NCBI RefSeq assembly: GCF_007989105.1
Contig: NZ_BJVK01000007.1
Span: forward strand, 29,906 to 93,905
DNA length: 64,000 nucleotides
DNA from: Lentilactobacillus kefiri
Lineage (GTDB): Bacteria > Bacillota > Bacilli > Lactobacillales > Lactobacillaceae
Reading direction: 5' to 3'
This document shows, piece by piece, positions 1-64,000 of this stretch. The position numbers and the translations under genes were made by a program. Each line of letters opens with the position of its first letter. Positions within the stretch are counted from its first letter, which is position 1. The notes beneath the pieces were generated by a model that saw only the letters and a list, made by a program, of their open reading frames with translations, was not told the DNA's origin and ran no database searches.

Positions 1-83
1 TTCAGGATGGTCATTTTATTACAGGCCAAAATCCATTCTCACCAAAAGCTGTGGCTAGACTGCTTCTTAAAAATATAAAATAA
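1..83 (+). CDS. DJ-1/PfpI family protein, 3' end only
   Basis: This is the C-terminal 26 codons of a gene that begins outside the window. Frame 3 reads QDGHFITGQNPFSPKAVAR... and stops at TAA 81-83. The 'DG-x-LITGQNP-x-S' pattern is the usual last helix and strand of DJ-1/ThiJ/PfpI (class I glutamine amidotransferase-like) proteins. No catalytic residue is inside the fragment, so chaperone, glyoxalase and protease roles cannot be told apart. It converges on the glycerate kinase gene, with a shared terminator between them. Confidence 0.6.
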   Translation, partial: QDGHFITGQNPFSPKAVARLLLKNIK

Positions 84-92
84 TTAGCAATT

Positions 93-140
93 AAAAAACG
101 GGTCAAAACACTGTGAAATAACAGTATTTTGACCCGTTTT
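93..140. terminator. Bidirectional terminator between DJ-1-like gene and glycerate kinase
   Basis: A near-perfect hairpin with arms AAAACGGGTCAAAA and its complement, flanked by A and T runs on the two sides. It can end transcription of both convergent genes. Confidence 0.85.
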
Positions 141-142
141 AC

Positions 143-1273
143 TTATCGATTAATTAATTGAATCATCTTGCCAATCCGGTATCCGGCTTGAGTAATTAAC
201 TGAGGGGCTTGCTGAATTGCTTCATCAACTGTCATTGGGCTGGTAGTTGTCGAAAGAATTAAATCGAAGCCGTGTTCATAAAGCGGCTGAACGTCTCCGG
301 AAACACTTCCGGCCACAGCAATTGTTGGAACCCCGGCCTTGTGAGCAAGTTGGGCAACGCCCAAAGGCAGCTTACCATTCAAGGTCTGCTGATCAATTCG
401 GCCTTCACCAGTGATAACCAGATCAGCGTTTTGAATTTTTGCCTGCAAATGAACAATTTCGATCATTTTTGCAATTCCGGAAGTGAGCCGGCCACCAAGA
501 AAGGCCAGAACACCAAATCCAAGACCACCAGCAGCTCCAGCCCCAGGCATCGTCGAATAGTCAGTCCCAAGAACCTTTGTGGTTAATTGTGACAAACGGT
601 TAAGCCGCTTATCGAATTCAGCCACTTGATTGGAACGAACACCTTTCTGTGGTCCAAAGATTTGGGTGGCCCCATTTTTTCCAGTCAATGGGTTGTCGAC
701 GTCGGCAAGGCCGATCACCTGAACGTTTTGAAGTCGGCTGTCCAACCCTTCTAGATTCACTCCGACTAAATCACGCAGACCGGCAATTCCACGGGGAACT
801 TCGGACCCATTTTGATCGTAAAACCGGCCACCTAATGCCTGGGCCATTCCAACCCCGCCATCATTGGTCGAACTGCCGCCAAGACCAATGTATATTGTAG
901 TTGCATGATAGTCCAAAGCCTGCTTAATGAGTTCGCCAACCCCAAAGGTCGACTTCACAGCAACACTTTGATCACGATCCTGGGTAAATCCGGCAGCCGC
1001 GGCCATTTCAATGACGGCCGTGTGATCAGGCAATAATCCCCACTGTGCTTCAACATGACCACCGGCAGGGCCAGAGACCTTGGAAGACATTAAACGGCCG
1101 CTGGCAGCCTTAATAATAGCTGTAACGGTCCCTTCACCACCATCGGCAAGGGGCACTTTTGTAATTTCAGATAAACTGCCAGCTGCTTGAAGTCCCCGTT
1201 CCAAATAATCGGCCACTTCCGAGGAACTTGCACTCCCTTTAAATGAATCAGCCGCAATCACAATTTTTTTCAT
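143..1273 (-). CDS. glxK: Glycerate kinase (GlxK/GarK family)
   Basis: Phosphorylates glycerate with ATP to 2- or 3-phosphoglycerate, feeding lower glycolysis. The N-terminus KKIVIAADSFKGS and the internal GGSSTNDGGVGMAQALG and VITGEGRIDQQT segments are hallmarks of the type-II glycerate kinase fold. At about 376 residues it has the family's normal length. I place the start at the ATG at 1273, because AAAGGA lies 8 bases upstream; an in-frame ATG three codons earlier is less well spaced. It is monocistronic and ends at the bidirectional terminator. In most lactobacilli yidC is followed by jag and mnmE, so its position next to yidC marks a local rearrangement. Confidence 0.92.
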   Translation of the reverse strand: MKKIVIAADSFKGSASSSEVADYLERGLQAAGSLSEITKVPLADGGEGTVTAIIKAASGRLMSSKVSGPAGGHVEAQWGLLPDHTAVIEMAAAAGFTQDRDQSVAVKSTFGVGELIKQALDYHATTIYIGLGGSSTNDGGVGMAQALGGRFYDQNGSEVPRGIAGLRDLVGVNLEGLDSRLQNVQVIGLADVDNPLTGKNGATQIFGPQKGVRSNQVAEFDKRLNRLSQLTTKVLGTDYSTMPGAGAAGGLGFGVLAFLGGRLTSGIAKMIEIVHLQAKIQNADLVITGEGRIDQQTLNGKLPLGVAQLAHKAGVPTIAVAGSVSGDVQPLYEHGFDLILSTTTSPMTVDEAIQQAPQLITQAGYRIGKMIQLINR

Positions 1274-1334
1274 ATTCAGCATCCTTTAACGATATTTACT
1301 CCAGTTTAACCGAATCGGGCCGTTTTGGACCATA

Positions 1335-1369
1335 AAAAAAGCAGCATCGCCATTTGACGATACTGCTTA
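1335..1369 (-). terminator. Terminator of the rpmH-rnpA-yidC operon
   Basis: Read on the minus strand, AAGCAGTATCG pairs with CGATGCTGCTT and is followed by a run of T. It lies directly after the yidC stop codon. Confidence 0.8.
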
Positions 1370-1374
1370 ATGAA

Positions 1375-2211
1375 TTATTTACGTTTACTCTTTTTGGCAC
1401 GTTTAATAGCTTTTCTAATAGCTCGTTGTTTCTCGCGTTCTTCACGTTGTTTCTTCTCACGTTCACGGCGAATCTTCCAAGGATTTTGAATAACCAAGGT
1501 TTGACCCACTTGGAACGCGTTGGTAATTACCCAGTACAGTGACAAGGCTGATGGCAAGCTAAGCGCCATAATTAAAATAAAGAATGGCATTCCCATTGTC
1601 ATCATCGTTGTCATTGAGTTGGATTCAGGCTGGCCTTTCATAGCCAACCATGAAGAAATGAAAGTGAACAATGCAGCCAGAACCGGCAGAATGAAATATG
1701 GATCCGGATGTCCAAGCTGTAACCAGAAGAACGTTCCACTTCTCAAAATATGAGTCCGCCAAATTGCTTGATAAAGTGCAAACAGGATTGGCATCTGAAC
1801 GATCAATGGTAAACAACCGGCTAATGGATTAATTCCCGCTTCAGCATACAATTTCTTTTGTTCAGCCTGAAGTTTCTGGACGGTTGCGGCATCCTTTGAT
1901 GAATACTTTTTCTGCAAAGCCTTCAGCTGCGGTTGAACCTCTTGGGTCTTCCGCATACTTTTGGTTTGGTAAATCATCAATGGCAAAATAACAATCCGGA
2001 CAAGAATGGTAAAGATAATAATACCCATACCATAGTTATCACTAAAGAATTTAGACAGCCAGATAATCGCTCTTGAGAAGTTCAGGACAACCCAACCATC
2101 CCAAATACCTGTACTGTGATTAGTTATTGGTGTATTGCTACATGCGGAAAGTACTACCGTCAAACTTACTAATGATAGTAATACTAGTAATTTCTTTATT
2201 CTTTTTTTCAA
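1375..2211 (-). CDS. yidC: Membrane protein insertase YidC/Oxa1 (lipoprotein type)
   Basis: Inserts and folds membrane proteins, alone or with SecYEG. The 278-residue protein starts with a lipoprotein signal peptide ending VLSACSN (lipid-modified Cys about residue 24). It then has the five-segment YidC core: SDNYGMGIIIFTILVRIVILP, AGINPLAGCLPLIVQMPI and the SALSLYWVITNAFQV segment. A strongly basic tail (REREKKQREEREK... to KRAKKSKRK) should contact ribosomes and rRNA. Its start overlaps the rnpA stop by 4 bases, so the two are probably translationally coupled. The conserved hydrophilic-groove Arg is plausible in ILVRIVI. Confidence 0.96.
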   Translation of the reverse strand: MKKRIKKLLVLLSLVSLTVVLSACSNTPITNHSTGIWDGWVVLNFSRAIIWLSKFFSDNYGMGIIIFTILVRIVILPLMIYQTKSMRKTQEVQPQLKALQKKYSSKDAATVQKLQAEQKKLYAEAGINPLAGCLPLIVQMPILFALYQAIWRTHILRSGTFFWLQLGHPDPYFILPVLAALFTFISSWLAMKGQPESNSMTTMMTMGMPFFILIMALSLPSALSLYWVITNAFQVGQTLVIQNPWKIRREREKKQREEREKQRAIRKAIKRAKKSKRK

Positions 2212-2573
2212 CTTTTTTCCTCACTATCATAGTTGGGATCGATTAGTTTAGCTAACTTGAGTACGTGAATGAGGCTGGCTTTAACATCAGCCATTGCCAT
2301 CTGATCCGTCGCCGGACGGGCGATAACAATGAAGTCAACGTCCTGACGGAGATACGGCTTCAGCTCCAACAGGGATTGGCGAATTCTTCGCTTAACCCAA
2401 TTTCTATGTACCGCGTTACCGATCTTCTTACCAACAGAAATACCGACGCGAAAATGTAATTGATTGGGTTTGTCCAAAGAATAGACAACAAATTGACGAT
2501 TTGCAACCGAGTTATGAGTTTCAAATACTTCTTGAAATTCAGACTCTTTTTTTACTCGATACGATTTTCGCAT
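2208..2573 (-). CDS. rnpA: Ribonuclease P protein component
   Basis: The basic protein subunit of RNase P, which binds the 5' leader of pre-tRNA and supports the catalytic RNA. The 121-residue sequence has the typical MRKSYRVKKESEFQEVF start and the RNR-type motif NAVHRNWVKRRIRQ. It sits between rpmH and yidC, as in nearly all bacteria. The 60 bases between rpmH and rnpA hold a hairpin that may limit read-through. Confidence 0.97.
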   Translation of the reverse strand: MRKSYRVKKESEFQEVFETHNSVANRQFVVYSLDKPNQLHFRVGISVGKKIGNAVHRNWVKRRIRQSLLELKPYLRQDVDFIVIARPATDQMAMADVKASLIHVLKLAKLIDPNYDSEEKS

Positions 2574-2610
2574 GATCCATCTCCACAGATTTTTGAAAAA
2601 TAAATGAAAA

Positions 2611-2634
2611 AGACCACTGAATGGTCAGTGGTCT
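2611..2634 (-). terminator. Hairpin between rpmH and rnpA (terminator or attenuator)
   Basis: On the minus strand AGACCACTGA pairs with TCAGTGGTCT and is followed by TTTTTCATTT. The 5' arm overlaps the rpmH stop codon. rnpA follows only about 40 bases later, so this looks like a partial terminator that would make L34 mRNA more abundant than rnpA-yidC mRNA. Confidence 0.7.
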
Positions 2635-2767
2635 ATGCAGACAATGATTTTCTACCCTTTTGACGTCGGCGAGCCAACACTTTACGACCATTGCTGGTAC
2701 TCATACGTTTACGGAAACCATGAACGCGTGCGCGATGACGCTTCTTTGGTTGATAAGTTCTTTTCAT
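2633..2767 (-). CDS. rpmH: 50S ribosomal protein L34
   Basis: The 44-residue translation begins [18 protein letters not shown] and contains [21 protein letters not shown], the invariant L34 sequence. The start ATG is at 2767 with a GGAGG site upstream; the TAG stop is at 2635-2633. It heads the rpmH-rnpA-yidC operon and points away from dnaA across the origin. Confidence 0.97.
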
Positions 2768-3273
2768 TATGAATTCCTCCCTTTTACTCTAAAAGTCGCG
2801 TTTAAGCATTTAATTACAATATGTTCAAATGCATTTCCCAAATATATTAACATAATTTGTTCATTAATGGAATAGTCTTTTGCTTGATCGCTAAAATCAA
2901 AAATAATTTAAAATTTGTTTCATGAACAATTAGTGTGGATAACCGCATAAATAATAATAGCCGATTTGGGTGATTTACACAAGGTTATCCACAGTTGCAC
3001 ACGGTGCTTTAAAAGTTATCCACAGGTTGTGCATTTCGACAAATTATTTCTCGGTAAAGCCGTTGCTATCAGTTTTAGTTATCCACAGGTACCTGTTAAT
3101 TACCCACATTTCGACCCACATTATCCACTTATCCACAGGGCAGTTATACATTTCATCCACTCCTGTGAAACAATTATGCACAGGCTGTTTTTGCCTGTGG
3201 AAAACTTTTCTTTGGAATGCTAAAATTAATTTGCATTTCGTAAGACGACTAAAAAACAGAGGGGGAATTCGTA
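2768..3273. other. oriC, upstream part: DnaA-box cluster between rpmH and dnaA
   Basis: This 500-base gene-free stretch holds DnaA boxes (TTATCCACA) at 2985-2993, 3016-3024, 3079-3087 and 3129-3137, and on the other strand at 2934-2942. Near matches are at 3100-3108 (TTACCCACA), 3121-3129 (TTATCCACT) and 3174-3182 (TTATGCACA). The boxes would load DnaA for initiation and also repress the dnaA promoter. The dnaA ribosome site AGAGGGGG lies at about 3258-3265. Confidence 0.92.
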
Positions 3274-4617
3274 GTGTTAGATAAGGATTCATTATGGCAA
3301 AAGTTGAGCGAACAATTTCGTAATAATACAACTGACCTTACATATGACACCTGGATCAAACCAGTCAAACCGATCAGCTTTGATGGATCCACACTTACTT
3401 TATCTTTACCTTCTGAATTGCATCGGGATTACTGGAAAGAACAATTGGCACCAAATTTGATCGAATATGCTTTTGTGATTACAAAGGGCAACATCGAGCC
3501 AAAGTTTATTCTGGATTCGGACGTTAATAAAGAGGCGCAAGAAAAACCTGTGGATAACCATCCGGAACAAGACGGCGAAGAATTTTCATTTAGTAAAGAG
3601 AATCATCTCAATCCAAACTACACGTTTGATAATTTCATTATCGGCAAGGGCAACCAAATGGCCCATGCCGCTGCTTTAATTGTGTCTGAAGAACCCGGCA
3701 AGTTGTACAATCCACTGTTCTTTTATGGTGGCGTCGGTTTGGGCAAAACCCATTTAATGCAGGCGATTGGCAACAAACGGTTGGAAGATCATCCGGAAAC
3801 AAACGTCAAATATGTCACAAGTGAAGCCTTCACCAATGACTTTATCAATGCCATTCAAACCAACCGAACCGAAGAATTCCGGCGCGAATACCGGGATGTC
3901 GACATTTTGATGGTTGATGATATTCAGTTCTTTGCCCAAAAAGAAGGAACTCAAGAAGAGTTCTTCCATACTTTTAACGATCTCTACAATAACGATAAAC
4001 AAATCGTGCTCACTTCAGATCGGGTACCACAAGAAATCCCCAAGCTGCAGGAACGACTGGTTTCACGGTTTGCCTGGGGCCTGCCTGTCGACATCACCCC
4101 GCCAGATTTGGAAACCAGAATTGCGATTCTCAAAAATAAAGCAAAACTGGATAACCTGGTGATTCCCAACGACACACTGGCTTACATTGCCGGTCAAATC
4201 GATTCCAACGTTCGTGAGTTGGAAGGTGCTTTGTCACGGGTTCAGGCTTATTCCAAATTGAAGGATGAACCAATCACCACCGACTTGGTCTATGAAGCCC
4301 TTCGTGGTCTCAAATTAAGTAAGGACAACCGTCAGCTTTCAATCGTTGACATTCAAAACAAGGTTGCCAGCTATTTCCACATTTCAATTAGTGATTTAAA
4401 GGGTAAAAAGCGGATGAAATCAATTGTCATGCCGCGGCAAATCGCAATGTACCTGGCTAGAGAAATGACAAGTAATTCGTTGCCAAAAATTGGTAAAGAA
4501 TTTGACGGTAAAGATCACACAACTGTCATTCACGCCTGTGACAAAATTGCCGAAATCATCAAACTTGATTCAGATTTGAGAAAAGAAATCTCGGACATTA
4601 AAAGCTCCCTGAACTAA
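3274..4617 (+). CDS. dnaA: Chromosomal replication initiator protein DnaA
   Basis: AAA+ ATPase that binds DnaA boxes, melts oriC and loads the helicase. The 447-residue protein has an N-terminal helicase-loading domain (LWQKLSEQF...). The Walker A motif GGVGLGKTHLMQA is at about 150 and Walker B ILMVDDIQF at about 210, followed by sensor/arginine-finger motifs (ERLVSRFAWG). The C-terminal DNA-binding domain carries the signature GKDHTTVIHAC. The start is GTG at 3274, 8 bases after a GAGGGGG site. DnaA boxes on both sides imply autoregulation. Confidence 0.99.
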   Translation: MLDKDSLWQKLSEQFRNNTTDLTYDTWIKPVKPISFDGSTLTLSLPSELHRDYWKEQLAPNLIEYAFVITKGNIEPKFILDSDVNKEAQEKPVDNHPEQDGEEFSFSKENHLNPNYTFDNFIIGKGNQMAHAAALIVSEEPGKLYNPLFFYGGVGLGKTHLMQAIGNKRLEDHPETNVKYVTSEAFTNDFINAIQTNRTEEFRREYRDVDILMVDDIQFFAQKEGTQEEFFHTFNDLYNNDKQIVLTSDRVPQEIPKLQERLVSRFAWGLPVDITPPDLETRIAILKNKAKLDNLVIPNDTLAYIAGQIDSNVRELEGALSRVQAYSKLKDEPITTDLVYEALRGLKLSKDNRQLSIVDIQNKVASYFHISISDLKGKKRMKSIVMPRQIAMYLAREMTSNSLPKIGKEFDGKDHTTVIHACDKIAEIIKLDSDLRKEISDIKSSLN

Positions 4618-4806
4618 AATGGTATAATCGACTGTGGATAAATAATAGAGAAGTCAATAAGTTGTGCACAGTCTTATCCACAGGTTAATCGTTGAGTACT
4701 AAAGACTTGTGAAAAGTTATCCACAATATCCACATGCCCTACTATTACTTCTTTTTTCTTTTATTAATTAATATATACTTACACTTTCCGGGAGGTCGAT
4801 TAAAGT
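4618..4806. other. oriC, downstream part: DnaA boxes, DnaA-trio and AT-rich unwinding element
   Basis: DnaA boxes are at 4633-4641 (minus orientation), 4674-4682 and 4717-4725; a near match, ATATCCACA, is at 4726-4734. Right after the last two tandem boxes comes a short GC run (GCCC, 4736-4739). It is followed by TAC TAT TAC TTC at 4740-4751 and then an A+T-rich tract to about 4785. Tandem boxes, GC cluster, trinucleotide trios and AT-rich tract form the basal unwinding layout described for Bacillus subtilis oriC. The dnaN ribosome site GGGAGG lies at about 4790-4796. Confidence 0.88.
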
Positions 4807-5946
4807 ATGAAATTTTCAATTGGTCGAACAGCATTCACTAAAGGTCTAAATACAGTTTCAAGAGCCATCTCTACTAAAACAACGATTCCTATATTGACAG
4901 GATTAAAGATTGTTGCCGGTCCTGATGGTTTGGTACTAACAGGCAGTGATGCTGATATTTCCATTGAAACCACGTTAAAAGCAGACGATCCAGACAATAT
5001 GTTAGTCATTGAATCCGAAGGTGCCATTGTGTTGCCTGCCAGATTCTTTACTGAAATTGTTAAGAAACTGCCTAAAGATACCATTACTTTGGAGGTTGGT
5101 GAAAACTTCCAGACAATGATTACTTCAGGTCAATCATCATTTACCATTAATGGATTGGACGCAAATAATTATCCACACCTTCCTGAAATTCAAACCAACG
5201 ATTCAATTCCTTTGGCAGCTGATCTCTTTAAACAGATCATTAGTCAAACGGTTGTCGCTGTTTCCAATCAAGAAAGCCGACCAATTCTGACCGGGGTTCA
5301 TTTTGTCATTTCTGAAAACCACGTAATGGCAGTTGCAACCGATAGTCACCGACTCAGCCAACGGAAAGTAACCTTGGAAAACCCAATTAACGGGTCCTAT
5401 GATTTTGTCATCCCTGGTAAAAGTTTGACCGAATTATCCAAAATGATTGACGATGCCCAAGAAGAAGTTTCCTTATCAGTGACTGAAAACCAAGCCTTGT
5501 TTGTTATTGGTAATACATTATTCTATTCACGTCTTCTTGAAGGAAACTATCCTGACACAACCCGGTTGATTCCAGATTCACACGATACCCGGGTTGCCTT
5601 CGACGCACCTGAACTATTAGCTGCCATCGAACGGGCTTCATTACTTTCACATGAATCAAGAAATAACGTTGTTAAAATAACGATTGATCCCGATAAAAAA
5701 TCCGTTACAATTTACGGTAATTCTCCTGATGTTGGTAATGTTGAAGAAAATTTGGAACCCAAGACGCTTGAAGGAAACGAATTGGAGATTTCCTTCAACC
5801 CCGACTATATGAAAGACGCTTTGCGTTCATTCAGTCAGGCAACCATTAATATCGACTTCACTTCTGCTCTTCGGCCATTTACATTGACCCCAACGGAGGA
5901 CAGTGACAGCTTTGTTCAGCTGATTACACCTATCAGAACGTTCTAA
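4807..5946 (+). CDS. dnaN: DNA polymerase III beta subunit (sliding clamp)
   Basis: The ring-shaped processivity clamp for replicative polymerase and many repair proteins. The 379-residue product has the three repeated clamp domains. Typical segments are MKFSIGRTAFTKGLN at the start, RPILTGVHFVI in the middle and the C-terminal LITPIRTF tail. It is the second gene of the dnaA-dnaN unit and is followed at once by a strong terminator. Confidence 0.99.
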   Translation: MKFSIGRTAFTKGLNTVSRAISTKTTIPILTGLKIVAGPDGLVLTGSDADISIETTLKADDPDNMLVIESEGAIVLPARFFTEIVKKLPKDTITLEVGENFQTMITSGQSSFTINGLDANNYPHLPEIQTNDSIPLAADLFKQIISQTVVAVSNQESRPILTGVHFVISENHVMAVATDSHRLSQRKVTLENPINGSYDFVIPGKSLTELSKMIDDAQEEVSLSVTENQALFVIGNTLFYSRLLEGNYPDTTRLIPDSHDTRVAFDAPELLAAIERASLLSHESRNNVVKITIDPDKKSVTIYGNSPDVGNVEENLEPKTLEGNELEISFNPDYMKDALRSFSQATINIDFTSALRPFTLTPTEDSDSFVQLITPIRTF

Positions 5947-5963
5947 TTTAAAACGAATGATCA

Positions 5964-5997
5964 AACGACTCCCACATTTCCTGAGAGTCGTTTTTTT
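5964..5997 (+). terminator. Terminator after dnaN
   Basis: AACGACTC pairs with GAGTCGTT across a 13-base loop, followed by seven T. This separates dnaAN from yaaA-recF-gyrB transcription. Confidence 0.88.
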
Positions 5998-6218
5998 ATG
6001 CCAAAAATTGCCAAACTATAAGTTAATTGTTTACTTCAGTTCAAAAGTCGTTTACAAATCAATTGAAGACGAAAAGAATGGCCAATATTTCGTTAGAAGT
6101 CCATATACGGACTTTTTAGCAAGTTTCGCTGATTTAATACAAAAATATCTAAATTCTTTAAAACGGCTCATAATGCCCATAAATCGTCATAGCCGTGTAC
6201 TTTTAGTAAATAAAGGGG

Positions 6219-6224
6219 TATAAT
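6219..6224 (+). promoter_or_regulatory. -10 element upstream of yaaA-recF-gyrB
   Basis: A perfect TATAAT lies about 27 bases before the yaaA start, downstream of the dnaN terminator. TTTTAG-like sequence near 6200 could be a weak -35. It is the obvious promoter for the yaaA-recF-gyrB operon. Confidence 0.6.
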
Positions 6225-6250
6225 AGACTATGTAAAAGGTGGGTGAAATT

Positions 6251-6481
6251 GTGAAAAAAGATGTTTTCATTGATAGTCCATATATCACTCTTGGCCAACT
6301 GCTTAAAGAGGAATCAATCATCAGCAGTGGCGGTCAGGCAAAATGGTTTTTAAGAGAAACAACAGTTAATGTCAATGACGAACCTGATAATCGCCGTGGC
6401 CGGAAACTGTACGATGGCGATCACGTCGAAGTCCCAGATGTTGGCTTATTTTTTATTCGCTCAAAGCAGGGAAATGAATGA
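6251..6481 (+). CDS. yaaA: S4-domain protein YaaA/RlbA
   Basis: A 76-residue S4-like RNA-binding protein always found between dnaN and recF in Firmicutes. VFIDSPYITLGQLLKEESIISSGGQAKWFL followed by VNVNDEPDNRRGRKLYDGD is the S4 fold signature. I choose the GTG at 6251, because AAGGTGGGTG is well spaced before it. An in-frame GTG at 6239 lies inside that ribosome site. Its stop overlaps the recF start (ATGA), so recF is probably coupled to it. Confidence 0.9.
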   Translation: MKKDVFIDSPYITLGQLLKEESIISSGGQAKWFLRETTVNVNDEPDNRRGRKLYDGDHVEVPDVGLFFIRSKQGNE

Positions 6482-7596
6482 AGTTAACGGAAATTGAACT
6501 TCATAATTTTCGTAATTATGTTGATCAAACGCTTAAATTTTCCGATGGAATTAACGTCTTTCTCGGCGAAAACGCCCAGGGAAAGACCAACTTACTTGAA
6601 GCAATCTATGTGTTGGCACTTACTCGCAGCCATCGGACCAATAACGAAAAAGAATTGATCAATTGGCAGAGTCAGACTGCTCAAATTAAAGGTCGCCTGC
6701 AAAAGCGCCTTGGCGCGGTTCCAGTTGAGCTGGATTTAGGCCCAAAAGGAAAACGTGCGAAGGTTAATCATTTGGAGCAGGCCAAGTTATCCAGTTACAT
6801 CGGTCAGTTAAACGTGATTTTGTTTGCCCCCGAAGATTTATCAATCGTTAAGGGTGCGCCACAAGTCCGTCGGCGATTTATGGATATGGAATTTGCTCAA
6901 ATGAGCAACCGCTATTTATACAATTCCACCCAATATAAAAAGATATTAAAGCAGCGAAATCGGTATTTGAAAGACCTGCACCATCGAAAACAGTCGGATC
7001 GGGTTTACCTGGATGTATTGTCCGACCAGCTATCCGCCTATGGTGCCGAAATTATCTTTCAAAGACTTCAGTTACTTAAAAAGCTGGAAAAGTTTGCCCA
7101 AAGAATTCATTCTGAAATTTCACAGGGTAAAGAACAGTTGGGATTTGAATATCGCACAGCAGTTGAAGCAGATCAGTTCGGCTCTGTGGAATCGATTTAT
7201 CAAAGCCTGCTCAAGCATTTTGCCAAGATTAAGGACAAAGAGATTTTGCGTTCAACCACATTAATTGGTCCGCAACGCGATGATCTGCACTTTGTCATTA
7301 ACGGCAAGGAGGTTCAATCGTTTGGTTCTCAAGGTCAGCAGCGGACAACCGCCCTTTCAGTCAAATTGGCTGAAATTGACCTCATGAAAGAACAAACCGA
7401 TGAATATCCCATCCTATTGTTGGATGATGTGCTGTCCGAACTTGATGATTTTAGACAAACCCACCTATTAACTGCTATTCAAGATAAAGTTCAAACATTT
7501 TTGACGACCACCAGCTTAAGTGGTGTTCAGCAGGAATTATTAACCAATCCCCGAATATTTCGGATTAGTGAAGGTAATGTTACTTTGGAAAAATAG
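6478..7596 (+). CDS. recF: DNA replication and repair protein RecF
   Basis: SMC-like ATPase that helps load RecA at single-strand gaps. The 372-residue protein has Walker A GENAQGKTNLLEA (about 30-42), the signature SFGSQGQQRTTALSVKLAE (about 280) and Walker B PILLLDDVLSELD (about 305). It overlaps yaaA by 4 bases and lies 15 bases before gyrB. Confidence 0.98.
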   Translation: MKLTEIELHNFRNYVDQTLKFSDGINVFLGENAQGKTNLLEAIYVLALTRSHRTNNEKELINWQSQTAQIKGRLQKRLGAVPVELDLGPKGKRAKVNHLEQAKLSSYIGQLNVILFAPEDLSIVKGAPQVRRRFMDMEFAQMSNRYLYNSTQYKKILKQRNRYLKDLHHRKQSDRVYLDVLSDQLSAYGAEIIFQRLQLLKKLEKFAQRIHSEISQGKEQLGFEYRTAVEADQFGSVESIYQSLLKHFAKIKDKEILRSTTLIGPQRDDLHFVINGKEVQSFGSQGQQRTTALSVKLAEIDLMKEQTDEYPILLLDDVLSELDDFRQTHLLTAIQDKVQTFLTTTSLSGVQQELLTNPRIFRISEGNVTLEK

Positions 7597-7611
7597 TGAA
7601 GGAGATTCAAA

Positions 7612-9555
7612 ATGGCTGACAAAAAAGAAACTAAAAAAGAATTAGCTCATGAATACGACGCGAGCCAAATTCAAGTTCTTGAAGGCTTGGAAGCTGTTCG
7701 TAAGCGTCCCGGTATGTATATCGGAACCACCAGCTCACAAGGACTTCATCATCTGGTCTGGGAAATTGTTGATAATGGTATTGATGAGGCACTGGCAGGA
7801 TTTGCCACTAAGATCACCGTTACCGTTGAAAAAGACAACAGTGTTACCGTAACCGATGACGGCCGTGGTATTCCTGTCGACATTCAAAAGAAGACTGGAA
7901 AGCCAGCTTTGGAAACTGTCTTCACGATTCTTCATGCCGGTGGTAAATTTGGCGGCGGCGGATACAAAGTATCTGGTGGACTGCATGGTGTTGGTGCTTC
8001 AGTTGTTAACGCCCTGTCATCCGAACTGGATGTTGAAGTTACCCGTGACGGCAAAGTTTATTACATGGACTTTACTCGGGGTCATGTTAAGACCAAGATG
8101 AAAGTGATTCGTGAAGTATCTGATGATCTTCATGGAACCAAAGTTCATTTCCTTCCGGATCCTGATATTTTCCGGGAAACAACCACTTATGACATTAAAA
8201 TATTAACTGCCCGCTTACGTGAATTAGCATTTTTGAACAAAGGGTTACGGATTGTTATCCGTGATTTGCGTCCTGAAAAGCCTACTGAACAAGATTTCAT
8301 GTATGAAGGCGGTATTAAACATTACGTTGAATACCTTGATCACAGCAAGGATACCTTGCTGGATGAACCAATTTACGTCGAAGGGGTTATGAACGGTATT
8401 ACTGTTGAAGTTGCCATTCAGTACACCAACGATTACCACAATACATTAATGACTTTTACCAATAATATTCACACATACGAAGGTGGAACTCATGAGGAAG
8501 GCTTTAAGCGAGCCTTGACCCGGGTTATCAACGACTATGCGCGGAAGAACAAGTTGTTAAAAGACAACGAACCGAACCTTTCCGGTGAAGATGTCCGTGA
8601 AGGAACGACTGCCGTTGTCAGCATCAAGCATCCCGATCCTCAATTTGAAGGTCAGACAAAGACTAAATTAGGAAACTCTGATGCCAGAACCGTTACCGAT
8701 CGAATCTTTAGTGATCACTTTACGAAATTCCTGATGGAAAATCCTAAGATGGCCCGAAAGATTGTTGATCGTGGACTGTTGGCATCAAAAGCCCGTTCCG
8801 CTGCTAAACGTGCTCGTGAAGTCACTCGGAAAAAGAGTGGTCTTGAAATTAGTAACCTTCCTGGTAAGTTGGCTGATAACACAAGTAAGGATCCTCGAAT
8901 TTCTGAATTGTTCATTGTCGAGGGTGATTCTGCCGGTGGTTCAGCTAAGCAGGGCCGTTCACGTTTGACTCAAGCAATTCTGCCAATTCGTGGAAAGATT
9001 TTAAACGTTGAAAAAGCCAGCATGGATCGGATTTTGGCAAACGAAGAAATTCGTTCACTGTTTACGGCCATGGGAACCGGCTTTGGTGAAGACTTTGATT
9101 TATCAAAGGTCAATTATCACAAGCTCATTATTATGACTGATGCCGATGTCGATGGTGCCCATATTCAGACGTTGTTGTTGACGTTGATTTATCGTTATAT
9201 GCGTCCATTGATTGATGCCGGATATGTGTATGTCGCTCAGCCACCTCTGTATCAGGTTCGCCAAGGAAAGATGTCACGATACATCGATTCCGATGATGAT
9301 TTGAATTCATTCCTGGGAACTTTGCAGCCATCACCAAAACCCGTTATTCAGCGGTACAAAGGTTTAGGTGAAATGGATGCGGAACAATTGTGGGACACAA
9401 CAATGAATCCTGAAAACCGTCACTTGTTGAGAGTTGAATCTTCAGATGCTGCTGAAGCAGATAAGGTCTTCTCAATGTTAATGGGTGACAAGGTGGAACC
9501 ACGACGTGAGTTTATCGAAGATAATGCAACGTTCGTGGAGAATTTGGATGTGTAA
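7612..9555 (+). CDS. gyrB: DNA gyrase subunit B
   Basis: ATPase subunit of the type II topoisomerase that introduces negative supercoils. The 647-residue protein has the GHKL ATP-binding site ([39 protein letters not shown]). It also has the TOPRIM segment with [17 protein letters not shown] and [13 protein letters not shown], and the C-terminal [21 protein letters not shown] motif. GAAGGAG precedes the ATG. The stop codon is followed almost immediately by a structured repeat, with gyrA 370 bases further on. Confidence 0.99.
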
Positions 9556-9561
9556 AGCAGA

Positions 9562-9689
9562 GTGTGACGAGACCCGGGTTGACCCCGGAGTGTAAGGCGG
9601 AAATTTAAATGATGAATGGTTTTTGTTCATCATTTGAATTTTTGACTTACACAGTAGGGGTCAGGGTCGTCGAAACACGTTTCGGCTAG
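9562..9689 (+). repeat. Structured repeat, copy A (after gyrB)
   Basis: Starts GTGTGACGAG and ends with the hairpin CGAAACACGTTTCG plus GCTA. Between them is a long interrupted hairpin. CGA/TCG (with a bulged G) leads to GACCC/GGGTC, then TGACCCC/GGGGTCA, GTGTAAG/CTTACAC and a terminal AAATGATGAA/TTCATCATTT stem. It begins 7 bases after the gyrB stop. Copies B and C keep the same architecture with different stem sequences. Confidence 0.85.
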
Positions 9690-9690
9690 A

Positions 9691-9811
9691 GTGTGACGAG
9701 CAACGGGTGATGCGGTTTCTAAGGGTGTTTTGGCTGAAACCCTGATTTTGGGTTTGAGTCAAAGCACGCTTAGAAGTTAGCATCAGTTGCGTCGAAACAC
9801 GTTTCGGCTAG
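9691..9811 (+). repeat. Structured repeat, copy B (tandem with copy A)
   Basis: Same termini as copy A (GTGTGACGAG and GTCGAAACACGTTTCGGCTA). Its stems are GCAAC/GTTGC, TGATGC/GCATCA and TTCTAAG/CTTAGAA, each changed on both sides relative to copy A. The bulged G, the GGG bulge and the internal loop are kept. It directly abuts copy A. The remaining 110 bases to gyrA hold a parS-like site and the gyrA ribosome site. Confidence 0.85.
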
Positions 9812-9874
9812 GTAGCATCAGAACAACCACAAACCCCTCAACCGAAACCCCACCAACAAACGAAAAATCAAAAA

Positions 9875-9890
9875 TGTTTCACATGAAACA
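9875..9890. promoter_or_regulatory. parS-like site upstream of gyrA
   Basis: TGTTTCACATGAAACA matches the bacterial parS consensus TGTTNCACGTGAAACA with one central change (G to A). ParB/Spo0J-family proteins nucleate at such sites near origins to load SMC and segregate the chromosome. The fully consensus copy lies on the other side of gyrA. Confidence 0.7.
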
Positions 9891-9923
9891 TCAGAACGAA
9901 ACCCATGAATGGAGGTAAATAAT

Positions 9924-12485
9924 TTGGCGAATAATAAAGACAACCATGATCAACCAATTGCTGGTCGAGTGACCAACGTTGATCTGTCTAAAAAAATGCG
10001 AACGTCATTTCTTGACTACGCCATGAGTGTTATTGTTGCCCGTGCGCTTCCTGATGTCCGTGATGGGTTAAAGCCTGTTCACCGACGTATTTTGTATGAT
10101 ATGCATGAATTGGGTGTTACACCTGATAAACCTTATAAAAAATCAGCCAGAATTGTTGGGGATGTTTTAGGTAAGTATCATCCCCATGGTGACACGGCTG
10201 TTTATGAATCAATGGTTCGGATGGCTCAAGATTTCAGTTACCGTTATATGTTGGTTGATGGTCACGGAAACTTTGGTTCAGTCGATGGTGATGGTGCTGC
10301 GGCGATGCGTTATACCGAAGCCCGTTTAAGTAAAATTGCCATGGAAATGCTGCGGGATATCAACAAAGATACCATTGATTTCCAACCCAACTACGATGGA
10401 ACCGAACGTGAACCAACCGTTTTGCCATCACGATTCCCCAACCTCCTTGTTAACGGAGCGTCAGGAATTGCCGTTGGTATGGCGACTAACATTCCACCTC
10501 ACAATTTGTCGGAAGTTATCAGTGCAATTCATGTTTTGATGAAGAACCCCGACGCTACCACAGCAGATTTGATGGAAGTTTTGCCAGGACCTGATTTCCC
10601 AACCGGTGGAGTTGTCATGGGTAAGTCCGGAATCCGGAAAGCTTATGAAACTGGTAAAGGATCAATCATTGTCCGTGCCAAAGTTGAAATTGAAGGTGAA
10701 GCAGGCGGCAAACAAAGAATCATTGCTACCGAATTGCCTTACATGGTTAACAAAGCCAAATTAATTGAGCGAATTGCTGAATTAGCTCGTGATAAGCGAA
10801 TTGAAGGAATCACCGATATTAACGATGAGTCTGACCGTGAAGGAATGCGGGTCGTCATCGATGTTCGGCGGGATGCCAGTGCAGAAGTTATCTTGAACAA
10901 CCTGTATAAATTAACGTTGATGCAGACTTCATTCAGCTTCAACATGTTGGCGATCGTTAAAGGAACTCCAAAGATCCTCAGCTTAAAAGAGATCTTAAAT
11001 TACTACTTGGAACACCAAGTTGAAGTTATTCAACGACGGACAAAATATGAATTGAATAAGGCTCAGGCAAGAGCTCACATTCTTGAAGGTTTGAGAATTG
11101 CGCTTGATCATATTGATGAAATTATCAAGATCATCCGTGGATCACAGACCGGGGATGTTGCCAAGAACCAATTGATTGAAGGCTTCGGTCTTGATGACAA
11201 ACAGGCTCAAGCAATCCTGGACATGCGTCTGGTCCGTTTGACCGGTTTGGAACGCGAAAAGATTGATAAAGAATACAATCAATTGATGAAAGACATCGAA
11301 GAATACAAAGCAATTCTTGCCAGCCGTGAACGAGTCAACCAAATCATTTATCAAGAATTACTGGAAATCCAAAAGAAATTTGGTGATCCACGTAGAACTG
11401 AACTGTTGGTTGGTGAAGTTCTCAGTCTTGAAGATGAAGATTTAATTGAAGAAGAAGACGTCATTATTTCGTTGACGCATAATGGTTACATCAAGCGACT
11501 TCCAACTTCAGAGTTTAAAGCTCAAAACCGTGGTGGTCGTGGTGTTCAAGGGATGGGTGTTCATAACGATGATTTCGTTGAACATTTAGTATCTACCTCA
11601 ACCCATGATGTTCTGTTATTCTTCACCGATGCCGGTAAGGTTTATCGGATGAAGGGTTATGAAATTCCTGAATACGGCCGTTCAGCCAAGGGAATTCCAG
11701 TTATTAACCTGTTGAACATTGGTAACAATGAAAAGATTCAGGCTGTGATCAACGTTTCTGATAAGAACAAAGATATTGAAAAAGATCTCTTCTTTGTGAC
11801 TTTGATGGGAACTGTTAAGCGCACACCGGTCTCAGATTTTGCCAACATCCGTAGTAATGGTCTGAAGGCGATTAACCTTAAAGATGGCGATCAAGTCAGC
11901 AACGTTTTGATTGCTGATAAAGATCAAAACATTATTATTGGAACCCATCGTGGATATGCGGTCAGCTTTAACGCTGCCGATGTTCGTTCAATGGGACGTT
12001 CCGCAACCGGTGTCCGGGGTGTCAGATTACGTGAAAATGATTACGTCGTTGGTTCTGATATCTTGAAACCCGACAGCGAAGTCTTTATCATTTCTGAAAA
12101 CGGATATGGTAAACGAACTCCAGCTGCCGAATACCCAATTAAAGGTCGTGGTGGTAAGGGTATCAAGACTGCCAACATTACTGAAAAGAATGGGCCACTT
12201 TCCGGATTGACAACTGTTAACGGTGAAGAGGATATTATGCTGATCACTGATCAGGGTGTCATGATCCGATTCAGTGTTGAAGATGTTTCTCAAACCGGCC
12301 GGGCAACCCTTGGTGTTCATTTGATCAGAATGAATGATGGTGCCAAGGTTGCAACAATGGCTAAGGTTGAAAAGCAGGATGATTCCGAAGATGATCAATC
12401 AAAGGATGAGAATTCCGATGATGATCAAGCAACCGATGAGTCCAAGCAGGATAATGATCAAGATTCAAATTCAGATAATCAATAA
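9924..12485 (+). CDS. gyrA: DNA gyrase subunit A
   Basis: DNA-cleaving subunit of gyrase. Starting at TTG 9924 (GGAGG 8 bases upstream) it is 853 residues. An in-frame ATG at 9909 overlaps the ribosome site and is unlikely. The quinolone-determining region reads [19 protein letters not shown], and the catalytic Tyr sits in [11 protein letters not shown]. Six beta-pinwheel blades follow, including the GyrA box [12 protein letters not shown]. The last 40 residues are an acidic Asp/Glu/Ser-rich tail, common in lactobacilli and likely disordered. Confidence 0.98.
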
Positions 12486-12503
12486 TCATTAAATATAGAT
12501 ATT

Positions 12504-12543
12504 AAAAAGCCGATGTGAGAGTCATTCTCGCACCGGCTTTTTT
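12504..12543 (+). terminator. Terminator after gyrA
   Basis: AAAAGCCGATGTGAGA pairs with TTCTCGCACCGGCTTTT (one mismatch), followed by T residues. Confidence 0.88.
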
Positions 12544-12549
12544 GTACCC

Positions 12550-12565
12550 TGTTTCACGTGAAACA
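12550..12565. promoter_or_regulatory. parS site (perfect consensus)
   Basis: TGTTTCACGTGAAACA is an exact 16-base match to the canonical parS palindrome bound by ParB/Spo0J. It lies between the gyrA terminator and the lox promoter, about 8 kb from oriC. Confidence 0.88.
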
Positions 12566-12630
12566 ATTTAAAACTTCCACTATTTCTGCAAATGATTTGA
12601 AAACTTTGTGAAAATAATTGAGCATATTCT

Positions 12631-12658
12631 TTGACTTACTTTATGTAAGTGATATTCT
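12631..12658 (+). promoter_or_regulatory. lox promoter with embedded palindrome
   Basis: TTGACT (12631-12636) and TATTCT (12653-12658) are 16 bases apart. ACTTAC (12634-12639) and GTAAGT (12645-12650) form a perfect inverted repeat filling the spacer, as expected for a repressor operator. The regulator is not identifiable from the sequence. Confidence 0.55.
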
Positions 12659-12701
12659 ATGGGTAAGGATTAAAATACATTTACCTGGAGGTAGTTCATT
12701 C

Positions 12702-13811
12702 ATGACTGTTGTTAATGGTTACAAACAAAACGATAACGAACAAAAATTAGATATTTTAAACTTGGAAGATTTGGAAGAAAAAGCAAAGCAAATCATTCCT
12801 ACCGGTGGATTTGGTTACATTGCCGGTGGTTCAGAAAACAACTGGACTTTAAAAGCTAACCGTAAAGCATTTACCCACAAGCAAATTGTTCCTCGTGCAT
12901 TGAGCAACATTGAGAAGCCTGAATTGGATACCAACGTTTTTGGTATTCCATTGAAGACACCTATTATGATGGCTCCAACCGCTGCTCAAGGATTGGCTCA
13001 CTCACAAGGTGAAAAGGATACTGCCAAGGGTCTTGCTGCTGTTGGTGGCTTGATGGCTCAAAGTACTTATTCATCAACTTCAATTGCTGATACTGCCGCT
13101 GCCGGTGATGGTGCTCCTCAATTCTTCCAACTTTACATGAGCAAGGATTGGGACTTTAACTACTCATTGCTTGACGAAGCTAAAAAGGCTGGCGTTAAGG
13201 GCATTATCTTAACTGTTGACGCAACTGTTGATGGTTATCGTGAAGATGACATTAAGAACAACTTCCAGTTCCCAATTCCAATGGCCAACTTGACCAAGTT
13301 TAGTGAAGGCGATGGTAAAGGTAAGGGAATCGGTGAAATTTACGCATCAGCTGCCCAAAAGATTGGTCCAGACGATGTTAAGAAGATCGCTGATTACACT
13401 GATTTACCAGTTATCGTTAAAGGAATCGAATCACCAGAAGACGCCCTTTACGCAATCGGTGCCGGTGCTGCCGGTGTCTATGTATCAAATCACGGTGGCC
13501 GTCAATTAAATGGTGGTCCTGCATCATTTGATGTTTTGGAAGACGTTGCCAAAGCTGTTAACGGCCAAGTTCCAGTTATCTTTGATTCTGGTGTTCGCCG
13601 TGGATCAGATGCTTTCAAAGCACTTGCTTCAGGTGCTGATTTGGTTGCTATGGGTCGTCCAGCTATTTATGGTTTGGCTCTTGGTGGTGCACAAGGAGTT
13701 CAATCAGTCTTTGAACACCTTGGTGACGAGTTGAAGATCATCATGCAATTAGCCGGAACTAAGACAATTGCCGATGTTAAGAAGACAAACCTTATAAACA
13801 TTAAATATTAA
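12702..13811 (+). CDS. lox: L-lactate oxidase (FMN-dependent alpha-hydroxy-acid oxidase)
   Basis: Oxidises L-lactate with O2 to pyruvate and H2O2 in the cytosol. The 369-residue TIM-barrel protein aligns along its length with Aerococcus lactate oxidase. It has GGFGYIAGGSENNWTLKANR near the N-terminus, PTAAQGLAH, FQLYMSKDWDFN, LTVDATVDGYREDD, the catalytic-His motif SNHGGRQLNG, and FDSGVRRGSDAFKALASGAD plus MGRPAIYGLALGG for FMN phosphate. The ATG at 12702 has CTGGAGGTAG upstream; in-frame upstream sequence overlaps the promoter and is excluded. Glycolate-type oxidase is a less likely alternative. Confidence 0.9.
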   Translation: MTVVNGYKQNDNEQKLDILNLEDLEEKAKQIIPTGGFGYIAGGSENNWTLKANRKAFTHKQIVPRALSNIEKPELDTNVFGIPLKTPIMMAPTAAQGLAHSQGEKDTAKGLAAVGGLMAQSTYSSTSIADTAAAGDGAPQFFQLYMSKDWDFNYSLLDEAKKAGVKGIILTVDATVDGYREDDIKNNFQFPIPMANLTKFSEGDGKGKGIGEIYASAAQKIGPDDVKKIADYTDLPVIVKGIESPEDALYAIGAGAAGVYVSNHGGRQLNGGPASFDVLEDVAKAVNGQVPVIFDSGVRRGSDAFKALASGADLVAMGRPAIYGLALGGAQGVQSVFEHLGDELKIIMQLAGTKTIADVKKTNLINIKY

Positions 13812-13816
13812 TTAGT

Positions 13817-13911
13817 GTGTAACTTCCCATCAATGGGCATCCTCTAACAGACTGGTCATCCATTCTGTTCTCATATGGGAAATTATTTAGAGGATTCCCG
13901 TTGCGTTGCAC
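13817..13911 (+). ncRNA. Predicted pseudoknotted structured RNA after lox
   Basis: Four nested stems can form: 13817-13823/13905-13911, 13831-13837/13897-13903, 13839-13847/13887-13895 and 13848-13851/13864-13867. The left bulge TTCCCAT (13824-13830) is an exact complement of ATGGGAA in the inner loop (13875-13881), giving a pseudoknot. Two of the pairs are G-U and work only in the plus-strand RNA. It begins 5 bases after the lox stop, so it could be a 3' UTR element or an independent small RNA ending at the terminator at 13955. I do not recognise the class. Confidence 0.6.
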
Positions 13912-13954
13912 AGTATTAGAACATTCCCCGTGTTCTTTTCCCACAAAATATGTT

Positions 13955-13994
13955 AAAAAACAGCGTTCCTCATTATTGAGGAGCGCTGTTTTTG
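13955..13994. terminator. Bidirectional terminator between lox region and small membrane protein
   Basis: AAAAACAGCG(T)TCCTC pairs with GAGGAGCGCTGTTTTT around ATTATT, with A and T runs on both sides. Confidence 0.85.
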
Positions 13995-14007
13995 AAACGG
14001 ATTTTAT

Positions 14008-14199
14008 TTAGTTAATATTTTTTCGTGGTCGGCCAGTCGTCTGGCCCTTGTCCAAAATTTCAGGATGTTCATTGCGTGCATATGCGTATGCATGAGGATC
14101 CTGGCTATTTTGATAGCGATTTGAATGGTTATTTGATTGAGAACTTCTGAAGTAGTAAAAGGCTGAAAGTCCAACTATGGTTAAAATTAAAAGTGTCAT
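14008..14199 (-). CDS. Small single-pass membrane protein, unknown function
   Basis: A 63-residue product starting MTLLILTIVGLSAFYYFRS (one N-terminal membrane segment). A polar Asn/His/Tyr-rich region follows, and then a basic end GRPRKNIN. I place the start at the ATG at 14199, because CGAGGAA is 6 bases upstream; a longer frame to 14316 lacks such a site. No family is recognised. A cre-like site lies upstream (14245-14260), so CcpA control is possible. Confidence 0.6.
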   Translation of the reverse strand: MTLLILTIVGLSAFYYFRSSQSNNHSNRYQNSQDPHAYAYARNEHPEILDKGQTTGRPRKNIN

Positions 14200-14244
14200 T
14201 GAATTCCTCGTTTCATTATTTTTGTTAAGTCTTGGTACACATAC

Positions 14245-14260
14245 AGAAAAGCGTTTCCAA
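14245..14260. promoter_or_regulatory. cre-like site upstream of the 63-residue membrane protein
   Basis: AGAAAAGCGTTTCCAA, read on the minus strand, fits the CcpA consensus WTGNAANCGNWNNCW with one mismatch. Confidence 0.4.
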
Positions 14261-14598
14261 AACGACTTATTATTTTGGAATTGATATAAGTGTACTTCCA
14301 ATAGAATAAGAGTCAAGTATCTGGTAAACCATTTTCGATGACTCAGGGAGCAATCCTTAGTGCTGCAGCGGATCTGAAATTATTAAGGAATTATTTAATT
14401 CAGTTGAAAAATATTTATCAGAAAAAATACTTTTAATGTTTTTAGTCGTATATAATTACTGTATCGTCAATCATCAATTAGGCAATTGATATTTAGGTCC
14501 ACACGTGTTATAGTTTTATATTGTGAGTATCTGGGTAAATACAGAAACTCTCCTTGCTCTCGGGTAGAGGGCCATAAGTCCACAAGGAGGTGCAAATC
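14261..14598 (+). promoter_or_regulatory. rpsF operon promoter region and structured leader
   Basis: No gene is visible here. The first 200 bases are AT-rich, with a likely promoter ending in TATAAT-like sequence near 14450. The leader then folds into a hairpin at 14525-14533/14542-14550 (GAGT-A-TCTG with CAGA-A-ACTC). A second stem, TCCTTG 14551-14556 with CAAGGA 14583-14588, captures part of the rpsF Shine-Dalgarno site. This layout fits S6:S18 autoregulation of rpsF-ssb-rpsR translation, known in other bacteria; the assignment is by position and fold only. Confidence 0.5.
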
Positions 14599-14895
14599 AT
14601 GGAAGAAAAGAAATACGAAATTACTTACATCATCCGTCCTGATGTTGAAGAATCTGCAAAATCTGCATTGATTGAACGATTCGACAAGATCTTGACTGAC
14701 AATGGTGCCAAGGTATTAAGTTCAAAAGACTGGTCAAAGCGTCGTTTTGCTTACGAAATTGGTGGTTATAACGAAGGAGCATATCACGTTATTACTTTAA
14801 CTACTGATACTGACAAGCCACTTAACGAATTTGATCGTCTTTCAAAAATCAATGACGATATCTTACGTCATATGATCGTTGTTCGTGACGACTAA
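14599..14895 (+). CDS. rpsF: 30S ribosomal protein S6
   Basis: Binds 16S rRNA as a heterodimer with S18. The 98-residue product [20 protein letters not shown]... has the S6 ferredoxin-like fold and the [22 protein letters not shown] segment. The ATG at 14599 follows AAGGAGG. A GTG three codons earlier overlaps that site and is rejected. It is the first gene of rpsF-ssb-rpsR. Confidence 0.97.
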
Positions 14896-14929
14896 TAATT
14901 CATTCTAATATGAGAGGAGCAAATTCAGC

Positions 14930-15493
14930 ATGCTTAATCGTGCAGTTCTTACGGGTCGCCTAACCCGCGATGTTGATTTACGATACACTCAAAGCGGAAC
15001 CGCTGTCGGTTCGTTCTCACTTGCCGTTGATCGGCAATTTACCAATCAACAGGGGGAACGAGAGGCTGATTTCATTAACTGCGTAATCTGGCGAAAATCC
15101 GCTGAAAACTTTGCCAACTTCGTTCATAAAGGTTCTCTTGTTGGAATTGATGGTCGGATTCAGACCAGAAATTACGAAAACGCACAGGGACAACGAGTTT
15201 ATGTGACTGAAGTTGTAGTAGAGAATTTTGCATTGCTTGAGCCTCGTTCTGCAAGGAACAACTCAAATGGTCAGCAAAATGGAAATGCTCCTCAACAAAA
15301 TAACGGCAATGCCAATCCATTTGATAATAATTCAAATCCTGGTAACGGTGGCAATTCCAACAATAATGGCGGTAGCAAACCTACCAACAACAATGGTGGA
15401 AATAATGGTAACGGCGGGAACAATAATCCTAACGATCCATTCGCCAACTCCGGGGATTCAATTGACATTTCCGATGATGATTTACCATTCTAA
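14930..15493 (+). CDS. ssb: Single-stranded DNA-binding protein
   Basis: Coats ssDNA in replication and recombination. The 187-residue protein has the OB-fold ([38 protein letters not shown]), a long Asn/Gly-rich linker (about residues 110-170) and the conserved partner-binding tip DDDLPF. Being between rpsF and rpsR is the usual Firmicutes arrangement. The Asn/Gly-rich linker is low-complexity, so its DNA looks repetitive. Confidence 0.98.
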
Positions 15494-15529
15494 TGAATTG
15501 GTAAAGTAAATTTTCGAGGAGGAAAAACT

Positions 15530-15769
15530 ATGGCATATCAAAGACGTGGCGGCGGTCGTCGTCGTCGTAAAGTTGATTTTATTGCTGCAAATCACATCGA
15601 ATACATCGATTACAAAGATATCGATTTATTGAAGCGATTTGTTTCAGAACGTGGAAAGATTCTTCCACGTCGTGTTACTGGAACTAGCGCAAAGAACCAA
15701 CGTGCTTTAACAATTGCTATTAAACGTGCACGTATCATGGGCTTGATGCCTTTCGTTGCTGCCGACTAA
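15530..15769 (+). CDS. rpsR: 30S ribosomal protein S18
   Basis: The 79-residue basic protein with the S18 core [22 protein letters not shown] followed by [24 protein letters not shown]. It partners with S6 on the 30S platform. GAGGAGG precedes the ATG. The operon ends at the terminator just downstream. Confidence 0.98.
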
Positions 15770-15781
15770 TAATGATTTATC

Positions 15782-15811
15782 AAAGTCATCCTTTAGGGGA
15801 TGGCTTTTTTT
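15782..15811 (+). terminator. Terminator after rpsR
   Basis: AAGTCATCC pairs with GGATGGCTT, followed by T7. Confidence 0.85.
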
Positions 15812-15816
15812 GTATC

Positions 15817-15855
15817 CAAAAACAGCCTCCCAATTGATGTGTTGGGAGGCTGTTA
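15817..15855 (-). terminator. Terminator of the NhaC-family gene
   Basis: A perfect 13-base stem AACAGCCTCCCAA / TTGGGAGGCTGTT, followed by TTTTT on the minus strand. Confidence 0.85.
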
Positions 15856-15866
15856 GTATCTCATGA

Positions 15867-17282
15867 TTAGTTTTCATTTGTCGCCGGTTTGGCATTTTTA
15901 ACTGATTGATTGGATTCTAATTTCTTCAATCCGACGCCGGTAAATCCACTCAGTAATGAGAAGATTGGGCAAAGCAGGCTGAAGAAGACAAATGGCAGGT
16001 ACTGAATTGTTGGAACGCCTAAAGTGTTGGCAATGAAGACACCCCCAACGCCCCAGGGAACCAGGTAGTTTAATACGGTACCGCCATCTTCGAGTACTCG
16101 CCCAAGTGCCCGGCTGGCAAGGCCATCGTTATTGAACGTCTTTTTGAATGCCCGGCCTGGGAGGATGATTGATAAGAATTGTTCACCAATAAAGATATTG
16201 ACCCCAATGCAGGCTCCTAAAGCAGCTGTAATCAATTTTGCCGAGTTGTTCAAGTGAGTGGCAAGTGGTGACATAATCGCGCTGATAAGGCCAAAATGAA
16301 CCAATAAACCACCAAGGGATAAGGTCAGGACAATCAAAGCAACGGTGGGCATCATGCTGACAATCCCACCACGGGAAAGTAACAGGTTGACTTCATTATT
16401 TGAAGTTTTTGCGACAAAACCGTTGGTAATGATCGTGCTGGCTTTAGTGATAGTCAAACCAGCGTTGTTTACAAACATCATTGCTGTTGATACGAAAATG
16501 TTAAGCAACATGGTTGGAATGGCAGCCATTTTGAACGCTGCACAAATGAATACTAAAACGATAGGAATTAATGCCACAATCGAAATGTGGAAATCACTGT
16601 TTAACGCAGCCACTGTGGTATTGATTTTGTTCATGTCGGCGTGGTTATGACCCATGCCGAGAACGGCAAAGGCAATTGTGGAGATCGTTGCGGCCGGAAC
16701 AGTCGACCAAAGAATGGTTTTCATGTGATCAAACAAATCGGTGTCGACAACCGCTGCCGCCAAGTTGTTGGTCTCGGAAAGTGGTGAACATTTATCACCG
16801 AAGATTCCACCGGATATAATAGCTCCGGCTACCAGTGCCGGATTGAAACTCATGGTAACGCCGATACCGAAGAATGCGATGCCGACAGTTGAGACAACTG
16901 TGAAACAACTTCCAACTGCAGCTCCTACTAGTGAACAAACCAGAAAGACCGTTGGTAAGAACCATTGAGCACTGATTGCTTTGAAACCGATGACCATCAA
17001 AGTCGGGATGGTTCCGGCAGCGATCCAGGTACTGATCATGGCGCCAATTAAGATAAAGATGACGATGGGGATGATTCCTTTGTCAATGCCATCCTTGATC
17101 CCGGCGTTAATTTCATCCCAGCTAAATCCGGTTATCTTTGCCCAAAAAATGGTCACGGTAATTGCTAGTAATACTGGAACTTGGGGTGACAGGCCCAAAC
17201 CAATCACGCCGGTTCCCATAATGGCTAATGCGATAACTAAAACTAAAATTGCTTCTCTTAAACTTACTTTGCTGTTTCTCAT
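15867..17282 (-). CDS. nhaC: NhaC-family Na+/H+ antiporter-like transporter, probably tyrosine-linked
   Basis: A 471-residue polytopic membrane protein (about 12 segments). It has the NhaC-type repeats (ILIGAMISTWIAAGTIPTL, SGGIFGDKCSPLSETNNLAA, FIGEQFLSIILPGRAF, LVPWGVGGVFIANTLGV). Family members exchange Na+ and H+, but some are predicted amino-acid carriers. A complete T-box upstream, whose likely specifier is TAC (Tyr), argues that this one imports tyrosine or works in tyrosine/tyramine metabolism. nhaC-like genes also sit in tyrosine decarboxylase clusters of L. brevis. The start ATG at 17282 follows AGAGG. Function as a tyrosine carrier is inference. Confidence 0.85.
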   Translation of the reverse strand: MRNSKVSLREAILVLVIALAIMGTGVIGLGLSPQVPVLLAITVTIFWAKITGFSWDEINAGIKDGIDKGIIPIVIFILIGAMISTWIAAGTIPTLMVIGFKAISAQWFLPTVFLVCSLVGAAVGSCFTVVSTVGIAFFGIGVTMSFNPALVAGAIISGGIFGDKCSPLSETNNLAAAVVDTDLFDHMKTILWSTVPAATISTIAFAVLGMGHNHADMNKINTTVAALNSDFHISIVALIPIVLVFICAAFKMAAIPTMLLNIFVSTAMMFVNNAGLTITKASTIITNGFVAKTSNNEVNLLLSRGGIVSMMPTVALIVLTLSLGGLLVHFGLISAIMSPLATHLNNSAKLITAALGACIGVNIFIGEQFLSIILPGRAFKKTFNNDGLASRALGRVLEDGGTVLNYLVPWGVGGVFIANTLGVPTIQYLPFVFFSLLCPIFSLLSGFTGVGLKKLESNQSVKNAKPATNEN

Positions 17283-17317
17283 AGTGCCAACCTCTTTTTA
17301 TTGTTAGATTTTTGTTC

Positions 17318-17374
17318 TTACAGTAATTCAGTTGACCTATATCGAGGCATGCCGCCGTTTGTTGTTCTTCTCAT
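17318..17374 (-). CDS. Possible 18-residue leader peptide between T-box and nhaC
   Basis: ATG at 17374 is preceded by AAGGGGGA at ideal spacing and encodes MRRTTNGGMPRYRSTELL, then TAA. It lies after the T-box terminator and about 35 bases before the nhaC start. It is basic, with a single Tyr. It may be translated for coupling or be fortuitous. Confidence 0.35.
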   Translation of the reverse strand: MRRTTNGGMPRYRSTELL

Positions 17375-17395
17375 GATAAATCCCCCTTAAAGTCA

Positions 17396-17625
17396 AAAAA
17401 ATCGTCCCTATTACATATAAATGCAATAGGGACGATTTTTACCGTGGTACCACCCAACTTGTGTATCAAAGATACACCGCTCACTAGAAGATAATGGATT
17501 CTAGTTATTGACCATTGTCGTGATATTACGGTATTTCGTAACCTTACCCTGATTGGTTCGCAGCAACCACCAACTTCCTGACACCCAGATAAGGAACTAC
17601 TTCATGTAATTCGACTTTAATTATT
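17396..17625 (-). promoter_or_regulatory. T-box riboswitch (likely tyrosine) controlling nhaC
   Basis: The T-box proper is at 17442-17455 (minus-strand GGGTGGTACCACGG). It is followed by an intrinsic terminator with 13-base arms (AATCGTCCCTATT and complement, 17396-17440). Upstream is a stem I-like region with GGTGG and a GAA-A-TAC-C specifier context, TAC complementing 17531-17533. Uncharged tRNA binding would stabilise the antiterminator and switch nhaC on. ATA (Ile) in a shifted reading is the alternative specifier. Confidence 0.88.
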
Positions 17626-17631
17626 AGAATG

Positions 17632-17660
17632 AGTATAAAACTTGATGAGAAAAATTCCAA
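17632..17660 (-). promoter_or_regulatory. Promoter of the T-box/nhaC transcript
   Basis: On the minus strand TTGGAA (17660-17655) and TATACT (17637-17632) are 17 bases apart, ending just before the T-box stem I. Confidence 0.6.
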
Positions 17661-17804
17661 GAAATATTTTCAATGTCAATCCTTACATAAATCAGCCTTG
17701 ATAACTAAAAATCACAATAGTTTTGTAAATAATGTGAAAAGATCTGCCATATTTACCTAATAATATCTAAATATTCCTCATTTTTGCCTTATAAAATAAC
17801 AAAA

Positions 17805-17821
17805 TGTCATGAAACATGACA
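17805..17821. promoter_or_regulatory. Perfect palindrome upstream of amino-acid permease
   Basis: TGTCATG-AAA-CATGACA, a 7-base perfect inverted repeat with 3-base spacer. It lies about 90 bases before the permease start in an otherwise AT-rich stretch. It looks like a repressor or activator operator; the regulator is unknown. The rest of 17661-17909 holds no gene. Confidence 0.45.
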
Positions 17822-17909
17822 TACGTTCCCGTGGTGTGCTAATATAAGACCATTCACATTAGAACATTTTAATCTATTTCTTATGTTGCTCTTATTTAGG
17901 AGGTTGCCT

Positions 17910-19301
17910 ATGAAGTCAAAAATTCAAGAGAACCAAGATGGAACGATGCGAGCGTTAAGTAATCGTCATGTTCAGATGATTGCGATTGGCGGTACGATCG
18001 GTACCGGGTTGTTCCTGGGATCCGGAAGCACCATCAGCAAGACTGGCCCATCAGTTATGTTGATTTATTTGGTACTGGGAGTCTTTTTCTTCTTCATGAT
18101 GCGTGGAATCGGCGAAATGTTTTATTCAGACCCTTCGCAACATACATTTGTTTCTTTTATCTCCCGATATTTAGGGCCGACTGTTGGTCACTTTACCGGC
18201 TGGACGTACTGGATTGGACTTGTCTTTGTATGTATGGCTGAACTAAGCGCAACTGCTACATACGTCAAATTTTGGTTTCCATCGATTCCGGCTTGGATCA
18301 TTGAAGTCGCGTTTTTAGCAATTTTAGCCAGTGTGAATTTGATTGCCGCCAGATTATTTGGTGAAGCGGAATTTTGGTTTGCTATGATCAAGATCGTTGC
18401 CATCCTGGCGCTGATATTTACTGGAATTTTCATGATGTTGCGTCATTCGGTAACGCCGGTTGGCCATGCCACCCTCGGAAATCTTTTCAGTAATTTCCAA
18501 TTTTTCCCTCACGGCGGGGTTAATTTCATTGCTGCATTTCCAATGGTATTCTTTGCTTTCATGGGAATTGAATTTGTCAGCATCACAATTGGTGAGGCAA
18601 AGAACCCACAAACAGTTATTAAAAAGGCGGTTAACGAAACGCTTATCCGAATCTTGATTTTCTATATTGGTGCTTTGACCATTATCATGGGGATCATCCC
18701 CTGGTCATCAATCACCCCTAACAGCAGTCCCTTCGTTCAAGTGTTGAAATTAGCCGGTTTGCCGGCTGCCGCAGCGGTCATCAACTTCGTGGTTTTGACT
18801 TCCGCCGCATCATCACTCAACAGTTGTATCTTCTCTGCCGGCCGACATTTCTATCAGTTGGCAACCGAGGTTCCCGAGGACAGTTGGATGCACAAGAAGT
18901 TTGCTAAAATTTCTCACAATGGTGTCCCAGCTCCGGCCATCATTTTCTCAGCAGCTCTGGTATTGATCACACCCCTGATTAGTTTAACCAACGGCTTGGC
19001 GTCAGTGTTCACTATTGTAACTGGGATTTCCAGTGATATGTACATCATCGTGTACACCTTGGCAATGCTGGCACACAGAAAGTATCGTCAGTCTGCCGAT
19101 TTCCTGCCGAATGGTTTCTTAATGCCGGCATATAAGATCATGAGTCCCCTGACGATTACATTCTTTATCGTTATCTTTGTTTCATTGTTCTTCGTTCCAG
19201 AAGATATTATTGGTGCAATCGGAGCCATTGTCTGGACCGCAGTTTTCGGTGGTGCCACTTATTTGCATCAAAGAAAATTGGTTCCCGATACCGATCAATA
19301 G
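17910..19301 (+). CDS. Amino-acid permease, APC superfamily (AAT family)
   Basis: A 463-residue, 12-segment proton-coupled amino-acid importer. The N-terminus RALSNRHVQMIAIGGTIGTG followed by LFLGSGSTI is the AAT-family signature. AGPS is replaced by TGPSVMLIY, and GEAEFWFAMIKI is in segment 5. Substrate cannot be read off; lysine/proline/GABA permeases are the nearest families. The ATG at 17910 has GGAGG at proper distance; an upstream in-frame ATG at 17883 is rejected. It is monocistronic, with its own terminator. Confidence 0.88.
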   Translation: MKSKIQENQDGTMRALSNRHVQMIAIGGTIGTGLFLGSGSTISKTGPSVMLIYLVLGVFFFFMMRGIGEMFYSDPSQHTFVSFISRYLGPTVGHFTGWTYWIGLVFVCMAELSATATYVKFWFPSIPAWIIEVAFLAILASVNLIAARLFGEAEFWFAMIKIVAILALIFTGIFMMLRHSVTPVGHATLGNLFSNFQFFPHGGVNFIAAFPMVFFAFMGIEFVSITIGEAKNPQTVIKKAVNETLIRILIFYIGALTIIMGIIPWSSITPNSSPFVQVLKLAGLPAAAAVINFVVLTSAASSLNSCIFSAGRHFYQLATEVPEDSWMHKKFAKISHNGVPAPAIIFSAALVLITPLISLTNGLASVFTIVTGISSDMYIIVYTLAMLAHRKYRQSADFLPNGFLMPAYKIMSPLTITFFIVIFVSLFFVPEDIIGAIGAIVWTAVFGGATYLHQRKLVPDTDQ

Positions 19302-19347
19302 ATTCAGTTTCAACACATAATCCGTTTTCTCCTAATATAAAAACTTG

Positions 19348-19382
19348 GATTCCTGACTGGTTAAACAGTCGGGAATCTTTTT
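19348..19382 (+). terminator. Terminator after amino-acid permease
   Basis: GATTCCTGACTG pairs with CAGTCGGGAATC, followed by TTTTT. Confidence 0.85.
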
Positions 19383-19574
19383 GTATTTCTGATATGGCGG
19401 ATGATTTAAAAGCTTGATTGTCAACATGGTAAAGGGGCTGTTATATCGCCGAAAATGACGATAATTGGGCAATATTTTAAGATGTTAAAAAAGGGTAAAC
19501 AATTGAAGGAATCATTAAGAATCCAGTTTTATGGTAAAATAAGACTATTAAGCTATTGATGAAGAGGAATTAAT

Positions 19575-21587
19575 ATGAAAAATTGGTTTACAAACAACAG
19601 TGGCGAACTTCCGCCATTTGTTCATAACCGACGCCTCAGAAGAATCATGATTTTTATTTCCTTAATCGTGATTTACGGCATCGTTATTTCATTTCTATAT
19701 AACATTGTGGCTTCCCTTATTCTAATTGTGATTAGTGTTGTAGGGCTGATTTTTACCATTGTTATGATGAATGAAATTAGTTCGGATACCAATCGCTATA
19801 TTACCGACTTATCATACCGAATTCACCGTGGTGAGCAGGAATCGCTGCTGGAAATGCCCATCGGTGTCATGATTTTAAATGACAGCGAGATTGTTGAGTG
19901 GGCCAACCCATACATGATTAAGTATTTTAAGGATGAAAATCTGCTGGGACGAAAAATGGCCGATATTGACCCCGACCTGCAGAAACTCATTACCAAGTAT
20001 GCGGCGTCAAATGAATTCCATACGATTACATGGCGGGATCACAAATTCACCATGTTGGTTCAAAAGGAATACAACTCCATTTATCTAATGGATATTACCC
20101 GTTACGCAAATCTTGAAGAGCGTTACAACGATGAACAGATTTCCGTTGGGCAGATTTTCTTGGATAACTATGATGAAATTACCCAGTCAATGACTGACCA
20201 GGAAATTTCCAACTTGAGCAACTATGTCACGAATGAGTTGGCCACTTGGTCACAAAAGTATGGCATGTTCCTCAAACAAATTGATGATGATCACTTCTTC
20301 TTATTGGCTTATTCCAAATCGTTAACAGCGATTGAAAACGATAAGTTCAATATTTTGGATACCGTCCGTGAAACAACTTCCAAGCAGAACTTCCCACTGA
20401 CTTTGAGTATCGGAATCGCCTATGGCGAAGATGACTTGAATAGCTTGGCAGATCAGGCTCAAAGCAACCTTGACCTGGCATTGGGTCGTGGTGGTGACCA
20501 GGTTGTTGTCAAATCCCTTGATGGAACTGCCCGTTTCTATGGTGGTAAGACCAACCCAATGGAGAAGCGGACCCGGGTTCGGGCTCGAATGATTTCTCAA
20601 GCCTTAAACGAATTGATGAGTGCTTCGGATCAGGTCTTTGTTCAAGGTCATACAAGACCGGATATGGATTCACTTGGTGCCTGCCTTGGTATCAGACGAA
20701 TTGCCCAGATGAATAATAAGAAGTGCTGGATTGTCCTTGATAAAGAAAAGGTCCATTCAGATATTCAGAGATTGTTGGAAGCAACCAAGAAATATCCTGA
20801 AATTGCCGATTCAATCATTACGCCGTCAGAAGCTATGAGCAAAGTGACGGACAGCAGTATGCTGATTATGGTGGATCATTCGAAGCCATCAATCAGTATG
20901 TCTGAAGAATTATATAAACGAATGTCATCCAAGGTTGTTATTATCGATCATCACCGTCGTGGTGAAGAGTTCCCTGAAAATCCAATGTTGGTCTATATTG
21001 AACCATATGCATCTTCAACCTGTGAGTTGATTACCGAAATGTTTGAATATCAGCCACATGAAGAAGAACCAATCAACCGGATTGAAGCAACAGCTATGTT
21101 GACCGGTATCTTTATTGATACCCAACGCTTCTCAATGCGGACAGGTACCAGAACATTTGATGCCGCCAGTTATCTGCGTTCTGCAGGGGCTGATTCCGAT
21201 GAGATGCAGCAATTTATGAAGGAAAATATCGACAGTTATCTCCAACGAAATCATTTGATTTCCAAAGTTGAATTCTTCCATAAAGATATGGCATTAATTG
21301 TTGGTGAAGAAGATCAGGTTTATGATCCGGTTACTGCCGCTCAGGCCTGTGATTCTCTATTGACGATGTCGGGTGTTGATGCATCGTTTATTATTACCAA
21401 ACGAGCCGACGGATTAGTCGGGGTTTCTGCACGAAGCACCGGTACGATCAACGTCCAAGTCATTATGGAGCAAATGGGCGGTGGCGGTCATTTATCCAGC
21501 GGTGCTACGCAGGTTTCCGACAAGTCGGTTGCCGACGTGAAAAAAATGCTGCTTGAAACGATCAAGAATATCGATGATAATGAATAA
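19575..21587 (+). CDS. gdpP: Cyclic-di-AMP phosphodiesterase GdpP
   Basis: Hydrolyses c-di-AMP to pApA, so it tunes potassium and osmotic balance and cell-wall stress. The 670-residue membrane protein has two N-terminal membrane segments (about 24-75), a PAS-like domain (about 85-150), a degenerate GGDEF domain (about 175-300) and a DHH/DHHA1 domain (about 340-660). The metal site is seen as DMDSLGACLG, MVDHSKP and IIDHHRRGEE; GGGGHLSSGA is the DHHA1 motif. It is followed by rplI and dnaB in the standard Firmicutes order. Confidence 0.96.
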   Translation: MKNWFTNNSGELPPFVHNRRLRRIMIFISLIVIYGIVISFLYNIVASLILIVISVVGLIFTIVMMNEISSDTNRYITDLSYRIHRGEQESLLEMPIGVMILNDSEIVEWANPYMIKYFKDENLLGRKMADIDPDLQKLITKYAASNEFHTITWRDHKFTMLVQKEYNSIYLMDITRYANLEERYNDEQISVGQIFLDNYDEITQSMTDQEISNLSNYVTNELATWSQKYGMFLKQIDDDHFFLLAYSKSLTAIENDKFNILDTVRETTSKQNFPLTLSIGIAYGEDDLNSLADQAQSNLDLALGRGGDQVVVKSLDGTARFYGGKTNPMEKRTRVRARMISQALNELMSASDQVFVQGHTRPDMDSLGACLGIRRIAQMNNKKCWIVLDKEKVHSDIQRLLEATKKYPEIADSIITPSEAMSKVTDSSMLIMVDHSKPSISMSEELYKRMSSKVVIIDHHRRGEEFPENPMLVYIEPYASSTCELITEMFEYQPHEEEPINRIEATAMLTGIFIDTQRFSMRTGTRTFDAASYLRSAGADSDEMQQFMKENIDSYLQRNHLISKVEFFHKDMALIVGEEDQVYDPVTAAQACDSLLTMSGVDASFIITKRADGLVGVSARSTGTINVQVIMEQMGGGGHLSSGATQVSDKSVADVKKMLLETIKNIDDNE

Positions 21588-21626
21588 AGGTATTTAAATT
21601 TTTGAGGATAGTAGGAGTGATCTGTT

Positions 21627-22079
21627 ATGAAAGTAATTTTTCTGGAAGATGTCCGTGGCAAGGGTAAACGCGGGGAAGTAAAAGAAGTTCCTGACGGCTA
21701 TGCTCAAAACTTTCTGATTAAAAATGGAAAGGCAAAGGTAGCATCAAAAGCCGCCATGAGCCAACTTAAAGGCCAACAAAAGGCTGAAGAAAAACGTGAA
21801 GAAGAGGAACTTGAGGAATCCAAGCAATTGAAGGCCAAGCTCGAAGACGACAAGACTGTCGTTGAGCTTAAAGCTAAGGCCGGAACTGACGGCCGCCTCT
21901 TCGGTTCAATCCCCAGCAAGCAAATTGCCACAGCACTGGAAAAACAATACGGGGTTAAGCTTGATAAGCGTAAGATTGAATTATCTGAGCCAATCAAAGT
22001 TGCTGGTTACACCAATGTACCAGTTAAGCTGCACACTGATGTAACTGCCAAGATTCGGGTTCATGTTTCTGAAAAATAG
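21627..22079 (+). CDS. rplI: 50S ribosomal protein L9
   Basis: The 150-residue protein has the N-terminal domain [21 protein letters not shown], the long charged connecting helix (about 45-75) and the C-terminal rRNA-binding domain ([16 protein letters not shown]). Its stop codon is followed after one base by structured repeat copy C. Confidence 0.98.
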
Positions 22080-22080
22080 C

Positions 22081-22242
22081 GTGCAACGAGACCCGGGTGG
22101 CCGCGGTGCATAAGTAGAAAATGGCTATTAATGAACGTTCTTTGTTCATTGATAGCCATTTTTTACTTATGTGTAGCGGTCAGGGTTGTCGCCAAGTAGG
22201 CTAGGCAGGCATACAGCTGGCCGTCGAAACACGTTTCTGCTA
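22081..22242 (+). repeat. Structured repeat, copy C (after rplI)
   Basis: Starts GTGCAACGAG and ends GTCGAAACACGTTTCTGCTA. Stems: CGA/TCG with bulged G, GACCC/GGGTT, TGGCCGC/GCGGTCA, CATAAG/CTTATG and a terminal AATGAA/TTCATT hairpin. It keeps the GGG bulge of copies A and B. A 30-base insertion separates the main hairpin from the conserved 3' hairpin. Two stem pairs are G-U in the plus-strand RNA only. The remaining 118 bases to dnaB hold only a TACAAT-type promoter near 22315. Confidence 0.85.
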
Positions 22243-22360
22243 AGTAGACTTACGATGATTTTGCAGCCAGTCCTTTTCTTATCAAAGCATGCGAGAATTT
22301 TGGCGTTGTGTGCTACAATTTATGTATTGTATTTAAAGTGAACGAATTTGAGGAATAAAT

Positions 22361-23749
22361 ATGAGCAATGAGTTTGTAAACGAGTTACCACCACAAAATA
22401 TCGACGCGGAAAAGGCGGTCTTGGGATCTATCTTCCTGAGTACCGATGCTTTGGTTGAGTCCATGGAGTTTTTGGAGTCGGACGACTTCTACAAGCATTC
22501 TCACCAGATTATTTATAAAGATATGGTTGAGTTAAACGACCGCGATGAAGCGATCGATGTTGTGACGATAACCAACATTTTAACCGAACAAAATAACTTG
22601 GATGACGTTGGTGGAATGGAATATATTGCCGATCTGGCGGGTTCTGTTCCAACTGCTGCCAACGTGACCTACTACGCTAAAATCGTCAAAGACAAGGCCA
22701 TTTTACGGCGCTTGATTCAAACTGCGACCAACATCGTTACCAATAGCTACAATACCGATGATGATGTGACAACGGTCTTGGATGATGCTGAACGAGACAT
22801 TATGAACGTGGCTGAAAACCGGACCATGTCCGGATTCAAACCAATCAAAGAAGTCTTGAACAACGCCTTTAATGAAATTGATCGGTTGTCTAAAGAAGGG
22901 GATGCAGTTACCGGTCTTTCAACCGGCTATCCGGAATTGGACAAAATTACCACTGGTCTCCACAAAGATGAATTAATTATTTTGGCTGCCCGGCCTGCCG
23001 TTGGTAAAACGGCCTTTGCGTTGAACTTGGCCCAAAACGTGGGTACCAAAACCGATAAAACAGTTGCCATTTTTAGTTTGGAAATGAGTGCAGAATCTTT
23101 GGTTAACCGGATGCTTTGTGCGGAAGGTAGTATTGATGCCAACCATTTGCGGACCGGTCAGTTAACCGAAGACGAATGGCAGAATTTGGTTGTTGCCATG
23201 GGCAGTTTGTCCCGTGCCAACATTTATATGGATGATACGGCGGGTATTAAGATGTCTGAAATCCGTGCCAAATGCCGTCGACTTGCCAAAGAGTCCGGCA
23301 ACCTGGGCTTAGTGGTGGTCGATTACCTGCAGCTGATTGAAGGCAGTAACGCCGAAAACCGGCAACAGGAAGTTTCTGGGATTTCGCGGCAGTTGAAGAA
23401 ATTAGCCAAAGAACTCCACGTTCCTGTCATTGCGTTATCCCAGCTTTCTCGTGGGGTTGAACAGCGTCAGGATAAGCGACCCGTATTGTCCGATATCCGT
23501 GAGTCCGGTTCAATTGAACAGGATGCCGATATCGTTGCCTTTCTTTACCGTGATGATTATTATCGGGATGAAGATGGTGATGATAGCGATGATTCCGGTT
23601 CCGAGGGCGAAGATGATGAGAACAACGTCGGTGAAGTTGAAGTCATTATTGAAAAGAACCGATCGGGTCCTCGTGGAACGGTCAAATTGCTGTTCGTGAA
23701 GTCATATAATAAGTTTTCGTCGATTTCGTATGCGCAGCAACAATCTTAA
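22361..23749 (+). CDS. dnaB: Replicative DNA helicase DnaB (DnaC of Bacillus)
   Basis: Hexameric 5'-3' helicase at the replication fork. The 462-residue product has the N-terminal scaffold (PPQNIDAEKAVLGSIFL). Walker A is AARPAVGKTAFALNLA (about 210), Walker B LVVVDYLQLIEG (about 315), and the arginine-finger motif LSDIRESGSIEQDAD. A 25-residue acidic Asp/Glu/Ser/Gly insert interrupts the last core region (about 400-425) before NVGEVEVIIEKNRSGPRGTV. Similar acidic inserts occur in lactobacilli. Confidence 0.97.
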   Translation: MSNEFVNELPPQNIDAEKAVLGSIFLSTDALVESMEFLESDDFYKHSHQIIYKDMVELNDRDEAIDVVTITNILTEQNNLDDVGGMEYIADLAGSVPTAANVTYYAKIVKDKAILRRLIQTATNIVTNSYNTDDDVTTVLDDAERDIMNVAENRTMSGFKPIKEVLNNAFNEIDRLSKEGDAVTGLSTGYPELDKITTGLHKDELIILAARPAVGKTAFALNLAQNVGTKTDKTVAIFSLEMSAESLVNRMLCAEGSIDANHLRTGQLTEDEWQNLVVAMGSLSRANIYMDDTAGIKMSEIRAKCRRLAKESGNLGLVVVDYLQLIEGSNAENRQQEVSGISRQLKKLAKELHVPVIALSQLSRGVEQRQDKRPVLSDIRESGSIEQDADIVAFLYRDDYYRDEDGDDSDDSGSEGEDDENNVGEVEVIIEKNRSGPRGTVKLLFVKSYNKFSSISYAQQQS

Positions 23750-23762
23750 ATATGATGTACAA

Positions 23763-23796
23763 AAAGGCGAGCACCTCAATATGAGTGCTCGCCTTT
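23763..23796. terminator. Hairpin after dnaB
   Basis: A perfect AAAGGCGAGCAC / GTGCTCGCCTTT stem. The T run is longer on the minus side, so it may work in both directions. Confidence 0.75.
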
Positions 23797-23823
23797 ACTG
23801 TACATAAATCATGAATTTTGCGT

Positions 23824-23869
23824 AAAAAAATAACAACCACGGCTACAAGTAGCTGCGTGATCGTTATTT
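23824..23869 (-). terminator. Terminator of tRNA-Lys
   Basis: A long imperfect hairpin with AAATAAC/GTTATTT ends, followed by T7 on the minus strand, just downstream of the tRNA. Confidence 0.8.
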
Positions 23870-23885
23870 AATGGTATGTAATTGA

Positions 23886-23958
23886 TGGGCAGTCAGGGGC
23901 TCGAACCCTGGACCCACGGATTAAGAGTCCGTTGCTCTACCAACTGAGCTAACTGCCC
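23886..23958 (-). tRNA. tRNA-Lys (anticodon CTT)
   Basis: A 73-base cloverleaf: acceptor GGGCAGT/ACTGCCC, D-arm TAGCTCAGTTGGTAGAGCA, anticodon loop CTCTTAA (anticodon CTT, decoding AAG), T-arm with GTTCGAGCC. CCA is not encoded (TCA follows). Confidence 0.97.
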
Positions 23959-24137
23959 ATTACTAACCGACTTAAATATAATAGCATATGCACAAAATTT
24001 TTGCAACACGCAAAAGTCAATTTTTTACATTGGCAGTGAATTTTGTTGAGTTGGTGGACAATCAATCATTATCCACTATCTTTATTCACAGTGCTTCAAA
24101 CATTTATCCGACGATCCGAGGCTTCATTCGTATTTAT

Positions 24138-24164
24138 TTGACCAATATATGTCTGTGTTATAAT
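24138..24164 (+). promoter_or_regulatory. Likely promoter of the wal operon
   Basis: TTGACC (24138-24143) and a perfect TATAAT (24159-24164) with a short 15-base spacer lie 70 bases before walR. The rest of 23970-24233 is AT-rich and holds no gene. Confidence 0.5.
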
Positions 24165-24233
24165 AACAACATGTTGGCGTGTGCAAATTTATAGAAAATA
24201 ACAATAATAAATCCATGTTAGGAGAAATTGTTA

Positions 24234-24956
24234 ATGGCAAAAAAGATATTAGTTGTCGATGACGAAAAACCTATCGTCGACATTGAAAAATTTAATTTAA
24301 CCAAAGAAGGCTACGAAGTTGCTGTTGCCTATGATGGTGAAGAAGCATTAAAGCAGGTCAAAGACGTTGATCCTGATTTAATTATTTTGGATCTTATGCT
24401 GCCAAAGGTTGATGGACTTGAAGTTGCTCGTGAAGTCCGAAAGACTAAAGACACCCCAATCATCATGGTAACTGCCAAGGATTCTGAATTGGATAAAGTT
24501 CTTGGACTGGAACTTGGTGCTGATGACTATGTTACCAAACCGTTCTCCAACCGTGAATTGGTTGCCCGGGTTAAGGCAAACTTGCGCCGTCAGGGTTCTA
24601 ACACTTCAAACAACAATAGTAGTGAAGAAGAAGACAATAAAGATATTAAAATCGGTGATTTGGTCATTCATCCGGAAGCTTACTCAGTTTCCAAACGTGG
24701 TGAAAACATTGAATTGACTCACCGTGAATTTGAATTGCTTCATTATCTGGCACAACATATCGGTCAAGTTATGACTCGTGAACATTTACTTCAGACAGTT
24801 TGGGGCTATGACTATTTTGGTGATGTCCGAACTGTTGATGTAACTGTTCGACGGCTTCGTGAAAAAGTCGAAGACAGCCCAAGTCACCCAACTTGGCTGG
24901 TAACTCGACGCGGGGTAGGTTATTACCTGCGCAACCCAGAAAATGATCAGGCTTAA
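24234..24956 (+). CDS. walR: Response regulator WalR (YycF)
   Basis: Essential OmpR-family regulator of cell-wall metabolism. The 240-residue protein has a receiver domain (VDDEKPIVD, phospho-Asp in [13 protein letters not shown], Lys in YVTKPF). The winged-helix domain contains [13 protein letters not shown] and the recognition region [13 protein letters not shown]. The ATG at 24234 follows AGGAGAAA; TTG 24228 is inside that spacing. First gene of walRKHIJ. Confidence 0.98.
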
Positions 24957-24993
24957 TATCAATGAAATCAATGCATAAGGGGTACTACTGGTT

Positions 24994-26847
24994 GTGAATA
25001 ATCGAATTAAGTTTTACCAATCAATCAAATTTAAGATAGCGCTGGTTTTTGCCCTTATTCTACTGGTAACACTGGAAATCGTCGGTGCGGTATTCGTGAG
25101 GCAGTTGGAACACCAAAATTTGGCAACCTTCAAGAACCAGATTCAGCTCCAGACTTATGTGACCAACTCCTTAACAACCCAATTGTCGAATTCCAATGAA
25201 ACTCAGGCTAATGGCCGAATCAAGACAATTTTAAATGACTCCGGCAGCGGCAATACTGCCCAAATTCAAGTCATTGATAACAAGGGAACCATCCGTGGAA
25301 CCAATCAAATCAATAACCAGGCCATTGTCGGCCAAAAAACCACTGATGATAACGTTAAAAATGCGATCTACAATGGCAAAAAGTTTGAAAAGACAACTTA
25401 TGATTCATCAACCGGCGCTCGTTACTATACGATGATTTCGCCGTTGATTAAGAGCTCCAATAATAATAGTACGGTCGTCGGTGTTGTATATACCCGGGCC
25501 AACCTTGATAGCGTGTACGATAGCATCAACAGCATTACGCTGATCTATCTGTTCGCCGCATCAATCGCTATTATATTGGGGTTATTAATCTCGATTGTGA
25601 TTTCTCGGGCAATTACCCGACCAATTGAAGAAATGAAGAAGCAAACCATCAGAATTGCCCGTGGGGACTATTCCGGCCAGGTTCACGTGTATGGGAACGA
25701 TGAGCTGGGTCAGCTTGCCAGTGCGGTTAACAACCTGTCTGTCAGGGTTGAAGAGTCCCATGAGTCCACCGAGTCTGAACGACGGCGACTGGATTCTGTG
25801 TTGGCCAACATGACCGATGGTGTTTTAGCGACCGATCGTCGTGGAAATGTCATTATCATTAACGAAACGGCTGCCAGCTTCCTGGACCTTGATGAAAATC
25901 AAGCTATGGGAAAATCAATTTTGGATGTTTTAGATATTCGAAAAGATTACAGTCTGCGTGATTTACTTGAAAAACCGGATGAACTGATTCTTGATTTTTC
26001 AAGTGAAGATCACAGTCTGGTACTGCACGCCCATTTCTCACTTATTCAGCGAGAATCCGGGTTTATTAGTGGCCTTGTCTGTGTGCTTCGTGATATCACC
26101 GAGCAGCAGCGAATCGACCAGGACCGTAAGCAATTCGTTTCCAATGTTTCTCATGAATTAAGAACACCGTTGACCAGTGTCCGTTCCTACATCGAAGCTT
26201 TATCAGACGGTGCCTGGAAGGATCCCAAGCTGGCACCCAAGTTCTTGAAAGTAACGCAGGATGAAACCGATCGGATGATCCGGATGATTAATGATCTGTT
26301 GACATTGTCACGAATGGATTCCGGTACTCAAAAGATGGAAGTGGAACTGGTTAATATCAATGAATTGTTCAATTACGTTTTGAACCGATTTGATATGATC
26401 CTCAAAAAAGAGGACCATCCTGAAAAGACCTACACGATCAAGCGTTACTTTACCAAACGAGACTTGTGGGTTGATCTTGATACCGACCGCTTCACGCAAG
26501 TGCTTGATAATTTAATGAACAACGCGATTAAATATTCGCCAGATGGCGGGGTCATTACCTGTCGGCTTTATGAGACCAGAAATAAAGTCATTTTAAGCGT
26601 CTCTGACCAAGGGTTGGGAATTCCACGTAAGGATATTCCCCATATCTTTGATCGGTTCTACCGAGTTGATAAGGCCCGTTCTCGTCAACAAGGCGGTAGT
26701 GGTTTAGGATTAGCGATCTCTAAAGAAACGGTTGAAGCACTGCACGGCCAAATTTGGGCTGAAAGTGTGGAAGGTAAAGGTTCAACGTTCTATATTGCTT
26801 TGCCATACGAACCGGTAGAAGAGGAGGACTTGTGGGATGAGGTTTAG
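24994..26847 (+). CDS. walK: Sensor histidine kinase WalK (YycG)
   Basis: Membrane kinase that phosphorylates WalR. The 617-residue protein has two membrane segments (about 13-33 and 183-205) bracketing an extracellular sensor domain. HAMP (about 206-255), PAS (about 270-370), HisKA with SNVSHELRTPLTSVRSY (about 385) and HATPase_c with N-box NNAIKYSP and G-boxes follow. The start is GTG at 24994 after AAGGGGT. Its end overlaps walH by 11 bases. Confidence 0.98.
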   Translation: MNNRIKFYQSIKFKIALVFALILLVTLEIVGAVFVRQLEHQNLATFKNQIQLQTYVTNSLTTQLSNSNETQANGRIKTILNDSGSGNTAQIQVIDNKGTIRGTNQINNQAIVGQKTTDDNVKNAIYNGKKFEKTTYDSSTGARYYTMISPLIKSSNNNSTVVGVVYTRANLDSVYDSINSITLIYLFAASIAIILGLLISIVISRAITRPIEEMKKQTIRIARGDYSGQVHVYGNDELGQLASAVNNLSVRVEESHESTESERRRLDSVLANMTDGVLATDRRGNVIIINETAASFLDLDENQAMGKSILDVLDIRKDYSLRDLLEKPDELILDFSSEDHSLVLHAHFSLIQRESGFISGLVCVLRDITEQQRIDQDRKQFVSNVSHELRTPLTSVRSYIEALSDGAWKDPKLAPKFLKVTQDETDRMIRMINDLLTLSRMDSGTQKMEVELVNINELFNYVLNRFDMILKKEDHPEKTYTIKRYFTKRDLWVDLDTDRFTQVLDNLMNNAIKYSPDGGVITCRLYETRNKVILSVSDQGLGIPRKDIPHIFDRFYRVDKARSRQQGGSGLGLAISKETVEALHGQIWAESVEGKGSTFYIALPYEPVEEEDLWDEV

Positions 26848-28138
26848 TAAATACTTAATACCACTCGCACTCACCATTGCGGTGGTTGTCAGTCTGACTT
26901 TATCGGTTGTGTTATGGACCAACCCGGCCAATTACCGGAACAATAAGCAGCAAACTGCCCAAAGTCCTCAAACGCAACAGATGATCAAGCCAAAACGGTA
27001 CGTTTATACCCCCGTTCAGGCGCTTCATACCAATGCGGATGGAACTCAGCAGATCATGGTTAACAAATTAGTCAACACGGTTACTGAAGTTAAAAAGACC
27101 ATGCATAACTATCAGAATCCAAAAATAAAAACCTTAAGTAAAAACTCCAAGGTCGATTATTTCCGGATTGCCAACCAGACGGATTCAATTATGCTGAACT
27201 ATTCGGATACCGTTTCAATGCGGGTAGTTAACTACATTGTTAAAAATCATTTCAGAAAATTTCCAAATTATAAAATCAATCGAATTATTTTACCAACTAA
27301 TAATTCCACTAAGCTATATCTTTTGTATGATAAAAACTTTACGGTTTATGAAGTTGACGTTAAAAAGCGCAGCTTAAAACCGCTGAAGAAAGTTTTGAAG
27401 ATGGATATGCGGACTCAACCGGCAAGCTTCAAACTGCTTAACAACAAACCGGCTGTTTATGTTACCACATCGGTGGAAATGCAGCCATATAAATATCTAA
27501 TCGACCGTCAGTCCGATGATTATTATGTCAGTCGACTTCTGAACACTCAGGATTCAACCAACGTTAACGTTAAGCGTCGAAGGAATATGACTATCTATGG
27601 TGATCAAAGTTCCCTCCAGCTCATGTTCAATTCCCGTAACCGGATGGGAGAATTCTCTGATTTCCGTCCCAATCATAACCGGAAAAACCTAACGTCTGCA
27701 ATTCAGGATTCTTATAAGAATGTGACTAAGCTCGGTCTGCCAATGGATAACGTGCGATTCTTCAGTTACGATCCAAATACCCGTGCGATTATGTATCGAA
27801 CCTACGTCGAAGGATTCCCAGTATTTAGAACGAGTGGGTTTGGGACAGTTTCAACCAGAACCCTTAACTCCAGTGCTCAGCGGACCATCTTTTCGTTGGA
27901 CAACCTTGAAGTACCTCTTCCAAGCAACAAGGGTTACGTTTCTCTGCCTTCAACTGAAACCATGTTGAAGCGCTTGAAGGACCATGGCTACAATATGAAG
28001 GACCTGCAAAAGGTCCGCTTGGGTTACACTTGGAAGAAAGATACAACTTCGCCATTGCTGATTGATCTGAATCCGGATTGGTACATTTATTACCACAAGC
28101 AATGGCGCAGCTACACTTCACTTATGAATCAATATTAG
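26837..28138 (+). CDS. walH: WalH (YycH), regulator of WalK
   Basis: A 433-residue protein with one N-terminal membrane anchor (YLIPLALTIAVVVSLTLSVVLW) and a large outside domain that, with WalI, controls WalK. Its start lies inside the walK 3' end and it is followed directly by walI. Assignment rests on operon position and overall pattern; YycH is weakly conserved. Confidence 0.9.
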   Translation: MRFSKYLIPLALTIAVVVSLTLSVVLWTNPANYRNNKQQTAQSPQTQQMIKPKRYVYTPVQALHTNADGTQQIMVNKLVNTVTEVKKTMHNYQNPKIKTLSKNSKVDYFRIANQTDSIMLNYSDTVSMRVVNYIVKNHFRKFPNYKINRIILPTNNSTKLYLLYDKNFTVYEVDVKKRSLKPLKKVLKMDMRTQPASFKLLNNKPAVYVTTSVEMQPYKYLIDRQSDDYYVSRLLNTQDSTNVNVKRRRNMTIYGDQSSLQLMFNSRNRMGEFSDFRPNHNRKNLTSAIQDSYKNVTKLGLPMDNVRFFSYDPNTRAIMYRTYVEGFPVFRTSGFGTVSTRTLNSSAQRTIFSLDNLEVPLPSNKGYVSLPSTETMLKRLKDHGYNMKDLQKVRLGYTWKKDTTSPLLIDLNPDWYIYYHKQWRSYTSLMNQY

Positions 28139-28154
28139 GAAAGGAGGGAGCCTG

Positions 28155-28985
28155 GTGAACTTTCGAAGAATTGAGATCATCTTTTTGGTGACCTTTATCG
28201 CAATTGATATTTTTCTGTTTGGGATGTTTAGAAAGAACATGGATATGCAGGCCGACAACGTTTCACAAGGTGGTTCAGATTCTGTTATCATCAAGGAAAT
28301 GCGAAACGACCAAATCAAAGTTGGCAATTTATCTCGGAAAAATGAAACAGCTTTTTATATTTCCGGTGAGCAAAGCGATGTTTTGCGTAACCAGATGGGT
28401 CAATTAGCCAACCAGACTCCCCAATTTGTGGGTCATGAGTTGGAAAGTGAACTTAAGCAGCCGATTTCTGTTAACAAGACCAATCCCCAGAAATCAATTA
28501 ACAAGCTATTAACTGATTCAACGTTTGTTTTGTTCGGTGATCAGTACGTTTACAGCAAAGACCTTTCAACCAGCCGCAATATCGTATACAATCAAAAGGC
28601 ACTGGGAAGTTCCATTTATTCCTCAGAAGCCCAAATTAGATTTACTTTAAATTCCAATCATCAGATTGTTAGTTACACCCAGTCTTATCTGCAGGGAATT
28701 AAGAGTCTCCGTGAAAGTTCAGAAACGATTTCGGAAACTCGGGCGCTCATTTGGCTGTATCAATATAATGAAATACCAAATAACACCACGGTTGCCTGGA
28801 CCAGTCTTGGGTATACGAAACTATTGTCAATTGATGGCGATCGGGTCTTTATCCCAACTTGGATCATTGCAATCAGACCGCAAAACTCAACTCAGGTTCA
28901 GCTGAAACGGATCAATGCATTTACCGGTGGGATCATTAAAGAGACCGATGAGAATTTGAAGAACAATCCTTCGTCAATGAATTAA
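28155..28985 (+). CDS. walI: WalI (YycI), regulator of WalK
   Basis: A 276-residue protein with an N-terminal anchor (IEIIFLVTFIAIDIFLFGMF) and an outside domain of the YycI fold, forming a complex with WalH and WalK. The start is GTG at 28155, 7 bases after AAGGAGG. Confidence 0.92.
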   Translation: MNFRRIEIIFLVTFIAIDIFLFGMFRKNMDMQADNVSQGGSDSVIIKEMRNDQIKVGNLSRKNETAFYISGEQSDVLRNQMGQLANQTPQFVGHELESELKQPISVNKTNPQKSINKLLTDSTFVLFGDQYVYSKDLSTSRNIVYNQKALGSSIYSSEAQIRFTLNSNHQIVSYTQSYLQGIKSLRESSETISETRALIWLYQYNEIPNNTTVAWTSLGYTKLLSIDGDRVFIPTWIIAIRPQNSTQVQLKRINAFTGGIIKETDENLKNNPSSMN

Positions 28986-29005
28986 AGTTAGGAAGAAGAA
29001 CCAGT

Positions 29006-29809
29006 ATGAATAATGATGACATGAAAATCAGTATCCTTGCCAGCGGAAGCGGCGGCAACGTCAGTTACATCGAAACACCGGATCACAAGATTCTTTGCGA
29101 TGCCGGGCTTTCCGGTAAGAAAATTGAAGCCTTGATGAAGTCAATTGGCCGTGATTTAAGCGATGTCGATTCCCTCTTTGTCACCCATGAACATTCCGAT
29201 CATCGGCTCAGTGCCGGTGTTTTAGCCCGAAAATACGGTATTCAGGTATACGCCAATGAAGGCACTTGGAATGCGATGGCGCCACGAATCGGAAAGGTTT
29301 CCGACGATCAAAAAAATATTATGCCGCCGGATAGTGTCATGGATATGGGCGATATTGATGTTGAGAGCTTTTCGGTTTCACATGATGCCGCTGAGCCGCA
29401 ATTCTATGTCTTTCACCATAACAACAAATCCTTCGTTATCCTAACTGATACCGGCTACGTTTCCGACCGAATGGAAGGCGTCATCAAGGATGCCGATGGT
29501 TATTTGTTGGAATGTAATCACGATATTGAAATGTTGGAGAACGGTGACTATCCGTGGATGACCAAGAAGCGGATTCTGAGTGATCAGGGACATTTGTCCA
29601 ACGAGGATGGTGCAAACGCAATGCTCGATGTGATTGGGCACCGAACCAAGAAAGTCTTCCTGGGACACCGAAGCCTTCATAACAACATGAAGACCCTGGC
29701 ACATCTAACGGTTGCTTCCATTTTGGAGGATCACGATATGGGTGTCGGCGAAGACTTCAAGCTGTATGACACCTCTCAGGACCACGCCTCGCCTTTAATG
29801 ATTATTTAA
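29006..29809 (+). CDS. walJ: WalJ (YycJ), metallo-beta-lactamase-fold hydrolase
   Basis: A 267-residue MBL-fold protein, reported in other Firmicutes as a 5'-3' exonuclease linked to mismatch repair. The metal site is THEHSDHRLSAG; further ligands are in FVILTDTGYVSD and LGHRSLHNN. The ATG at 29006 is used; a second ATG (29021) begins the conserved MKISILASGSGGN and is an alternative start. Confidence 0.93.
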   Translation: MNNDDMKISILASGSGGNVSYIETPDHKILCDAGLSGKKIEALMKSIGRDLSDVDSLFVTHEHSDHRLSAGVLARKYGIQVYANEGTWNAMAPRIGKVSDDQKNIMPPDSVMDMGDIDVESFSVSHDAAEPQFYVFHHNNKSFVILTDTGYVSDRMEGVIKDADGYLLECNHDIEMLENGDYPWMTKKRILSDQGHLSNEDGANAMLDVIGHRTKKVFLGHRSLHNNMKTLAHLTVASILEDHDMGVGEDFKLYDTSQDHASPLMII

Positions 29810-29901
29810 AGAGTCTTTAGATAATTCTAAACTTTTAAACACACTCTCGTCATAAAAAAAGGTTATTATAAGTAATATAAAACAATAGGGAGGCACACTA
29901 A

Positions 29902-31161
29902 TTGGCACAAAATAATGGTTTTGGAAAATTCATTGCGACTGCCGTTATCGCCGGCGCGCTCGGCGGTGGAATTACTTACGGCGGTGTTTCATATTTTAAT
30001 AACAATAATAATGGAACAGGAACAGAGCTGGTCTCTGGTACGAACAAGAATGGCAACACCAAGGTCAGCAATGTGAAAGTGAACCTCAATACCCAAGCAG
30101 AAAAGGCGTTCAATGCGACTAAGAGCACTGTCGTTTCTGTGATTAATTTACAAAAACAAAGTTCAAGTGATGATACATTATCCGGAATTTTGGGTCAGAT
30201 TCAAGGCGGTTCTTCAAGTAAAAAGAAGAGCAGTGGTGAACTTGAAGCTTCCAGTGAAGGATCCGGTGTGATTTACAAGAAGAGCGGCAATACTGCTTAC
30301 ATCGTTACTAATAACCACGTGGTTGCCGGTGCCAATGCTTTGGAGATCATCCTAAGTGACGGTTCCAAGGTTTCCGCTTCGGTTGTTGGTAAAGATGCCG
30401 TGAGTGACTTGGCCGTTATCAAGATTAACTCTGATAAGGTTAAGAAAGTTGCGACATTTGGCGATTCGGACAACATTAAAGTTGCCGAACCAGTTCTTGC
30501 CATTGGTTCACCACTTGGTTCTCAGTACGCAACATCAGTCACTCAAGGAATTATTTCCGCTAAGAAACGGGAAGTTCCGCAAACCTCTGAAAGTGGTGCC
30601 CAAATTGGTAACGCAACGGTTATTCAGACCGATGCAGCTATTAACCCTGGTAATTCAGGTGGTCCATTGATTAACTTCGCCGGCCAGGTTGTCGGAATCA
30701 ACTCAATGAAGTTGGCATCTGATCAACAAGGAACCAGCGTTGAAGGAATGGGCTTTGCTATTCCAAGTAATGAAGTGGTTATGATTATTAACCAGTTGAT
30801 TAAGAACGGTCAAGTTATCCGTCCAGCATTAGGAATCGGCTACACTGATTTGTCTAATATTTCCGAACAGCAGCAACGCTCAATTTTGAAGCTGCCTAAG
30901 AGTGTCACTCAAGGGGCCGTTGTCCTTAACGTCAACTCAAATTCACCTGCTAAGCGGGCTGGATTGGCTAAATACGATGTTATTACCAAGTTGGATGGCA
31001 CGAAGATTACTCAACAGAGTCAATTACGTGATATCCTCTATAAGCACAAGATCGGTGATAAGATTTCGGTTACTTACTACCACAAAGGTGATAAGAAGAC
31101 CAGCACAATTACTTTGAACGAAAAAGCAACCAGTAAAGTATTAAGTGAAGCAACTAAATAA
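29902..31161 (+). CDS. htrA: HtrA/DegP-type serine protease
   Basis: Membrane-anchored quality-control protease outside the cell. The 419-residue protein has one N-terminal membrane segment. The trypsin-like domain has the triad His in VTNNHVVAG (about 134), Asp in SDLAVIKI and Ser in NPGNSGGPL (about 252). One PDZ domain follows (about 310-410). The start is TTG at 29902 after GGGAGG. Last gene of the wal block, with a terminator downstream. Confidence 0.97.
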   Translation: MAQNNGFGKFIATAVIAGALGGGITYGGVSYFNNNNNGTGTELVSGTNKNGNTKVSNVKVNLNTQAEKAFNATKSTVVSVINLQKQSSSDDTLSGILGQIQGGSSSKKKSSGELEASSEGSGVIYKKSGNTAYIVTNNHVVAGANALEIILSDGSKVSASVVGKDAVSDLAVIKINSDKVKKVATFGDSDNIKVAEPVLAIGSPLGSQYATSVTQGIISAKKREVPQTSESGAQIGNATVIQTDAAINPGNSGGPLINFAGQVVGINSMKLASDQQGTSVEGMGFAIPSNEVVMIINQLIKNGQVIRPALGIGYTDLSNISEQQQRSILKLPKSVTQGAVVLNVNSNSPAKRAGLAKYDVITKLDGTKITQQSQLRDILYKHKIGDKISVTYYHKGDKKTSTITLNEKATSKVLSEATK

Positions 31162-31175
31162 AATAGAGATGTTTG

Positions 31176-31215
31176 ATAACCCTCGTTCGTCAGTTGATGA
31201 ATGAGGGTTATTTTT
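31176..31215 (+). terminator. Terminator after htrA
   Basis: ATAACCCTC pairs with GAGGGTTAT, followed by T5. Confidence 0.85.
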
Positions 31216-31344
31216 ATGGAAAATAGTTTGGGCGGTTTTACTTACTTAACACAAGTGTAATACTTAATATGCGTGTAATATTAATTAATGACCTTATGAG
31301 ATACAATTAAGGTGTATCAAAAATATGCAAAAGGGGAAATGCAC

Positions 31345-33518
31345 ATGAGAATTCATATTAAGCAGTCGGTAATCATCTCTCTTGCCGCTTTTGGTTTGCT
31401 TGCAGCTGTTGGGGCTACAAATGCTCAAAATGCCAGTGCCAAATCAAGAGTGAGAGTCACTTCCAACGTGAAGTTAAGGACTGATGGTTCAACGAGAAAC
31501 GTTGCGTTCACGGGGAAAGCAGGCTTGTACACCAAAGCTTCTTCACTGAAGAGCGCTAAGAAGGTTGCTACAACGATTACTTTGAAAGATCTTGCACGAT
31601 CTAAAAAATCAACCAAGAACGTTCGAGCATATCGAGTTGCAAGAACCAATAAAGGTAAAGTCTATTACAAGGTTGTCACCTTTGATGGTCATTATCGTGG
31701 CTGGATTTATGGCGGCCGAAGCAAGGCTGTCTTTGCCGGTGGTTTGAAATCTTATCAAACTTTCCAGCAAGGTTCTCTTACGAATGATATGTCCAACAAT
31801 ACATTCCAGTTTGCAAATCCGGGAACTGCTAATGACAACCAGACGGTTACATACAAGCAACCAGCTTGGACGCAATATAAGATTGGTCGTCAGGTAACTG
31901 ATTCAACACCTTACGCAACCGTTAATTATAAGATTGATCAAGCGGGAACCAGAACTCGCGAAGGTGACCAATGGGTTCACATTTACGCTACAAATGGTAA
32001 CTCAGGTGCCGATGGCTGGATTCTATATTCCGGCTTAAAGACCGCCTCAAATAACTCACCAATCGCTGATAACGCCATCCGAATTAACTTGGTTGATTCA
32101 GCAACCGGTTCATCAATTACATCAGTTGATTACGCCAAGAGTGGTGCCACTAAGGGTGCGACTGTTGGTTCAAACGTCAACGGTGCTTGGAAACTGGATT
32201 CAAACGATTCAAGCGCAATTCAATCACAAATTTCAGCTGCCCTTTCACCATTAGGCTACACTGGATTTACGTTAACTCCTGGCCAAATTGCCGCAATTGC
32301 TCAAGGGACATTTGGTTCAAGCGTGACAATTTCAGTTGTAAAGCCAACAATCAACAAGGCCGTTCGAATCGTTTTGACTGATCCAAATGGAAATGTCATC
32401 AATTCGATTGATTACACAAATGCCAATGCGGTAAATGGTAATCAGTTGGAACCTTAAACGGATCAACTTGGACATTAGCTGCTGCCGACGCAACTGCTAT
32501 TCAAACCAAATTGGTCGATGCATTGAAGGGAACCGGTTATGAATTAAGTGCCAACAACACTTTGACCACTGAACAACAAGCGTTGATTGCTCAAACAACA
32601 TTCGGTAACCAAGTTTCCATTAAGACGGTTGCTGTAAATCCAATTACGGATAATGAAGTTCAGTTATCATTTGTGGATCCTGATGGTAAGGCAGTTGGTC
32701 CACTTAAATTAACTAAGGGAACTAATGATAAGACTGCTTTGGATACCATTAAGGCTGCGGTAAAGGATGATCCGACATCATCAAATTCAGCTACTGTTCA
32801 AAAAGCTTATACAGAATTATTAACTGCTGCCGGTATTAAAGGCTACACAGTTGCTGGTCTCAGCGACACACAGACAAAGGCTAATTTAAATGCTATCAAA
32901 GGTGCTACTTATGGTAAGGATGTTAAGTTGACTGTTGCTAAGATTCCTGTGAAAGCTTTGGCTTCGAGCTTTACTTTCTTCCAGCATCTTAGTGGTTGGG
33001 TAACAAAAGATGTCCCAGTTAATTATTTTGAAAGCTCAAATGGTCAACGAAACTCAGATACAAACTTTGCTAAAGCATTGGCTGCTGATTCAAATTTGAA
33101 TGGGTATGCCGGTAATACAGTTTCAGTTACTAGCTTTAACACTGCACTTAAGGACCAACATTTGGATACCATTTACTATGCTGCAAAAAATGATGGCTTT
33201 TTGGGTGCTGCCAAAACTCATTTAGCAGCAAGTGATTTTGGTGGATCGACTGATTCTATTTTTGCTCCTGCAATGGCAGGAACAACAATTTATATCTATA
33301 AGATTACCATCACTGCTAAGGCAAACGATAATACCGTTGCACTTGATAACGGGCAGAATATTGATACACCATTGTTTGACAAGAATGGCAATGTTACTAT
33401 CGGAACAACTCCTGTAAAAGTAGGATTGAAATACACCCAAGATGGTGATGACAAGAAAGTTACTCTTGATAGTACGAATTTCAAAGCACAATCACTTGCT
33501 GAACTCTACAATAAATAA
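31345..33518 (+). pseudogene. S-layer-like secreted protein, interrupted by a 1-base frameshift
   Basis: The first reading frame (ATG 31345 after AAAGGGGA) encodes a signal peptide ending about NASA-KS. An N-terminal domain follows whose pattern LYTKASSLKSAKKVATTITL, LARSKKS, VYYKVVTFDGHYRGWIYGG matches the cell-wall-binding part of L. brevis-type S-layer proteins. Then come about 70-residue repeats ending ...TFGSSVTISVV. At 32448-32449 the frame is lost after NGNQL and stops at 32457. Adding one G there restores NQLGTLNGSTWTLAAADATA and joins the second frame, which runs to 33518 with two more repeats and a unique C-terminal domain. No anchor motif (LPXTG) is seen. Confidence 0.8.
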
Positions 33519-33544
33519 TTGATACTTGTTTGACTAACACATTT

Positions 33545-33585
33545 AAGGACTTCCATTCTAATGATTAGGAATAGAAGTCCTTTTT
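33545..33585 (+). terminator. Terminator after the S-layer-like gene
   Basis: AAGGACTTC pairs with GAAGTCCTT across a 20-base loop, followed by T5. Confidence 0.8.
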
Positions 33586-33601
33586 GCTGTAAAATCTTTT
33601 A

Positions 33602-33748
33602 TCAGCTTTCCGTAGATCGTTCAACTGGAATGCACAATATAACCCCCTCCTGCGTCTGGAACACGTTATATTCCTCGTGCTGGGGATTTATATCGGCGGG
33701 GAGTGGTAACGTCACTGAGCCGTTTTTATTGATTAATTTGACTAACAT
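33602..33748 (-). CDS. Small AbrB/MazE-like antitoxin candidate (orphan)
   Basis: A 48-residue product beginning MLVKLINKNGSVTLPLPADI, with GVILCIPVE near its end. The N-terminal strand-loop-strand (KNGSVTLPLPADI...YNVFQTQEGVILCIPV) looks like the swapped-hairpin DNA-binding fold of AbrB/MazE/PemI antitoxins. TTGGAGATG gives a ribosome site 9 bases before the ATG. It is short: PemI-type antitoxins have an extra toxin-binding tail, and no toxin gene follows. It could be a remnant of a toxin-antitoxin pair or a stand-alone regulator. Confidence 0.5.
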   Translation of the reverse strand: MLVKLINKNGSVTLPLPADINPQHEEYNVFQTQEGVILCIPVERSTES

Positions 33749-33949
33749 TTGCTTCATCTCCAATCTTTTGGGACAGATTTGTTCGGATTATGCGATTAAT
33801 ATCTGCGAAAACCTGTTCGATTTCTCCGCAAACATTGGATTTTCGAACAAATTACGAACGGCTTTATGAAATAGCTTGAACTTGTACCGTACACGTTATA
33901 TAAATACGAACAACCAGCCGAGTTTCATTCAAAAGATTCATAGGATGTA

Positions 33950-34290
33950 AAAATTCGATAAACTATCCACATTTTGTCTGTGGATAACTCTGTGGACAAT
34001 CCACAGGGTTCTGTCATCCATTGGTAGAATAACGTTGAATAGTTATCCCCCGAATGGGCAAAGTTATCCACAGAAATTGTGGATAACTTTTTTTGGCCTA
34101 AAAAAGGGGTTTGTTCGTCGCAACAAAGACTGATATAATAGGGTTTGCGGTGATAGATTGCGAACACACGTTGTCCACAGTTTTGTGGATAACATTTTTG
34201 GCTCTTGACATTTTTTAAAATAATGCGGGTCCCAAAAAAATTAGTTATGTGCATAAACCTGTGGATAACTCTGTGGACAACTTGTTTATA
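33950..34290. other. DnaA-box cluster upstream of rlmH
   Basis: Perfect DnaA boxes (TTATCCACA or complement) are at 33979-33987, 34064-34072, 34078-34086, 34184-34192 and 34260-34268. One-mismatch boxes are at 33963-33971, 33991-33999, 34171-34179 and 34272-34280. No AT-rich unwinding tract with trios follows, so this is more likely a DnaA-titrating or regulatory cluster than an origin. DnaA-box clusters near yydA (rlmH) are known in B. subtilis. The preceding 33749-33949 has no gene; it contains several GTTCG/CGAAC motifs. Confidence 0.85.
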
Positions 34291-34339
34291 AACCCTGTTT
34301 TTTACACAGGATCATTCACCATTTGGAGGAAATGACATA

Positions 34340-34819
34340 TTGAATATCAAATTAGTGGTTGTTGGCAAACTCAAAGAAAAGTATTTTAAGCAGGGGATTG
34401 CGGAATACGCAAAGCGGTTATCGCGTTTCTGTAAATTTCGGATTGTGGAAGTTCCCGATGAAAAAGCCCCTGAATCTCTCAGCCAGGCAGAGATGGATGA
34501 GGTGATGGATAAAGAAGGTGCCCGAATTTTGGACAAAATCAAAGACCGCGAGTACGTATATGCACTTGCGATCCTTGGTAAGGAGCGATCTTCAGAAGAG
34601 TTCGCAAAGGAGATTGCCGATTTGACCACGTACGGTCATTCCGATATCACCTTTGTCATCGGAGGTTCGCTCGGGTTATCGAAGCACGTTCTCGATCGTG
34701 CGGATACCCAGATTTCATTTGGCCGATTTACATTGCCCCATCAATTGATGCGATTGGTGCTGTCAGAGCAGATATACCGGGCTTTTATGATTAATGAAGG
34801 TAGCCCGTATCATAAATAA
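34340..34819 (+). CDS. rlmH: 23S rRNA (pseudouridine1915-N3)-methyltransferase RlmH
   Basis: SPOUT-class methyltransferase that modifies pseudouridine 1915 of 23S rRNA. The 159-residue protein starts [16 protein letters not shown]. The SAM-binding knot is [17 protein letters not shown] followed by [24 protein letters not shown]. The start is TTG at 34340 after GGAGG. It follows the wal/htrA block as in other Firmicutes, but with accessory genes inserted between. Confidence 0.97.
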
Positions 34820-34825
34820 ACGTCG

Positions 34826-34862
34826 AGATGTATCCTTTACCAGAAGGGATGCATCTTTTTTT
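34826..34862 (+). terminator. Terminator after rlmH
   Basis: AGATGTATCC pairs with GGATGCATCT, followed by T7. A single DnaA box (34878-34886) lies just beyond. Confidence 0.85.
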
Positions 34863-35000
34863 ATTGACTGTTTTCGGTTATCCACAGACCGTTGTTAAAA
34901 TGCAAACTCCAAAATAGACGTTGCAATTCTTTCTTAGATATACTAATCATCACAATTGTTAGAAGGAATTCATGCAGACAAATGATTTGGAGGGAAATAG

Positions 35001-35576
35001 ATGAACAAAGATCAGCAAAATGGACGAAAGCCTTGGTTCAAGAAGTGGTGGGTCTGGGCATTAGTCGTGTTTGGCCTCATCATGGCCGGTGGTGCTTTAT
35101 CGGGTGGTGAAAATGACTCGGCCAGTAACAAGTCGGAAACGGCTTCGTCTGCCAAAAGTCAGTCATCCAATGATCGTCAGTTAAAGGACAGTTACCATGT
35201 TGGCCAAGTCGTTAATTACAAAGGGTACAAGTTCAAGGTCAATCGGGTGACTTACTATGATGGCAGTCAACTTGATAAACCAAAAAGCGGAAACCGGTAT
35301 GTGATTTGCAACGTGACGATTAAAAATGACACCGGTAAGAAGCAATCATACACTCCAATGGATTTCCAATTGAATGCGAACGGAAATTCAACGAACATGA
35401 TGGAAATATTAACCTCAGAGAAACATTCCAGAGATACATTGGAAAGTGGTGATCTCAATCCGGGTGCCAGCGTGACCGGAAACTTAATCGGTCAAGCCAA
35501 ACGAGACGCGGATTTAAAGCTGCAATACCAACCATCAATTTGGAATGATGAAACGGTTAAAGTGGCACTTTATTAG
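35001..35576 (+). CDS. Membrane-anchored DUF4352-like protein
   Basis: A 191-residue protein. After a basic start there is one membrane segment (WWVWALVVFGLIMAGGAL), a Ser/Lys/Ala-rich linker (about 38-58) and an outside immunoglobulin-like domain. The pattern VGQVVNYKGYKFKVNRV, RYVICNVTIKNDTGKKQSYTP and GASVTGNLIGQA fits the DUF4352 group. Function unknown. GGAGGG precedes the ATG; the gene is monocistronic. Confidence 0.7.
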   Translation: MNKDQQNGRKPWFKKWWVWALVVFGLIMAGGALSGGENDSASNKSETASSAKSQSSNDRQLKDSYHVGQVVNYKGYKFKVNRVTYYDGSQLDKPKSGNRYVICNVTIKNDTGKKQSYTPMDFQLNANGNSTNMMEILTSEKHSRDTLESGDLNPGASVTGNLIGQAKRDADLKLQYQPSIWNDETVKVALY

Positions 35577-35608
35577 TCTCCTGGTTAACATCTGCGCAGC
35601 ATATCGTA

Positions 35609-35633
35609 TACAATAAGAGTGTAAGCGTTTTAT
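35609..35633 (+). promoter_or_regulatory. Promoter -10 and cre-like site before the SDR gene
   Basis: TACAAT (35609-35614), with TTAACA 18 bases upstream, is followed at once by TGTAAGCGTTTTAT (35620-35633). The latter is a CcpA-type site with one mismatch, placed where bound CcpA would block transcription. Confidence 0.5.
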
Positions 35634-35654
35634 ATATCACAAGGAGGCTTTTTC

Positions 35655-36425
35655 ATGACAGATCGTTTAAAGAATAAGGTAGCTATTATTACCGGTGCCG
35701 GATCAGGAATGGGTGCTGCGATGGCCAAGCTGTTTGCTGCTGAAGGCGCAAAGGTTGTTGCTGCCGATTTGAATAAAGATCGGGTGAATGAAGTTGTTAC
35801 AAATATTGCCAAAGACGGTGGGGGTGAAGTAGCTTCCATTAAGACTGACGTTTCCGATGAAGAAGATATCAAGGCAATGTTTAAGTTCGCTAAAGATAAA
35901 TTTGGGCAAATTGATATTGTTGTTAACAATGCTGGAATTATGGATAACATGGCACCAATTGGTGATTTGACCGATGAGATGTGGAAGAAAGTCTTCGCCG
36001 TCAATACTGACAGTGTCATGTACGCAACTCGTGAAGCCGTTAAGGAATTTCTGCCTAAAAAGCAGGGTGTTATTTTGAATATCGCCTCGGTTGGTGGAAC
36101 CAACGGCGCCCGTGCCGGCGTTGCCTACACGGCTTCCAAGCATGCGGTTGTTGGAATTACCAAGAATACAGCTTATATGTATCAAAAAGAAGGAATTCGG
36201 GTCAACGCGATTGCACCTGGTGGCATCAAGACCAACATTGCTCAATCGATGGGTAAGAACATTGATAAGTTTGGCTTTGACAGACAATCGCAAGGGATGG
36301 CAACATCGCCAGAACCCGGAACTTCAGAGGAAATCGCAAACGCCGCATTGTTCCTGGTTTCCGACGAAGCCAGTTATGTCAATGGAGCGGTATTGCCAGT
36401 TGACGGTTCGTGGACCGCTTATTAA
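35655..36425 (+). CDS. Short-chain dehydrogenase/reductase
   Basis: A 256-residue Rossmann-fold NAD(P)-dependent oxidoreductase of the classical SDR family. It has the cofactor motif TGAGSGMG (about 14-21), NNAG (about 91) and the catalytic Ser...YTASK (about 157-161). Asp at the end of beta-2 (AADLNKD) favours NAD(H). The product also resembles lactobacillus alcohol dehydrogenases and acetoin/diacetyl reductases in its MTDRLKNKVAIITG start, but substrate cannot be assigned. AAGGAGG precedes the ATG. Monocistronic. Confidence 0.88.
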   Translation: MTDRLKNKVAIITGAGSGMGAAMAKLFAAEGAKVVAADLNKDRVNEVVTNIAKDGGGEVASIKTDVSDEEDIKAMFKFAKDKFGQIDIVVNNAGIMDNMAPIGDLTDEMWKKVFAVNTDSVMYATREAVKEFLPKKQGVILNIASVGGTNGARAGVAYTASKHAVVGITKNTAYMYQKEGIRVNAIAPGGIKTNIAQSMGKNIDKFGFDRQSQGMATSPEPGTSEEIANAALFLVSDEASYVNGAVLPVDGSWTAY

Positions 36426-36453
36426 AATTGAATATTTTGATGATCATTATTGC

Positions 36454-36483
36454 AAGCCGTGGGGAATTCCCTGCGGCTTTTTT
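36454..36483 (+). terminator. Terminator after the SDR gene
   Basis: AAGCCG(T)GGGGAA pairs with TTCCC(TG)CGGCTT, followed by T5. The next 300 bases are AT-rich with no convincing gene. Confidence 0.8.
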
Positions 36484-36776
36484 ATGTGGACAATATTCCA
36501 AAGTATAGGTTTAACTTCTAATATGAACGAAAAGCGATTGGTAAGATTAACTCACTCATTATTTTTCTTCACCAGCAGTAATAATGAAAACTGCGAAGTG
36601 AATGCGGACATGATTTCAGTTGTATTGTTTTCAAGAAATTCGTTTCTGTCGTTCTTCGATACTTTAACCAAGATCGTTGATAAATAAGTTTGAAATTAAA
36701 AATGTTTTCCTCAATTCGTTGTATCCTCACATTACGATGTCATATTTGAATATTAATGCAAAATATTGCCATGTTA

Positions 36777-36804
36777 TTGACATAAAGTTGAAATGGTTTA
36801 TGAT
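36777..36804 (+). promoter_or_regulatory. oppA promoter
   Basis: TTGACA (36777-36782) and TATGAT (36799-36804) are separated by 16 bases, 40 bases before the oppA start. The region 36484-36776 holds nothing else that I can identify. Confidence 0.65.
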
Positions 36805-36843
36805 AATATTAATTAAAATTCAATGAGGAAATGGGGAAAACGT

Positions 36844-38496
36844 ATGAGAATTTCTAATTTTAAAAAATTACTCTTATCTACTAGCATTATTGGAACAATG
36901 GTTTTACTTGTAGGATGTGGTTCAAAAAGTTCTAATCAAAATTCAAAAAAACTTTCAGGAAATCAGAAGATTAATCTATCTACCACAGCAGAAATTACAA
37001 GTTTAGACTTATCAAAAATATATGATAAAACATCATTTATTCAGGTTGATGAGACGTTTGAAGGTTTATATAGATATGATGAGAATGGAAATGTTGATCC
37101 TGCGTTGGCTACAAAGACTCGGATTTCCAAAGATGGCAAAACATACACGATTGATATTAGGCATAATGCAAAATGGAGCAATGGGGACCCTGTTACAGCG
37201 AATGATTTTGTCTATTCTTGGCAACGCGCGGTTAATCCGAAAACAGCCAGTCAATATACTTATCTTTTTGATAACGTTAAAAACGCAAGTGCAATTGTTA
37301 ATGGGAAGCTTTTACCAAGTAAACTTGGAATCAAAGCTATTGGGAAATATCAGCTAAAAGTACAGCTTGCAAGACCAACGACTTATTTCAAAATGGTTAT
37401 GGCACGAGAGACACTATATCCACTTGATAAAAAAGTAGTTGAGAAGTATGGGAAAAACTATGGAACTTCAGCAAAGACTACGGTGTATAATGGTCCGTTC
37501 AAAAACGTCGGCTGGACAGGAACGAATGATTCTTGGAAACTTGTAAAAAATAACCAATATTGGGATAAAAAAGCAGTTAAGTTGTCTCAAATCAACTACA
37601 CAGTTGCAAAATCTCCAAGTACTGCATACAACTTATTTCAATCCGGAAAGCTTGACCTTATAAGTCTTGTTGGTGAACAAGCAAAACAACTTGGAAAAAG
37701 TAAGGACGCCGTTAAACGACCTCTCGCTGCAACAGAATATTTACAATATAATCAACGAAAAGGTGTGTTTAAGAACCGAAACTTACGGCTGGCTTTTTCA
37801 TTGGCTTTAAACCGAAGTCAATTAATTAACAAAGTTATGCAAAACGGTTCTATTGTTTCAAAAGGATTTGTACCTGCAGATTTTGCAAAGAATCCTAAAA
37901 CCGGTGAGGATTTTGCGAAGGAAGCTTATGTTCCAGGAACGGTTGATCACGATTCAGCAAAAGCAAAGCAATATTATAAAAAGGCTTTATCACATTTGGG
38001 TAAAAAGAATTTAACGATCAAATTGTTATCAGCTGACGATGATCAAACTAAGAACGTAATAGAGTTTATTCAAAGTGAACTTCAAGAAACTTTACCCGGC
38101 CTAAAGATTGAATCCAATAGCATGCCATTTCCATCAATGCTTGCAAGATCATCTGCTGGCAATTTTGATGTGAACTTTACCGGCTGGTCTGCAGACTTTG
38201 CTGATCCAATCTCATTTCTTTCTCAGTTTACCTCTCACAATCCTGAGAATAATGGAAAATGGGAGAATAAACAGTTTGATCAAGCAATTAAAGATTCCAA
38301 TAACAAAGATGCGAACAATTCCACAAAGAGATGGGAAGATTTGATTAATGCTGAGAAGATTCTGGCAACCGATCAAGGGATTACTCCCATCTATCAAGCA
38401 AATGGAATTGACCTTGTAAACCCTAAGCTTAAAGGTGTTGTATATGATCGGATTAATGGGCATTACGATTATAGAACAGCTTATTTGACAAAATAA
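36844..38496 (+). CDS. oppA: Oligopeptide ABC transporter substrate-binding lipoprotein (OppA-like)
   Basis: Captures peptides outside the membrane for an Opp permease. The 550-residue protein has a lipoprotein signal (lipobox LVGC, Cys 25) and the SBP_bac_5 fold. Seen are NLSTTAEITSLDLSKIYD, the signature region WSNGDPVTANDFVYSWQRAVNP, and NFTGWSADFADPISFLSQF. The start ATG 36844 follows GGGGAAA. No permease or ATPase genes are nearby, so it must use a system encoded elsewhere. The gene is noticeably more AT-rich than its neighbours. It is followed 21 bases later by an M42 peptidase. Confidence 0.93.
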   Translation: MRISNFKKLLLSTSIIGTMVLLVGCGSKSSNQNSKKLSGNQKINLSTTAEITSLDLSKIYDKTSFIQVDETFEGLYRYDENGNVDPALATKTRISKDGKTYTIDIRHNAKWSNGDPVTANDFVYSWQRAVNPKTASQYTYLFDNVKNASAIVNGKLLPSKLGIKAIGKYQLKVQLARPTTYFKMVMARETLYPLDKKVVEKYGKNYGTSAKTTVYNGPFKNVGWTGTNDSWKLVKNNQYWDKKAVKLSQINYTVAKSPSTAYNLFQSGKLDLISLVGEQAKQLGKSKDAVKRPLAATEYLQYNQRKGVFKNRNLRLAFSLALNRSQLINKVMQNGSIVSKGFVPADFAKNPKTGEDFAKEAYVPGTVDHDSAKAKQYYKKALSHLGKKNLTIKLLSADDDQTKNVIEFIQSELQETLPGLKIESNSMPFPSMLARSSAGNFDVNFTGWSADFADPISFLSQFTSHNPENNGKWENKQFDQAIKDSNNKDANNSTKRWEDLINAEKILATDQGITPIYQANGIDLVNPKLKGVVYDRINGHYDYRTAYLTK

Positions 38497-38517
38497 TATG
38501 AAAAAGAGGTATTTATC

Positions 38518-39594
38518 TTGGATAAGAAGTTATCACTAAATTTAATTGAGCATTTATCTAATGCGAATGGTCCTAGTGGATTTGAGGATGAAGTGAAAGA
38601 CTATGTAGTGCAAACGGCAGCTAGTTTTAGTTCTGTTCATGCCGATCATATGAATAATGTGTATCTGAAAAATAAACAGAATTCACCGGCAAAAGGGAAA
38701 ACTCTGATGCTAGATTCCCATCTTGATGCAGTTGGTCTAATTGTTCAAGCAATCAAGCCAAATGGTACGATCAAGTTTGTTCCCCTTGGTGGTTGGGTTC
38801 CTGCAAACTTAACAGCCGAGAAGATGCGAATTCGCAATCAAGATGGTGAATGGATAACTGGATTGGTTGCTACAAAGCCACCTCATTTCATGACCGAGGC
38901 GGAAAAGAAAAAGCCCATTGATATAGCTAACTTAGTAATTGATGTTGGAACAAACAGTGCAGAAGAAACTAGGGAAGTATTAAAAATCGATACAGGATGC
39001 CCCATAGCACCTGATACTAAATGGGAGTACTTTAAAACGCAAGATGTCATGATGGGGAAAGCCTTTGATAACCGAATTGGAACAGCTTGTTTGATGACCG
39101 CAATGGAAGATTTAGCAGACAAAGACTTGAAAATCAATTTAATTGGTGCAATAGCTTCTCAAGAAGAAGTTGGTTGTCGGGGTGCAAAAGTTACTATTAA
39201 AAAAGTCCATCCTGATATTGCTATTTGCCTTGAAGGATGTCCAGCCGATGATACATTCACACCTGAATGGTTGATTCAAACCGGGTTAAAGCGTGGACCA
39301 ATGCTTCGTGATATGGATACTTCTTTTATTGCTAATCCTCATTTCCAACAACTTGCTGTTGACCAAGCCAACAAAAATGGTATTCCATTCACACGAGCAG
39401 TCCGAACTGGTGGTGGAATCGATGGATCCGAATTGCTGGAGTATCAAGGTGCACCAACTATTTGTATTGGGATTCCTGTTCGTTATGAACATACTAATTA
39501 CGGTATGGTAGCATATGATGACTTTGAAAATACTGTTAAGCTGTTAGAAGCTATCATTTTGAGCTTAAGTGATCAAGTCATTGAATCTTTATAA
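38518..39594 (+). CDS. M42 family metallo-aminopeptidase
   Basis: A 358-residue cytosolic di-zinc aminopeptidase (PepA/FrvX group). The metal-site motifs are LDSHLDAVG (His/Asp, about 66-74), KAFDNRIGTACL (bridging Asp), SQEEVGCRGAK (catalytic Glu pair) and CLEGCPADD; the last His is in VRYEHTNYG. Together with the upstream oppA it suggests peptide capture followed by intracellular trimming. The start is TTG at 38518 after AAAGAGG. AT-rich like oppA. Confidence 0.9.
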   Translation: MDKKLSLNLIEHLSNANGPSGFEDEVKDYVVQTAASFSSVHADHMNNVYLKNKQNSPAKGKTLMLDSHLDAVGLIVQAIKPNGTIKFVPLGGWVPANLTAEKMRIRNQDGEWITGLVATKPPHFMTEAEKKKPIDIANLVIDVGTNSAEETREVLKIDTGCPIAPDTKWEYFKTQDVMMGKAFDNRIGTACLMTAMEDLADKDLKINLIGAIASQEEVGCRGAKVTIKKVHPDIAICLEGCPADDTFTPEWLIQTGLKRGPMLRDMDTSFIANPHFQQLAVDQANKNGIPFTRAVRTGGGIDGSELLEYQGAPTICIGIPVRYEHTNYGMVAYDDFENTVKLLEAIILSLSDQVIESL

Positions 39595-39612
39595 AGTAAG
39601 GAGCTGGATCAT

Positions 39613-40347
39613 TTGAATAAAAAGTATGTAATTGGGGTCCCTTCTGAAGTTCGCGTTATCAACAATCTGGACCGCAACGTTGTCAACAATCCCGAAGTGG
39701 CGGCCATCATCAAGCATGGCGGTGCGCCAATTCTGATTCCCACCCGGAATCCTGAGTTGATGGTTCAATACATTGATTTGATTGATGGTCTGCTCCTCCC
39801 GGGTGGACCGGATGTTGCCCCTCAATTTTACGGTGAAGAACCGGTTCCGTTGTTGGGTGACACCGACCGGCTTCTCGATCAAAGCAGCATTGAACTCACC
39901 AAGTTGGCAATTGAACGTCACAAACCAATCTTTGCGATCTGCCGAGGGATGCAGGTCGTCAACGTCGCTCTTGGCGGAACCCTTTATCAAGATATGGGAA
40001 GCCAAAGAGAGAAACCGGTTCTCCAACATTATCAAAAAGCGCCAATGGATCAGGGAACCCACACCATTTCAATTAACGCGGATTCTTATCTCGCCCAAAT
40101 AATTGGCCATGATGACAAGGTTTATGTAAACAGTCATCACCATGAAGCGATTAAAGCTGTTTCGTCCCAATTAAAGATTTCAGCCCTTGCTAAAGATGGC
40201 ATTATTGAAGGCGTTGAAAGCCTTGATGACGATTTGATTGTCGGAGTTCAGTGGCATCCGGAAGCCATGTTTAAAACCGATGAAAAACAAGATGCTTTGT
40301 TTGCGAACTTTATGAAACGTGTCGGAAAGTTTGCAAAAGCCGATTAG
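39613..40347 (+). CDS. Class I glutamine amidotransferase-like hydrolase (peptidase C26)
   Basis: A 244-residue PuuD-type gamma-glutamyl hydrolase. The nucleophile Cys lies in FAICRGMQVVNVALGG (about 113). His/Glu are in VGVQWHPEAM (about 218-220), and LLLPGGPDV marks the N-terminal part. Family members cleave gamma-glutamyl-GABA or related amides. It is 18 bases after the M42 peptidase but has higher GC, so it may be an older neighbour. The start is TTG at 39613 after AAGGAG. Confidence 0.88.
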   Translation: MNKKYVIGVPSEVRVINNLDRNVVNNPEVAAIIKHGGAPILIPTRNPELMVQYIDLIDGLLLPGGPDVAPQFYGEEPVPLLGDTDRLLDQSSIELTKLAIERHKPIFAICRGMQVVNVALGGTLYQDMGSQREKPVLQHYQKAPMDQGTHTISINADSYLAQIIGHDDKVYVNSHHHEAIKAVSSQLKISALAKDGIIEGVESLDDDLIVGVQWHPEAMFKTDEKQDALFANFMKRVGKFAKAD

Positions 40348-40351
40348 ATCC

Positions 40352-40382
40352 AAAAACGCCCACCAGCCTGGTGAGCGTTTTT
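40352..40382. terminator. Bidirectional terminator between C26 hydrolase and TPM protein
   Basis: AAAAACGC-CACCAG pairs with CTGGTG-GCGTTTTT. Confidence 0.85.
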
Positions 40383-40383
40383 C

Positions 40384-41199
40384 CTATTTATCATGTCCAT
40401 CGTCTTCGTGCATGCCGATGTAATAGCCATCCATGTAGCCGTTGTCGTATTCACCGTTGTCCCTTGGGGAGTCGGGATCTTCCCAGCGAATCCGTTTGGG
40501 ATGCCGCTTTCGCCAACGATGATGCCAGATGCCATAAATAACCAGCAAAATGAGGAGCAGGCGGATAACCAGCCCGTCAAATGACAAACCTTGATTAATT
40601 TGTTTCTTGCTGCTGACATGGCTGACCAGAAAACCATTCATGAGCCTTGCTGTCGATAAAATATTTTTTCCCGACATTTCTTTAAAGTTCATCCGGTGAG
40701 TGAGAATAAAATCTTGAACCTGGCCTAACGCTTGGCCAAACGGATCTGACATGACCGGTATGACATGGTACTTTAATTGGGGATCAACCAAAATGAGGTT
40801 AATTTCATCTCTGGCAGGCATTCCGGCAATTCCAATGGTTCCTGAATCGGTCAGGTTTTTGATATGCTTCTTTAGAAATATATCGGTGTATGAAAAGGCG
40901 TCATTACTTAAGTTACCAAAACTAAACCCACTGTCTTCAATATCTTCGTACTCAACCCAGTCAGCTTTCAGCTCCTTTGGCGTTTTGTTTGTCGTAATCA
41001 CCCAGATTTGTTGGGGATGTCTTTTGTTCATCAGATTCTTGTTCATTCGATGAATCTGGTCGTTGTCCAGCAAATGCAGTTGGTCGTCGATGACTGGCGT
41101 AGGGTGGGTTGCCGCACGTGAAATTGCCGGCTGAAATGTGATCCAAAACAGTGTGGCAAGGAGCGCCAACAACCATTTTTCCGGATGATTGAACCTCAT
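40384..41199 (-). CDS. TPM-domain membrane protein
   Basis: A 271-residue protein: signal peptide (WLLALLATLFWITFQPAISRA), a TPM domain outside the membrane and one C-terminal membrane segment (GLVIRLLLILLVIYGIW). A cytosolic tail rich in Asp, Gly and Tyr ends it. The segments VIDDQLHLLDNDQIHRMNKNL, QIWVITTNKTP and DSGTIGIAG fit the TPM fold. The usual DFG-like Gly-rich end is replaced by DNGYMDGYY. Start ATG 41199 follows GAGGGGGT. Biological role unknown. Confidence 0.75.
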   Translation of the reverse strand: MRFNHPEKWLLALLATLFWITFQPAISRAATHPTPVIDDQLHLLDNDQIHRMNKNLMNKRHPQQIWVITTNKTPKELKADWVEYEDIEDSGFSFGNLSNDAFSYTDIFLKKHIKNLTDSGTIGIAGMPARDEINLILVDPQLKYHVIPVMSDPFGQALGQVQDFILTHRMNFKEMSGKNILSTARLMNGFLVSHVSSKKQINQGLSFDGLVIRLLLILLVIYGIWHHRWRKRHPKRIRWEDPDSPRDNGEYDNGYMDGYYIGMHEDDGHDK

Positions 41200-41365
41200 T
41201 GGATTACCCCCTCGAATTTTATACGGTGAGTATATCATCAGACAATTGTGGGAGGGTGCGGTTCAATCTTTTCATTTAATTTAGAATAATCACTATTGAT
41301 TTTCATGAAAATGGCTTACTATTGAAGGTGGATTTACAAGGAATGAAAAAACGGAGGCTTTATTC

Positions 41366-42034
41366 GTGCAACTGAAAACCGCAAATAATTATTTACTACT
41401 AACAGAACGAATCGGAAAAAAGCCAATGCTGCGAACAAGATTTACGGCCCAGGCTTATTTTGTTTTTGGCGCATTACTGGATTTAATGGATCAGGGTGTT
41501 TTGACCATTGATAATTCCATTGAAGTCAAAGATCAAAGTAAATTCGACAATCTGCCAACCTATCTGGATGGATTGAAGAATCGAATTCTCGAAGAAATTA
41601 AGAAGAAAGGCAGTTTGGTTCAATCTCTTGATCTGATTACCAGCTGGGATATTGCCAACGAAATTTATGACGGTGTTGGTGCTGAACTGCTGAATGACAA
41701 GTTAGTCGAGAAAAAGTCTGTTAAAACCAATTTGGATACCCACACAATTTATCTACCCACTGATGAGGCCCGTAAAAAGGTGGTTAATTACCTGCGTGAG
41801 CAAATGCTGTCTGACAAGGTTGAAGTTCCCGCAATTAGCTTGGTTGTCATCTTTGAACAGATGGATGCTTTGAAGTGGTTGTTTACCGATAAGGAAGAAT
41901 TGAACACGTTGACAGAAACGTTCCAACAGAATGATTCGAAGACACCCCTTTATAAGAAGGAAAAAGCCTTGGCAAAAACTGCTCAAGATATTATTACCAA
42001 GAAAAAGTTTTGGTTTGATTCCTGGTTGAGTTAA
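41366..42034 (+). CDS. GPP34-like protein (Golgi phosphoprotein 3 fold)
   Basis: A 222-residue soluble, mostly helical protein. Its pattern, with an all-helical core, LLDLMDQGVLTIDNSIEV near residue 40 and LIFEQMDALKWLF-type helices late, resembles the GPP34/GOLPH3 family, which binds phosphoinositides in eukaryotes. No enzyme motif is seen and bacterial roles are unclear. The start is GTG at 41366 after CGGAGG. Recognition is by overall pattern, so treat it as tentative. Confidence 0.5.
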   Translation: MQLKTANNYLLLTERIGKKPMLRTRFTAQAYFVFGALLDLMDQGVLTIDNSIEVKDQSKFDNLPTYLDGLKNRILEEIKKKGSLVQSLDLITSWDIANEIYDGVGAELLNDKLVEKKSVKTNLDTHTIYLPTDEARKKVVNYLREQMLSDKVEVPAISLVVIFEQMDALKWLFTDKEELNTLTETFQQNDSKTPLYKKEKALAKTAQDIITKKKFWFDSWLS

Positions 42035-42065
42035 AAATGTTAAATAAATGAAGAAAATATCGACA

Positions 42066-42098
42066 AATGCTGTCTCCATAGGGATGCAGCATTTTTTA
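42066..42098 (+). terminator. Terminator after the GPP34-like gene
   Basis: ATGCTG pairs with CAGCAT, followed by T6. Confidence 0.75.
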
Positions 42099-42132
42099 TT
42101 TGATTTCATCAGCGAAAATTATTATCAATCAT

Positions 42133-42149
42133 TTATAAAGCGCTTTCAC
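42133..42149. promoter_or_regulatory. cre-like site 1 of the sugar-acid operon
   Basis: TGAAAGCGCTTTAT (minus strand) fits the CcpA consensus except for its last two bases. It lies 200 bases before the first gene. Confidence 0.5.
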
Positions 42150-42267
42150 GGCAATATCATGCAGATCCAATGAATTGACCAGGTTAAACGGTTGCGCAAC
42201 TATTTTTCCGGATAAATACCTTTGTAATGACTATCATAAAGGCATTTATAGGCCAAGTAGATATTAG

Positions 42268-42296
42268 TTGACATCGATTAGGAAAACGTTTACCAT
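42268..42296 (+). promoter_or_regulatory. Promoter with overlapping cre/LacI-type operator
   Basis: TTGACA (42268-42273) and TACCAT (42291-42296) are 17 bases apart. AGGAAAACGTTTACCA (42280-42295) covers the spacer and -10. It has the AAANCGNTTT core shared by CcpA sites and operators of LacI-family repressors, so CcpA, the operon's own LacI regulator, or both may bind. The rest of 42099-42350 holds no gene. Confidence 0.65.
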
Positions 42297-42350
42297 ACAA
42301 AGTGAATCAGATGATAGCTACTGAGCAATTATTTATTGGAGGAATTCATT

Positions 42351-43100
42351 ATGACATTGATTTTAAATACTTGGATTTTTGAATCAGATGTTCAAAAAGG
42401 TGCGAGGCAAGCTGATTTAGTCGAACGGGCTCACCGGCTCGGTGCAGATGGTATTGAAGTTCGTCGTGAATATTTTAAGGATCTCGACGGCGAATTACCG
42501 GAAGTTGCCAAGCAGGCCCAAGCTCACAATATGATTGTTAATTATAGTGTCCCAGACGTTGTCTTCGAACCTGATGGCTCGGTCAATCCCAAGTTGTCAC
42601 AATACTTCGATGAAGGCAAGACACTGGGTATCAGTAAGATTAAATTCAACACCGGAAACTTTGACAAATTTACCGGCGACTTAAAGAAAGAATTGGAAAA
42701 ATTCCCAATAGACGATATTGAAATGAACGTTGAAAATGACCAAACTGCCGTATCCGGCACGGTTGAAGCAATTAAGACCTTCTTAACGGCTGCCCGAAAA
42801 GCTGGATTGAATCAGATTGGATATGTTTATGATTTAGGTAACTGGGCATTTACTCATGGGGATGCAACCGAAGCAGCCAAGGAATTAGCACCATTTACCC
42901 ATTACATTCATTTGAAGAACACAATCGACCACGATGGTGAATTGACAACGTCAGATGATTTGGATGAAGGCGTCTTTGACTGGCGGAAATTATTAACGTA
43001 TCTGCCATCAGATGTTCAATTTGCTTTGGAATACCCAATGGAAAACGATTCTCACATTGCTCAACAAGTTAAATTGCTCAAAAAAGAGGTAGGTGAATAA
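42351..43100 (+). CDS. Sugar phosphate isomerase/epimerase (AP-endonuclease 2-type TIM barrel)
   Basis: A 249-residue barrel of the xylose-isomerase-like family (as in UlaE, IolE, hydroxypyruvate isomerase). Metal-binding positions are plausible in IEMNVEND (Glu), YVYDLGNWAF (Asp), YIHLKNT (His) and FALEYPM (Glu). It is the first gene of the operon. Substrate is unknown; by context it acts on a keto-sugar acid or its phosphate. The ATG at 42351 has GGAGGAA; the in-frame TTG at 42336 precedes that site and is rejected. Confidence 0.75.
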   Translation: MTLILNTWIFESDVQKGARQADLVERAHRLGADGIEVRREYFKDLDGELPEVAKQAQAHNMIVNYSVPDVVFEPDGSVNPKLSQYFDEGKTLGISKIKFNTGNFDKFTGDLKKELEKFPIDDIEMNVENDQTAVSGTVEAIKTFLTAARKAGLNQIGYVYDLGNWAFTHGDATEAAKELAPFTHYIHLKNTIDHDGELTTSDDLDEGVFDWRKLLTYLPSDVQFALEYPMENDSHIAQQVKLLKKEVGE

Positions 43101-43104
43101 TGTC

Positions 43105-44400
43105 ATGACATCCACAATTATTTCGGTGCTTCTGTTACTTACGTTTGCCGGCTTTATCTATTACATCATTAAGGGCGGTAACCTGATGATTGGCTTCTTC
43201 ATCATGGCGATTCTGTGGTCGGTAATCGGGATGGTGCCGTTCAACACAGCTATTCAAAAGGTTTTCGCTGAGCCAGCGTTGAATTATGGACCAACGATTA
43301 TCTACATTGTCTTTGGTTCCTGGTTTGGCCGGGTGTTGGTTGATAGTGGGATTGCGCCGGCAATTTCAGAAACAACTAACAAAGTTGGTAAAAAACGGCC
43401 GTTGATCGCCGCAATCCTGGTAATCTTTGTCACCACACTGATTTTTGTTAGCGCTTACGGTGTTGGTTCAGTTATCGCCATTGGCGTTATTCTGTTACCA
43501 ATTCTGCTGTCAGTTGGAATGCCTCGTGACCTGGCACTTTCAGTATTCGCCTTGTCAATTGGTGCCCCAATGTACATCAACGTTGTTCTCTTCAATCAAA
43601 TTAAGGCATTCTTCCCCAAAGCCATTTACGGTGGCAAATACCTTGAATTTGGAATTGTCGCAACTTTAATTCAGGTTGTCGCAATTATCGTGTTCCTGAT
43701 TCTTCATCGTAAGAAGATCAATCCGGCAAATGCCGAAAAGAATTTGGAAATTATTGGTGCCGTTGATGCGGATCAAGCTCAGATCAAGAGTGTGCCAAAA
43801 ATTACATTTATTATTCCAGTTGTGCCTGTGTTCATGAATATGGTATTTGGTTGGGATGCAATTCCTGCCTTAACATTGGCAACCCTGCTGGCAATCTTCT
43901 TAACCGGAAACGGCAGTGGCTGGAAGAAATTCAGTGATTTCTTGAACAGCACAATCAAACAATCAATTAGTGATATTGCCGGCTTGATCATGTTCTTAAT
44001 GGCATTGATCATGTTCTCCGGGGCTGCTTCAATCAATGCACCACGGTTCAAACCGATTTTTGAAGCAATCCTGCCAAACAGTCATTTAGTCCTTGCCCTC
44101 ATGCTTGGTGTATTGGCACCATTGGCATTGTTCCGTGGCCCATTACATGTATGGGGTGCTGGCGCAGCAACGGCAGCCGTTCTTTCGGGAACCGGACTAT
44201 TCAGCGATGCATTCCTGCTGCCACTGTTGTATGTCCCATCACTAATGGCTGTTTCAACTGATATTACTCAGTCATGGAACGTTTGGGGACTTGATTACAT
44301 GAAAGTTGATACCAAGAGTTTCTTAAAACTCGGCATCCCAGTGATGTGGATTGTGTCTATCCTAAATGAACTTTTGGTTTACTACTTCTTTGGCAGATAA
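43105..44400 (+). CDS. GntP/CitMHS-like organic acid or gluconate permease
   Basis: A 431-residue membrane protein with about 12 segments and the ion-transporter (IT) superfamily look (SWFGRVLVDSGIAPAISETTNK, ALSIGAPMYINVVLFNQIKAF). In this operon the likely cargo is a sugar acid. The start is uncertain: GTG 43093 overlaps the end of the previous gene (GTGAATAA), while ATG 43105 is better placed after TAGGTGA. Either way it is translationally close to the isomerase. Confidence 0.75.
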   Translation: MTSTIISVLLLLTFAGFIYYIIKGGNLMIGFFIMAILWSVIGMVPFNTAIQKVFAEPALNYGPTIIYIVFGSWFGRVLVDSGIAPAISETTNKVGKKRPLIAAILVIFVTTLIFVSAYGVGSVIAIGVILLPILLSVGMPRDLALSVFALSIGAPMYINVVLFNQIKAFFPKAIYGGKYLEFGIVATLIQVVAIIVFLILHRKKINPANAEKNLEIIGAVDADQAQIKSVPKITFIIPVVPVFMNMVFGWDAIPALTLATLLAIFLTGNGSGWKKFSDFLNSTIKQSISDIAGLIMFLMALIMFSGAASINAPRFKPIFEAILPNSHLVLALMLGVLAPLALFRGPLHVWGAGAATAAVLSGTGLFSDAFLLPLLYVPSLMAVSTDITQSWNVWGLDYMKVDTKSFLKLGIPVMWIVSILNELLVYYFFGR

Positions 44401-44444
44401 AGTTGTTGGATGAATTGAAGTCTTAAAGAAAAGAGGAAATTAAC

Positions 44445-45407
44445 ATGAGTGAAGTTATTACAGTTGGTGAACCCGTTGTTACTTTTGCATCACAGGATGC
44501 GGATAAATCGTTGGCGGATGCCCGATACTGGCGAAAGATTCTTGGCGGTGCCGAGTTAAACGTTGCTATTGGTGTTAAGCGGCTGGGACATTCCGTTGAG
44601 TATATTTCACGAGTGGGCCAAGACCCACTAGGCGACTATGCAATTAAGCGAATTGCAAGTCATTCAGTTGGCAGTCAGTATATTTCCCGGGACCCGGTTT
44701 ATTGGACCGGTCACCAATTAAAGCAATTGGTAACCAAAGGTGATCCAGTTACTTTTAACTACCGAACCAATTCCGCCGCATCACATTTGACCAGTGAGAT
44801 TATGGATGAAGTTGATTTGGACGGTGTCAAAATCGCTCATATGTCAGGAATTTTCCCAGCAATTTCCGATACGGCGGAAGAATCATTCCGTTCATTATTG
44901 AAGCGGTTAGTTGAAAAAGACATTTTGACCACCTTTGATCCCAACCTGCGGCCAGCGCTTTGGAGCAGCAAGGAAAAGATGATCAGCACCATTAATGAAT
45001 TAGCCGGCTCTGCCAACATCGTTTTACCGGGTGTTGAAGAGGGTAAAATTTTGATGGGGTCCAGTGATCCGGAAGAAATTGCCGACTTCTATCTTAAAGG
45101 TAAGAGAACCGATACGGTCTGTGTTAAAATTGGGCCGGCCGGAGTATACGTTAAGACTAAAGACGGCAATAGTTACACTGTTAAAGGCTTCAAGGTTGAT
45201 AAAGTCGTTGATACCGTTGGTGCCGGCGATGGCTTCGCACTTGGCGTGATCACTGCTTTGCTTGACGGCAAATCAATGAAAGCTGCTGCTTTGAGAGGAA
45301 ACGCAGTTGGCGCCCTTCAGGTTCAAACACCTGGCGATAATGACGGCTACCCAACTCCGGAAGAATTAAAGAAATTCTATGAAAAAGAAGGAGTATCTGA
45401 AGACTAA
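44445..45407 (+). CDS. kdgK: PfkB-family sugar kinase, 2-keto-3-deoxygluconate kinase-like
   Basis: A 320-residue ribokinase-fold enzyme. GGAELNVAIGVKRLG (about 34-48) binds sugar, FDPNLRPALW (about 165) is the KdgK-type motif, and DTVGAGDGFALGV (about 253-265) has the anion hole and catalytic Asp. With the downstream aldolase it would convert KDG to KDPG and then pyruvate plus glyceraldehyde-3-phosphate. Its stop overlaps the next start (TAATG). Confidence 0.85.
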   Translation: MSEVITVGEPVVTFASQDADKSLADARYWRKILGGAELNVAIGVKRLGHSVEYISRVGQDPLGDYAIKRIASHSVGSQYISRDPVYWTGHQLKQLVTKGDPVTFNYRTNSAASHLTSEIMDEVDLDGVKIAHMSGIFPAISDTAEESFRSLLKRLVEKDILTTFDPNLRPALWSSKEKMISTINELAGSANIVLPGVEEGKILMGSSDPEEIADFYLKGKRTDTVCVKIGPAGVYVKTKDGNSYTVKGFKVDKVVDTVGAGDGFALGVITALLDGKSMKAAALRGNAVGALQVQTPGDNDGYPTPEELKKFYEKEGVSED

Positions 45408-46033
45408 TGAAATTACAAGCTGCGATTGACCGAGTATCTTTGGGCGACGCCATTACACTGGCTCACAAGCTGGATGGGATCGCTGACGTGATTGAATTTG
45501 GAACTTCATTGGTGAAGGATTATGGCCTTTATATGATTAAGGAAAATCCTGTAAACCTGAAGCATTCCAAGTTGTTATTGGATTTAAAGACAATTGACGA
45601 AGGCCCTTATGAATTTGAAAAGGGATTTGAAGCAAACGGTGATATTCTAACGGTGATGGCTGGCTCTTCATACGATACCATCAGTAAAATTTATGATATT
45701 ACTGAAAAGCAGCACAAAGAAATGCTGATTGATTTGCTTGAAGTTGACGATGATAAAATTAAAGAAATTGCCAACTTTGACAACGCCATTTATGGTCTGC
45801 ACCATTCAAAAGATGCTGAAGGTAATTTTGACGCAATCAGTGCAACAGCCGATTTCCATCAGAAGTTCCCGGCTATCAAACGAGTAGCGGTTGCCGGCGG
45901 AATTGACTTTGACCAGGCTAAAGGCTTGGCTGAGCAAGGCATTGCCGATACGGTGATCGTTGGCGGTAAGATTGCCGGAACCGATGATCCGGTTAAGGCA
46001 GCTACGGAATTCAAGGAGGCAATGACAATATGA
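45407..46033 (+). CDS. 3-hexulose-6-phosphate synthase / 3-keto-L-gulonate-6-phosphate decarboxylase family protein
   Basis: A 208-residue OMP-decarboxylase-suprafamily barrel. The shared catalytic set is present: Asp 8, Glu 30 (VIEFGTSLV), and Asp 59-Lys 61-Asp 64 (DLKTID). The substrate loop reads LHHSKDAEG (His 132, Lys 135). This is like HRSRDAQ of KGPDC (UlaD) with Arg replaced by Lys, and unlike HTGYD of HPS. The phosphate loop is VAGGID...VGGKI, closer to HPS. The next gene is a true hexuloisomerase, so HPS activity is the context-based guess, but another beta-keto sugar phosphate is possible. Overlaps both neighbours. Confidence 0.75.
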   Translation: MKLQAAIDRVSLGDAITLAHKLDGIADVIEFGTSLVKDYGLYMIKENPVNLKHSKLLLDLKTIDEGPYEFEKGFEANGDILTVMAGSSYDTISKIYDITEKQHKEMLIDLLEVDDDKIKEIANFDNAIYGLHHSKDAEGNFDAISATADFHQKFPAIKRVAVAGGIDFDQAKGLAEQGIADTVIVGGKIAGTDDPVKAATEFKEAMTI

Positions 46034-46572
46034 CATTAATTAATGATGTAATGCATGAAGTCAATGAAGTCATGGGTTTGGTTAAAGAAGATCAAATTGA
46101 TGATGCTGAAAAGGTTATTCAAAAGGATCGCCGAATTTTCGTCCTGGGTGCTGGTCGCTCGGGCTTGATGGCTAAGGGATTTGCGATGCGCTTAATGCAT
46201 ATTGGTTACACCGTTTATGTCATTGGCGAAACCATCACGCCATCTGTTCAAAAGGGTGATGTTCTGGTATCCGTATCCGGTTCAGGTAAGACCGGGATGG
46301 TTGTTGAGCCGACTGAAAAAGCCAAGGCTGACGGCGTCAAGATTGTGGCCGTTACCAGCAATGCAGAATCGCCATTAGCTAAGCTTGGGGATGCAGTTAT
46401 CGTGGTTCCTGGCGCTACCAAAGCCGGTGATGGGGTTAAATCCATCCAGTTGTTGAGTACTTTGTTTGATCAAAGTGTTCACATTACTTTGGATGTTTTA
46501 TGTCTCAAGCTGAGTCGTCGGGATCACGTTTCAAATGATGCTGCCAAAGCTGAGCACAGTAACATGGAATAA
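46030..46572 (+). CDS. hxlB: 6-phospho-3-hexuloisomerase (SIS domain)
   Basis: Interconverts 3-hexulose-6-phosphate and fructose-6-phosphate. The 180-residue SIS protein shows the diagnostic VLGAGRSGLMAKGFAMRLMH (about 38-57), SVSGSGKTGMV and the C-terminal KAEHSNME, matching Bacillus HxlB (MAKSFAMRLMH...HHANLE). The start overlaps the previous stop (ATGA), as expected for an HPS-PHI pair. Confidence 0.9.
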   Translation: MTLINDVMHEVNEVMGLVKEDQIDDAEKVIQKDRRIFVLGAGRSGLMAKGFAMRLMHIGYTVYVIGETITPSVQKGDVLVSVSGSGKTGMVVEPTEKAKADGVKIVAVTSNAESPLAKLGDAVIVVPGATKAGDGVKSIQLLSTLFDQSVHITLDVLCLKLSRRDHVSNDAAKAEHSNME

Positions 46573-46604
46573 TCAATTTGTCGGACGTTTGGGAGGAAAG
46601 ATAG

Positions 46605-47261
46605 ATGCTGCAGAAGATAGATACATTAAGTAAGATTCGGGATACCGGAGTTGTTGCGGTTCTTCGTGGTGATTCCAAAGAGGAGACATCAAAGGCTGCG
46701 GTTGCCTGTATAAAGGGCGGCTTAAACGCGATTGAATTGACGTTTACCGCGCCTCACGCGGATGAAATCATTGAGGAACTCAATCGTGATTATCCAAATG
46801 GCCAGGCACTGATTGGTGCTGGGACCGTGCTTGATGCATCAACCGCCAGAATTGCGATTTTGGCCGGGGCAAAGTTTGTTGTAAGTCCATCATTTTCAAA
46901 GGCCGTCGCCAAACTTTGTAATCTTTACAGCATTCCATACATTCCCGGATGTATGACCCCAAGCGATATTCAAACGGCTTTGAGTTATGGATCAGATATT
47001 ATTAAGTTGTTCCCGGCAGCGATTGTTGGACCGGAAATGATTTCCGAACTTCGGGGACCGTTTCCAAATGTCAATCTGATGGCAACCGGGGGTGTGACCC
47101 TGGCCAACTTGAAGGATTGGTTTGATAACGGTACGACGATTGTCGGCGTCGGCGGCAGTTTGACTGCTCCCGCAAAAGATGGTGATTTTGCCCAAGTGGC
47201 GAAAAATGCCAAGGCTTACCGAGACGAATTTAATCAGATTCAGAGTGAGTCGTTAAGATAA
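46605..47261 (+). CDS. KDPG/KDG aldolase (Eda/KdgA-like)
   Basis: A 218-residue class I aldolase cleaving 2-keto-3-deoxy-6-phosphogluconate (or 4-hydroxy-2-oxoglutarate) to pyruvate and an aldehyde. The general base is Glu 44 (IELTFT) and the Schiff-base Lys 134 (DIIKLFPAA); GAGTVLD and GGVTLANLKDW shape the site. As in Bacillus KdgA the Arg of Eda's EVTLRT motif is missing. GGGAGGAAAG precedes the ATG. Confidence 0.9.
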   Translation: MLQKIDTLSKIRDTGVVAVLRGDSKEETSKAAVACIKGGLNAIELTFTAPHADEIIEELNRDYPNGQALIGAGTVLDASTARIAILAGAKFVVSPSFSKAVAKLCNLYSIPYIPGCMTPSDIQTALSYGSDIIKLFPAAIVGPEMISELRGPFPNVNLMATGGVTLANLKDWFDNGTTIVGVGGSLTAPAKDGDFAQVAKNAKAYRDEFNQIQSESLR

Positions 47262-47436
47262 AATTGACGAATCGTCTGCAGGCTGTGTCCTTTAAAATGT
47301 TAAATTCATTTGTGGGGGATGGAGCCTGTTTGTTGCGGTTATTTAAGTTAACCAGTCATTATGTTAAATTATGAATATGGGTAATATCGAAATAGTAAAA
47401 GTTTTATCCGAGTAAAGTTGAATTGGAGAAAATGCG

Positions 47437-48435
47437 ATGGAAAAGAAAAGTCAAAAACATGGTAATTCGGTTGTGAAGATGCGGGATGTTGCCGCATTAG
47501 CCGATGTTTCAATTGCGACAGTTTCGCGTTATCTTAACGGGAATCTGGATCGCATGTCCACTGAAACGGCTAATCGGGTAGCCGATGCCATTGATAAGCT
47601 CAATTACGTTCCCAACTCGGCTGCCAGACAGATGGTTAAGAAATCATCCGGATTGGTCGCCGTGATTGCCGGCAATATTGACGACTTCTTTTCCACTGAA
47701 ATGTTCAAAGGGATCAACGCAATGCTTGAAAGCAAGGGTTACGTTGGCGTTTTGTTTGACTCCAATTCGGATTTGGATCGGGAAAAACGATTGATGCAAA
47801 TTGTTAGTAACCAGATATTTGATGGTGCAATTCTTCAGCCATACAATGCAGTTTCAGTGATTCAAGACACAATCAAACGGCCAATGCCAATTGTGATTGC
47901 CGACCGGGAAATTGAACAGTCCCCTTGGCCCCAGATTGTCACCAATAACTACGAAATTGCCCGTCAGGCAACCCAGTACTATAAAGATAAAGGGTTCAAA
48001 CGGGTGATTATGATCACTTCCAGCTTAACAATGGCCGCCAACCGACGGGACCGGTATTACGGGATTCAGTCAGTGATTAATAACATTGACGTTTTGGAAG
48101 TTTCTGAAAAGTCCTATAACCATAAGAAAGTTCTCCAGCAGTTGGTCACTTTGATCAACGGATCCCAAGAAGATACTTTAATCTTTGCGTTAAAGGAACG
48201 CTGGTTAACGGAATTTATTCCGCGGCTGTTCTACAAAGGGTTGATTGACGACAAACACGTTGCGGTTACCGGCTTTTCTGATACCGGAACTGCTCAATAT
48301 ATCGATCCCAAGACAAAGTTGATTTCCCAGGATCCTTATCTAATTGGTGCCGATTCCGGTGAAGTGATGGTTAACTTGTTGGAAGGCAAGAAGCAGGAGC
48401 CGGAAAAGATTATTGTTCCGGCGAAGTTTGGTTAA
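47437..48435 (+). CDS. LacI-family transcriptional regulator
   Basis: A 332-residue repressor with an N-terminal HTH (MRDVAALADVSIATVSRYLN, about 14-33), hinge helix (NSAARQMV) and periplasmic-binding-like effector domain. Placed after the aldolase with a 175-base gap, it is the natural regulator of the preceding operon; the AAACGTTT operator at 42280-42295 is a candidate target. The effector is probably KDG or a related keto acid, by analogy with KdgR. Confidence 0.85.
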   Translation: MEKKSQKHGNSVVKMRDVAALADVSIATVSRYLNGNLDRMSTETANRVADAIDKLNYVPNSAARQMVKKSSGLVAVIAGNIDDFFSTEMFKGINAMLESKGYVGVLFDSNSDLDREKRLMQIVSNQIFDGAILQPYNAVSVIQDTIKRPMPIVIADREIEQSPWPQIVTNNYEIARQATQYYKDKGFKRVIMITSSLTMAANRRDRYYGIQSVINNIDVLEVSEKSYNHKKVLQQLVTLINGSQEDTLIFALKERWLTEFIPRLFYKGLIDDKHVAVTGFSDTGTAQYIDPKTKLISQDPYLIGADSGEVMVNLLEGKKQEPEKIIVPAKFG

Positions 48436-48490
48436 ATTTGAATTCATTGAGTGGCATTCGAGTGGTTGTTGAAAATATGGAGGCATAATC

Positions 48491-49483
48491 ATGGTATATT
48501 CAGCAGCTCAAGATCGTTACGATAAAATGCCGGTTAGAAGATCAGGACATTCCGGACTTCAACTCCCAATCCTATCATTAGGACTCTGGCGCGGTTTTGG
48601 AAGTCTGGCAGATTATGATAATTCCAGAAAAACGGTTTTGACAGCCTTTGATCATGGCATTTTTCACTTTGATTTGGCAAACAATTACGGTCCCAAACCT
48701 GGAACAGCGGAAGAAACCTTTGGCAAAATCATGGATCAGGATTTACGCCCCTATCGGGATGAGTTGATCGTGACCACCAAGGCCGGCTTCGATATGTGGC
48801 CAGGGCCTTATGGGCATTTTGATTCCAAGAAGACGTTGGTATCCAGCCTTGATCAAAGCCTTAAACGAATGCATTTGGACTATGTGGACATTTTTTACTC
48901 ACACCGACCGGATCCGAATACCAAATTTGAAGAGACCGCCGATGCCTTGGCTGGAATCGTTCAAAGCGGCAAGGCCCTGTATATTGGGATTTCCAATTAC
49001 GATACCAAGGAATCCGCACAGATGGGCAAACTATTGAACGAGCGGCATGTGCCGTTTGTATTGAATCAATTCTCGTATAACATGCTGAATCAAGAGGCTG
49101 AAACAACTGGCCTGCTTGACGAGATGGAAAGATTGGATGCCGGCTTGATTGCTTATGGCCCATTGGCGGAAGGCTTGCTGTCGGACAGATATTTGAATGG
49201 CATTCCTGATACTTTTCCAGTTCATCGAACCAATAAGTTCTTGTTTGATAAGGGCAGTGATAAGTTGGTCGAAAAGCTGAATCAGTTGAATCAGATTGCC
49301 GAGAACCGTGGCCAGACGCTGGCACAGATGTCTTTGGCTTGGCTGTTGAAGAGCGCAATCGTGACGAGTGTCATTCTTGGAACTTCACATGCCAACCATC
49401 TGTTGGATAACTTGAAGGTGCTGGATAATCTTGAGCTGTCCAATGACGAGTTGGTTGCTATCGATGGGATTATTAACGGATAA
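48491..49483 (+). CDS. Aldo/keto reductase, YghZ (L-glyceraldehyde-3-phosphate reductase) type
   Basis: A 330-residue NADPH-dependent (beta/alpha)8 reductase. It matches E. coli YghZ closely: LPILSLGLW, HFDLANNYGPKPGTAEE (catalytic Asp and Tyr), STKAGYDMWPGPYG-like TTKAGFDMWPGPYG (Lys), DIFYSHR (His) and PLAEGLLSDRYLNGIP. It may detoxify aldehydes or reduce glyceraldehyde-3-phosphate stereoisomers. It follows the LacI gene by 55 bases, so it may be co-transcribed with the sugar-acid cluster. Confidence 0.9.
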   Translation: MVYSAAQDRYDKMPVRRSGHSGLQLPILSLGLWRGFGSLADYDNSRKTVLTAFDHGIFHFDLANNYGPKPGTAEETFGKIMDQDLRPYRDELIVTTKAGFDMWPGPYGHFDSKKTLVSSLDQSLKRMHLDYVDIFYSHRPDPNTKFEETADALAGIVQSGKALYIGISNYDTKESAQMGKLLNERHVPFVLNQFSYNMLNQEAETTGLLDEMERLDAGLIAYGPLAEGLLSDRYLNGIPDTFPVHRTNKFLFDKGSDKLVEKLNQLNQIAENRGQTLAQMSLAWLLKSAIVTSVILGTSHANHLLDNLKVLDNLELSNDELVAIDGIING

Positions 49484-49491
49484 ATGAATGT

Positions 49492-49529
49492 AAAAGTCAT
49501 CCATTCTGGTTGGAATGGGTGGCTTTTTT
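49492..49529 (+). terminator. Terminator after the aldo/keto reductase
   Basis: AAGTCATCCATTC pairs with GAATGGGTGGCTT, followed by T6. Confidence 0.85.
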
Positions 49530-49624
49530 GATTGGGCGGGGATTAGTTTGATGCTCAAACTAAATTTTGAATATAAGAAACGCCCTGGCTGATTGGGCGT
49601 AGGGCGTTTAGGATAACGAAGCCG

Positions 49625-50059
49625 TTAAATGAATTGGTATCCTCGTGGAATGTAGTAATGTTTAACGTGTTTGTGGAACATTGCAGTCGATCCATCTTGA
49701 ATTAATGCTGTGTGATAGTGACCGTGGACTTTGGCTTTGCCAAAATGGTATGAGTCGGTGGCACCGAAGTGTCCGGTCATCTGAAATGCAACTGTCGTAT
49801 GAGCATGACTATGCCCATAGACAACAGATAAGTGTCGGCCTCTCAAAGTATCTCCTTGGCCACCACTTGAATATCTAAATGAATGTTTGGTAACATGGAT
49901 TCTTTCCCAAAATTCATATTCTTTATCGTAGCCATACCAAGTTCCCCGCATTGCCCGCGGTGTGGTATGGGTAATCATAGCATTGGCTTGTTGGGGCGCA
50001 AATAAGAATACCCCAAGTCCAAGTGACAGTGTTGCTAATCCCAACCTTATGTGCTTCAT
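49625..50059 (-). CDS. Small secreted His/Tyr-rich protein, unknown
   Basis: A 144-residue protein with a clear signal peptide (LGLATLSLGLGVFLFAPQQANA). The mature part is rich in His, Tyr and Gly (RAMRGTWYGYDKEYEF, YGHSHAHTTVAFQ, VHGHYHTALIQDG, FHKHVKHYYIPRGY). The RGTWYG opening is seen in small lactobacillus exported proteins of unknown role. Clustered His suggests metal binding but no motif is diagnostic. Start ATG 50059 follows GAAAGGGG. Transcribed divergently from the next secreted protein. Confidence 0.65.
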   Translation of the reverse strand: MKHIRLGLATLSLGLGVFLFAPQQANAMITHTTPRAMRGTWYGYDKEYEFWERIHVTKHSFRYSSGGQGDTLRGRHLSVVYGHSHAHTTVAFQMTGHFGATDSYHFGKAKVHGHYHTALIQDGSTAMFHKHVKHYYIPRGYQFI

Positions 50060-50163
50060 GAATTTATTACCCCTTTCGAACGATTTAACAGTTTTATTAT
50101 AATCTCTTTTTGCATCATACTTTGGAACAATGTAAAATATGCACATGGAAGAGGAGTGATCAT

Positions 50164-50937
50164 ATGCGTTTCAGTAAGGCTTTATTCGCTATCAGTGCGG
50201 TTGCAGTGGCTGCCTTAACGGTCATGTTACTGAGTAATATTGCTCGTGCTGATGTAGAGTCGCCGGCACCATATCAATACTACCGGACAACGCAATCATT
50301 CAAAATATCAATGATGGGTTCGAGTCAAAAGGTTCCTGTCCCATCAGGAGTGGTTGTTCGCGCACAAAAAGAGACTTTTAATTATAAGCTGCCAGCTAAA
50401 ACGCAGTACCAAATTGATTTTACTCCAATGAGTTACAAGCTAAGGAAGCAATTTTTCCCGAAAAAATTTAAAGGTAATTGGACCAGCAGTACCTTTTCAT
50501 CGATTGGAAAATATTTGCAGCCAGTTTCAATTCCCAAGTCAGTATTTATGACAACGCTCGACTCAGTACCTTCCGAAGGTTACTACACCAAGTATATTGG
50601 ACAGAAGAAGGGCCATGTAAATCGGACGATTGTTGCGACAACGGATGGGTACATTGAGTCATACTCTGATGAATTTGACTTTAAACCCAAAACATATGTT
50701 AAAATTCGGAAAATAAAGCAGAGCGGTAATACAAAATATTACTACTACCGGGTTCATATGAAAGGGTTAAGGGATAAGCACATTCGAAAACATGGAACTC
50801 AACGGTATCGCCTCAAGATTGTTAATAATAAGGAGATCCGTGAAGTGCAAGGGAATGATTCACCAGCTTACTATTCAGTTATCCGGGTTGGTGGCGTCAA
50901 GTATTATGGGATTGTTCACAACGATTATCCCAACTAA
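50164..50937 (+). CDS. Secreted protein, unknown
   Basis: A 257-residue protein with signal peptide (FAISAVAVAALTVMLLSNIARA) and a basic, Tyr-rich mature part (YYTKYIGQKKGHVNRTIVATT, YYYRVHMKGLRDKHIRKHG). No known domain is recognised. Start ATG 50164 follows AGAGGAG; an in-frame ATG at 50110 lies in the divergent promoter region. It shares a 100-base promoter with the His-rich secreted protein, which suggests linked expression. Confidence 0.6.
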   Translation: MRFSKALFAISAVAVAALTVMLLSNIARADVESPAPYQYYRTTQSFKISMMGSSQKVPVPSGVVVRAQKETFNYKLPAKTQYQIDFTPMSYKLRKQFFPKKFKGNWTSSTFSSIGKYLQPVSIPKSVFMTTLDSVPSEGYYTKYIGQKKGHVNRTIVATTDGYIESYSDEFDFKPKTYVKIRKIKQSGNTKYYYYRVHMKGLRDKHIRKHGTQRYRLKIVNNKEIREVQGNDSPAYYSVIRVGGVKYYGIVHNDYPN

Positions 50938-50982
50938 TGGGAATTTTCCACAAACATATAAATTGAGAGAGGTTATTTGATA

Positions 50983-51234
50983 ATGGTTATTAGTATCTTT
51001 GATAGTGTTCCGATGAAGAAGTTGGACAAAGACAATGTAAAGTTTGATGTATTAGGCGCCATCGACAAGATCCAAGTGAATGAAGGTAAAACGCCGTTCT
51101 TGTACATGATTGATACCTTTAAGATTAATGGGTATCGCAACGGTGGATATGAGTTCTTTGCTGTTTTGAAGGATGGCTTTACCAAGGATGATCTTTCGGA
51201 AAAATTTGCTAAGACTGCTCATGAGAATGAGTAA
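50983..51234 (+). CDS. Small hypothetical protein
   Basis: An 83-residue cytosolic protein: MVISIFDSVPMKKLDKDN..., ending AKTAHENE. It is mixed alpha/beta and acidic, with no recognised family. AGAGG is 10 bases before ATG 50983; TTG 50977 in frame is equally possible. It follows the secreted protein by 45 bases and may be its operon partner. Confidence 0.55.
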   Translation: MVISIFDSVPMKKLDKDNVKFDVLGAIDKIQVNEGKTPFLYMIDTFKINGYRNGGYEFFAVLKDGFTKDDLSEKFAKTAHENE

Positions 51235-51571
51235 TCAGATTACATCACAATGTATCATTAGGAAAAGTGTAGTCATGGCCATCACGGTGGTTGATTAAAT
51301 AAGTCCTTATTTGAAGACTCTGATGATCAGTAATTCAATAGAAAGATACATTATAAGGATCTTGATAACTTTTCAGACATCCATAGAGAAAAATTTTATA
51401 GTCGTTAATTTAGAAAAGACGCTCACTACGAGCGCCTTTTTTTGTGGAATACTTATTCGTCTCCAAATTTTAAAATTCTAGGTATCTTTGATTGCGTTTC
51501 ACAAAGATTCTGCCATAATTAAGCTGGTTTTTGAATTGTAACCGATTACATGTATTAAGGGGGATTCAACT
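51235..51571. other. Non-coding stretch before the dehydrogenase gene
   Basis: No credible gene. It has an inverted repeat AATGTATC (51249-51256) / GATACATT (51345-51352). TCCTTAT (51304-51310) / ATAAGGA (51353-51359) forms a second. A terminator at 51414-51443 (GACGCTC / GAGCGCC then T7) and the promoter region of the next gene follow. Confidence 0.5.
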
Positions 51572-52462
51572 ATGACCATCAAAAACGTTACTGTTGCCAG
51601 AAGTGGGGTACTAGGCAGTCAGATTGCATTTCAAAGCGCTTTTAAAGGTTTTGATGTAACTGTTTATGATATTAATGAGGAAGCTGTCTATAAGGCTGAG
51701 GCACGAATTAAGGGCTTGCGGCATTCTTATCGCCACGATATTGCTGCCACCGTTGAGGAGTTTGATGCTGGAATTTCACGGGTTTCATTTACCGATGATT
51801 TGGAAGATGCAGTTAAAGATGCTGATCTGGTGATTGAAGCAATTCCGGAAAATCCAGATATCAAGCATGAATTTTACAAGAAGCTCAGCACACTTGCACC
51901 AAAAGATGCTATTTTTACCAGCAATTCATCAACGTTGGTACCGAGCATGTTTGCTGCTGATACTGGGCGACCTAAACAATTTTTGAACATGCATTTTTCC
52001 AACCAAGTTTGGTTGAATAATACTGCTGAAATTATGGGTTCGCCGGAGACTGATCCGGCCGTTTATCAAGAAATTGTCCAGTATGCCCGAGATATTGGGA
52101 TGGTGCCAATTCAGCTCAAGAAAGAGCAACCCGGCTACATTTTGAACTCGCTGTTAATGCCGTTAAATGCTGCTGCAGGGATGCTTTGGCTGAAAGGGAT
52201 TGCCGATCCCGAGATGATCGATCGAACCTGGATGGTAGCAACCGGAGCACCATGGGGACCATTTGGCATTACCGACGCTGTTGGAATCCGGACATCTTAC
52301 AACATTACACTTGCTGCCAGTAAAGAGCATCCGGAAGTTAAACCGCTGGCGGATGCGTTTAAGAAGATGTTGGATGAAGGTAAATTGGGAATTGAATCTG
52401 GAGAAGGATTCTATAAATATCCTAACCCAGCCTATAAGGATAAGAAGTTTACTGAGATTTAA
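51572..52462 (+). CDS. 3-hydroxyacyl-CoA dehydrogenase family protein (atypical NAD site)
   Basis: A 296-residue protein with an N-terminal Rossmann domain (VYDIN at the end of beta-2, VIEAIPEN, SNSSTLVPS) and a C-terminal helical domain (GPFGITDAVGI, GEGFYKYPNP). The expected G-x-G-x-x-G motif reads R-S-G-V-L-G at residues 10-15: the first Gly is Arg (AGA). Family members oxidise 3-hydroxyacyl-CoA or hydroxy acids. The change may weaken NAD binding or mark a neofunctionalised or decaying enzyme. Monocistronic. Confidence 0.82.
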   Translation: MTIKNVTVARSGVLGSQIAFQSAFKGFDVTVYDINEEAVYKAEARIKGLRHSYRHDIAATVEEFDAGISRVSFTDDLEDAVKDADLVIEAIPENPDIKHEFYKKLSTLAPKDAIFTSNSSTLVPSMFAADTGRPKQFLNMHFSNQVWLNNTAEIMGSPETDPAVYQEIVQYARDIGMVPIQLKKEQPGYILNSLLMPLNAAAGMLWLKGIADPEMIDRTWMVATGAPWGPFGITDAVGIRTSYNITLAASKEHPEVKPLADAFKKMLDEGKLGIESGEGFYKYPNPAYKDKKFTEI

Positions 52463-52478
52463 GTACTAATTTACAAAC

Positions 52479-52516
52479 AAAAAACTGCCACTTCAAATAT
52501 GAAGTGGCAGTTTTTT
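52479..52516. terminator. Bidirectional terminator between the dehydrogenase and aldB
   Basis: A perfect AAAACTGCCACTTC / GAAGTGGCAGTTTT stem with A and T runs. Confidence 0.88.
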
Positions 52517-52557
52517 GTTGGTTATCAATATCTTTTTATTTTAAATTGATTGACTGT

Positions 52558-53271
52558 TTATCCTTCCGCATTATGAATATCATCAGTGATATTGTCTTTG
52601 GAAAAATCATGATCCATGTACGCTTTATTGTCGATTGGCAAATGTTGTTCGAGGGTGTCGAACAGCTGATAGGAAACGTCACCCTTGTCCAAATGGAAGT
52701 CCAGCAGGTGGCCACCGAATGTGTGATCATCTGATAGGAAGTGATTATGGCATCCGCCAACGGCAGCACCATCGAATAACTTGGGTGAATAGTAACTGAT
52801 TAATGTGCCTTCAACGTGGTCACGAGTGAAGATGCTTTGGTTTTTGGCTGTTTCAGCCAATGTTTGAAATGGCGGAACCGACTTCTTAACTGCTCTGGTT
52901 TTCACATTCGAAAAGCTGCCTGTGACCTTAACTGAGAAGAATGTGTTGCTGGCATGGGTCAATGAGATAATTTGTTCCTCAAAGTAATCTTGGGAAACAT
53001 CTTCGAGCTCTGCTAAAGGTGAATATTTTGCAAAGTGACTATTTGCGAAAGGCATGTTAAATGAATTTGAAACCTCGTTGACGTTACCGTCACTATCGAC
53101 TTGGTAAGGTTTACCATCGAGAATGATCAGTTCGCCGTCGAGTCCTTCGCCGGTACCGATTCCGGTATCGCCATGTTTGAGCAAATCACCCATGGTCAGG
53201 GTTCCGCTCAATAAGCCGGGAACCAATAATGCCAGCGTTCCGTGTTGGTACAAAGTTGTATATTTTGACAT
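52558..53271 (-). CDS. aldB: Alpha-acetolactate decarboxylase
   Basis: Converts 2-acetolactate to acetoin, removing excess pyruvate and protecting against acid. The 237-residue protein has the zinc-binding GCHNHFLSDDHTFGGHLLDF (three His) plus GTGEGLDGELIILDGKPYQ near the N-terminus. It lies 14 bases after alsS in the same operon and shares its MarR-controlled promoter. Confidence 0.95.
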   Translation of the reverse strand: MSKYTTLYQHGTLALLVPGLLSGTLTMGDLLKHGDTGIGTGEGLDGELIILDGKPYQVDSDGNVNEVSNSFNMPFANSHFAKYSPLAELEDVSQDYFEEQIISLTHASNTFFSVKVTGSFSNVKTRAVKKSVPPFQTLAETAKNQSIFTRDHVEGTLISYYSPKLFDGAAVGGCHNHFLSDDHTFGGHLLDFHLDKGDVSYQLFDTLEQHLPIDNKAYMDHDFSKDNITDDIHNAEG

Positions 53272-53285
53272 AGTTAGCCTTCCTT

Positions 53286-54962
53286 TTAGTTTAAAAGATC
53301 TGGTAATAATGCAGACTTTAGTTCAATGTTATCGCTGTAATCGACTGGGATGTCAATGATAACCGGACCATCTTCTTGCTGGGCCTGATCAAGGGCAGCG
53401 GCCAATTCACTGGCGTTGGTTGCCCGAAGACCTTTTGCGCCAAAACTTTCAGCATATTTAACGTAATCGACTGGGCCAAATTTAACGCCGGCAATTTTAC
53501 CGTATTTTGCCTGTTCCTGGAATTTAACCATGTCATAATAGCCGTCATTCCAAATGAGTTGAACAATGTTTAACTTCAGGCGCACCGCGGTTTCAAGCTC
53601 CTGTCCCGAGAATAGGAAGCCGCCATCACCGGACACTGAGATGACTTTTTCGTTTGGTCGAACCAGCTTTGCGGCAATTGCCCATGGTAGGGAGACACCA
53701 AGGGTCTGCATGCCGTTGCTGAAGAGTAGGTGACGGGGACGGTAGATCCGGAAGTGGCGGGCCATCCAAATGTAGTGGCTGCCGATATCCACTGTGACAG
53801 TGGTGTCATCGTCAACTTTTGTCTGAAGGGTATTGACGATATCGAGGGGATGCATGGTCCCAGGCTTGGCGTCAGTTTTAACATCGTTTTGACCGTCAAA
53901 TTCTTCCCGGAGCTTTGCAAGTTGTGCGACCGCTGATTGAGATAGTTGATAGTCCTCTGGCAGAGCATCGGTCAAGGCAGCCAGTGTGCTAGCAATGTCT
54001 GATTCAATGACCATGTCCGGCTGATAATCGGCGGTTAATTCAGGCGCAACCGTGTCAATGTTGATAATTTGGTCGTTGTGCTCAACGTTCCAATTTCGGG
54101 CTTCGTATTCCACCGGATCATAGCCGATTGCGATGACCAAATCGCTTTGTTTCAGCAGCGTGTCACCAATTTGATTTCTGAAAAGACCAACTCGGCCGAA
54201 GTAGTCGTTTTCAAACTTGTGAGAAATGACGCCGGCACCCTGGTAGGTTTCTACAACGGAGAGTGAGACTTTAGCTAGTAAATTGTGAAAAGCCTCAGTC
54301 ACGTTTTCAGATGATGCCCGCATTCCGGCTAAGATAACCGGCAGCTTGGCGTTTTGGATCATTTTGACAATTTGAGTGAGCGTTTTGGCAAATGTTTGGG
54401 TCTGCTCAGGTGCTTGGAGCTTCTGCATCTCTGGCCGGGTCACGTTGCCGCTTAGCACGTCTGACGGTAATGAGATAAATGATGCGCCCGGTTTGCCGGA
54501 GATAGCGGTGCTGTATGCGTTGGTAAAAGCTTCTGACAGGTTGTTGGAGTCTTGAACTTCAACGCTGCTCTTGGAAGCGACGCTCATGAGTTCTTTGCTG
54601 GGGATGCTTTGGTGGGTATAGCGGGCAAGGTCGTCTCTGGGGACCTGACCACCCAAGGCAATCACTGGATCCCCTTCAGCAGTGGCGGTCATCAAGCCGG
54701 TCACCAGGTTGGAAACTCCGGGACCTGATGTGGTGGCCACAACACCGGGTTTGCCAGTCAAACGGCCAATGCCGGCCGCGATAAAGGCAGCGTTTTGTTC
54801 GTGACGCGCGACAATTAATTTTGGTGCGTTGGGCTGATCGCTGTACTTAAGATCTTCGAATAACTGATCAACTTTTGCACCAGGAATGCCGAAAACATAC
54901 TTAACTTGCTGGTTAATCATTGATTGAATTAAAGCTTGTGAACCGCGTTTTACATTTGTCAT
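53286..54962 (-). CDS. alsS: Alpha-acetolactate synthase (catabolic)
   Basis: ThDP-dependent condensation of two pyruvates to 2-acetolactate plus CO2. The 558-residue enzyme has the N-terminal YVFGIPGAKVDQLFEDL with catalytic Glu in ARHEQNAAF. VATTSGPGVSNLVTGL follows, and the ThDP motif is SGDGGFLFSGQELETAV...WND. Length and lack of an FAD-type insert fit the catabolic AlsS type. Start ATG 54962 follows AAGAGGTG; upstream in-frame ATG 55040 lies in the operator region. Confidence 0.95.
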   Translation of the reverse strand: MTNVKRGSQALIQSMINQQVKYVFGIPGAKVDQLFEDLKYSDQPNAPKLIVARHEQNAAFIAAGIGRLTGKPGVVATTSGPGVSNLVTGLMTATAEGDPVIALGGQVPRDDLARYTHQSIPSKELMSVASKSSVEVQDSNNLSEAFTNAYSTAISGKPGASFISLPSDVLSGNVTRPEMQKLQAPEQTQTFAKTLTQIVKMIQNAKLPVILAGMRASSENVTEAFHNLLAKVSLSVVETYQGAGVISHKFENDYFGRVGLFRNQIGDTLLKQSDLVIAIGYDPVEYEARNWNVEHNDQIINIDTVAPELTADYQPDMVIESDIASTLAALTDALPEDYQLSQSAVAQLAKLREEFDGQNDVKTDAKPGTMHPLDIVNTLQTKVDDDTTVTVDIGSHYIWMARHFRIYRPRHLLFSNGMQTLGVSLPWAIAAKLVRPNEKVISVSGDGGFLFSGQELETAVRLKLNIVQLIWNDGYYDMVKFQEQAKYGKIAGVKFGPVDYVKYAESFGAKGLRATNASELAAALDQAQQEDGPVIIDIPVDYSDNIELKSALLPDLLN

Positions 54963-54988
54963 TTCACTGACACCTCTTAATTTTTTGT

Positions 54989-55041
54989 GTTGACAATTCA
55001 ACTCACATATAAAGATAATGACATCGTGTTGAATTGTCAAC
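54989..55041. promoter_or_regulatory. Paired MarR-type operators between alsS and marR
   Basis: GTTGACAATTCAAC (54989-55002) and GTTGAATTGTCAAC (55028-55041) are perfect reverse complements of each other. Each is also internally palindromic (GTTGA-N4-TCAAC). Their centres are 39 bases apart. They sit in the divergent promoter region and are the likely binding sites of the adjacent MarR protein. Confidence 0.8.
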
Positions 55042-55059
55042 TAAAAAATGCTAATCTAA

Positions 55060-55521
55060 ATGAGTATTTTGAAGCTCGAAAGGAAAAGAATATTGAAGGA
55101 TATTGGTTATCTCGCACAGGACATTTCAATTTTGCACCGGCAGTACTACAAGGATACCGGCAAGCTATTTAAGGAACAGAAGCTGAACCCAACGGCTGCC
55201 TGTATTTTGCTGACGATTAAGGACAATTCTAATATTAATCAAAATCAAGTTGCCAAATCACTGGTGATCGACAAGGGTCTTGCAACCCGTGAAATCAAAA
55301 AGATGCAGAAGCTTGGTTACCTCACTAAAACAGCCGGCACCGGTAAATCGATCATTTTGAGCCTGACCGACTCAGGAGAAAAAGTGATTCCGGTTATTCA
55401 GTCCATCAGAAGTAAGTGGTGGGAGGATCGGTTTGCGGACGCTGGCATTCAGCCGGATAGCCCGTTGGTTGCGGGGATTGAGAAGGTTGTGGATTCGATT
55501 GTGGATGAGAATTTGGAGTAG
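55060..55521 (+). CDS. MarR-family regulator of alsS-aldB
   Basis: A 153-residue winged-helix dimer. The DNA-binding part is INQNQVAKSLVIDKGLATREIKKMQKLGYL with wing TAGTGKSIILSLTDSGEKV. It is divergent from alsS and flanked by paired palindromes, so it very likely controls both itself and alsS-aldB in response to an acid or pyruvate-related signal. The start ATG at 55060 lacks a strong ribosome site; the next in-frame start is much further in. Confidence 0.85.
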   Translation: MSILKLERKRILKDIGYLAQDISILHRQYYKDTGKLFKEQKLNPTAACILLTIKDNSNINQNQVAKSLVIDKGLATREIKKMQKLGYLTKTAGTGKSIILSLTDSGEKVIPVIQSIRSKWWEDRFADAGIQPDSPLVAGIEKVVDSIVDENLE

Positions 55522-55538
55522 GGGTTGGTTGTGAAATT

Positions 55539-55589
55539 AAAAAATACCATTCTATGGGAAATTCGAATCCCGTAGAATGGTATTTTTTT
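55539..55589 (+). terminator. Terminator after marR
   Basis: A long stem AAAATACCATTCTA-GGG / CCC-TAGAATGGTATTTT with T7. Confidence 0.85.
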
Positions 55590-55639
55590 GAAAAGTTCCA
55601 GTAATTTTACAACGTGCTCGAAATTTGATTTGCTAGAGT

Positions 55640-55759
55640 TTAACTTTGCGTGTAAACATGCTTAGAGTTGGCAGTAATAAATCCACCCTTAACTTGGTAT
55701 CTTTTTGCACCATCTCTTGAGTGAATCGTTTTCCGTACTTTAACTTTAGGCTTTGCGGT
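55640..55759 (-). pseudogene. In-frame C-terminal tail of the amidase after a TAG stop
   Basis: Directly after the amidase TAG (55762-55760) the same frame stays open for 39 codons to TAA (55642-55640). It includes RKTIHSRDGAKRYQVKGGF and ITANSKHVY. This matches the end of the lactobacillus surface-binding repeat (SLAP/DUF5776 type, RYKVKGGYITANKKYV). It is therefore probably the lost wall-binding end of the amidase. Confidence 0.6.
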
Positions 55760-57355
55760 CTACTTATAGTTATCCAACATCTTAAACTGGTTGTGATCTT
55801 GGAAGTAAGCCCCAACTTTCAGTAGTAAGCGATCTTGGCCCTTGGCAGCTTCAAACTGAATTCCAAGCGGCATATTTTGCTTGCTGACATACGTTGGTAG
55901 GCTGATTACAGGTTCGCCAGAGAGATTGGCTAATTGGGTAAATGGCGTCTTGGTGAGTCCATGAAGCCAAGCATCATAAATTGTTTGAATTTGTTGTTCA
56001 TGGTCCAAATTACTGATTGTTCTTAGTTTATCAACATTTTGTGGAAGATATGCTGGATCGGTATTCTTAGGTGCTGTGACTGCAGTTGTAGGAGTTAAGT
56101 ACAGTGGATATTTATGATGAAAGGCAGTCATTTGCTTGTTTACCAAATCAAGCTCGTCTTGAACAGTAGCATCGGTGTTAGAAGGTTGTTTCTGATCTGC
56201 TTGATAAAGTGCCCATGTCATTGGTGAAACATCGTCAAATGTCATATTTTTAACAGTAGCGTTTTTAATTAAAGTGTTGGCACTGGTTCCCGTACCAGTA
56301 GATTCCAAGTAATAAATGTGCATTAATTTGACACCATTAACTGGTGAGTTTTTCTTGACGACTTTGAAACCTTTGGATCTCAAAAATGCAACTGCTTGTT
56401 TGACAGCATTAACAGCATCCTTACTGACAGGGGTGTTAACCGGTGATTTGATTGAGTAAGCAATTGGCACTTTCTTGATATTAGCAGGCACCTTCTTTAA
56501 CATAGCGTCTCCGGAATGGTCTGATGTGGATAGCATGCCATTAAATAATGTCTGCATATCTTGAATATTTTTGGCATCAGCAAAGTTGACTGAGGATGGC
56601 GACGTATCATCACCTTCAATAACACCTTGAGTTGGTTTCAACCCAATTACTCCGGTCCATGATGCGGGGATTCGCAGTGATCCACCAGCATCATTTCCAG
56701 TAGCGACTGGAACGATATCATCAGCAACGCTGGCAACGGCACCACCAGATGAACCGCCGGTATTATCTGAATGATTCCATGGATTGTGAGCAACACCATT
56801 TAATGCGGAATTAGTAATGTTGATTAAGCCAAGTTCCGGAAAATTGGTTTGGCCAACAACGATAAATCCCATTGATTGCAGGCGTTGGACAAATGAACTG
56901 GTGGTGGTTGCTTTTACATCTGCTAAAGGAACCAGTCCTCGTGTATTTGATGAACCAAGAATTGGTTGGCCTAGTCCTTTGATTAGAATTGGAACTCCGT
57001 AAAATGGCTGGCCTGTGTCCTTCAAATTAGCAGCTTCTTGCATTGCTTGTTCTTCACGCAAAGAAATAACCGCATTTAATTGTGGATTGTCAGATTTAAT
57101 CTTGGCTACTGCATGGGCAATCAATTGCTGAGGTGTTACTTGTCCATTCCGAACCATTTGAGCAAGTTGAGTTGCAGAAGAATGGTAATAGGTTGTATCT
57201 GAAATGTTGGGTGCCGAAACAGTGGAAGAAGTGGTTATTGCTTCATCAGCTTTGACACTCACTGAGTTACTGAAAAAGAATCCAAATAGAACAAACGATG
57301 TTCCTATCAGCAGTGATCGACGTAAGTATTTCATAAAATTACCTTTATTTTCCAT
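55760..57355 (-). CDS. Secreted amidase (amidase signature family)
   Basis: A 531-residue exported enzyme with signal peptide (about 8-37, ending VKA). The amidase signature Ser-cisSer-Lys triad is visible: Lys in PILIKGLGQPI and the Gly/Ser loop GGSSGGAVASVADDIVPVATG, with catalytic Ser in GNDAGGSLRIPASW. It hydrolyses an unknown amide outside the cell. Start ATG 57355 follows GGGAGG. A TAG after DNYK removes a short wall-binding-type tail (see 55640-55759). A cre-like site lies upstream. More AT-rich than the central genes. Confidence 0.85.
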   Translation of the reverse strand: MENKGNFMKYLRRSLLIGTSFVLFGFFFSNSVSVKADEAITTSSTVSAPNISDTTYYHSSATQLAQMVRNGQVTPQQLIAHAVAKIKSDNPQLNAVISLREEQAMQEAANLKDTGQPFYGVPILIKGLGQPILGSSNTRGLVPLADVKATTTSSFVQRLQSMGFIVVGQTNFPELGLINITNSALNGVAHNPWNHSDNTGGSSGGAVASVADDIVPVATGNDAGGSLRIPASWTGVIGLKPTQGVIEGDDTSPSSVNFADAKNIQDMQTLFNGMLSTSDHSGDAMLKKVPANIKKVPIAYSIKSPVNTPVSKDAVNAVKQAVAFLRSKGFKVVKKNSPVNGVKLMHIYYLESTGTGTSANTLIKNATVKNMTFDDVSPMTWALYQADQKQPSNTDATVQDELDLVNKQMTAFHHKYPLYLTPTTAVTAPKNTDPAYLPQNVDKLRTISNLDHEQQIQTIYDAWLHGLTKTPFTQLANLSGEPVISLPTYVSKQNMPLGIQFEAAKGQDRLLLKVGAYFQDHNQFKMLDNYK

Positions 57356-57394
57356 GGTTGCCTCCCTCAAACATTGTTATTGTACCAAAGAACA

Positions 57395-57409
57395 TGCTAA
57401 GCGCTTTCA
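57395..57409. promoter_or_regulatory. cre-like site upstream of the amidase
   Basis: TGAAAGCGCTTAGCA (minus strand) fits the CcpA consensus well, 40 bases before the amidase start. Confidence 0.55.
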
Positions 57410-57550
57410 GCGGGATGTCAATACATTTAACCGTCAATTGTTTGACCTTACCTTATTGACTTCGAGTAGGCGATTCAGTAGTCTTATTAGGGAAATTATC
57501 TGATACATAGGTGATGGGGAAATAAGTCTAATTAATGGGGGGGAGTAAGG

Positions 57551-58291
57551 ATGCACCAAAAACCTATAGTTGTTATTTATGATTGTTTTATTGTTATTCT
57601 GGCTCTAGCTTCTATACTTTTGGTAGTTTTGGATTTTACAAAAACTATTAATTTGAATGTTAAGCCTTGGTTCTTTGTTGACAATGGGATTCTTTTAATA
57701 TTCACAATCGATTACTTTGCTCGCTTAATTGTTAGTAAAAATAAGTGGAGTTTTTTCAAGCATAATATTTTTGATTTGTTAGCCATTCTTCCCTTTTACT
57801 CAGTATTCAGTTTCTTTCGATTTGCACGTGTATTCCGCATAATGAGATTGGTTAGAGCATTTAGGTTTGTACGGTTAATTGGTTTTGTTGGTAAAGTTCA
57901 AAAATATTCATCTTCATTTTTGAAAACTAATGGTTTTATTTACTTAGTCTGGGTCAGTATAGCAATCCTGGTTCTTTCGGCTACGCTATATTCACTCGCT
58001 GAAAATGTCTCATGGGGTGAATCATTTTGGTGGGCAATCGCGACAGCAACTACTGTTGGTTATGGTGATATTTCTCCTCATACTCTTGTTGGAAAATTTG
58101 CGGCTGTGCTACTTATGATGGTTGGAATTGGCATTATCGGTTCGCTTACAAGTGCTATGACAACGTTCTTTACGAAAAAGGAAAATGAAGATCATTCTTC
58201 AAAAATATACCGAAAGCTTGAAATGATTGAATCAGAGAACAAGGACTTGAAAAAGCAGTTGAATAGATTGGAAAAGGAATTGAAAAAGTGA
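57551..58291 (+). CDS. Voltage-gated-type potassium channel
   Basis: A 246-residue six-segment channel. S4 carries a regular Arg ladder (RFARVFRIMRLVRAFRFVRLI, about 97-117). The pore loop has the selectivity filter TTVGYGD (about 176-182). The C-terminus is a charged coiled coil (KLEMIESENKDLKKQLNRLEK) rather than an RCK domain. Start ATG 57551 follows GGGGGGAG. It likely sets membrane potential or potassium flux. Confidence 0.92.
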   Translation: MHQKPIVVIYDCFIVILALASILLVVLDFTKTINLNVKPWFFVDNGILLIFTIDYFARLIVSKNKWSFFKHNIFDLLAILPFYSVFSFFRFARVFRIMRLVRAFRFVRLIGFVGKVQKYSSSFLKTNGFIYLVWVSIAILVLSATLYSLAENVSWGESFWWAIATATTVGYGDISPHTLVGKFAAVLLMMVGIGIIGSLTSAMTTFFTKKENEDHSSKIYRKLEMIESENKDLKKQLNRLEKELKK

Positions 58292-58618
58292 CACTGATTC
58301 TAAAATGGAGTATAACGTTTCCGTTAATAGATCAAATAACTGCTTAAAACAGTCAAAAAAGCCCCACAAAGATCTTTTTATAATTCACTATAAAAAAGAA
58401 CTAGGCATCTTCATGGCCGGAATTACTAAGACATTGGTTTGTCATCCTCGCATGATTTTACATGAATTAAACCAAGGGACAACGACTCAGCTAAACTTCA
58501 GTATTCGTATCTTTGCCCGTTCGATCCAATGCCGGAATTTGATTGGCAATTAGACCACTTCTAAGTATGGATTTTCGGCATTGTACTAAATTTGACAATT
58601 AAAGAGATTAATCGTCAT
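58292..58618 (+). other. Gene-poor stretch with a possible IS30-like remnant
   Basis: No intact gene. An open frame near 58410-58500 reads GITKTLVCHPRMILHELNQG then TTTQLN. This loosely resembles the helix-turn-helix of lactobacillus IS30 transposases (IAxxLxxxPSTIxxELKRGTTTQ). No terminal inverted repeats or further transposase parts are seen. Confidence 0.25.
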
Positions 58619-58662
58619 ATAAAAAACTCAAAAATCCAAATTATGGATTTTTGAGTTTTTTT
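58619..58662. terminator. Terminator overlapping the end of the araC-type gene
   Basis: A 17-base perfect stem (AAAAAACTCAAAAATCC and its complement) around a 7-base loop. The right arm encodes the last residues of the AraC protein. Confidence 0.8.
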
Positions 58663-59672
58663 GAATTTATTTGATTGGAAATGTATTTTGGTACTTTTGG
58701 ATGGACACGGCGTTTGTATTCAGATGGTGTGGTTTTTAAGTATTTCTTAAACAGGCGAAAGAGGGATGAGCTATTTTGATATCCAATTGTTTCACTAATT
58801 TCGGTTAGATTTAAATTGGTTTTTAGCATAAGATTTTGTGCGGCCGATAATCTTCTTCGCTCAATTAGCTCATTAAAAGTTTTTCCTGTATTGGTTTTAA
58901 TCTTATTTCCTAAATAATTGGTATTATATCGAAAAACCGAACTCACGTCGCTTAAGGTGGTTGTAGCGAAGTTACTTTCGATATATTTTAGTACAGGAAG
59001 CAGGTCGTCACTAGAAGAGTCTGCAAAATTTATTGACTTGTGGGTAATTAGGTTGGGCAACTCTAGAATCAATGCTGAAAATATAAAGCGCAGTGATTCT
59101 TGTCTGTGTGCTGAATGGTTCATACCAGTAGCAATCAGTGCGTTCATCAAACTACGAGGTGTTTCAGCGTCCTTTAAATCAAATAACATAAAGTTATTGT
59201 GTAGCGAGTTCACACGTGTCCCATTATATATTAGCTGGGTAATTTCATTTGTTGATTGTGGTACTGACTCAAAAACATCTTCATAGGGTGAATCAGTTTT
59301 AATAATAATATTTATTAAGATATCGTTTTTATTTGTATAGTCAATTCTTTGGACAACGTCTTTGTCCATGACAAGCAATTCCTTTTCGTGTAACACAGTT
59401 TTTGTATCGTTTATATATTGGATGGAACTGCCTGAATACATATAGTTAAACTCAATAAAACTATGTGTGTGAGCAGGTACATAGGAGAATCGGTTGTTTT
59501 TGGTGACGTCAATGTCACCATCTTCAAAGAAATCCCATTGAGGCATACGTGGAATGGGGTCATTGATATAATCAAGATCCATGTAATTAACATTTCCACC
59601 GAAATGATTCTGCAATTTTTCGACTTTAGTCATTCTGAATAGTTGTGATTTTAGTGATTCAGTAGGGTTCAT
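58641..59672 (-). CDS. AraC-family transcriptional regulator
   Basis: A 343-residue regulator: N-terminal cupin-like sensor (FSYVPAHTHSFIEFNYMYSG, about 65-84) and a C-terminal double HTH (TTTLSDVSSVFRYNTNYLGNKIK, LNLTEISETIGYQNSSSLFRLFKKY, then TPSEYKRR). The start is taken at ATG 59672 after GGAAGGAAAAG; ATGs up to 59702 are possible. It is divergent from the MFS-hydrolase-MFS genes and is probably their activator. Confidence 0.85.
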   Translation of the reverse strand: MNPTESLKSQLFRMTKVEKLQNHFGGNVNYMDLDYINDPIPRMPQWDFFEDGDIDVTKNNRFSYVPAHTHSFIEFNYMYSGSSIQYINDTKTVLHEKELLVMDKDVVQRIDYTNKNDILINIIIKTDSPYEDVFESVPQSTNEITQLIYNGTRVNSLHNNFMLFDLKDAETPRSLMNALIATGMNHSAHRQESLRFIFSALILELPNLITHKSINFADSSSDDLLPVLKYIESNFATTTLSDVSSVFRYNTNYLGNKIKTNTGKTFNELIERRRLSAAQNLMLKTNLNLTEISETIGYQNSSSLFRLFKKYLKTTPSEYKRRVHPKVPKYISNQINSKKLKNP

Positions 59673-59763
59673 AATATCTTTTCCTTCCACCATGCCTAAC
59701 AAATCGGATCTGATCTGTGATTATGCATGATAATTCGAGTGATTATGATATTGTAGCATATTT

Positions 59764-59777
59764 TGATAGCGCTTACA
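59764..59777. promoter_or_regulatory. cre site in the divergent araC/MFS promoter region
   Basis: TGATAGCGCTTACA is a good CcpA site, so the glycoside locus is likely catabolite-repressed. Confidence 0.65.
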
Positions 59778-59808
59778 ATAATAATGTAAATTAAAGGAGG
59801 GAACCATT

Positions 59809-61134
59809 ATGAATAACAGTACAGTCGATTCAAGCTTCAAAAAGTACCGGCCATTGGCAGTTGCCGCAGGAATTGGTTCAATTTTAGGCTCAGGAATTAT
59901 TGTTGGGTTGTCAGCTACTATAACTGTTTGGCAAACTGGTCTAGGTTTAACAAACACCCAGGTTGGGATCATTTCAGGTGCTTTGACTTTTGCTATTGCA
60001 ATTGGTTCAATGCTTGCTGGTCAAATCACTAAAGTCTTTGGATTAATTCGATCTTTTAATTGGTTAAATTTATTGTATGCCATCGGCGCATTGGTTTGTG
60101 TTTTTTCAAATGGGTACGAAATGCTATTATTTGGAGTCATTATAACCGGTTTAGCTTCTGGAGCAGATTTGCCAATTAGCTTAACAGTGGTTTCGCATGA
60201 TTCACCGAACGAGAAAACTCAATCTCAGTTAGTTTCATCCACTCAAATCTTCTGGCAGATTGGTATTTTCCTTTCATATGTTTGTGCATTCATTGTTTCA
60301 AAAATGGCTGGCGCAAGTGGTGCTAGAGTGGTTTTTACAATTTTAGCCATATTCGCAGTCGTTACATGGCTCTGGCGAACCTTATCAAGTAAATTTAAAG
60401 CTTTTCATCAAGAAGGTGAACAACGTCGAATCGAACATGATAAAGAAGCTAACCTTACCGAAAAAGTATCAGTTAAGAACGTCTTTACTGGATCGAATCG
60501 TAGTAAATTCCTTGGCTTCTTCCTAGCCATTATGATTTTCTATGTTTGTTGGAATTTGTTAGCTAACACGTTTGGCCAATTTCAAACATTCGTATTAGTT
60601 CAAGCTCATGCAACTCAAAGCTTTGCAACTGCTGCAGGATTAATTCTTAACTTAGTTTCATTATGTGCAACGATTACTTTTGCATCTGTTTCTGGTGGCA
60701 AGTATCGTAACAAATTCTTCATCGTTGGCGCTTTAGTTCAAGCACTGGCAATGTTGGGCTTAGCATTAAGTAGTCACGCTCTATGGCCAATTGTTATTGC
60801 GATTGGATGCTACAGCATCGGTAACAACATAGCCGGAGAGGCAATGTACAAGGTTTGGACACAAGAATCATTCCCAGTTGAAATTCGCGCTTCTGTGCAA
60901 GGATTTATCAACGGATTCTCAAGATTCTTATGTGGTTTATTTGCAATGATCACGCCAGCCCTTGTTGTACCTTCTGCAATTAGAAATACTATGTTCGGCT
61001 TTACCGGATTAGTAGTTGTGTTCTTTATTGCGGGACTAGTAATGATGTATCTACAAAGAAAGCACAACATTATTCCTGGCATTGAAAAGGATGAGAGGGG
61101 CGAAAACGATGGCATTCACGTTTCAAATCAATGA
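59809..61134 (+). CDS. MFS transporter (sugar/glycoside), paralogue 1
   Basis: A 441-residue, 12-segment major facilitator. It has LGLTNTQVGIISGALTFAIAIG-type segments, GLASGADLPISLTVVSHD in segment 4 (shared with the second MFS at 62696) and a QESFPVEIRASVQGFINGFSR motif late. It probably imports a rhamnose-containing glycoside or a product of the neighbouring hydrolase. AAAGGAGGG precedes the ATG. Its 3' end overlaps the hydrolase start by 26 bases. Confidence 0.85.
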   Translation: MNNSTVDSSFKKYRPLAVAAGIGSILGSGIIVGLSATITVWQTGLGLTNTQVGIISGALTFAIAIGSMLAGQITKVFGLIRSFNWLNLLYAIGALVCVFSNGYEMLLFGVIITGLASGADLPISLTVVSHDSPNEKTQSQLVSSTQIFWQIGIFLSYVCAFIVSKMAGASGARVVFTILAIFAVVTWLWRTLSSKFKAFHQEGEQRRIEHDKEANLTEKVSVKNVFTGSNRSKFLGFFLAIMIFYVCWNLLANTFGQFQTFVLVQAHATQSFATAAGLILNLVSLCATITFASVSGGKYRNKFFIVGALVQALAMLGLALSSHALWPIVIAIGCYSIGNNIAGEAMYKVWTQESFPVEIRASVQGFINGFSRFLCGLFAMITPALVVPSAIRNTMFGFTGLVVVFFIAGLVMMYLQRKHNIIPGIEKDERGENDGIHVSNQ

Positions 61135-62683
61135 TGAAGTGAAGTTTAAACACGATGAACGTCTACTCAATAAGGCAAAACTATATAAGCCAACTATTCA
61201 TCAAGAGACTATCACCCCAAAGTCCATCGTCGAATTAGTAGAGAACTCACGTCAACTTGAGGGTTGGGGAGTCAAAGATACACAGGATATTACTGATCTT
61301 CCTGACATTAAGTTAAAAAGAGATCAGAAGATTGTGCTAGATTTTGGCGATCATGAGGTAGGTAAGTTCAGTATAGATATTAATTCAGCTGGATCCCCAA
61401 TGGATGCACCACTTTTTATCAAGCTGAAATTTGCCGAGATGCCTGCTGAATTAAAGCACAAAAGCGAGGATTATGATGGGTGGCTTAGCAAGTCTTGGAT
61501 TCAAGAAGAATACATCCATCTTGATGTTTTACCAACTCACCTAGAATTATCACGACGTTATAGCTTTCGGTATATTGAGATAACTGTCATTGACACTTCT
61601 CCAAAATGGCAAGCAGTTTTCTCAAATCCACAAGTACAAAGTGAAACAAGTGCTTCAACCAAAGATTTATCCATTCCTGCGATAAACGATCATGAATTGG
61701 ATAACATCTACCAAGTTGGGTTAAAGACATTACAGGATTGTATGCAAGATGTTTTTGAGGATGGTCCTAAGCGTGATCGCCGCCTATGGATTGGGGATCT
61801 TCGGTTACAAGCACTGGCAAACTATGCAACGTTCAAAGATATTGGATTGATCAAGAGATGTCTGTATCTGTTTGGTGCCATGACAGCTGAAGATGGTCGA
61901 ATTCCGGCGAATGTGTTCACTCAACCTAACAATATACCTGATGATACTTTTCTCTTCGACTATAGTTTATTTTTCATTTCAATTTTGGATGATTTTCAAC
62001 GATTTCAGGCAGACGAGGAATTACTCCGTGACTTATATCCAATTGCTAAAAAGCAGATGGATGTTGCTTTAGATAAAGTACAGGACAATGGAGAGCTTAT
62101 TCTTGATGATAGTTATCCTGTATTTATCGATTGGTCCAACGATTTTGATAAAAATACTGCTGGTCAAGCAGTATTAATCTACACATTGCGGCAATTTATC
62201 CACTTGGCAGACATGATGAAGGATAATGTTGGCGGATATTCTCAAAAGCTGAATAAACTTATTTCGTATAGTCAATCCGAATTGTTTGATGAAAAAAAAG
62301 GGTTCTTTGTTTCTGGGCCTCAACGTGAAGTTAATATTCCATCCCAAGTATGGATGGTCCTGGCTCATGTGATGGATGATCGTCTGAATAAACAAATTAT
62401 GCAGCGAACGGTCGATGAATTGTTCCCAGTCACTGGGATAGCAACACCGTATATGTATCACCATGTTACTCAAGCTTTATTTGAAGCTGGAATGAAGGAC
62501 GAAGCTATTAAGCTAATGAAAGGCTATTGGGGACAAATGATTTCACTGGGGGCTGACACATACTGGGAAGCATTTGAACCAGCTAAGCCTGATTATTCGC
62601 CTTACGGTAGTCCAATTCTAAATAGTTATTGTCACGCGTGGAGCTGTACACCAGTTTACCTGATTCAGAAGTACCTAATTTAG
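61109..62683 (+). CDS. GH78-like alpha-L-rhamnosidase family hydrolase
   Basis: A 524-residue protein without signal peptide, so cytosolic. An N-terminal beta-rich part (DFGDHEVGKFSIDI, FRYIEITVI) precedes an (alpha/alpha)6 barrel. The catalytic-region motif DGPKRDRRLWIGDLRLQALA corresponds to the D-C-P-x-R-x-E/D-R...GD motif of GH78. The closing motif GADTYWEAFEP...NSYCHAWSCTPVYLI is also typical. Shorter than classical GH78 (700+), so it is a divergent subfamily and the exact sugar is uncertain. Start ATG 61109 has GAGAGGGG upstream inside the MFS gene. Confidence 0.75.
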   Translation: MAFTFQINDEVKFKHDERLLNKAKLYKPTIHQETITPKSIVELVENSRQLEGWGVKDTQDITDLPDIKLKRDQKIVLDFGDHEVGKFSIDINSAGSPMDAPLFIKLKFAEMPAELKHKSEDYDGWLSKSWIQEEYIHLDVLPTHLELSRRYSFRYIEITVIDTSPKWQAVFSNPQVQSETSASTKDLSIPAINDHELDNIYQVGLKTLQDCMQDVFEDGPKRDRRLWIGDLRLQALANYATFKDIGLIKRCLYLFGAMTAEDGRIPANVFTQPNNIPDDTFLFDYSLFFISILDDFQRFQADEELLRDLYPIAKKQMDVALDKVQDNGELILDDSYPVFIDWSNDFDKNTAGQAVLIYTLRQFIHLADMMKDNVGGYSQKLNKLISYSQSELFDEKKGFFVSGPQREVNIPSQVWMVLAHVMDDRLNKQIMQRTVDELFPVTGIATPYMYHHVTQALFEAGMKDEAIKLMKGYWGQMISLGADTYWEAFEPAKPDYSPYGSPILNSYCHAWSCTPVYLIQKYLI

Positions 62684-62695
62684 GGAGGAATAACC

Positions 62696-63964
62696 ATGGG
62701 TAATGAAAAGATTTCCTTAAGTAGAGACAATATATTGCTGATTATCGTGGCGGGAATTGCGTCATATCTCGACGCGGCTCTACTGGTGAGTCTTGGAGTC
62801 GCATTACCAATTTGGGCAAACTATTTAGATCTGAATAGTTGGATTGTTGGTTTGCTAAGCACAACATTGACAATTTCTGTTGCCATAGGTTCATTTGCAG
62901 GTGGTTGGTTAGCTGACAAGTTTGGTCGAGTTACTGTTTTTAATTACGATATTTTGTTTGTAGCGGTTGGCTCTGTAATTGTGGCCTTTTCGCGAAATGT
63001 ACCTTTGCTACTGGTAGGGGTTATTGTGGCTGGACTAGCTTCTGGGGCCGATTTACCCACGTCGTTGGCTGTAATTTCTGAACGAATGGATAAGCGGACG
63101 TATGGGCGTGCAATTGCGTCAACGCAGATTTTTTGGACGGTAGGAATTTTACTTTCACAATTCATTGGGATGCTGAGTGCCAACGCTGGCATGGGAAGCC
63201 CGACAACCCTGTTTGGTTGGATTGGCTTGGTTGCTTTTGCTAATTGGTGTGTTCGAGTATTCTCTAAGAATTTCCGTCAGATTGAAGAAGGCTTGGCAGA
63301 AGTTGTTGAAGAAAAGATGGAATCAGTTGGTAAAGTAAAAAAACATTACAAACTTCGAGAATTGTTACGGAATAGCAGTTATGTGTTACCGCTCATTTTC
63401 TTAACGACTTTCTATCTGTTTTGGAATCTACCTGCTAACACTTGGGGATCATTTGTTAATTACTTCATTGTGACAGTTGATAATCGTAGCCAACTTTATT
63501 CAACAGTGATTGCATTAGTTGCCAATGTCCTCTGTTTACTTGTTAACGTGGTCTATCTAAAGATCTCTGATTCTAAATATCGTTATAAAGCGATGTATAT
63601 CGGGATTGCAACAGCCCTAATTGCCTTTCTTTCTGCAGGAATATTTAGTGAGTATTGGCAAGTATTTACCTTCGCATATATCTTTTATTCAGGAAGCACT
63701 GTGTTGTGTGGAGAAGCCCTTTACAAGATATGGAGTCAAACTTTTTATCCGGTTGATGCCCGAGCAACTTTAACTGGTTTTTCTTATGGATTTGTGCGAG
63801 TAATTACTGCTATGTTTTCACTAATTACACCAACATTGATGGGGTATTCACCGAAGATTTTGCTATGGATCATGGTTGGTTGCACAGTTATCTTTGGAAG
63901 TTGTGCACTTATTATCGTTCTGTTGGTTAAGAGATTTAAGGTGTCGGATCCTACTACCGTGTGA
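62696..63964 (+). CDS. MFS transporter (sugar/glycoside), paralogue 2
   Basis: A 422-residue, 12-segment major facilitator. It is clearly related to the MFS at 59809: GLASGADLPTSLAVISERMD, ASTQIFWTVGILLSQF, YKIWSQTFYPVDARATLTGFSYGF. It lies 12 bases after the hydrolase with GGGAGGAA before the ATG. Two related carriers around one hydrolase suggest import of two substrates, or import of substrate and export of product. Confidence 0.87.
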   Translation: MGNEKISLSRDNILLIIVAGIASYLDAALLVSLGVALPIWANYLDLNSWIVGLLSTTLTISVAIGSFAGGWLADKFGRVTVFNYDILFVAVGSVIVAFSRNVPLLLVGVIVAGLASGADLPTSLAVISERMDKRTYGRAIASTQIFWTVGILLSQFIGMLSANAGMGSPTTLFGWIGLVAFANWCVRVFSKNFRQIEEGLAEVVEEKMESVGKVKKHYKLRELLRNSSYVLPLIFLTTFYLFWNLPANTWGSFVNYFIVTVDNRSQLYSTVIALVANVLCLLVNVVYLKISDSKYRYKAMYIGIATALIAFLSAGIFSEYWQVFTFAYIFYSGSTVLCGEALYKIWSQTFYPVDARATLTGFSYGFVRVITAMFSLITPTLMGYSPKILLWIMVGCTVIFGSCALIIVLLVKRFKVSDPTTV

Positions 63965-64000
63965 CAAGCCGCTCTACATGAGGTCTAGAAATATTGGTTC

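Follow-up and report, generated by a model that had tools for sequence, protein, structure and literature searches.

YPAL elements favor sites just after stop codons, and EFAR elements are small repeats in Enterococcus faecalis. In the sections of PMC3733652 that deal with GTAG/CGTC-tagged REPs, these elements are described as dispersed palindromes that measure 20-40 bp, carry GTAG or CGTC as an unpaired tag, and lie mostly downstream of genes, often less than 20 bp from the 3' end. The termini of GTAG REPs often supply a TAG stop codon, and REPs are thought to act as RNA (PMC3733652). EFAR is named there among the MITEs, and the word Lactobacillus is absent from the main text of that paper. 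The passages of PMC2229807 on the YPAL (RU-2) and ERIC elements of enterobacteria describe repeats of 100-200 bp with highly paired transcripts and with both empty and filled sites, for which an effect on the stability of upstream mRNA has been proposed; YPAL target duplications span 3-26 bp. The same source describes RUP of Streptococcus pneumoniae, an intergenic repeat of 107 bp with 108 occurrences in a single genome, IS630-Spn1-like terminal inverted repeats, and TA targets (PMC2229807). The repeat of lactobacilli that we describe here is comparable to REP and YPAL elements, yet our best reading is that it constitutes a new family. By description, YPAL may differ from it in having target duplications and RUP in its terminal inverted repeats and TA targets; RUP is like it as an intergenic repeat of similar length with many copies, and EFAR resembles it as a small repeat in another member of the same order. 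Our search of the open-licence literature returned no paper on EFAR and, among the papers listed, no description of the present family, which may still be published elsewhere; passages of PMC2267715, PMC2817692, PMC12320835, and PMC2759123 likewise contain nothing about it.

The window, a stretch of 64,000 nucleotides from the Lentilactobacillus kefiri genome (G000), contains two tandem copies, A and B, which a preliminary description had placed after gyrB and credited with a common start and end. Both copies are indeed found between gyrB (positions 7612 to 9555, plus strand) and the downstream gene, gyrA (9909 to 12485, plus strand). Among named records, GyrB comes nearest to Lentilactobacillus, with 97% to L. 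dabitei, which places the window in this genus. Copy A occupies 9559 to 9688 on the plus strand (7-bp P2 subtype; core from AGTG to CACGTTT at 9561-9682), with the TAA stop codon of gyrB 5 nt upstream of its core, and it is common to two relatives, G021 and G022, at the gyrB-gyrA site. Copy B (9688 to 9810, plus strand; 6-bp P2 subtype; core at 9690-9804) lies between copy A and gyrA, and among the 22 genus members viewed it is found at the gyrB site of its own genome only. The third copy that had been claimed was located at 22078 to 22236 on the plus strand, where it starts within the TAG stop codon of the gene for ribosomal protein L9 (21627-22079). Its 3' arm contains an inserted REP-like module of 31 nt, by eye a GTAG and a short hairpin (22192 to 22222, plus strand), with GTCG on either side. 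This module is also present at three other loci (L009, L015, and L017), at the same insertion point and with GTCG on each flank. When the window is searched for the terminal 20-mer with up to 3 mismatches, 3 occurrences are found compared with 0.01 expected, and the start motif alone shows no significant enrichment in the window (3 found, 2.6 expected). Flanking gyrA are two palindromes that we take to be parS-like, TGTTTCACATGAAACA at 9875-9890 before the gene and TGTTTCACGTGAAACA at 12550-12565 after it. Most of the genus members viewed (22 in all) have the TGTTTCACATGAAACA palindrome, slightly varied, in their gyrB-gyrA gap.

Insert-free cores of the repeat measure 113-122 nt and start with AGAG. 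Read from the outside inward, AGA is followed by a 4-bp helix (GTGT/ACAC or GTGC/GCAC, and GGGC/GCCC in another genus), a GA/RR loop, a CGA/TCG pairing with a bulged G, and a 5-bp helix. Further inward, a bulge of GGG or GTTT on the 5' side precedes a helix of 6-7 bp, and innermost are a GGW loop facing GTTA or AGTA, a helix with a TAAG/CTTA core, and a long variable hairpin. By eye, the 3' tail is of at least two types, and some copies carry the 31-nt REP-like insert. The arm replacements between copies A and B that had been named at the outset are all present, as are the bulged G, the GGG bulge, and the TAAG/CTTA core, and both copies fold as drawn, with z-scores of -9.8 for copy A and -9.4 for copy B relative to dinucleotide shuffles. 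In contrast to REPs, the lactobacillar unit is about 120 nt long and has fixed internal bulges and an AGAG start; the 31-nt insert of some copies looks REP-like. Compared by description, it is like YPAL and ERIC elements in its size, in its paired transcripts (predicted here), in its empty and filled sites, and in the effect on mRNA that we propose below.

Compensatory change between the copies had been read as the product of selection on a structure, and an alignment of 88 rows from two genomes supports this reading when set against controls. The alignment was made with the model and so leans towards structure, and what survives this lean is gauged by the control in which partners are slid; the alignment also retains one opposite-strand row (L310 8811). 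Of 3679 cells in the 88 rows, 97.8% are paired, compared with 69.6% after shuffling and at most 44.1% when partners are slid. Double changes affect 38 of the 42 pairs (31 in shuffles) and 974 cells (261 in shuffles), while both A-T pairs inside TAAG/CTTA are invariant in all 88 rows. We also counted isolated mismatches, with G-T and A-C given equal status in the pairing scheme. Across 144 elements there are 171 G-T, 15 A-C, and 62 other mismatches, and by element the G-T to A-C count is 102 versus 5. Among 28 representatives with less than 70% identity, the wobble count falls to 22 G-T versus 5 A-C (p = 0.0015), or 15 versus 4 by element (p = 0.019), and we count this fall upon removal of close relatives against our main reading. 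Since isolated G-T mismatches far outnumber A-C mismatches, it is the sense strand that appears to fold. A sense RNA tolerates wobbles on this strand, and sense single-stranded DNA could do likewise.

Pairing is also kept in copies that occupy corresponding sites in different genomes. From 13 ortholog pairs we chose the 6 that were judged alike enough for alignment, and in 5 of these the number of broken pairs is clearly below that predicted by random placement (P < 0.01), with P = 0.054 for the sixth. In one ortholog pair (L271:2157), double changes number 5 and a single pair is broken, compared with 7.8 broken pairs expected. Three comparisons of the gyrB copy A orthologs give P values of 0.12-1, for sequences too similar to judge. 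Compensation in place may be partly apparent, since many ortholog sites hold a different subfamily, so that replacement would account for part of it.

A covariance model and a search of the Lactobacillaceae had been suggested as checks, and the model (R1) derives from 10 B-subtype copies and scores other subtypes lower. Copy B is the top match in its own genome, at 141 bits, and is also among the 10 input rows. The own-genome search returned 77 matches, of which 25 were the same hairpins read on the opposite strand and were taken out by hand; with copy A added, locus L004 removed as a duplicate, a partial copy of 75 nt excluded, and two weak extra matches kept, about 53 family places are obtained. 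For a relative, G006, 31 of 122 matches were likewise opposite-strand readings taken out by hand, and 91 copies were counted in the 2.4 of 2.51 Mb seen. Among relatives, at least 17 of 41 genomes match, all of them within the 24 genomes of the same genus, and the other 17 genomes have no listed match. The seven Lentilactobacillus genomes with no match among the matches listed (G001, G002, G007, G014, G017, G020, and G023) are all of 2.1 Mb or less, and two of them are less than 90% complete. Within the Lactobacillaceae, matches occur in at least 42 of 151 genomes and at least 18 of 40 genera. Per-genome copy counts are lower bounds, with 87 candidates scored per genome in the search of relatives and 23 in that of the Lactobacillaceae. 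Matches are also present in 92 plasmid records from several lactobacilli, and phage records gave no match. As expected from the preliminary description, which knew of no named class, Rfam holds no match to the family: at the gathering threshold it returned only a tRNA in the window, and at E ≤ 1 it returned, for four loci, four microRNA models as well as IS009, with scores that fall well short of the respective thresholds. Like MITEs, the repeat is dispersed and multi-copy and has empty and filled sites. A match to MITEs had been named as an outcome that would speak against a selected structure; the family does belong partly in that company, as a dispersed, mobile-like repeat.

The position of the repeat relative to genes, which were called with a simple codon-usage caller, is distinctive. 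All 144 copies lie outside the called genes, and about half begin where a gene on the same strand has its stop codon, most often with AGAGTG following a T and thereby supplying TAG. Starts between -9 and +10 nt from a same-strand stop codon account for 42 of 91 copies in G006 and 29 of 53 in G000, and the commonest start is -2, at which the element's AG completes the TAG (18 of 91 and 14 of 53, respectively). The upstream gene is on the same strand for 72 and on the opposite strand for 19 of the 91 copies in G006; for the 53 copies in G000, the corresponding numbers are 40 and 5, with none called for 8. A further 19 copies in G006 lie 100-200 nt from a stop codon, a distance that is expected for second tandem copies and was taken without a one-by-one check. 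Within 25 nt of a stop codon in G006 there are 43 sense copies and 1 antisense copy, compared with 4 copies within 25 nt of a gene start, and the element-adjacent genes end in TAG in 29 of 43 cases versus 408 of 1794 for G006 genes overall. The 43 sense copies are found at 27 leading-strand and 16 lagging-strand genes. We therefore dropped replication strand as the cause of orientation, given that orientation at stop codons tracks the gene on both replication strands. This orientation, together with the wobbles on the sense strand, favors RNA over a cruciform, two forms that had been proposed side by side.

In other genera, 3 of the 9 loci viewed start exactly at a stop codon (L343, L347, and L348) and 6 do not; L071 likewise starts exactly at a stop by eye. 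The emphasis that the preliminary description had placed on gyrB holds insofar as copies A and B are there, but gyrB is not special, and copies occur at many genes. Proximity to the 3' ends of open reading frames, with TAG sometimes supplied by the element, is a feature that the lactobacillar repeat shares with REPs. Its placement at stop codons thus has precedent, since REPs are described as often lying less than 20 bp from gene ends and GTAG REPs as often supplying TAG (PMC3733652).

Comparison of genomes indicates that copies are gained and lost. For 30 of the 53 copies in G000, the upstream reading frame could be compared with that of G006, and the ends of the upstream proteins agree in all 30 comparisons. 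The facing site in G006 is occupied in 16 cases (15 by script and 1 by eye) and empty in 14, and 3 of the 14 empty sites contain remnants of the element's start or end. At the 14 empty sites, the stop codons in G000 and G006, respectively, are TAG/TAA (4), TAA/TAA (6), TAG/TAG (2), TAG/TGA (1), and TGA/TAG (1). At the gyrB site, a different subfamily is found in G004, G010, and G016, and 16 of the 22 genus members lack a complete element, with element-like starts in G008 and G013. Three copies in G006 are 98-99% identical at unrelated loci, and their 5' edge is sharp at AGAG. These copies (C1 450143, 612302, and 2139568) share the element and about 98 further nt, as far as the base of a terminator-like hairpin, and the T run after that hairpin is not part of the shared stretch. 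Two of these most alike copies lie 34 and 26 nt past a stop codon and one lies past an opposite-strand gene, which indicates that a stop codon is not a necessary landing site for fresh copies.

The element's route of spread was considered in light of the enzymes encoded by these genomes. No consistent target duplication was seen by eye, the flanks being too diverged. The Y1 tyrosine transposase domain (PF01797) was not found in G000 or G006, and a RAYT/IS200 mobilizer was dropped for the L. kefiri genome on that account; this sets the repeat apart from the REP/RAYT system. PF01797 is present in 7 of the 24 genus genomes. Among the ten genomes with at least 60 matches, it is missing in seven (G000, G004, G006, G008, G013, G021, and G022) and present in G005, G010, and G016, in G010 only as short pieces near contig starts. 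In our view the lactobacillar repeat is distinguished by its size, its fixed bulges, its orientation in the sense direction at stop codons, and the absence of Y1 from seven of ten copy-rich genomes. A reverse transcriptase was not found in G000 or G006, and spread by reverse transcription was dropped for that reason; the enzyme is present in 8 of the 24 genus genomes, of which G010 and G016 alone belong to the copy-rich ten.

We assign a probability of roughly 55% to the reading that the family is a non-autonomous mobile repeat, often at stop codons, whose sense strand is predicted to form a hairpin, likely as 3'-UTR RNA acting in cis. Against it we weigh the copies whose upstream gene is on the opposite strand or went uncalled, the 6 of 9 loci of other genera without an exact stop at their start, and the negative results for Y1 transposase and reverse transcriptase in G000 and G006. 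The element would likely be transcribed as the 3' UTR of the upstream mRNA, where the hairpin may shield the message from 3' exonucleases; if the hairpin begins at the stop, nucleases would have little unpaired 3' UTR on which to act. Its first 13 or so bases would probably lie beneath a terminating ribosome, which the hairpin could perhaps sense. The repeat likely spreads as a non-autonomous mobile element, by a route and an enzyme that we can only surmise, and the simplest account of its distribution is that copies are kept where an RNA hairpin is useful or harmless. It is also conceivable, though we regard it as unlikely, that insertion is guided to stop codons, with the element entering after the T of the stop, restoring TAG with its own first two bases, and doing so nearly always in the sense orientation. 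If so, targeting would be tied to translation termination or to mRNA, there being no evident common flanking sequence; what makes this possibility less probable is that none of the three most alike copies sits exactly at a stop. These findings describe a gene-end repeat family, large and structured, in food-related bacteria; it is absent from Rfam, and its placement preference (a start at the stop codon, on the sense strand) is sharp enough for testing. The natural variants within one genome could serve to ask whether a hairpin at the stop codon sets the lifetime of an mRNA, and the family raises the question of how stop codons come to be occupied by a small element for which no enzyme is known.

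A purely selfish MITE- or REP-like element, with a structure that serves mobility only and a stop position that reflects tolerance or target choice rather than host benefit, is a possibility that we hold to be real but doubtful. The repetition itself, the near-identical copies, the empty sites, the losses on plasmids, and the seven of 24 genus members without a copy among the matches listed are all in keeping with it. It fits poorly with the wobble bias of the sense strand, with the pairs kept in shared copies, and with the occupation of 16 of 30 compared gene ends in both genomes despite there being 91 elements per 1794 called genes in G006. That the repeat is an unusual transcription terminator seems improbable to us, even though it is a stable hairpin at gene ends. 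Short same-strand gaps are rare with an element (1 of 25, versus 574 of 1239 without), and in same-strand pairs a terminator-like hairpin follows the element in 5 of 24 cases, versus 262 of 665 without an element; both counts speak for a terminator. An intrinsic terminator, however, has a long T run after its hairpin, and the T runs here are only 3 to 5 long in the tails viewed, which in one set were 60 of 100; in convergent pairs a terminator-like hairpin follows in 7 of 18 cases with an element and 185 of 444 without. The family is therefore not a plain terminator, because its T runs are short and, in convergent pairs, terminator-like hairpins are about as frequent as elsewhere.

Very unlikely, in our view, is a site for recombination of single-stranded DNA, such as the attC of integrons or the end of an IS200/IS605 element. 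In gene cassettes, attC sites are positioned after stop codons, and the folded strand of attC is the bottom one. The lactobacillar repeat shares the position after stops, has conserved bulges within an otherwise variable hairpin, and in some copies carries a REP-like insert, but its wobble bias is that of the sense strand, gyrB stays put while the element comes and goes, and no Y1 transposase accompanies it in G000 or G006. Hammerhead, kink-turn, group II intron, and retron structures each require particular core letters, and we dropped all four by eye because these letters are missing or fall within covarying pairs.

Plasmids provide further views of the repeat at gene ends. On plasmids with a conserved mgtC neighbor, loss of the hairpin has taken two forms. 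Five further mgtC plasmids (L336-L340) comprise one that keeps the element, three with one shortened form, and one with another, with the junctions at a short repeat. On beer-spoilage plasmids, a copy is found at the end of horA, and the coding sequence enters the element and stops within it. In the case of an L. brevis plasmid (L179, 3001-3109), this transporter gene ends inside the element, and the tail QSATSNG that follows YVKN is encoded by the repeat.
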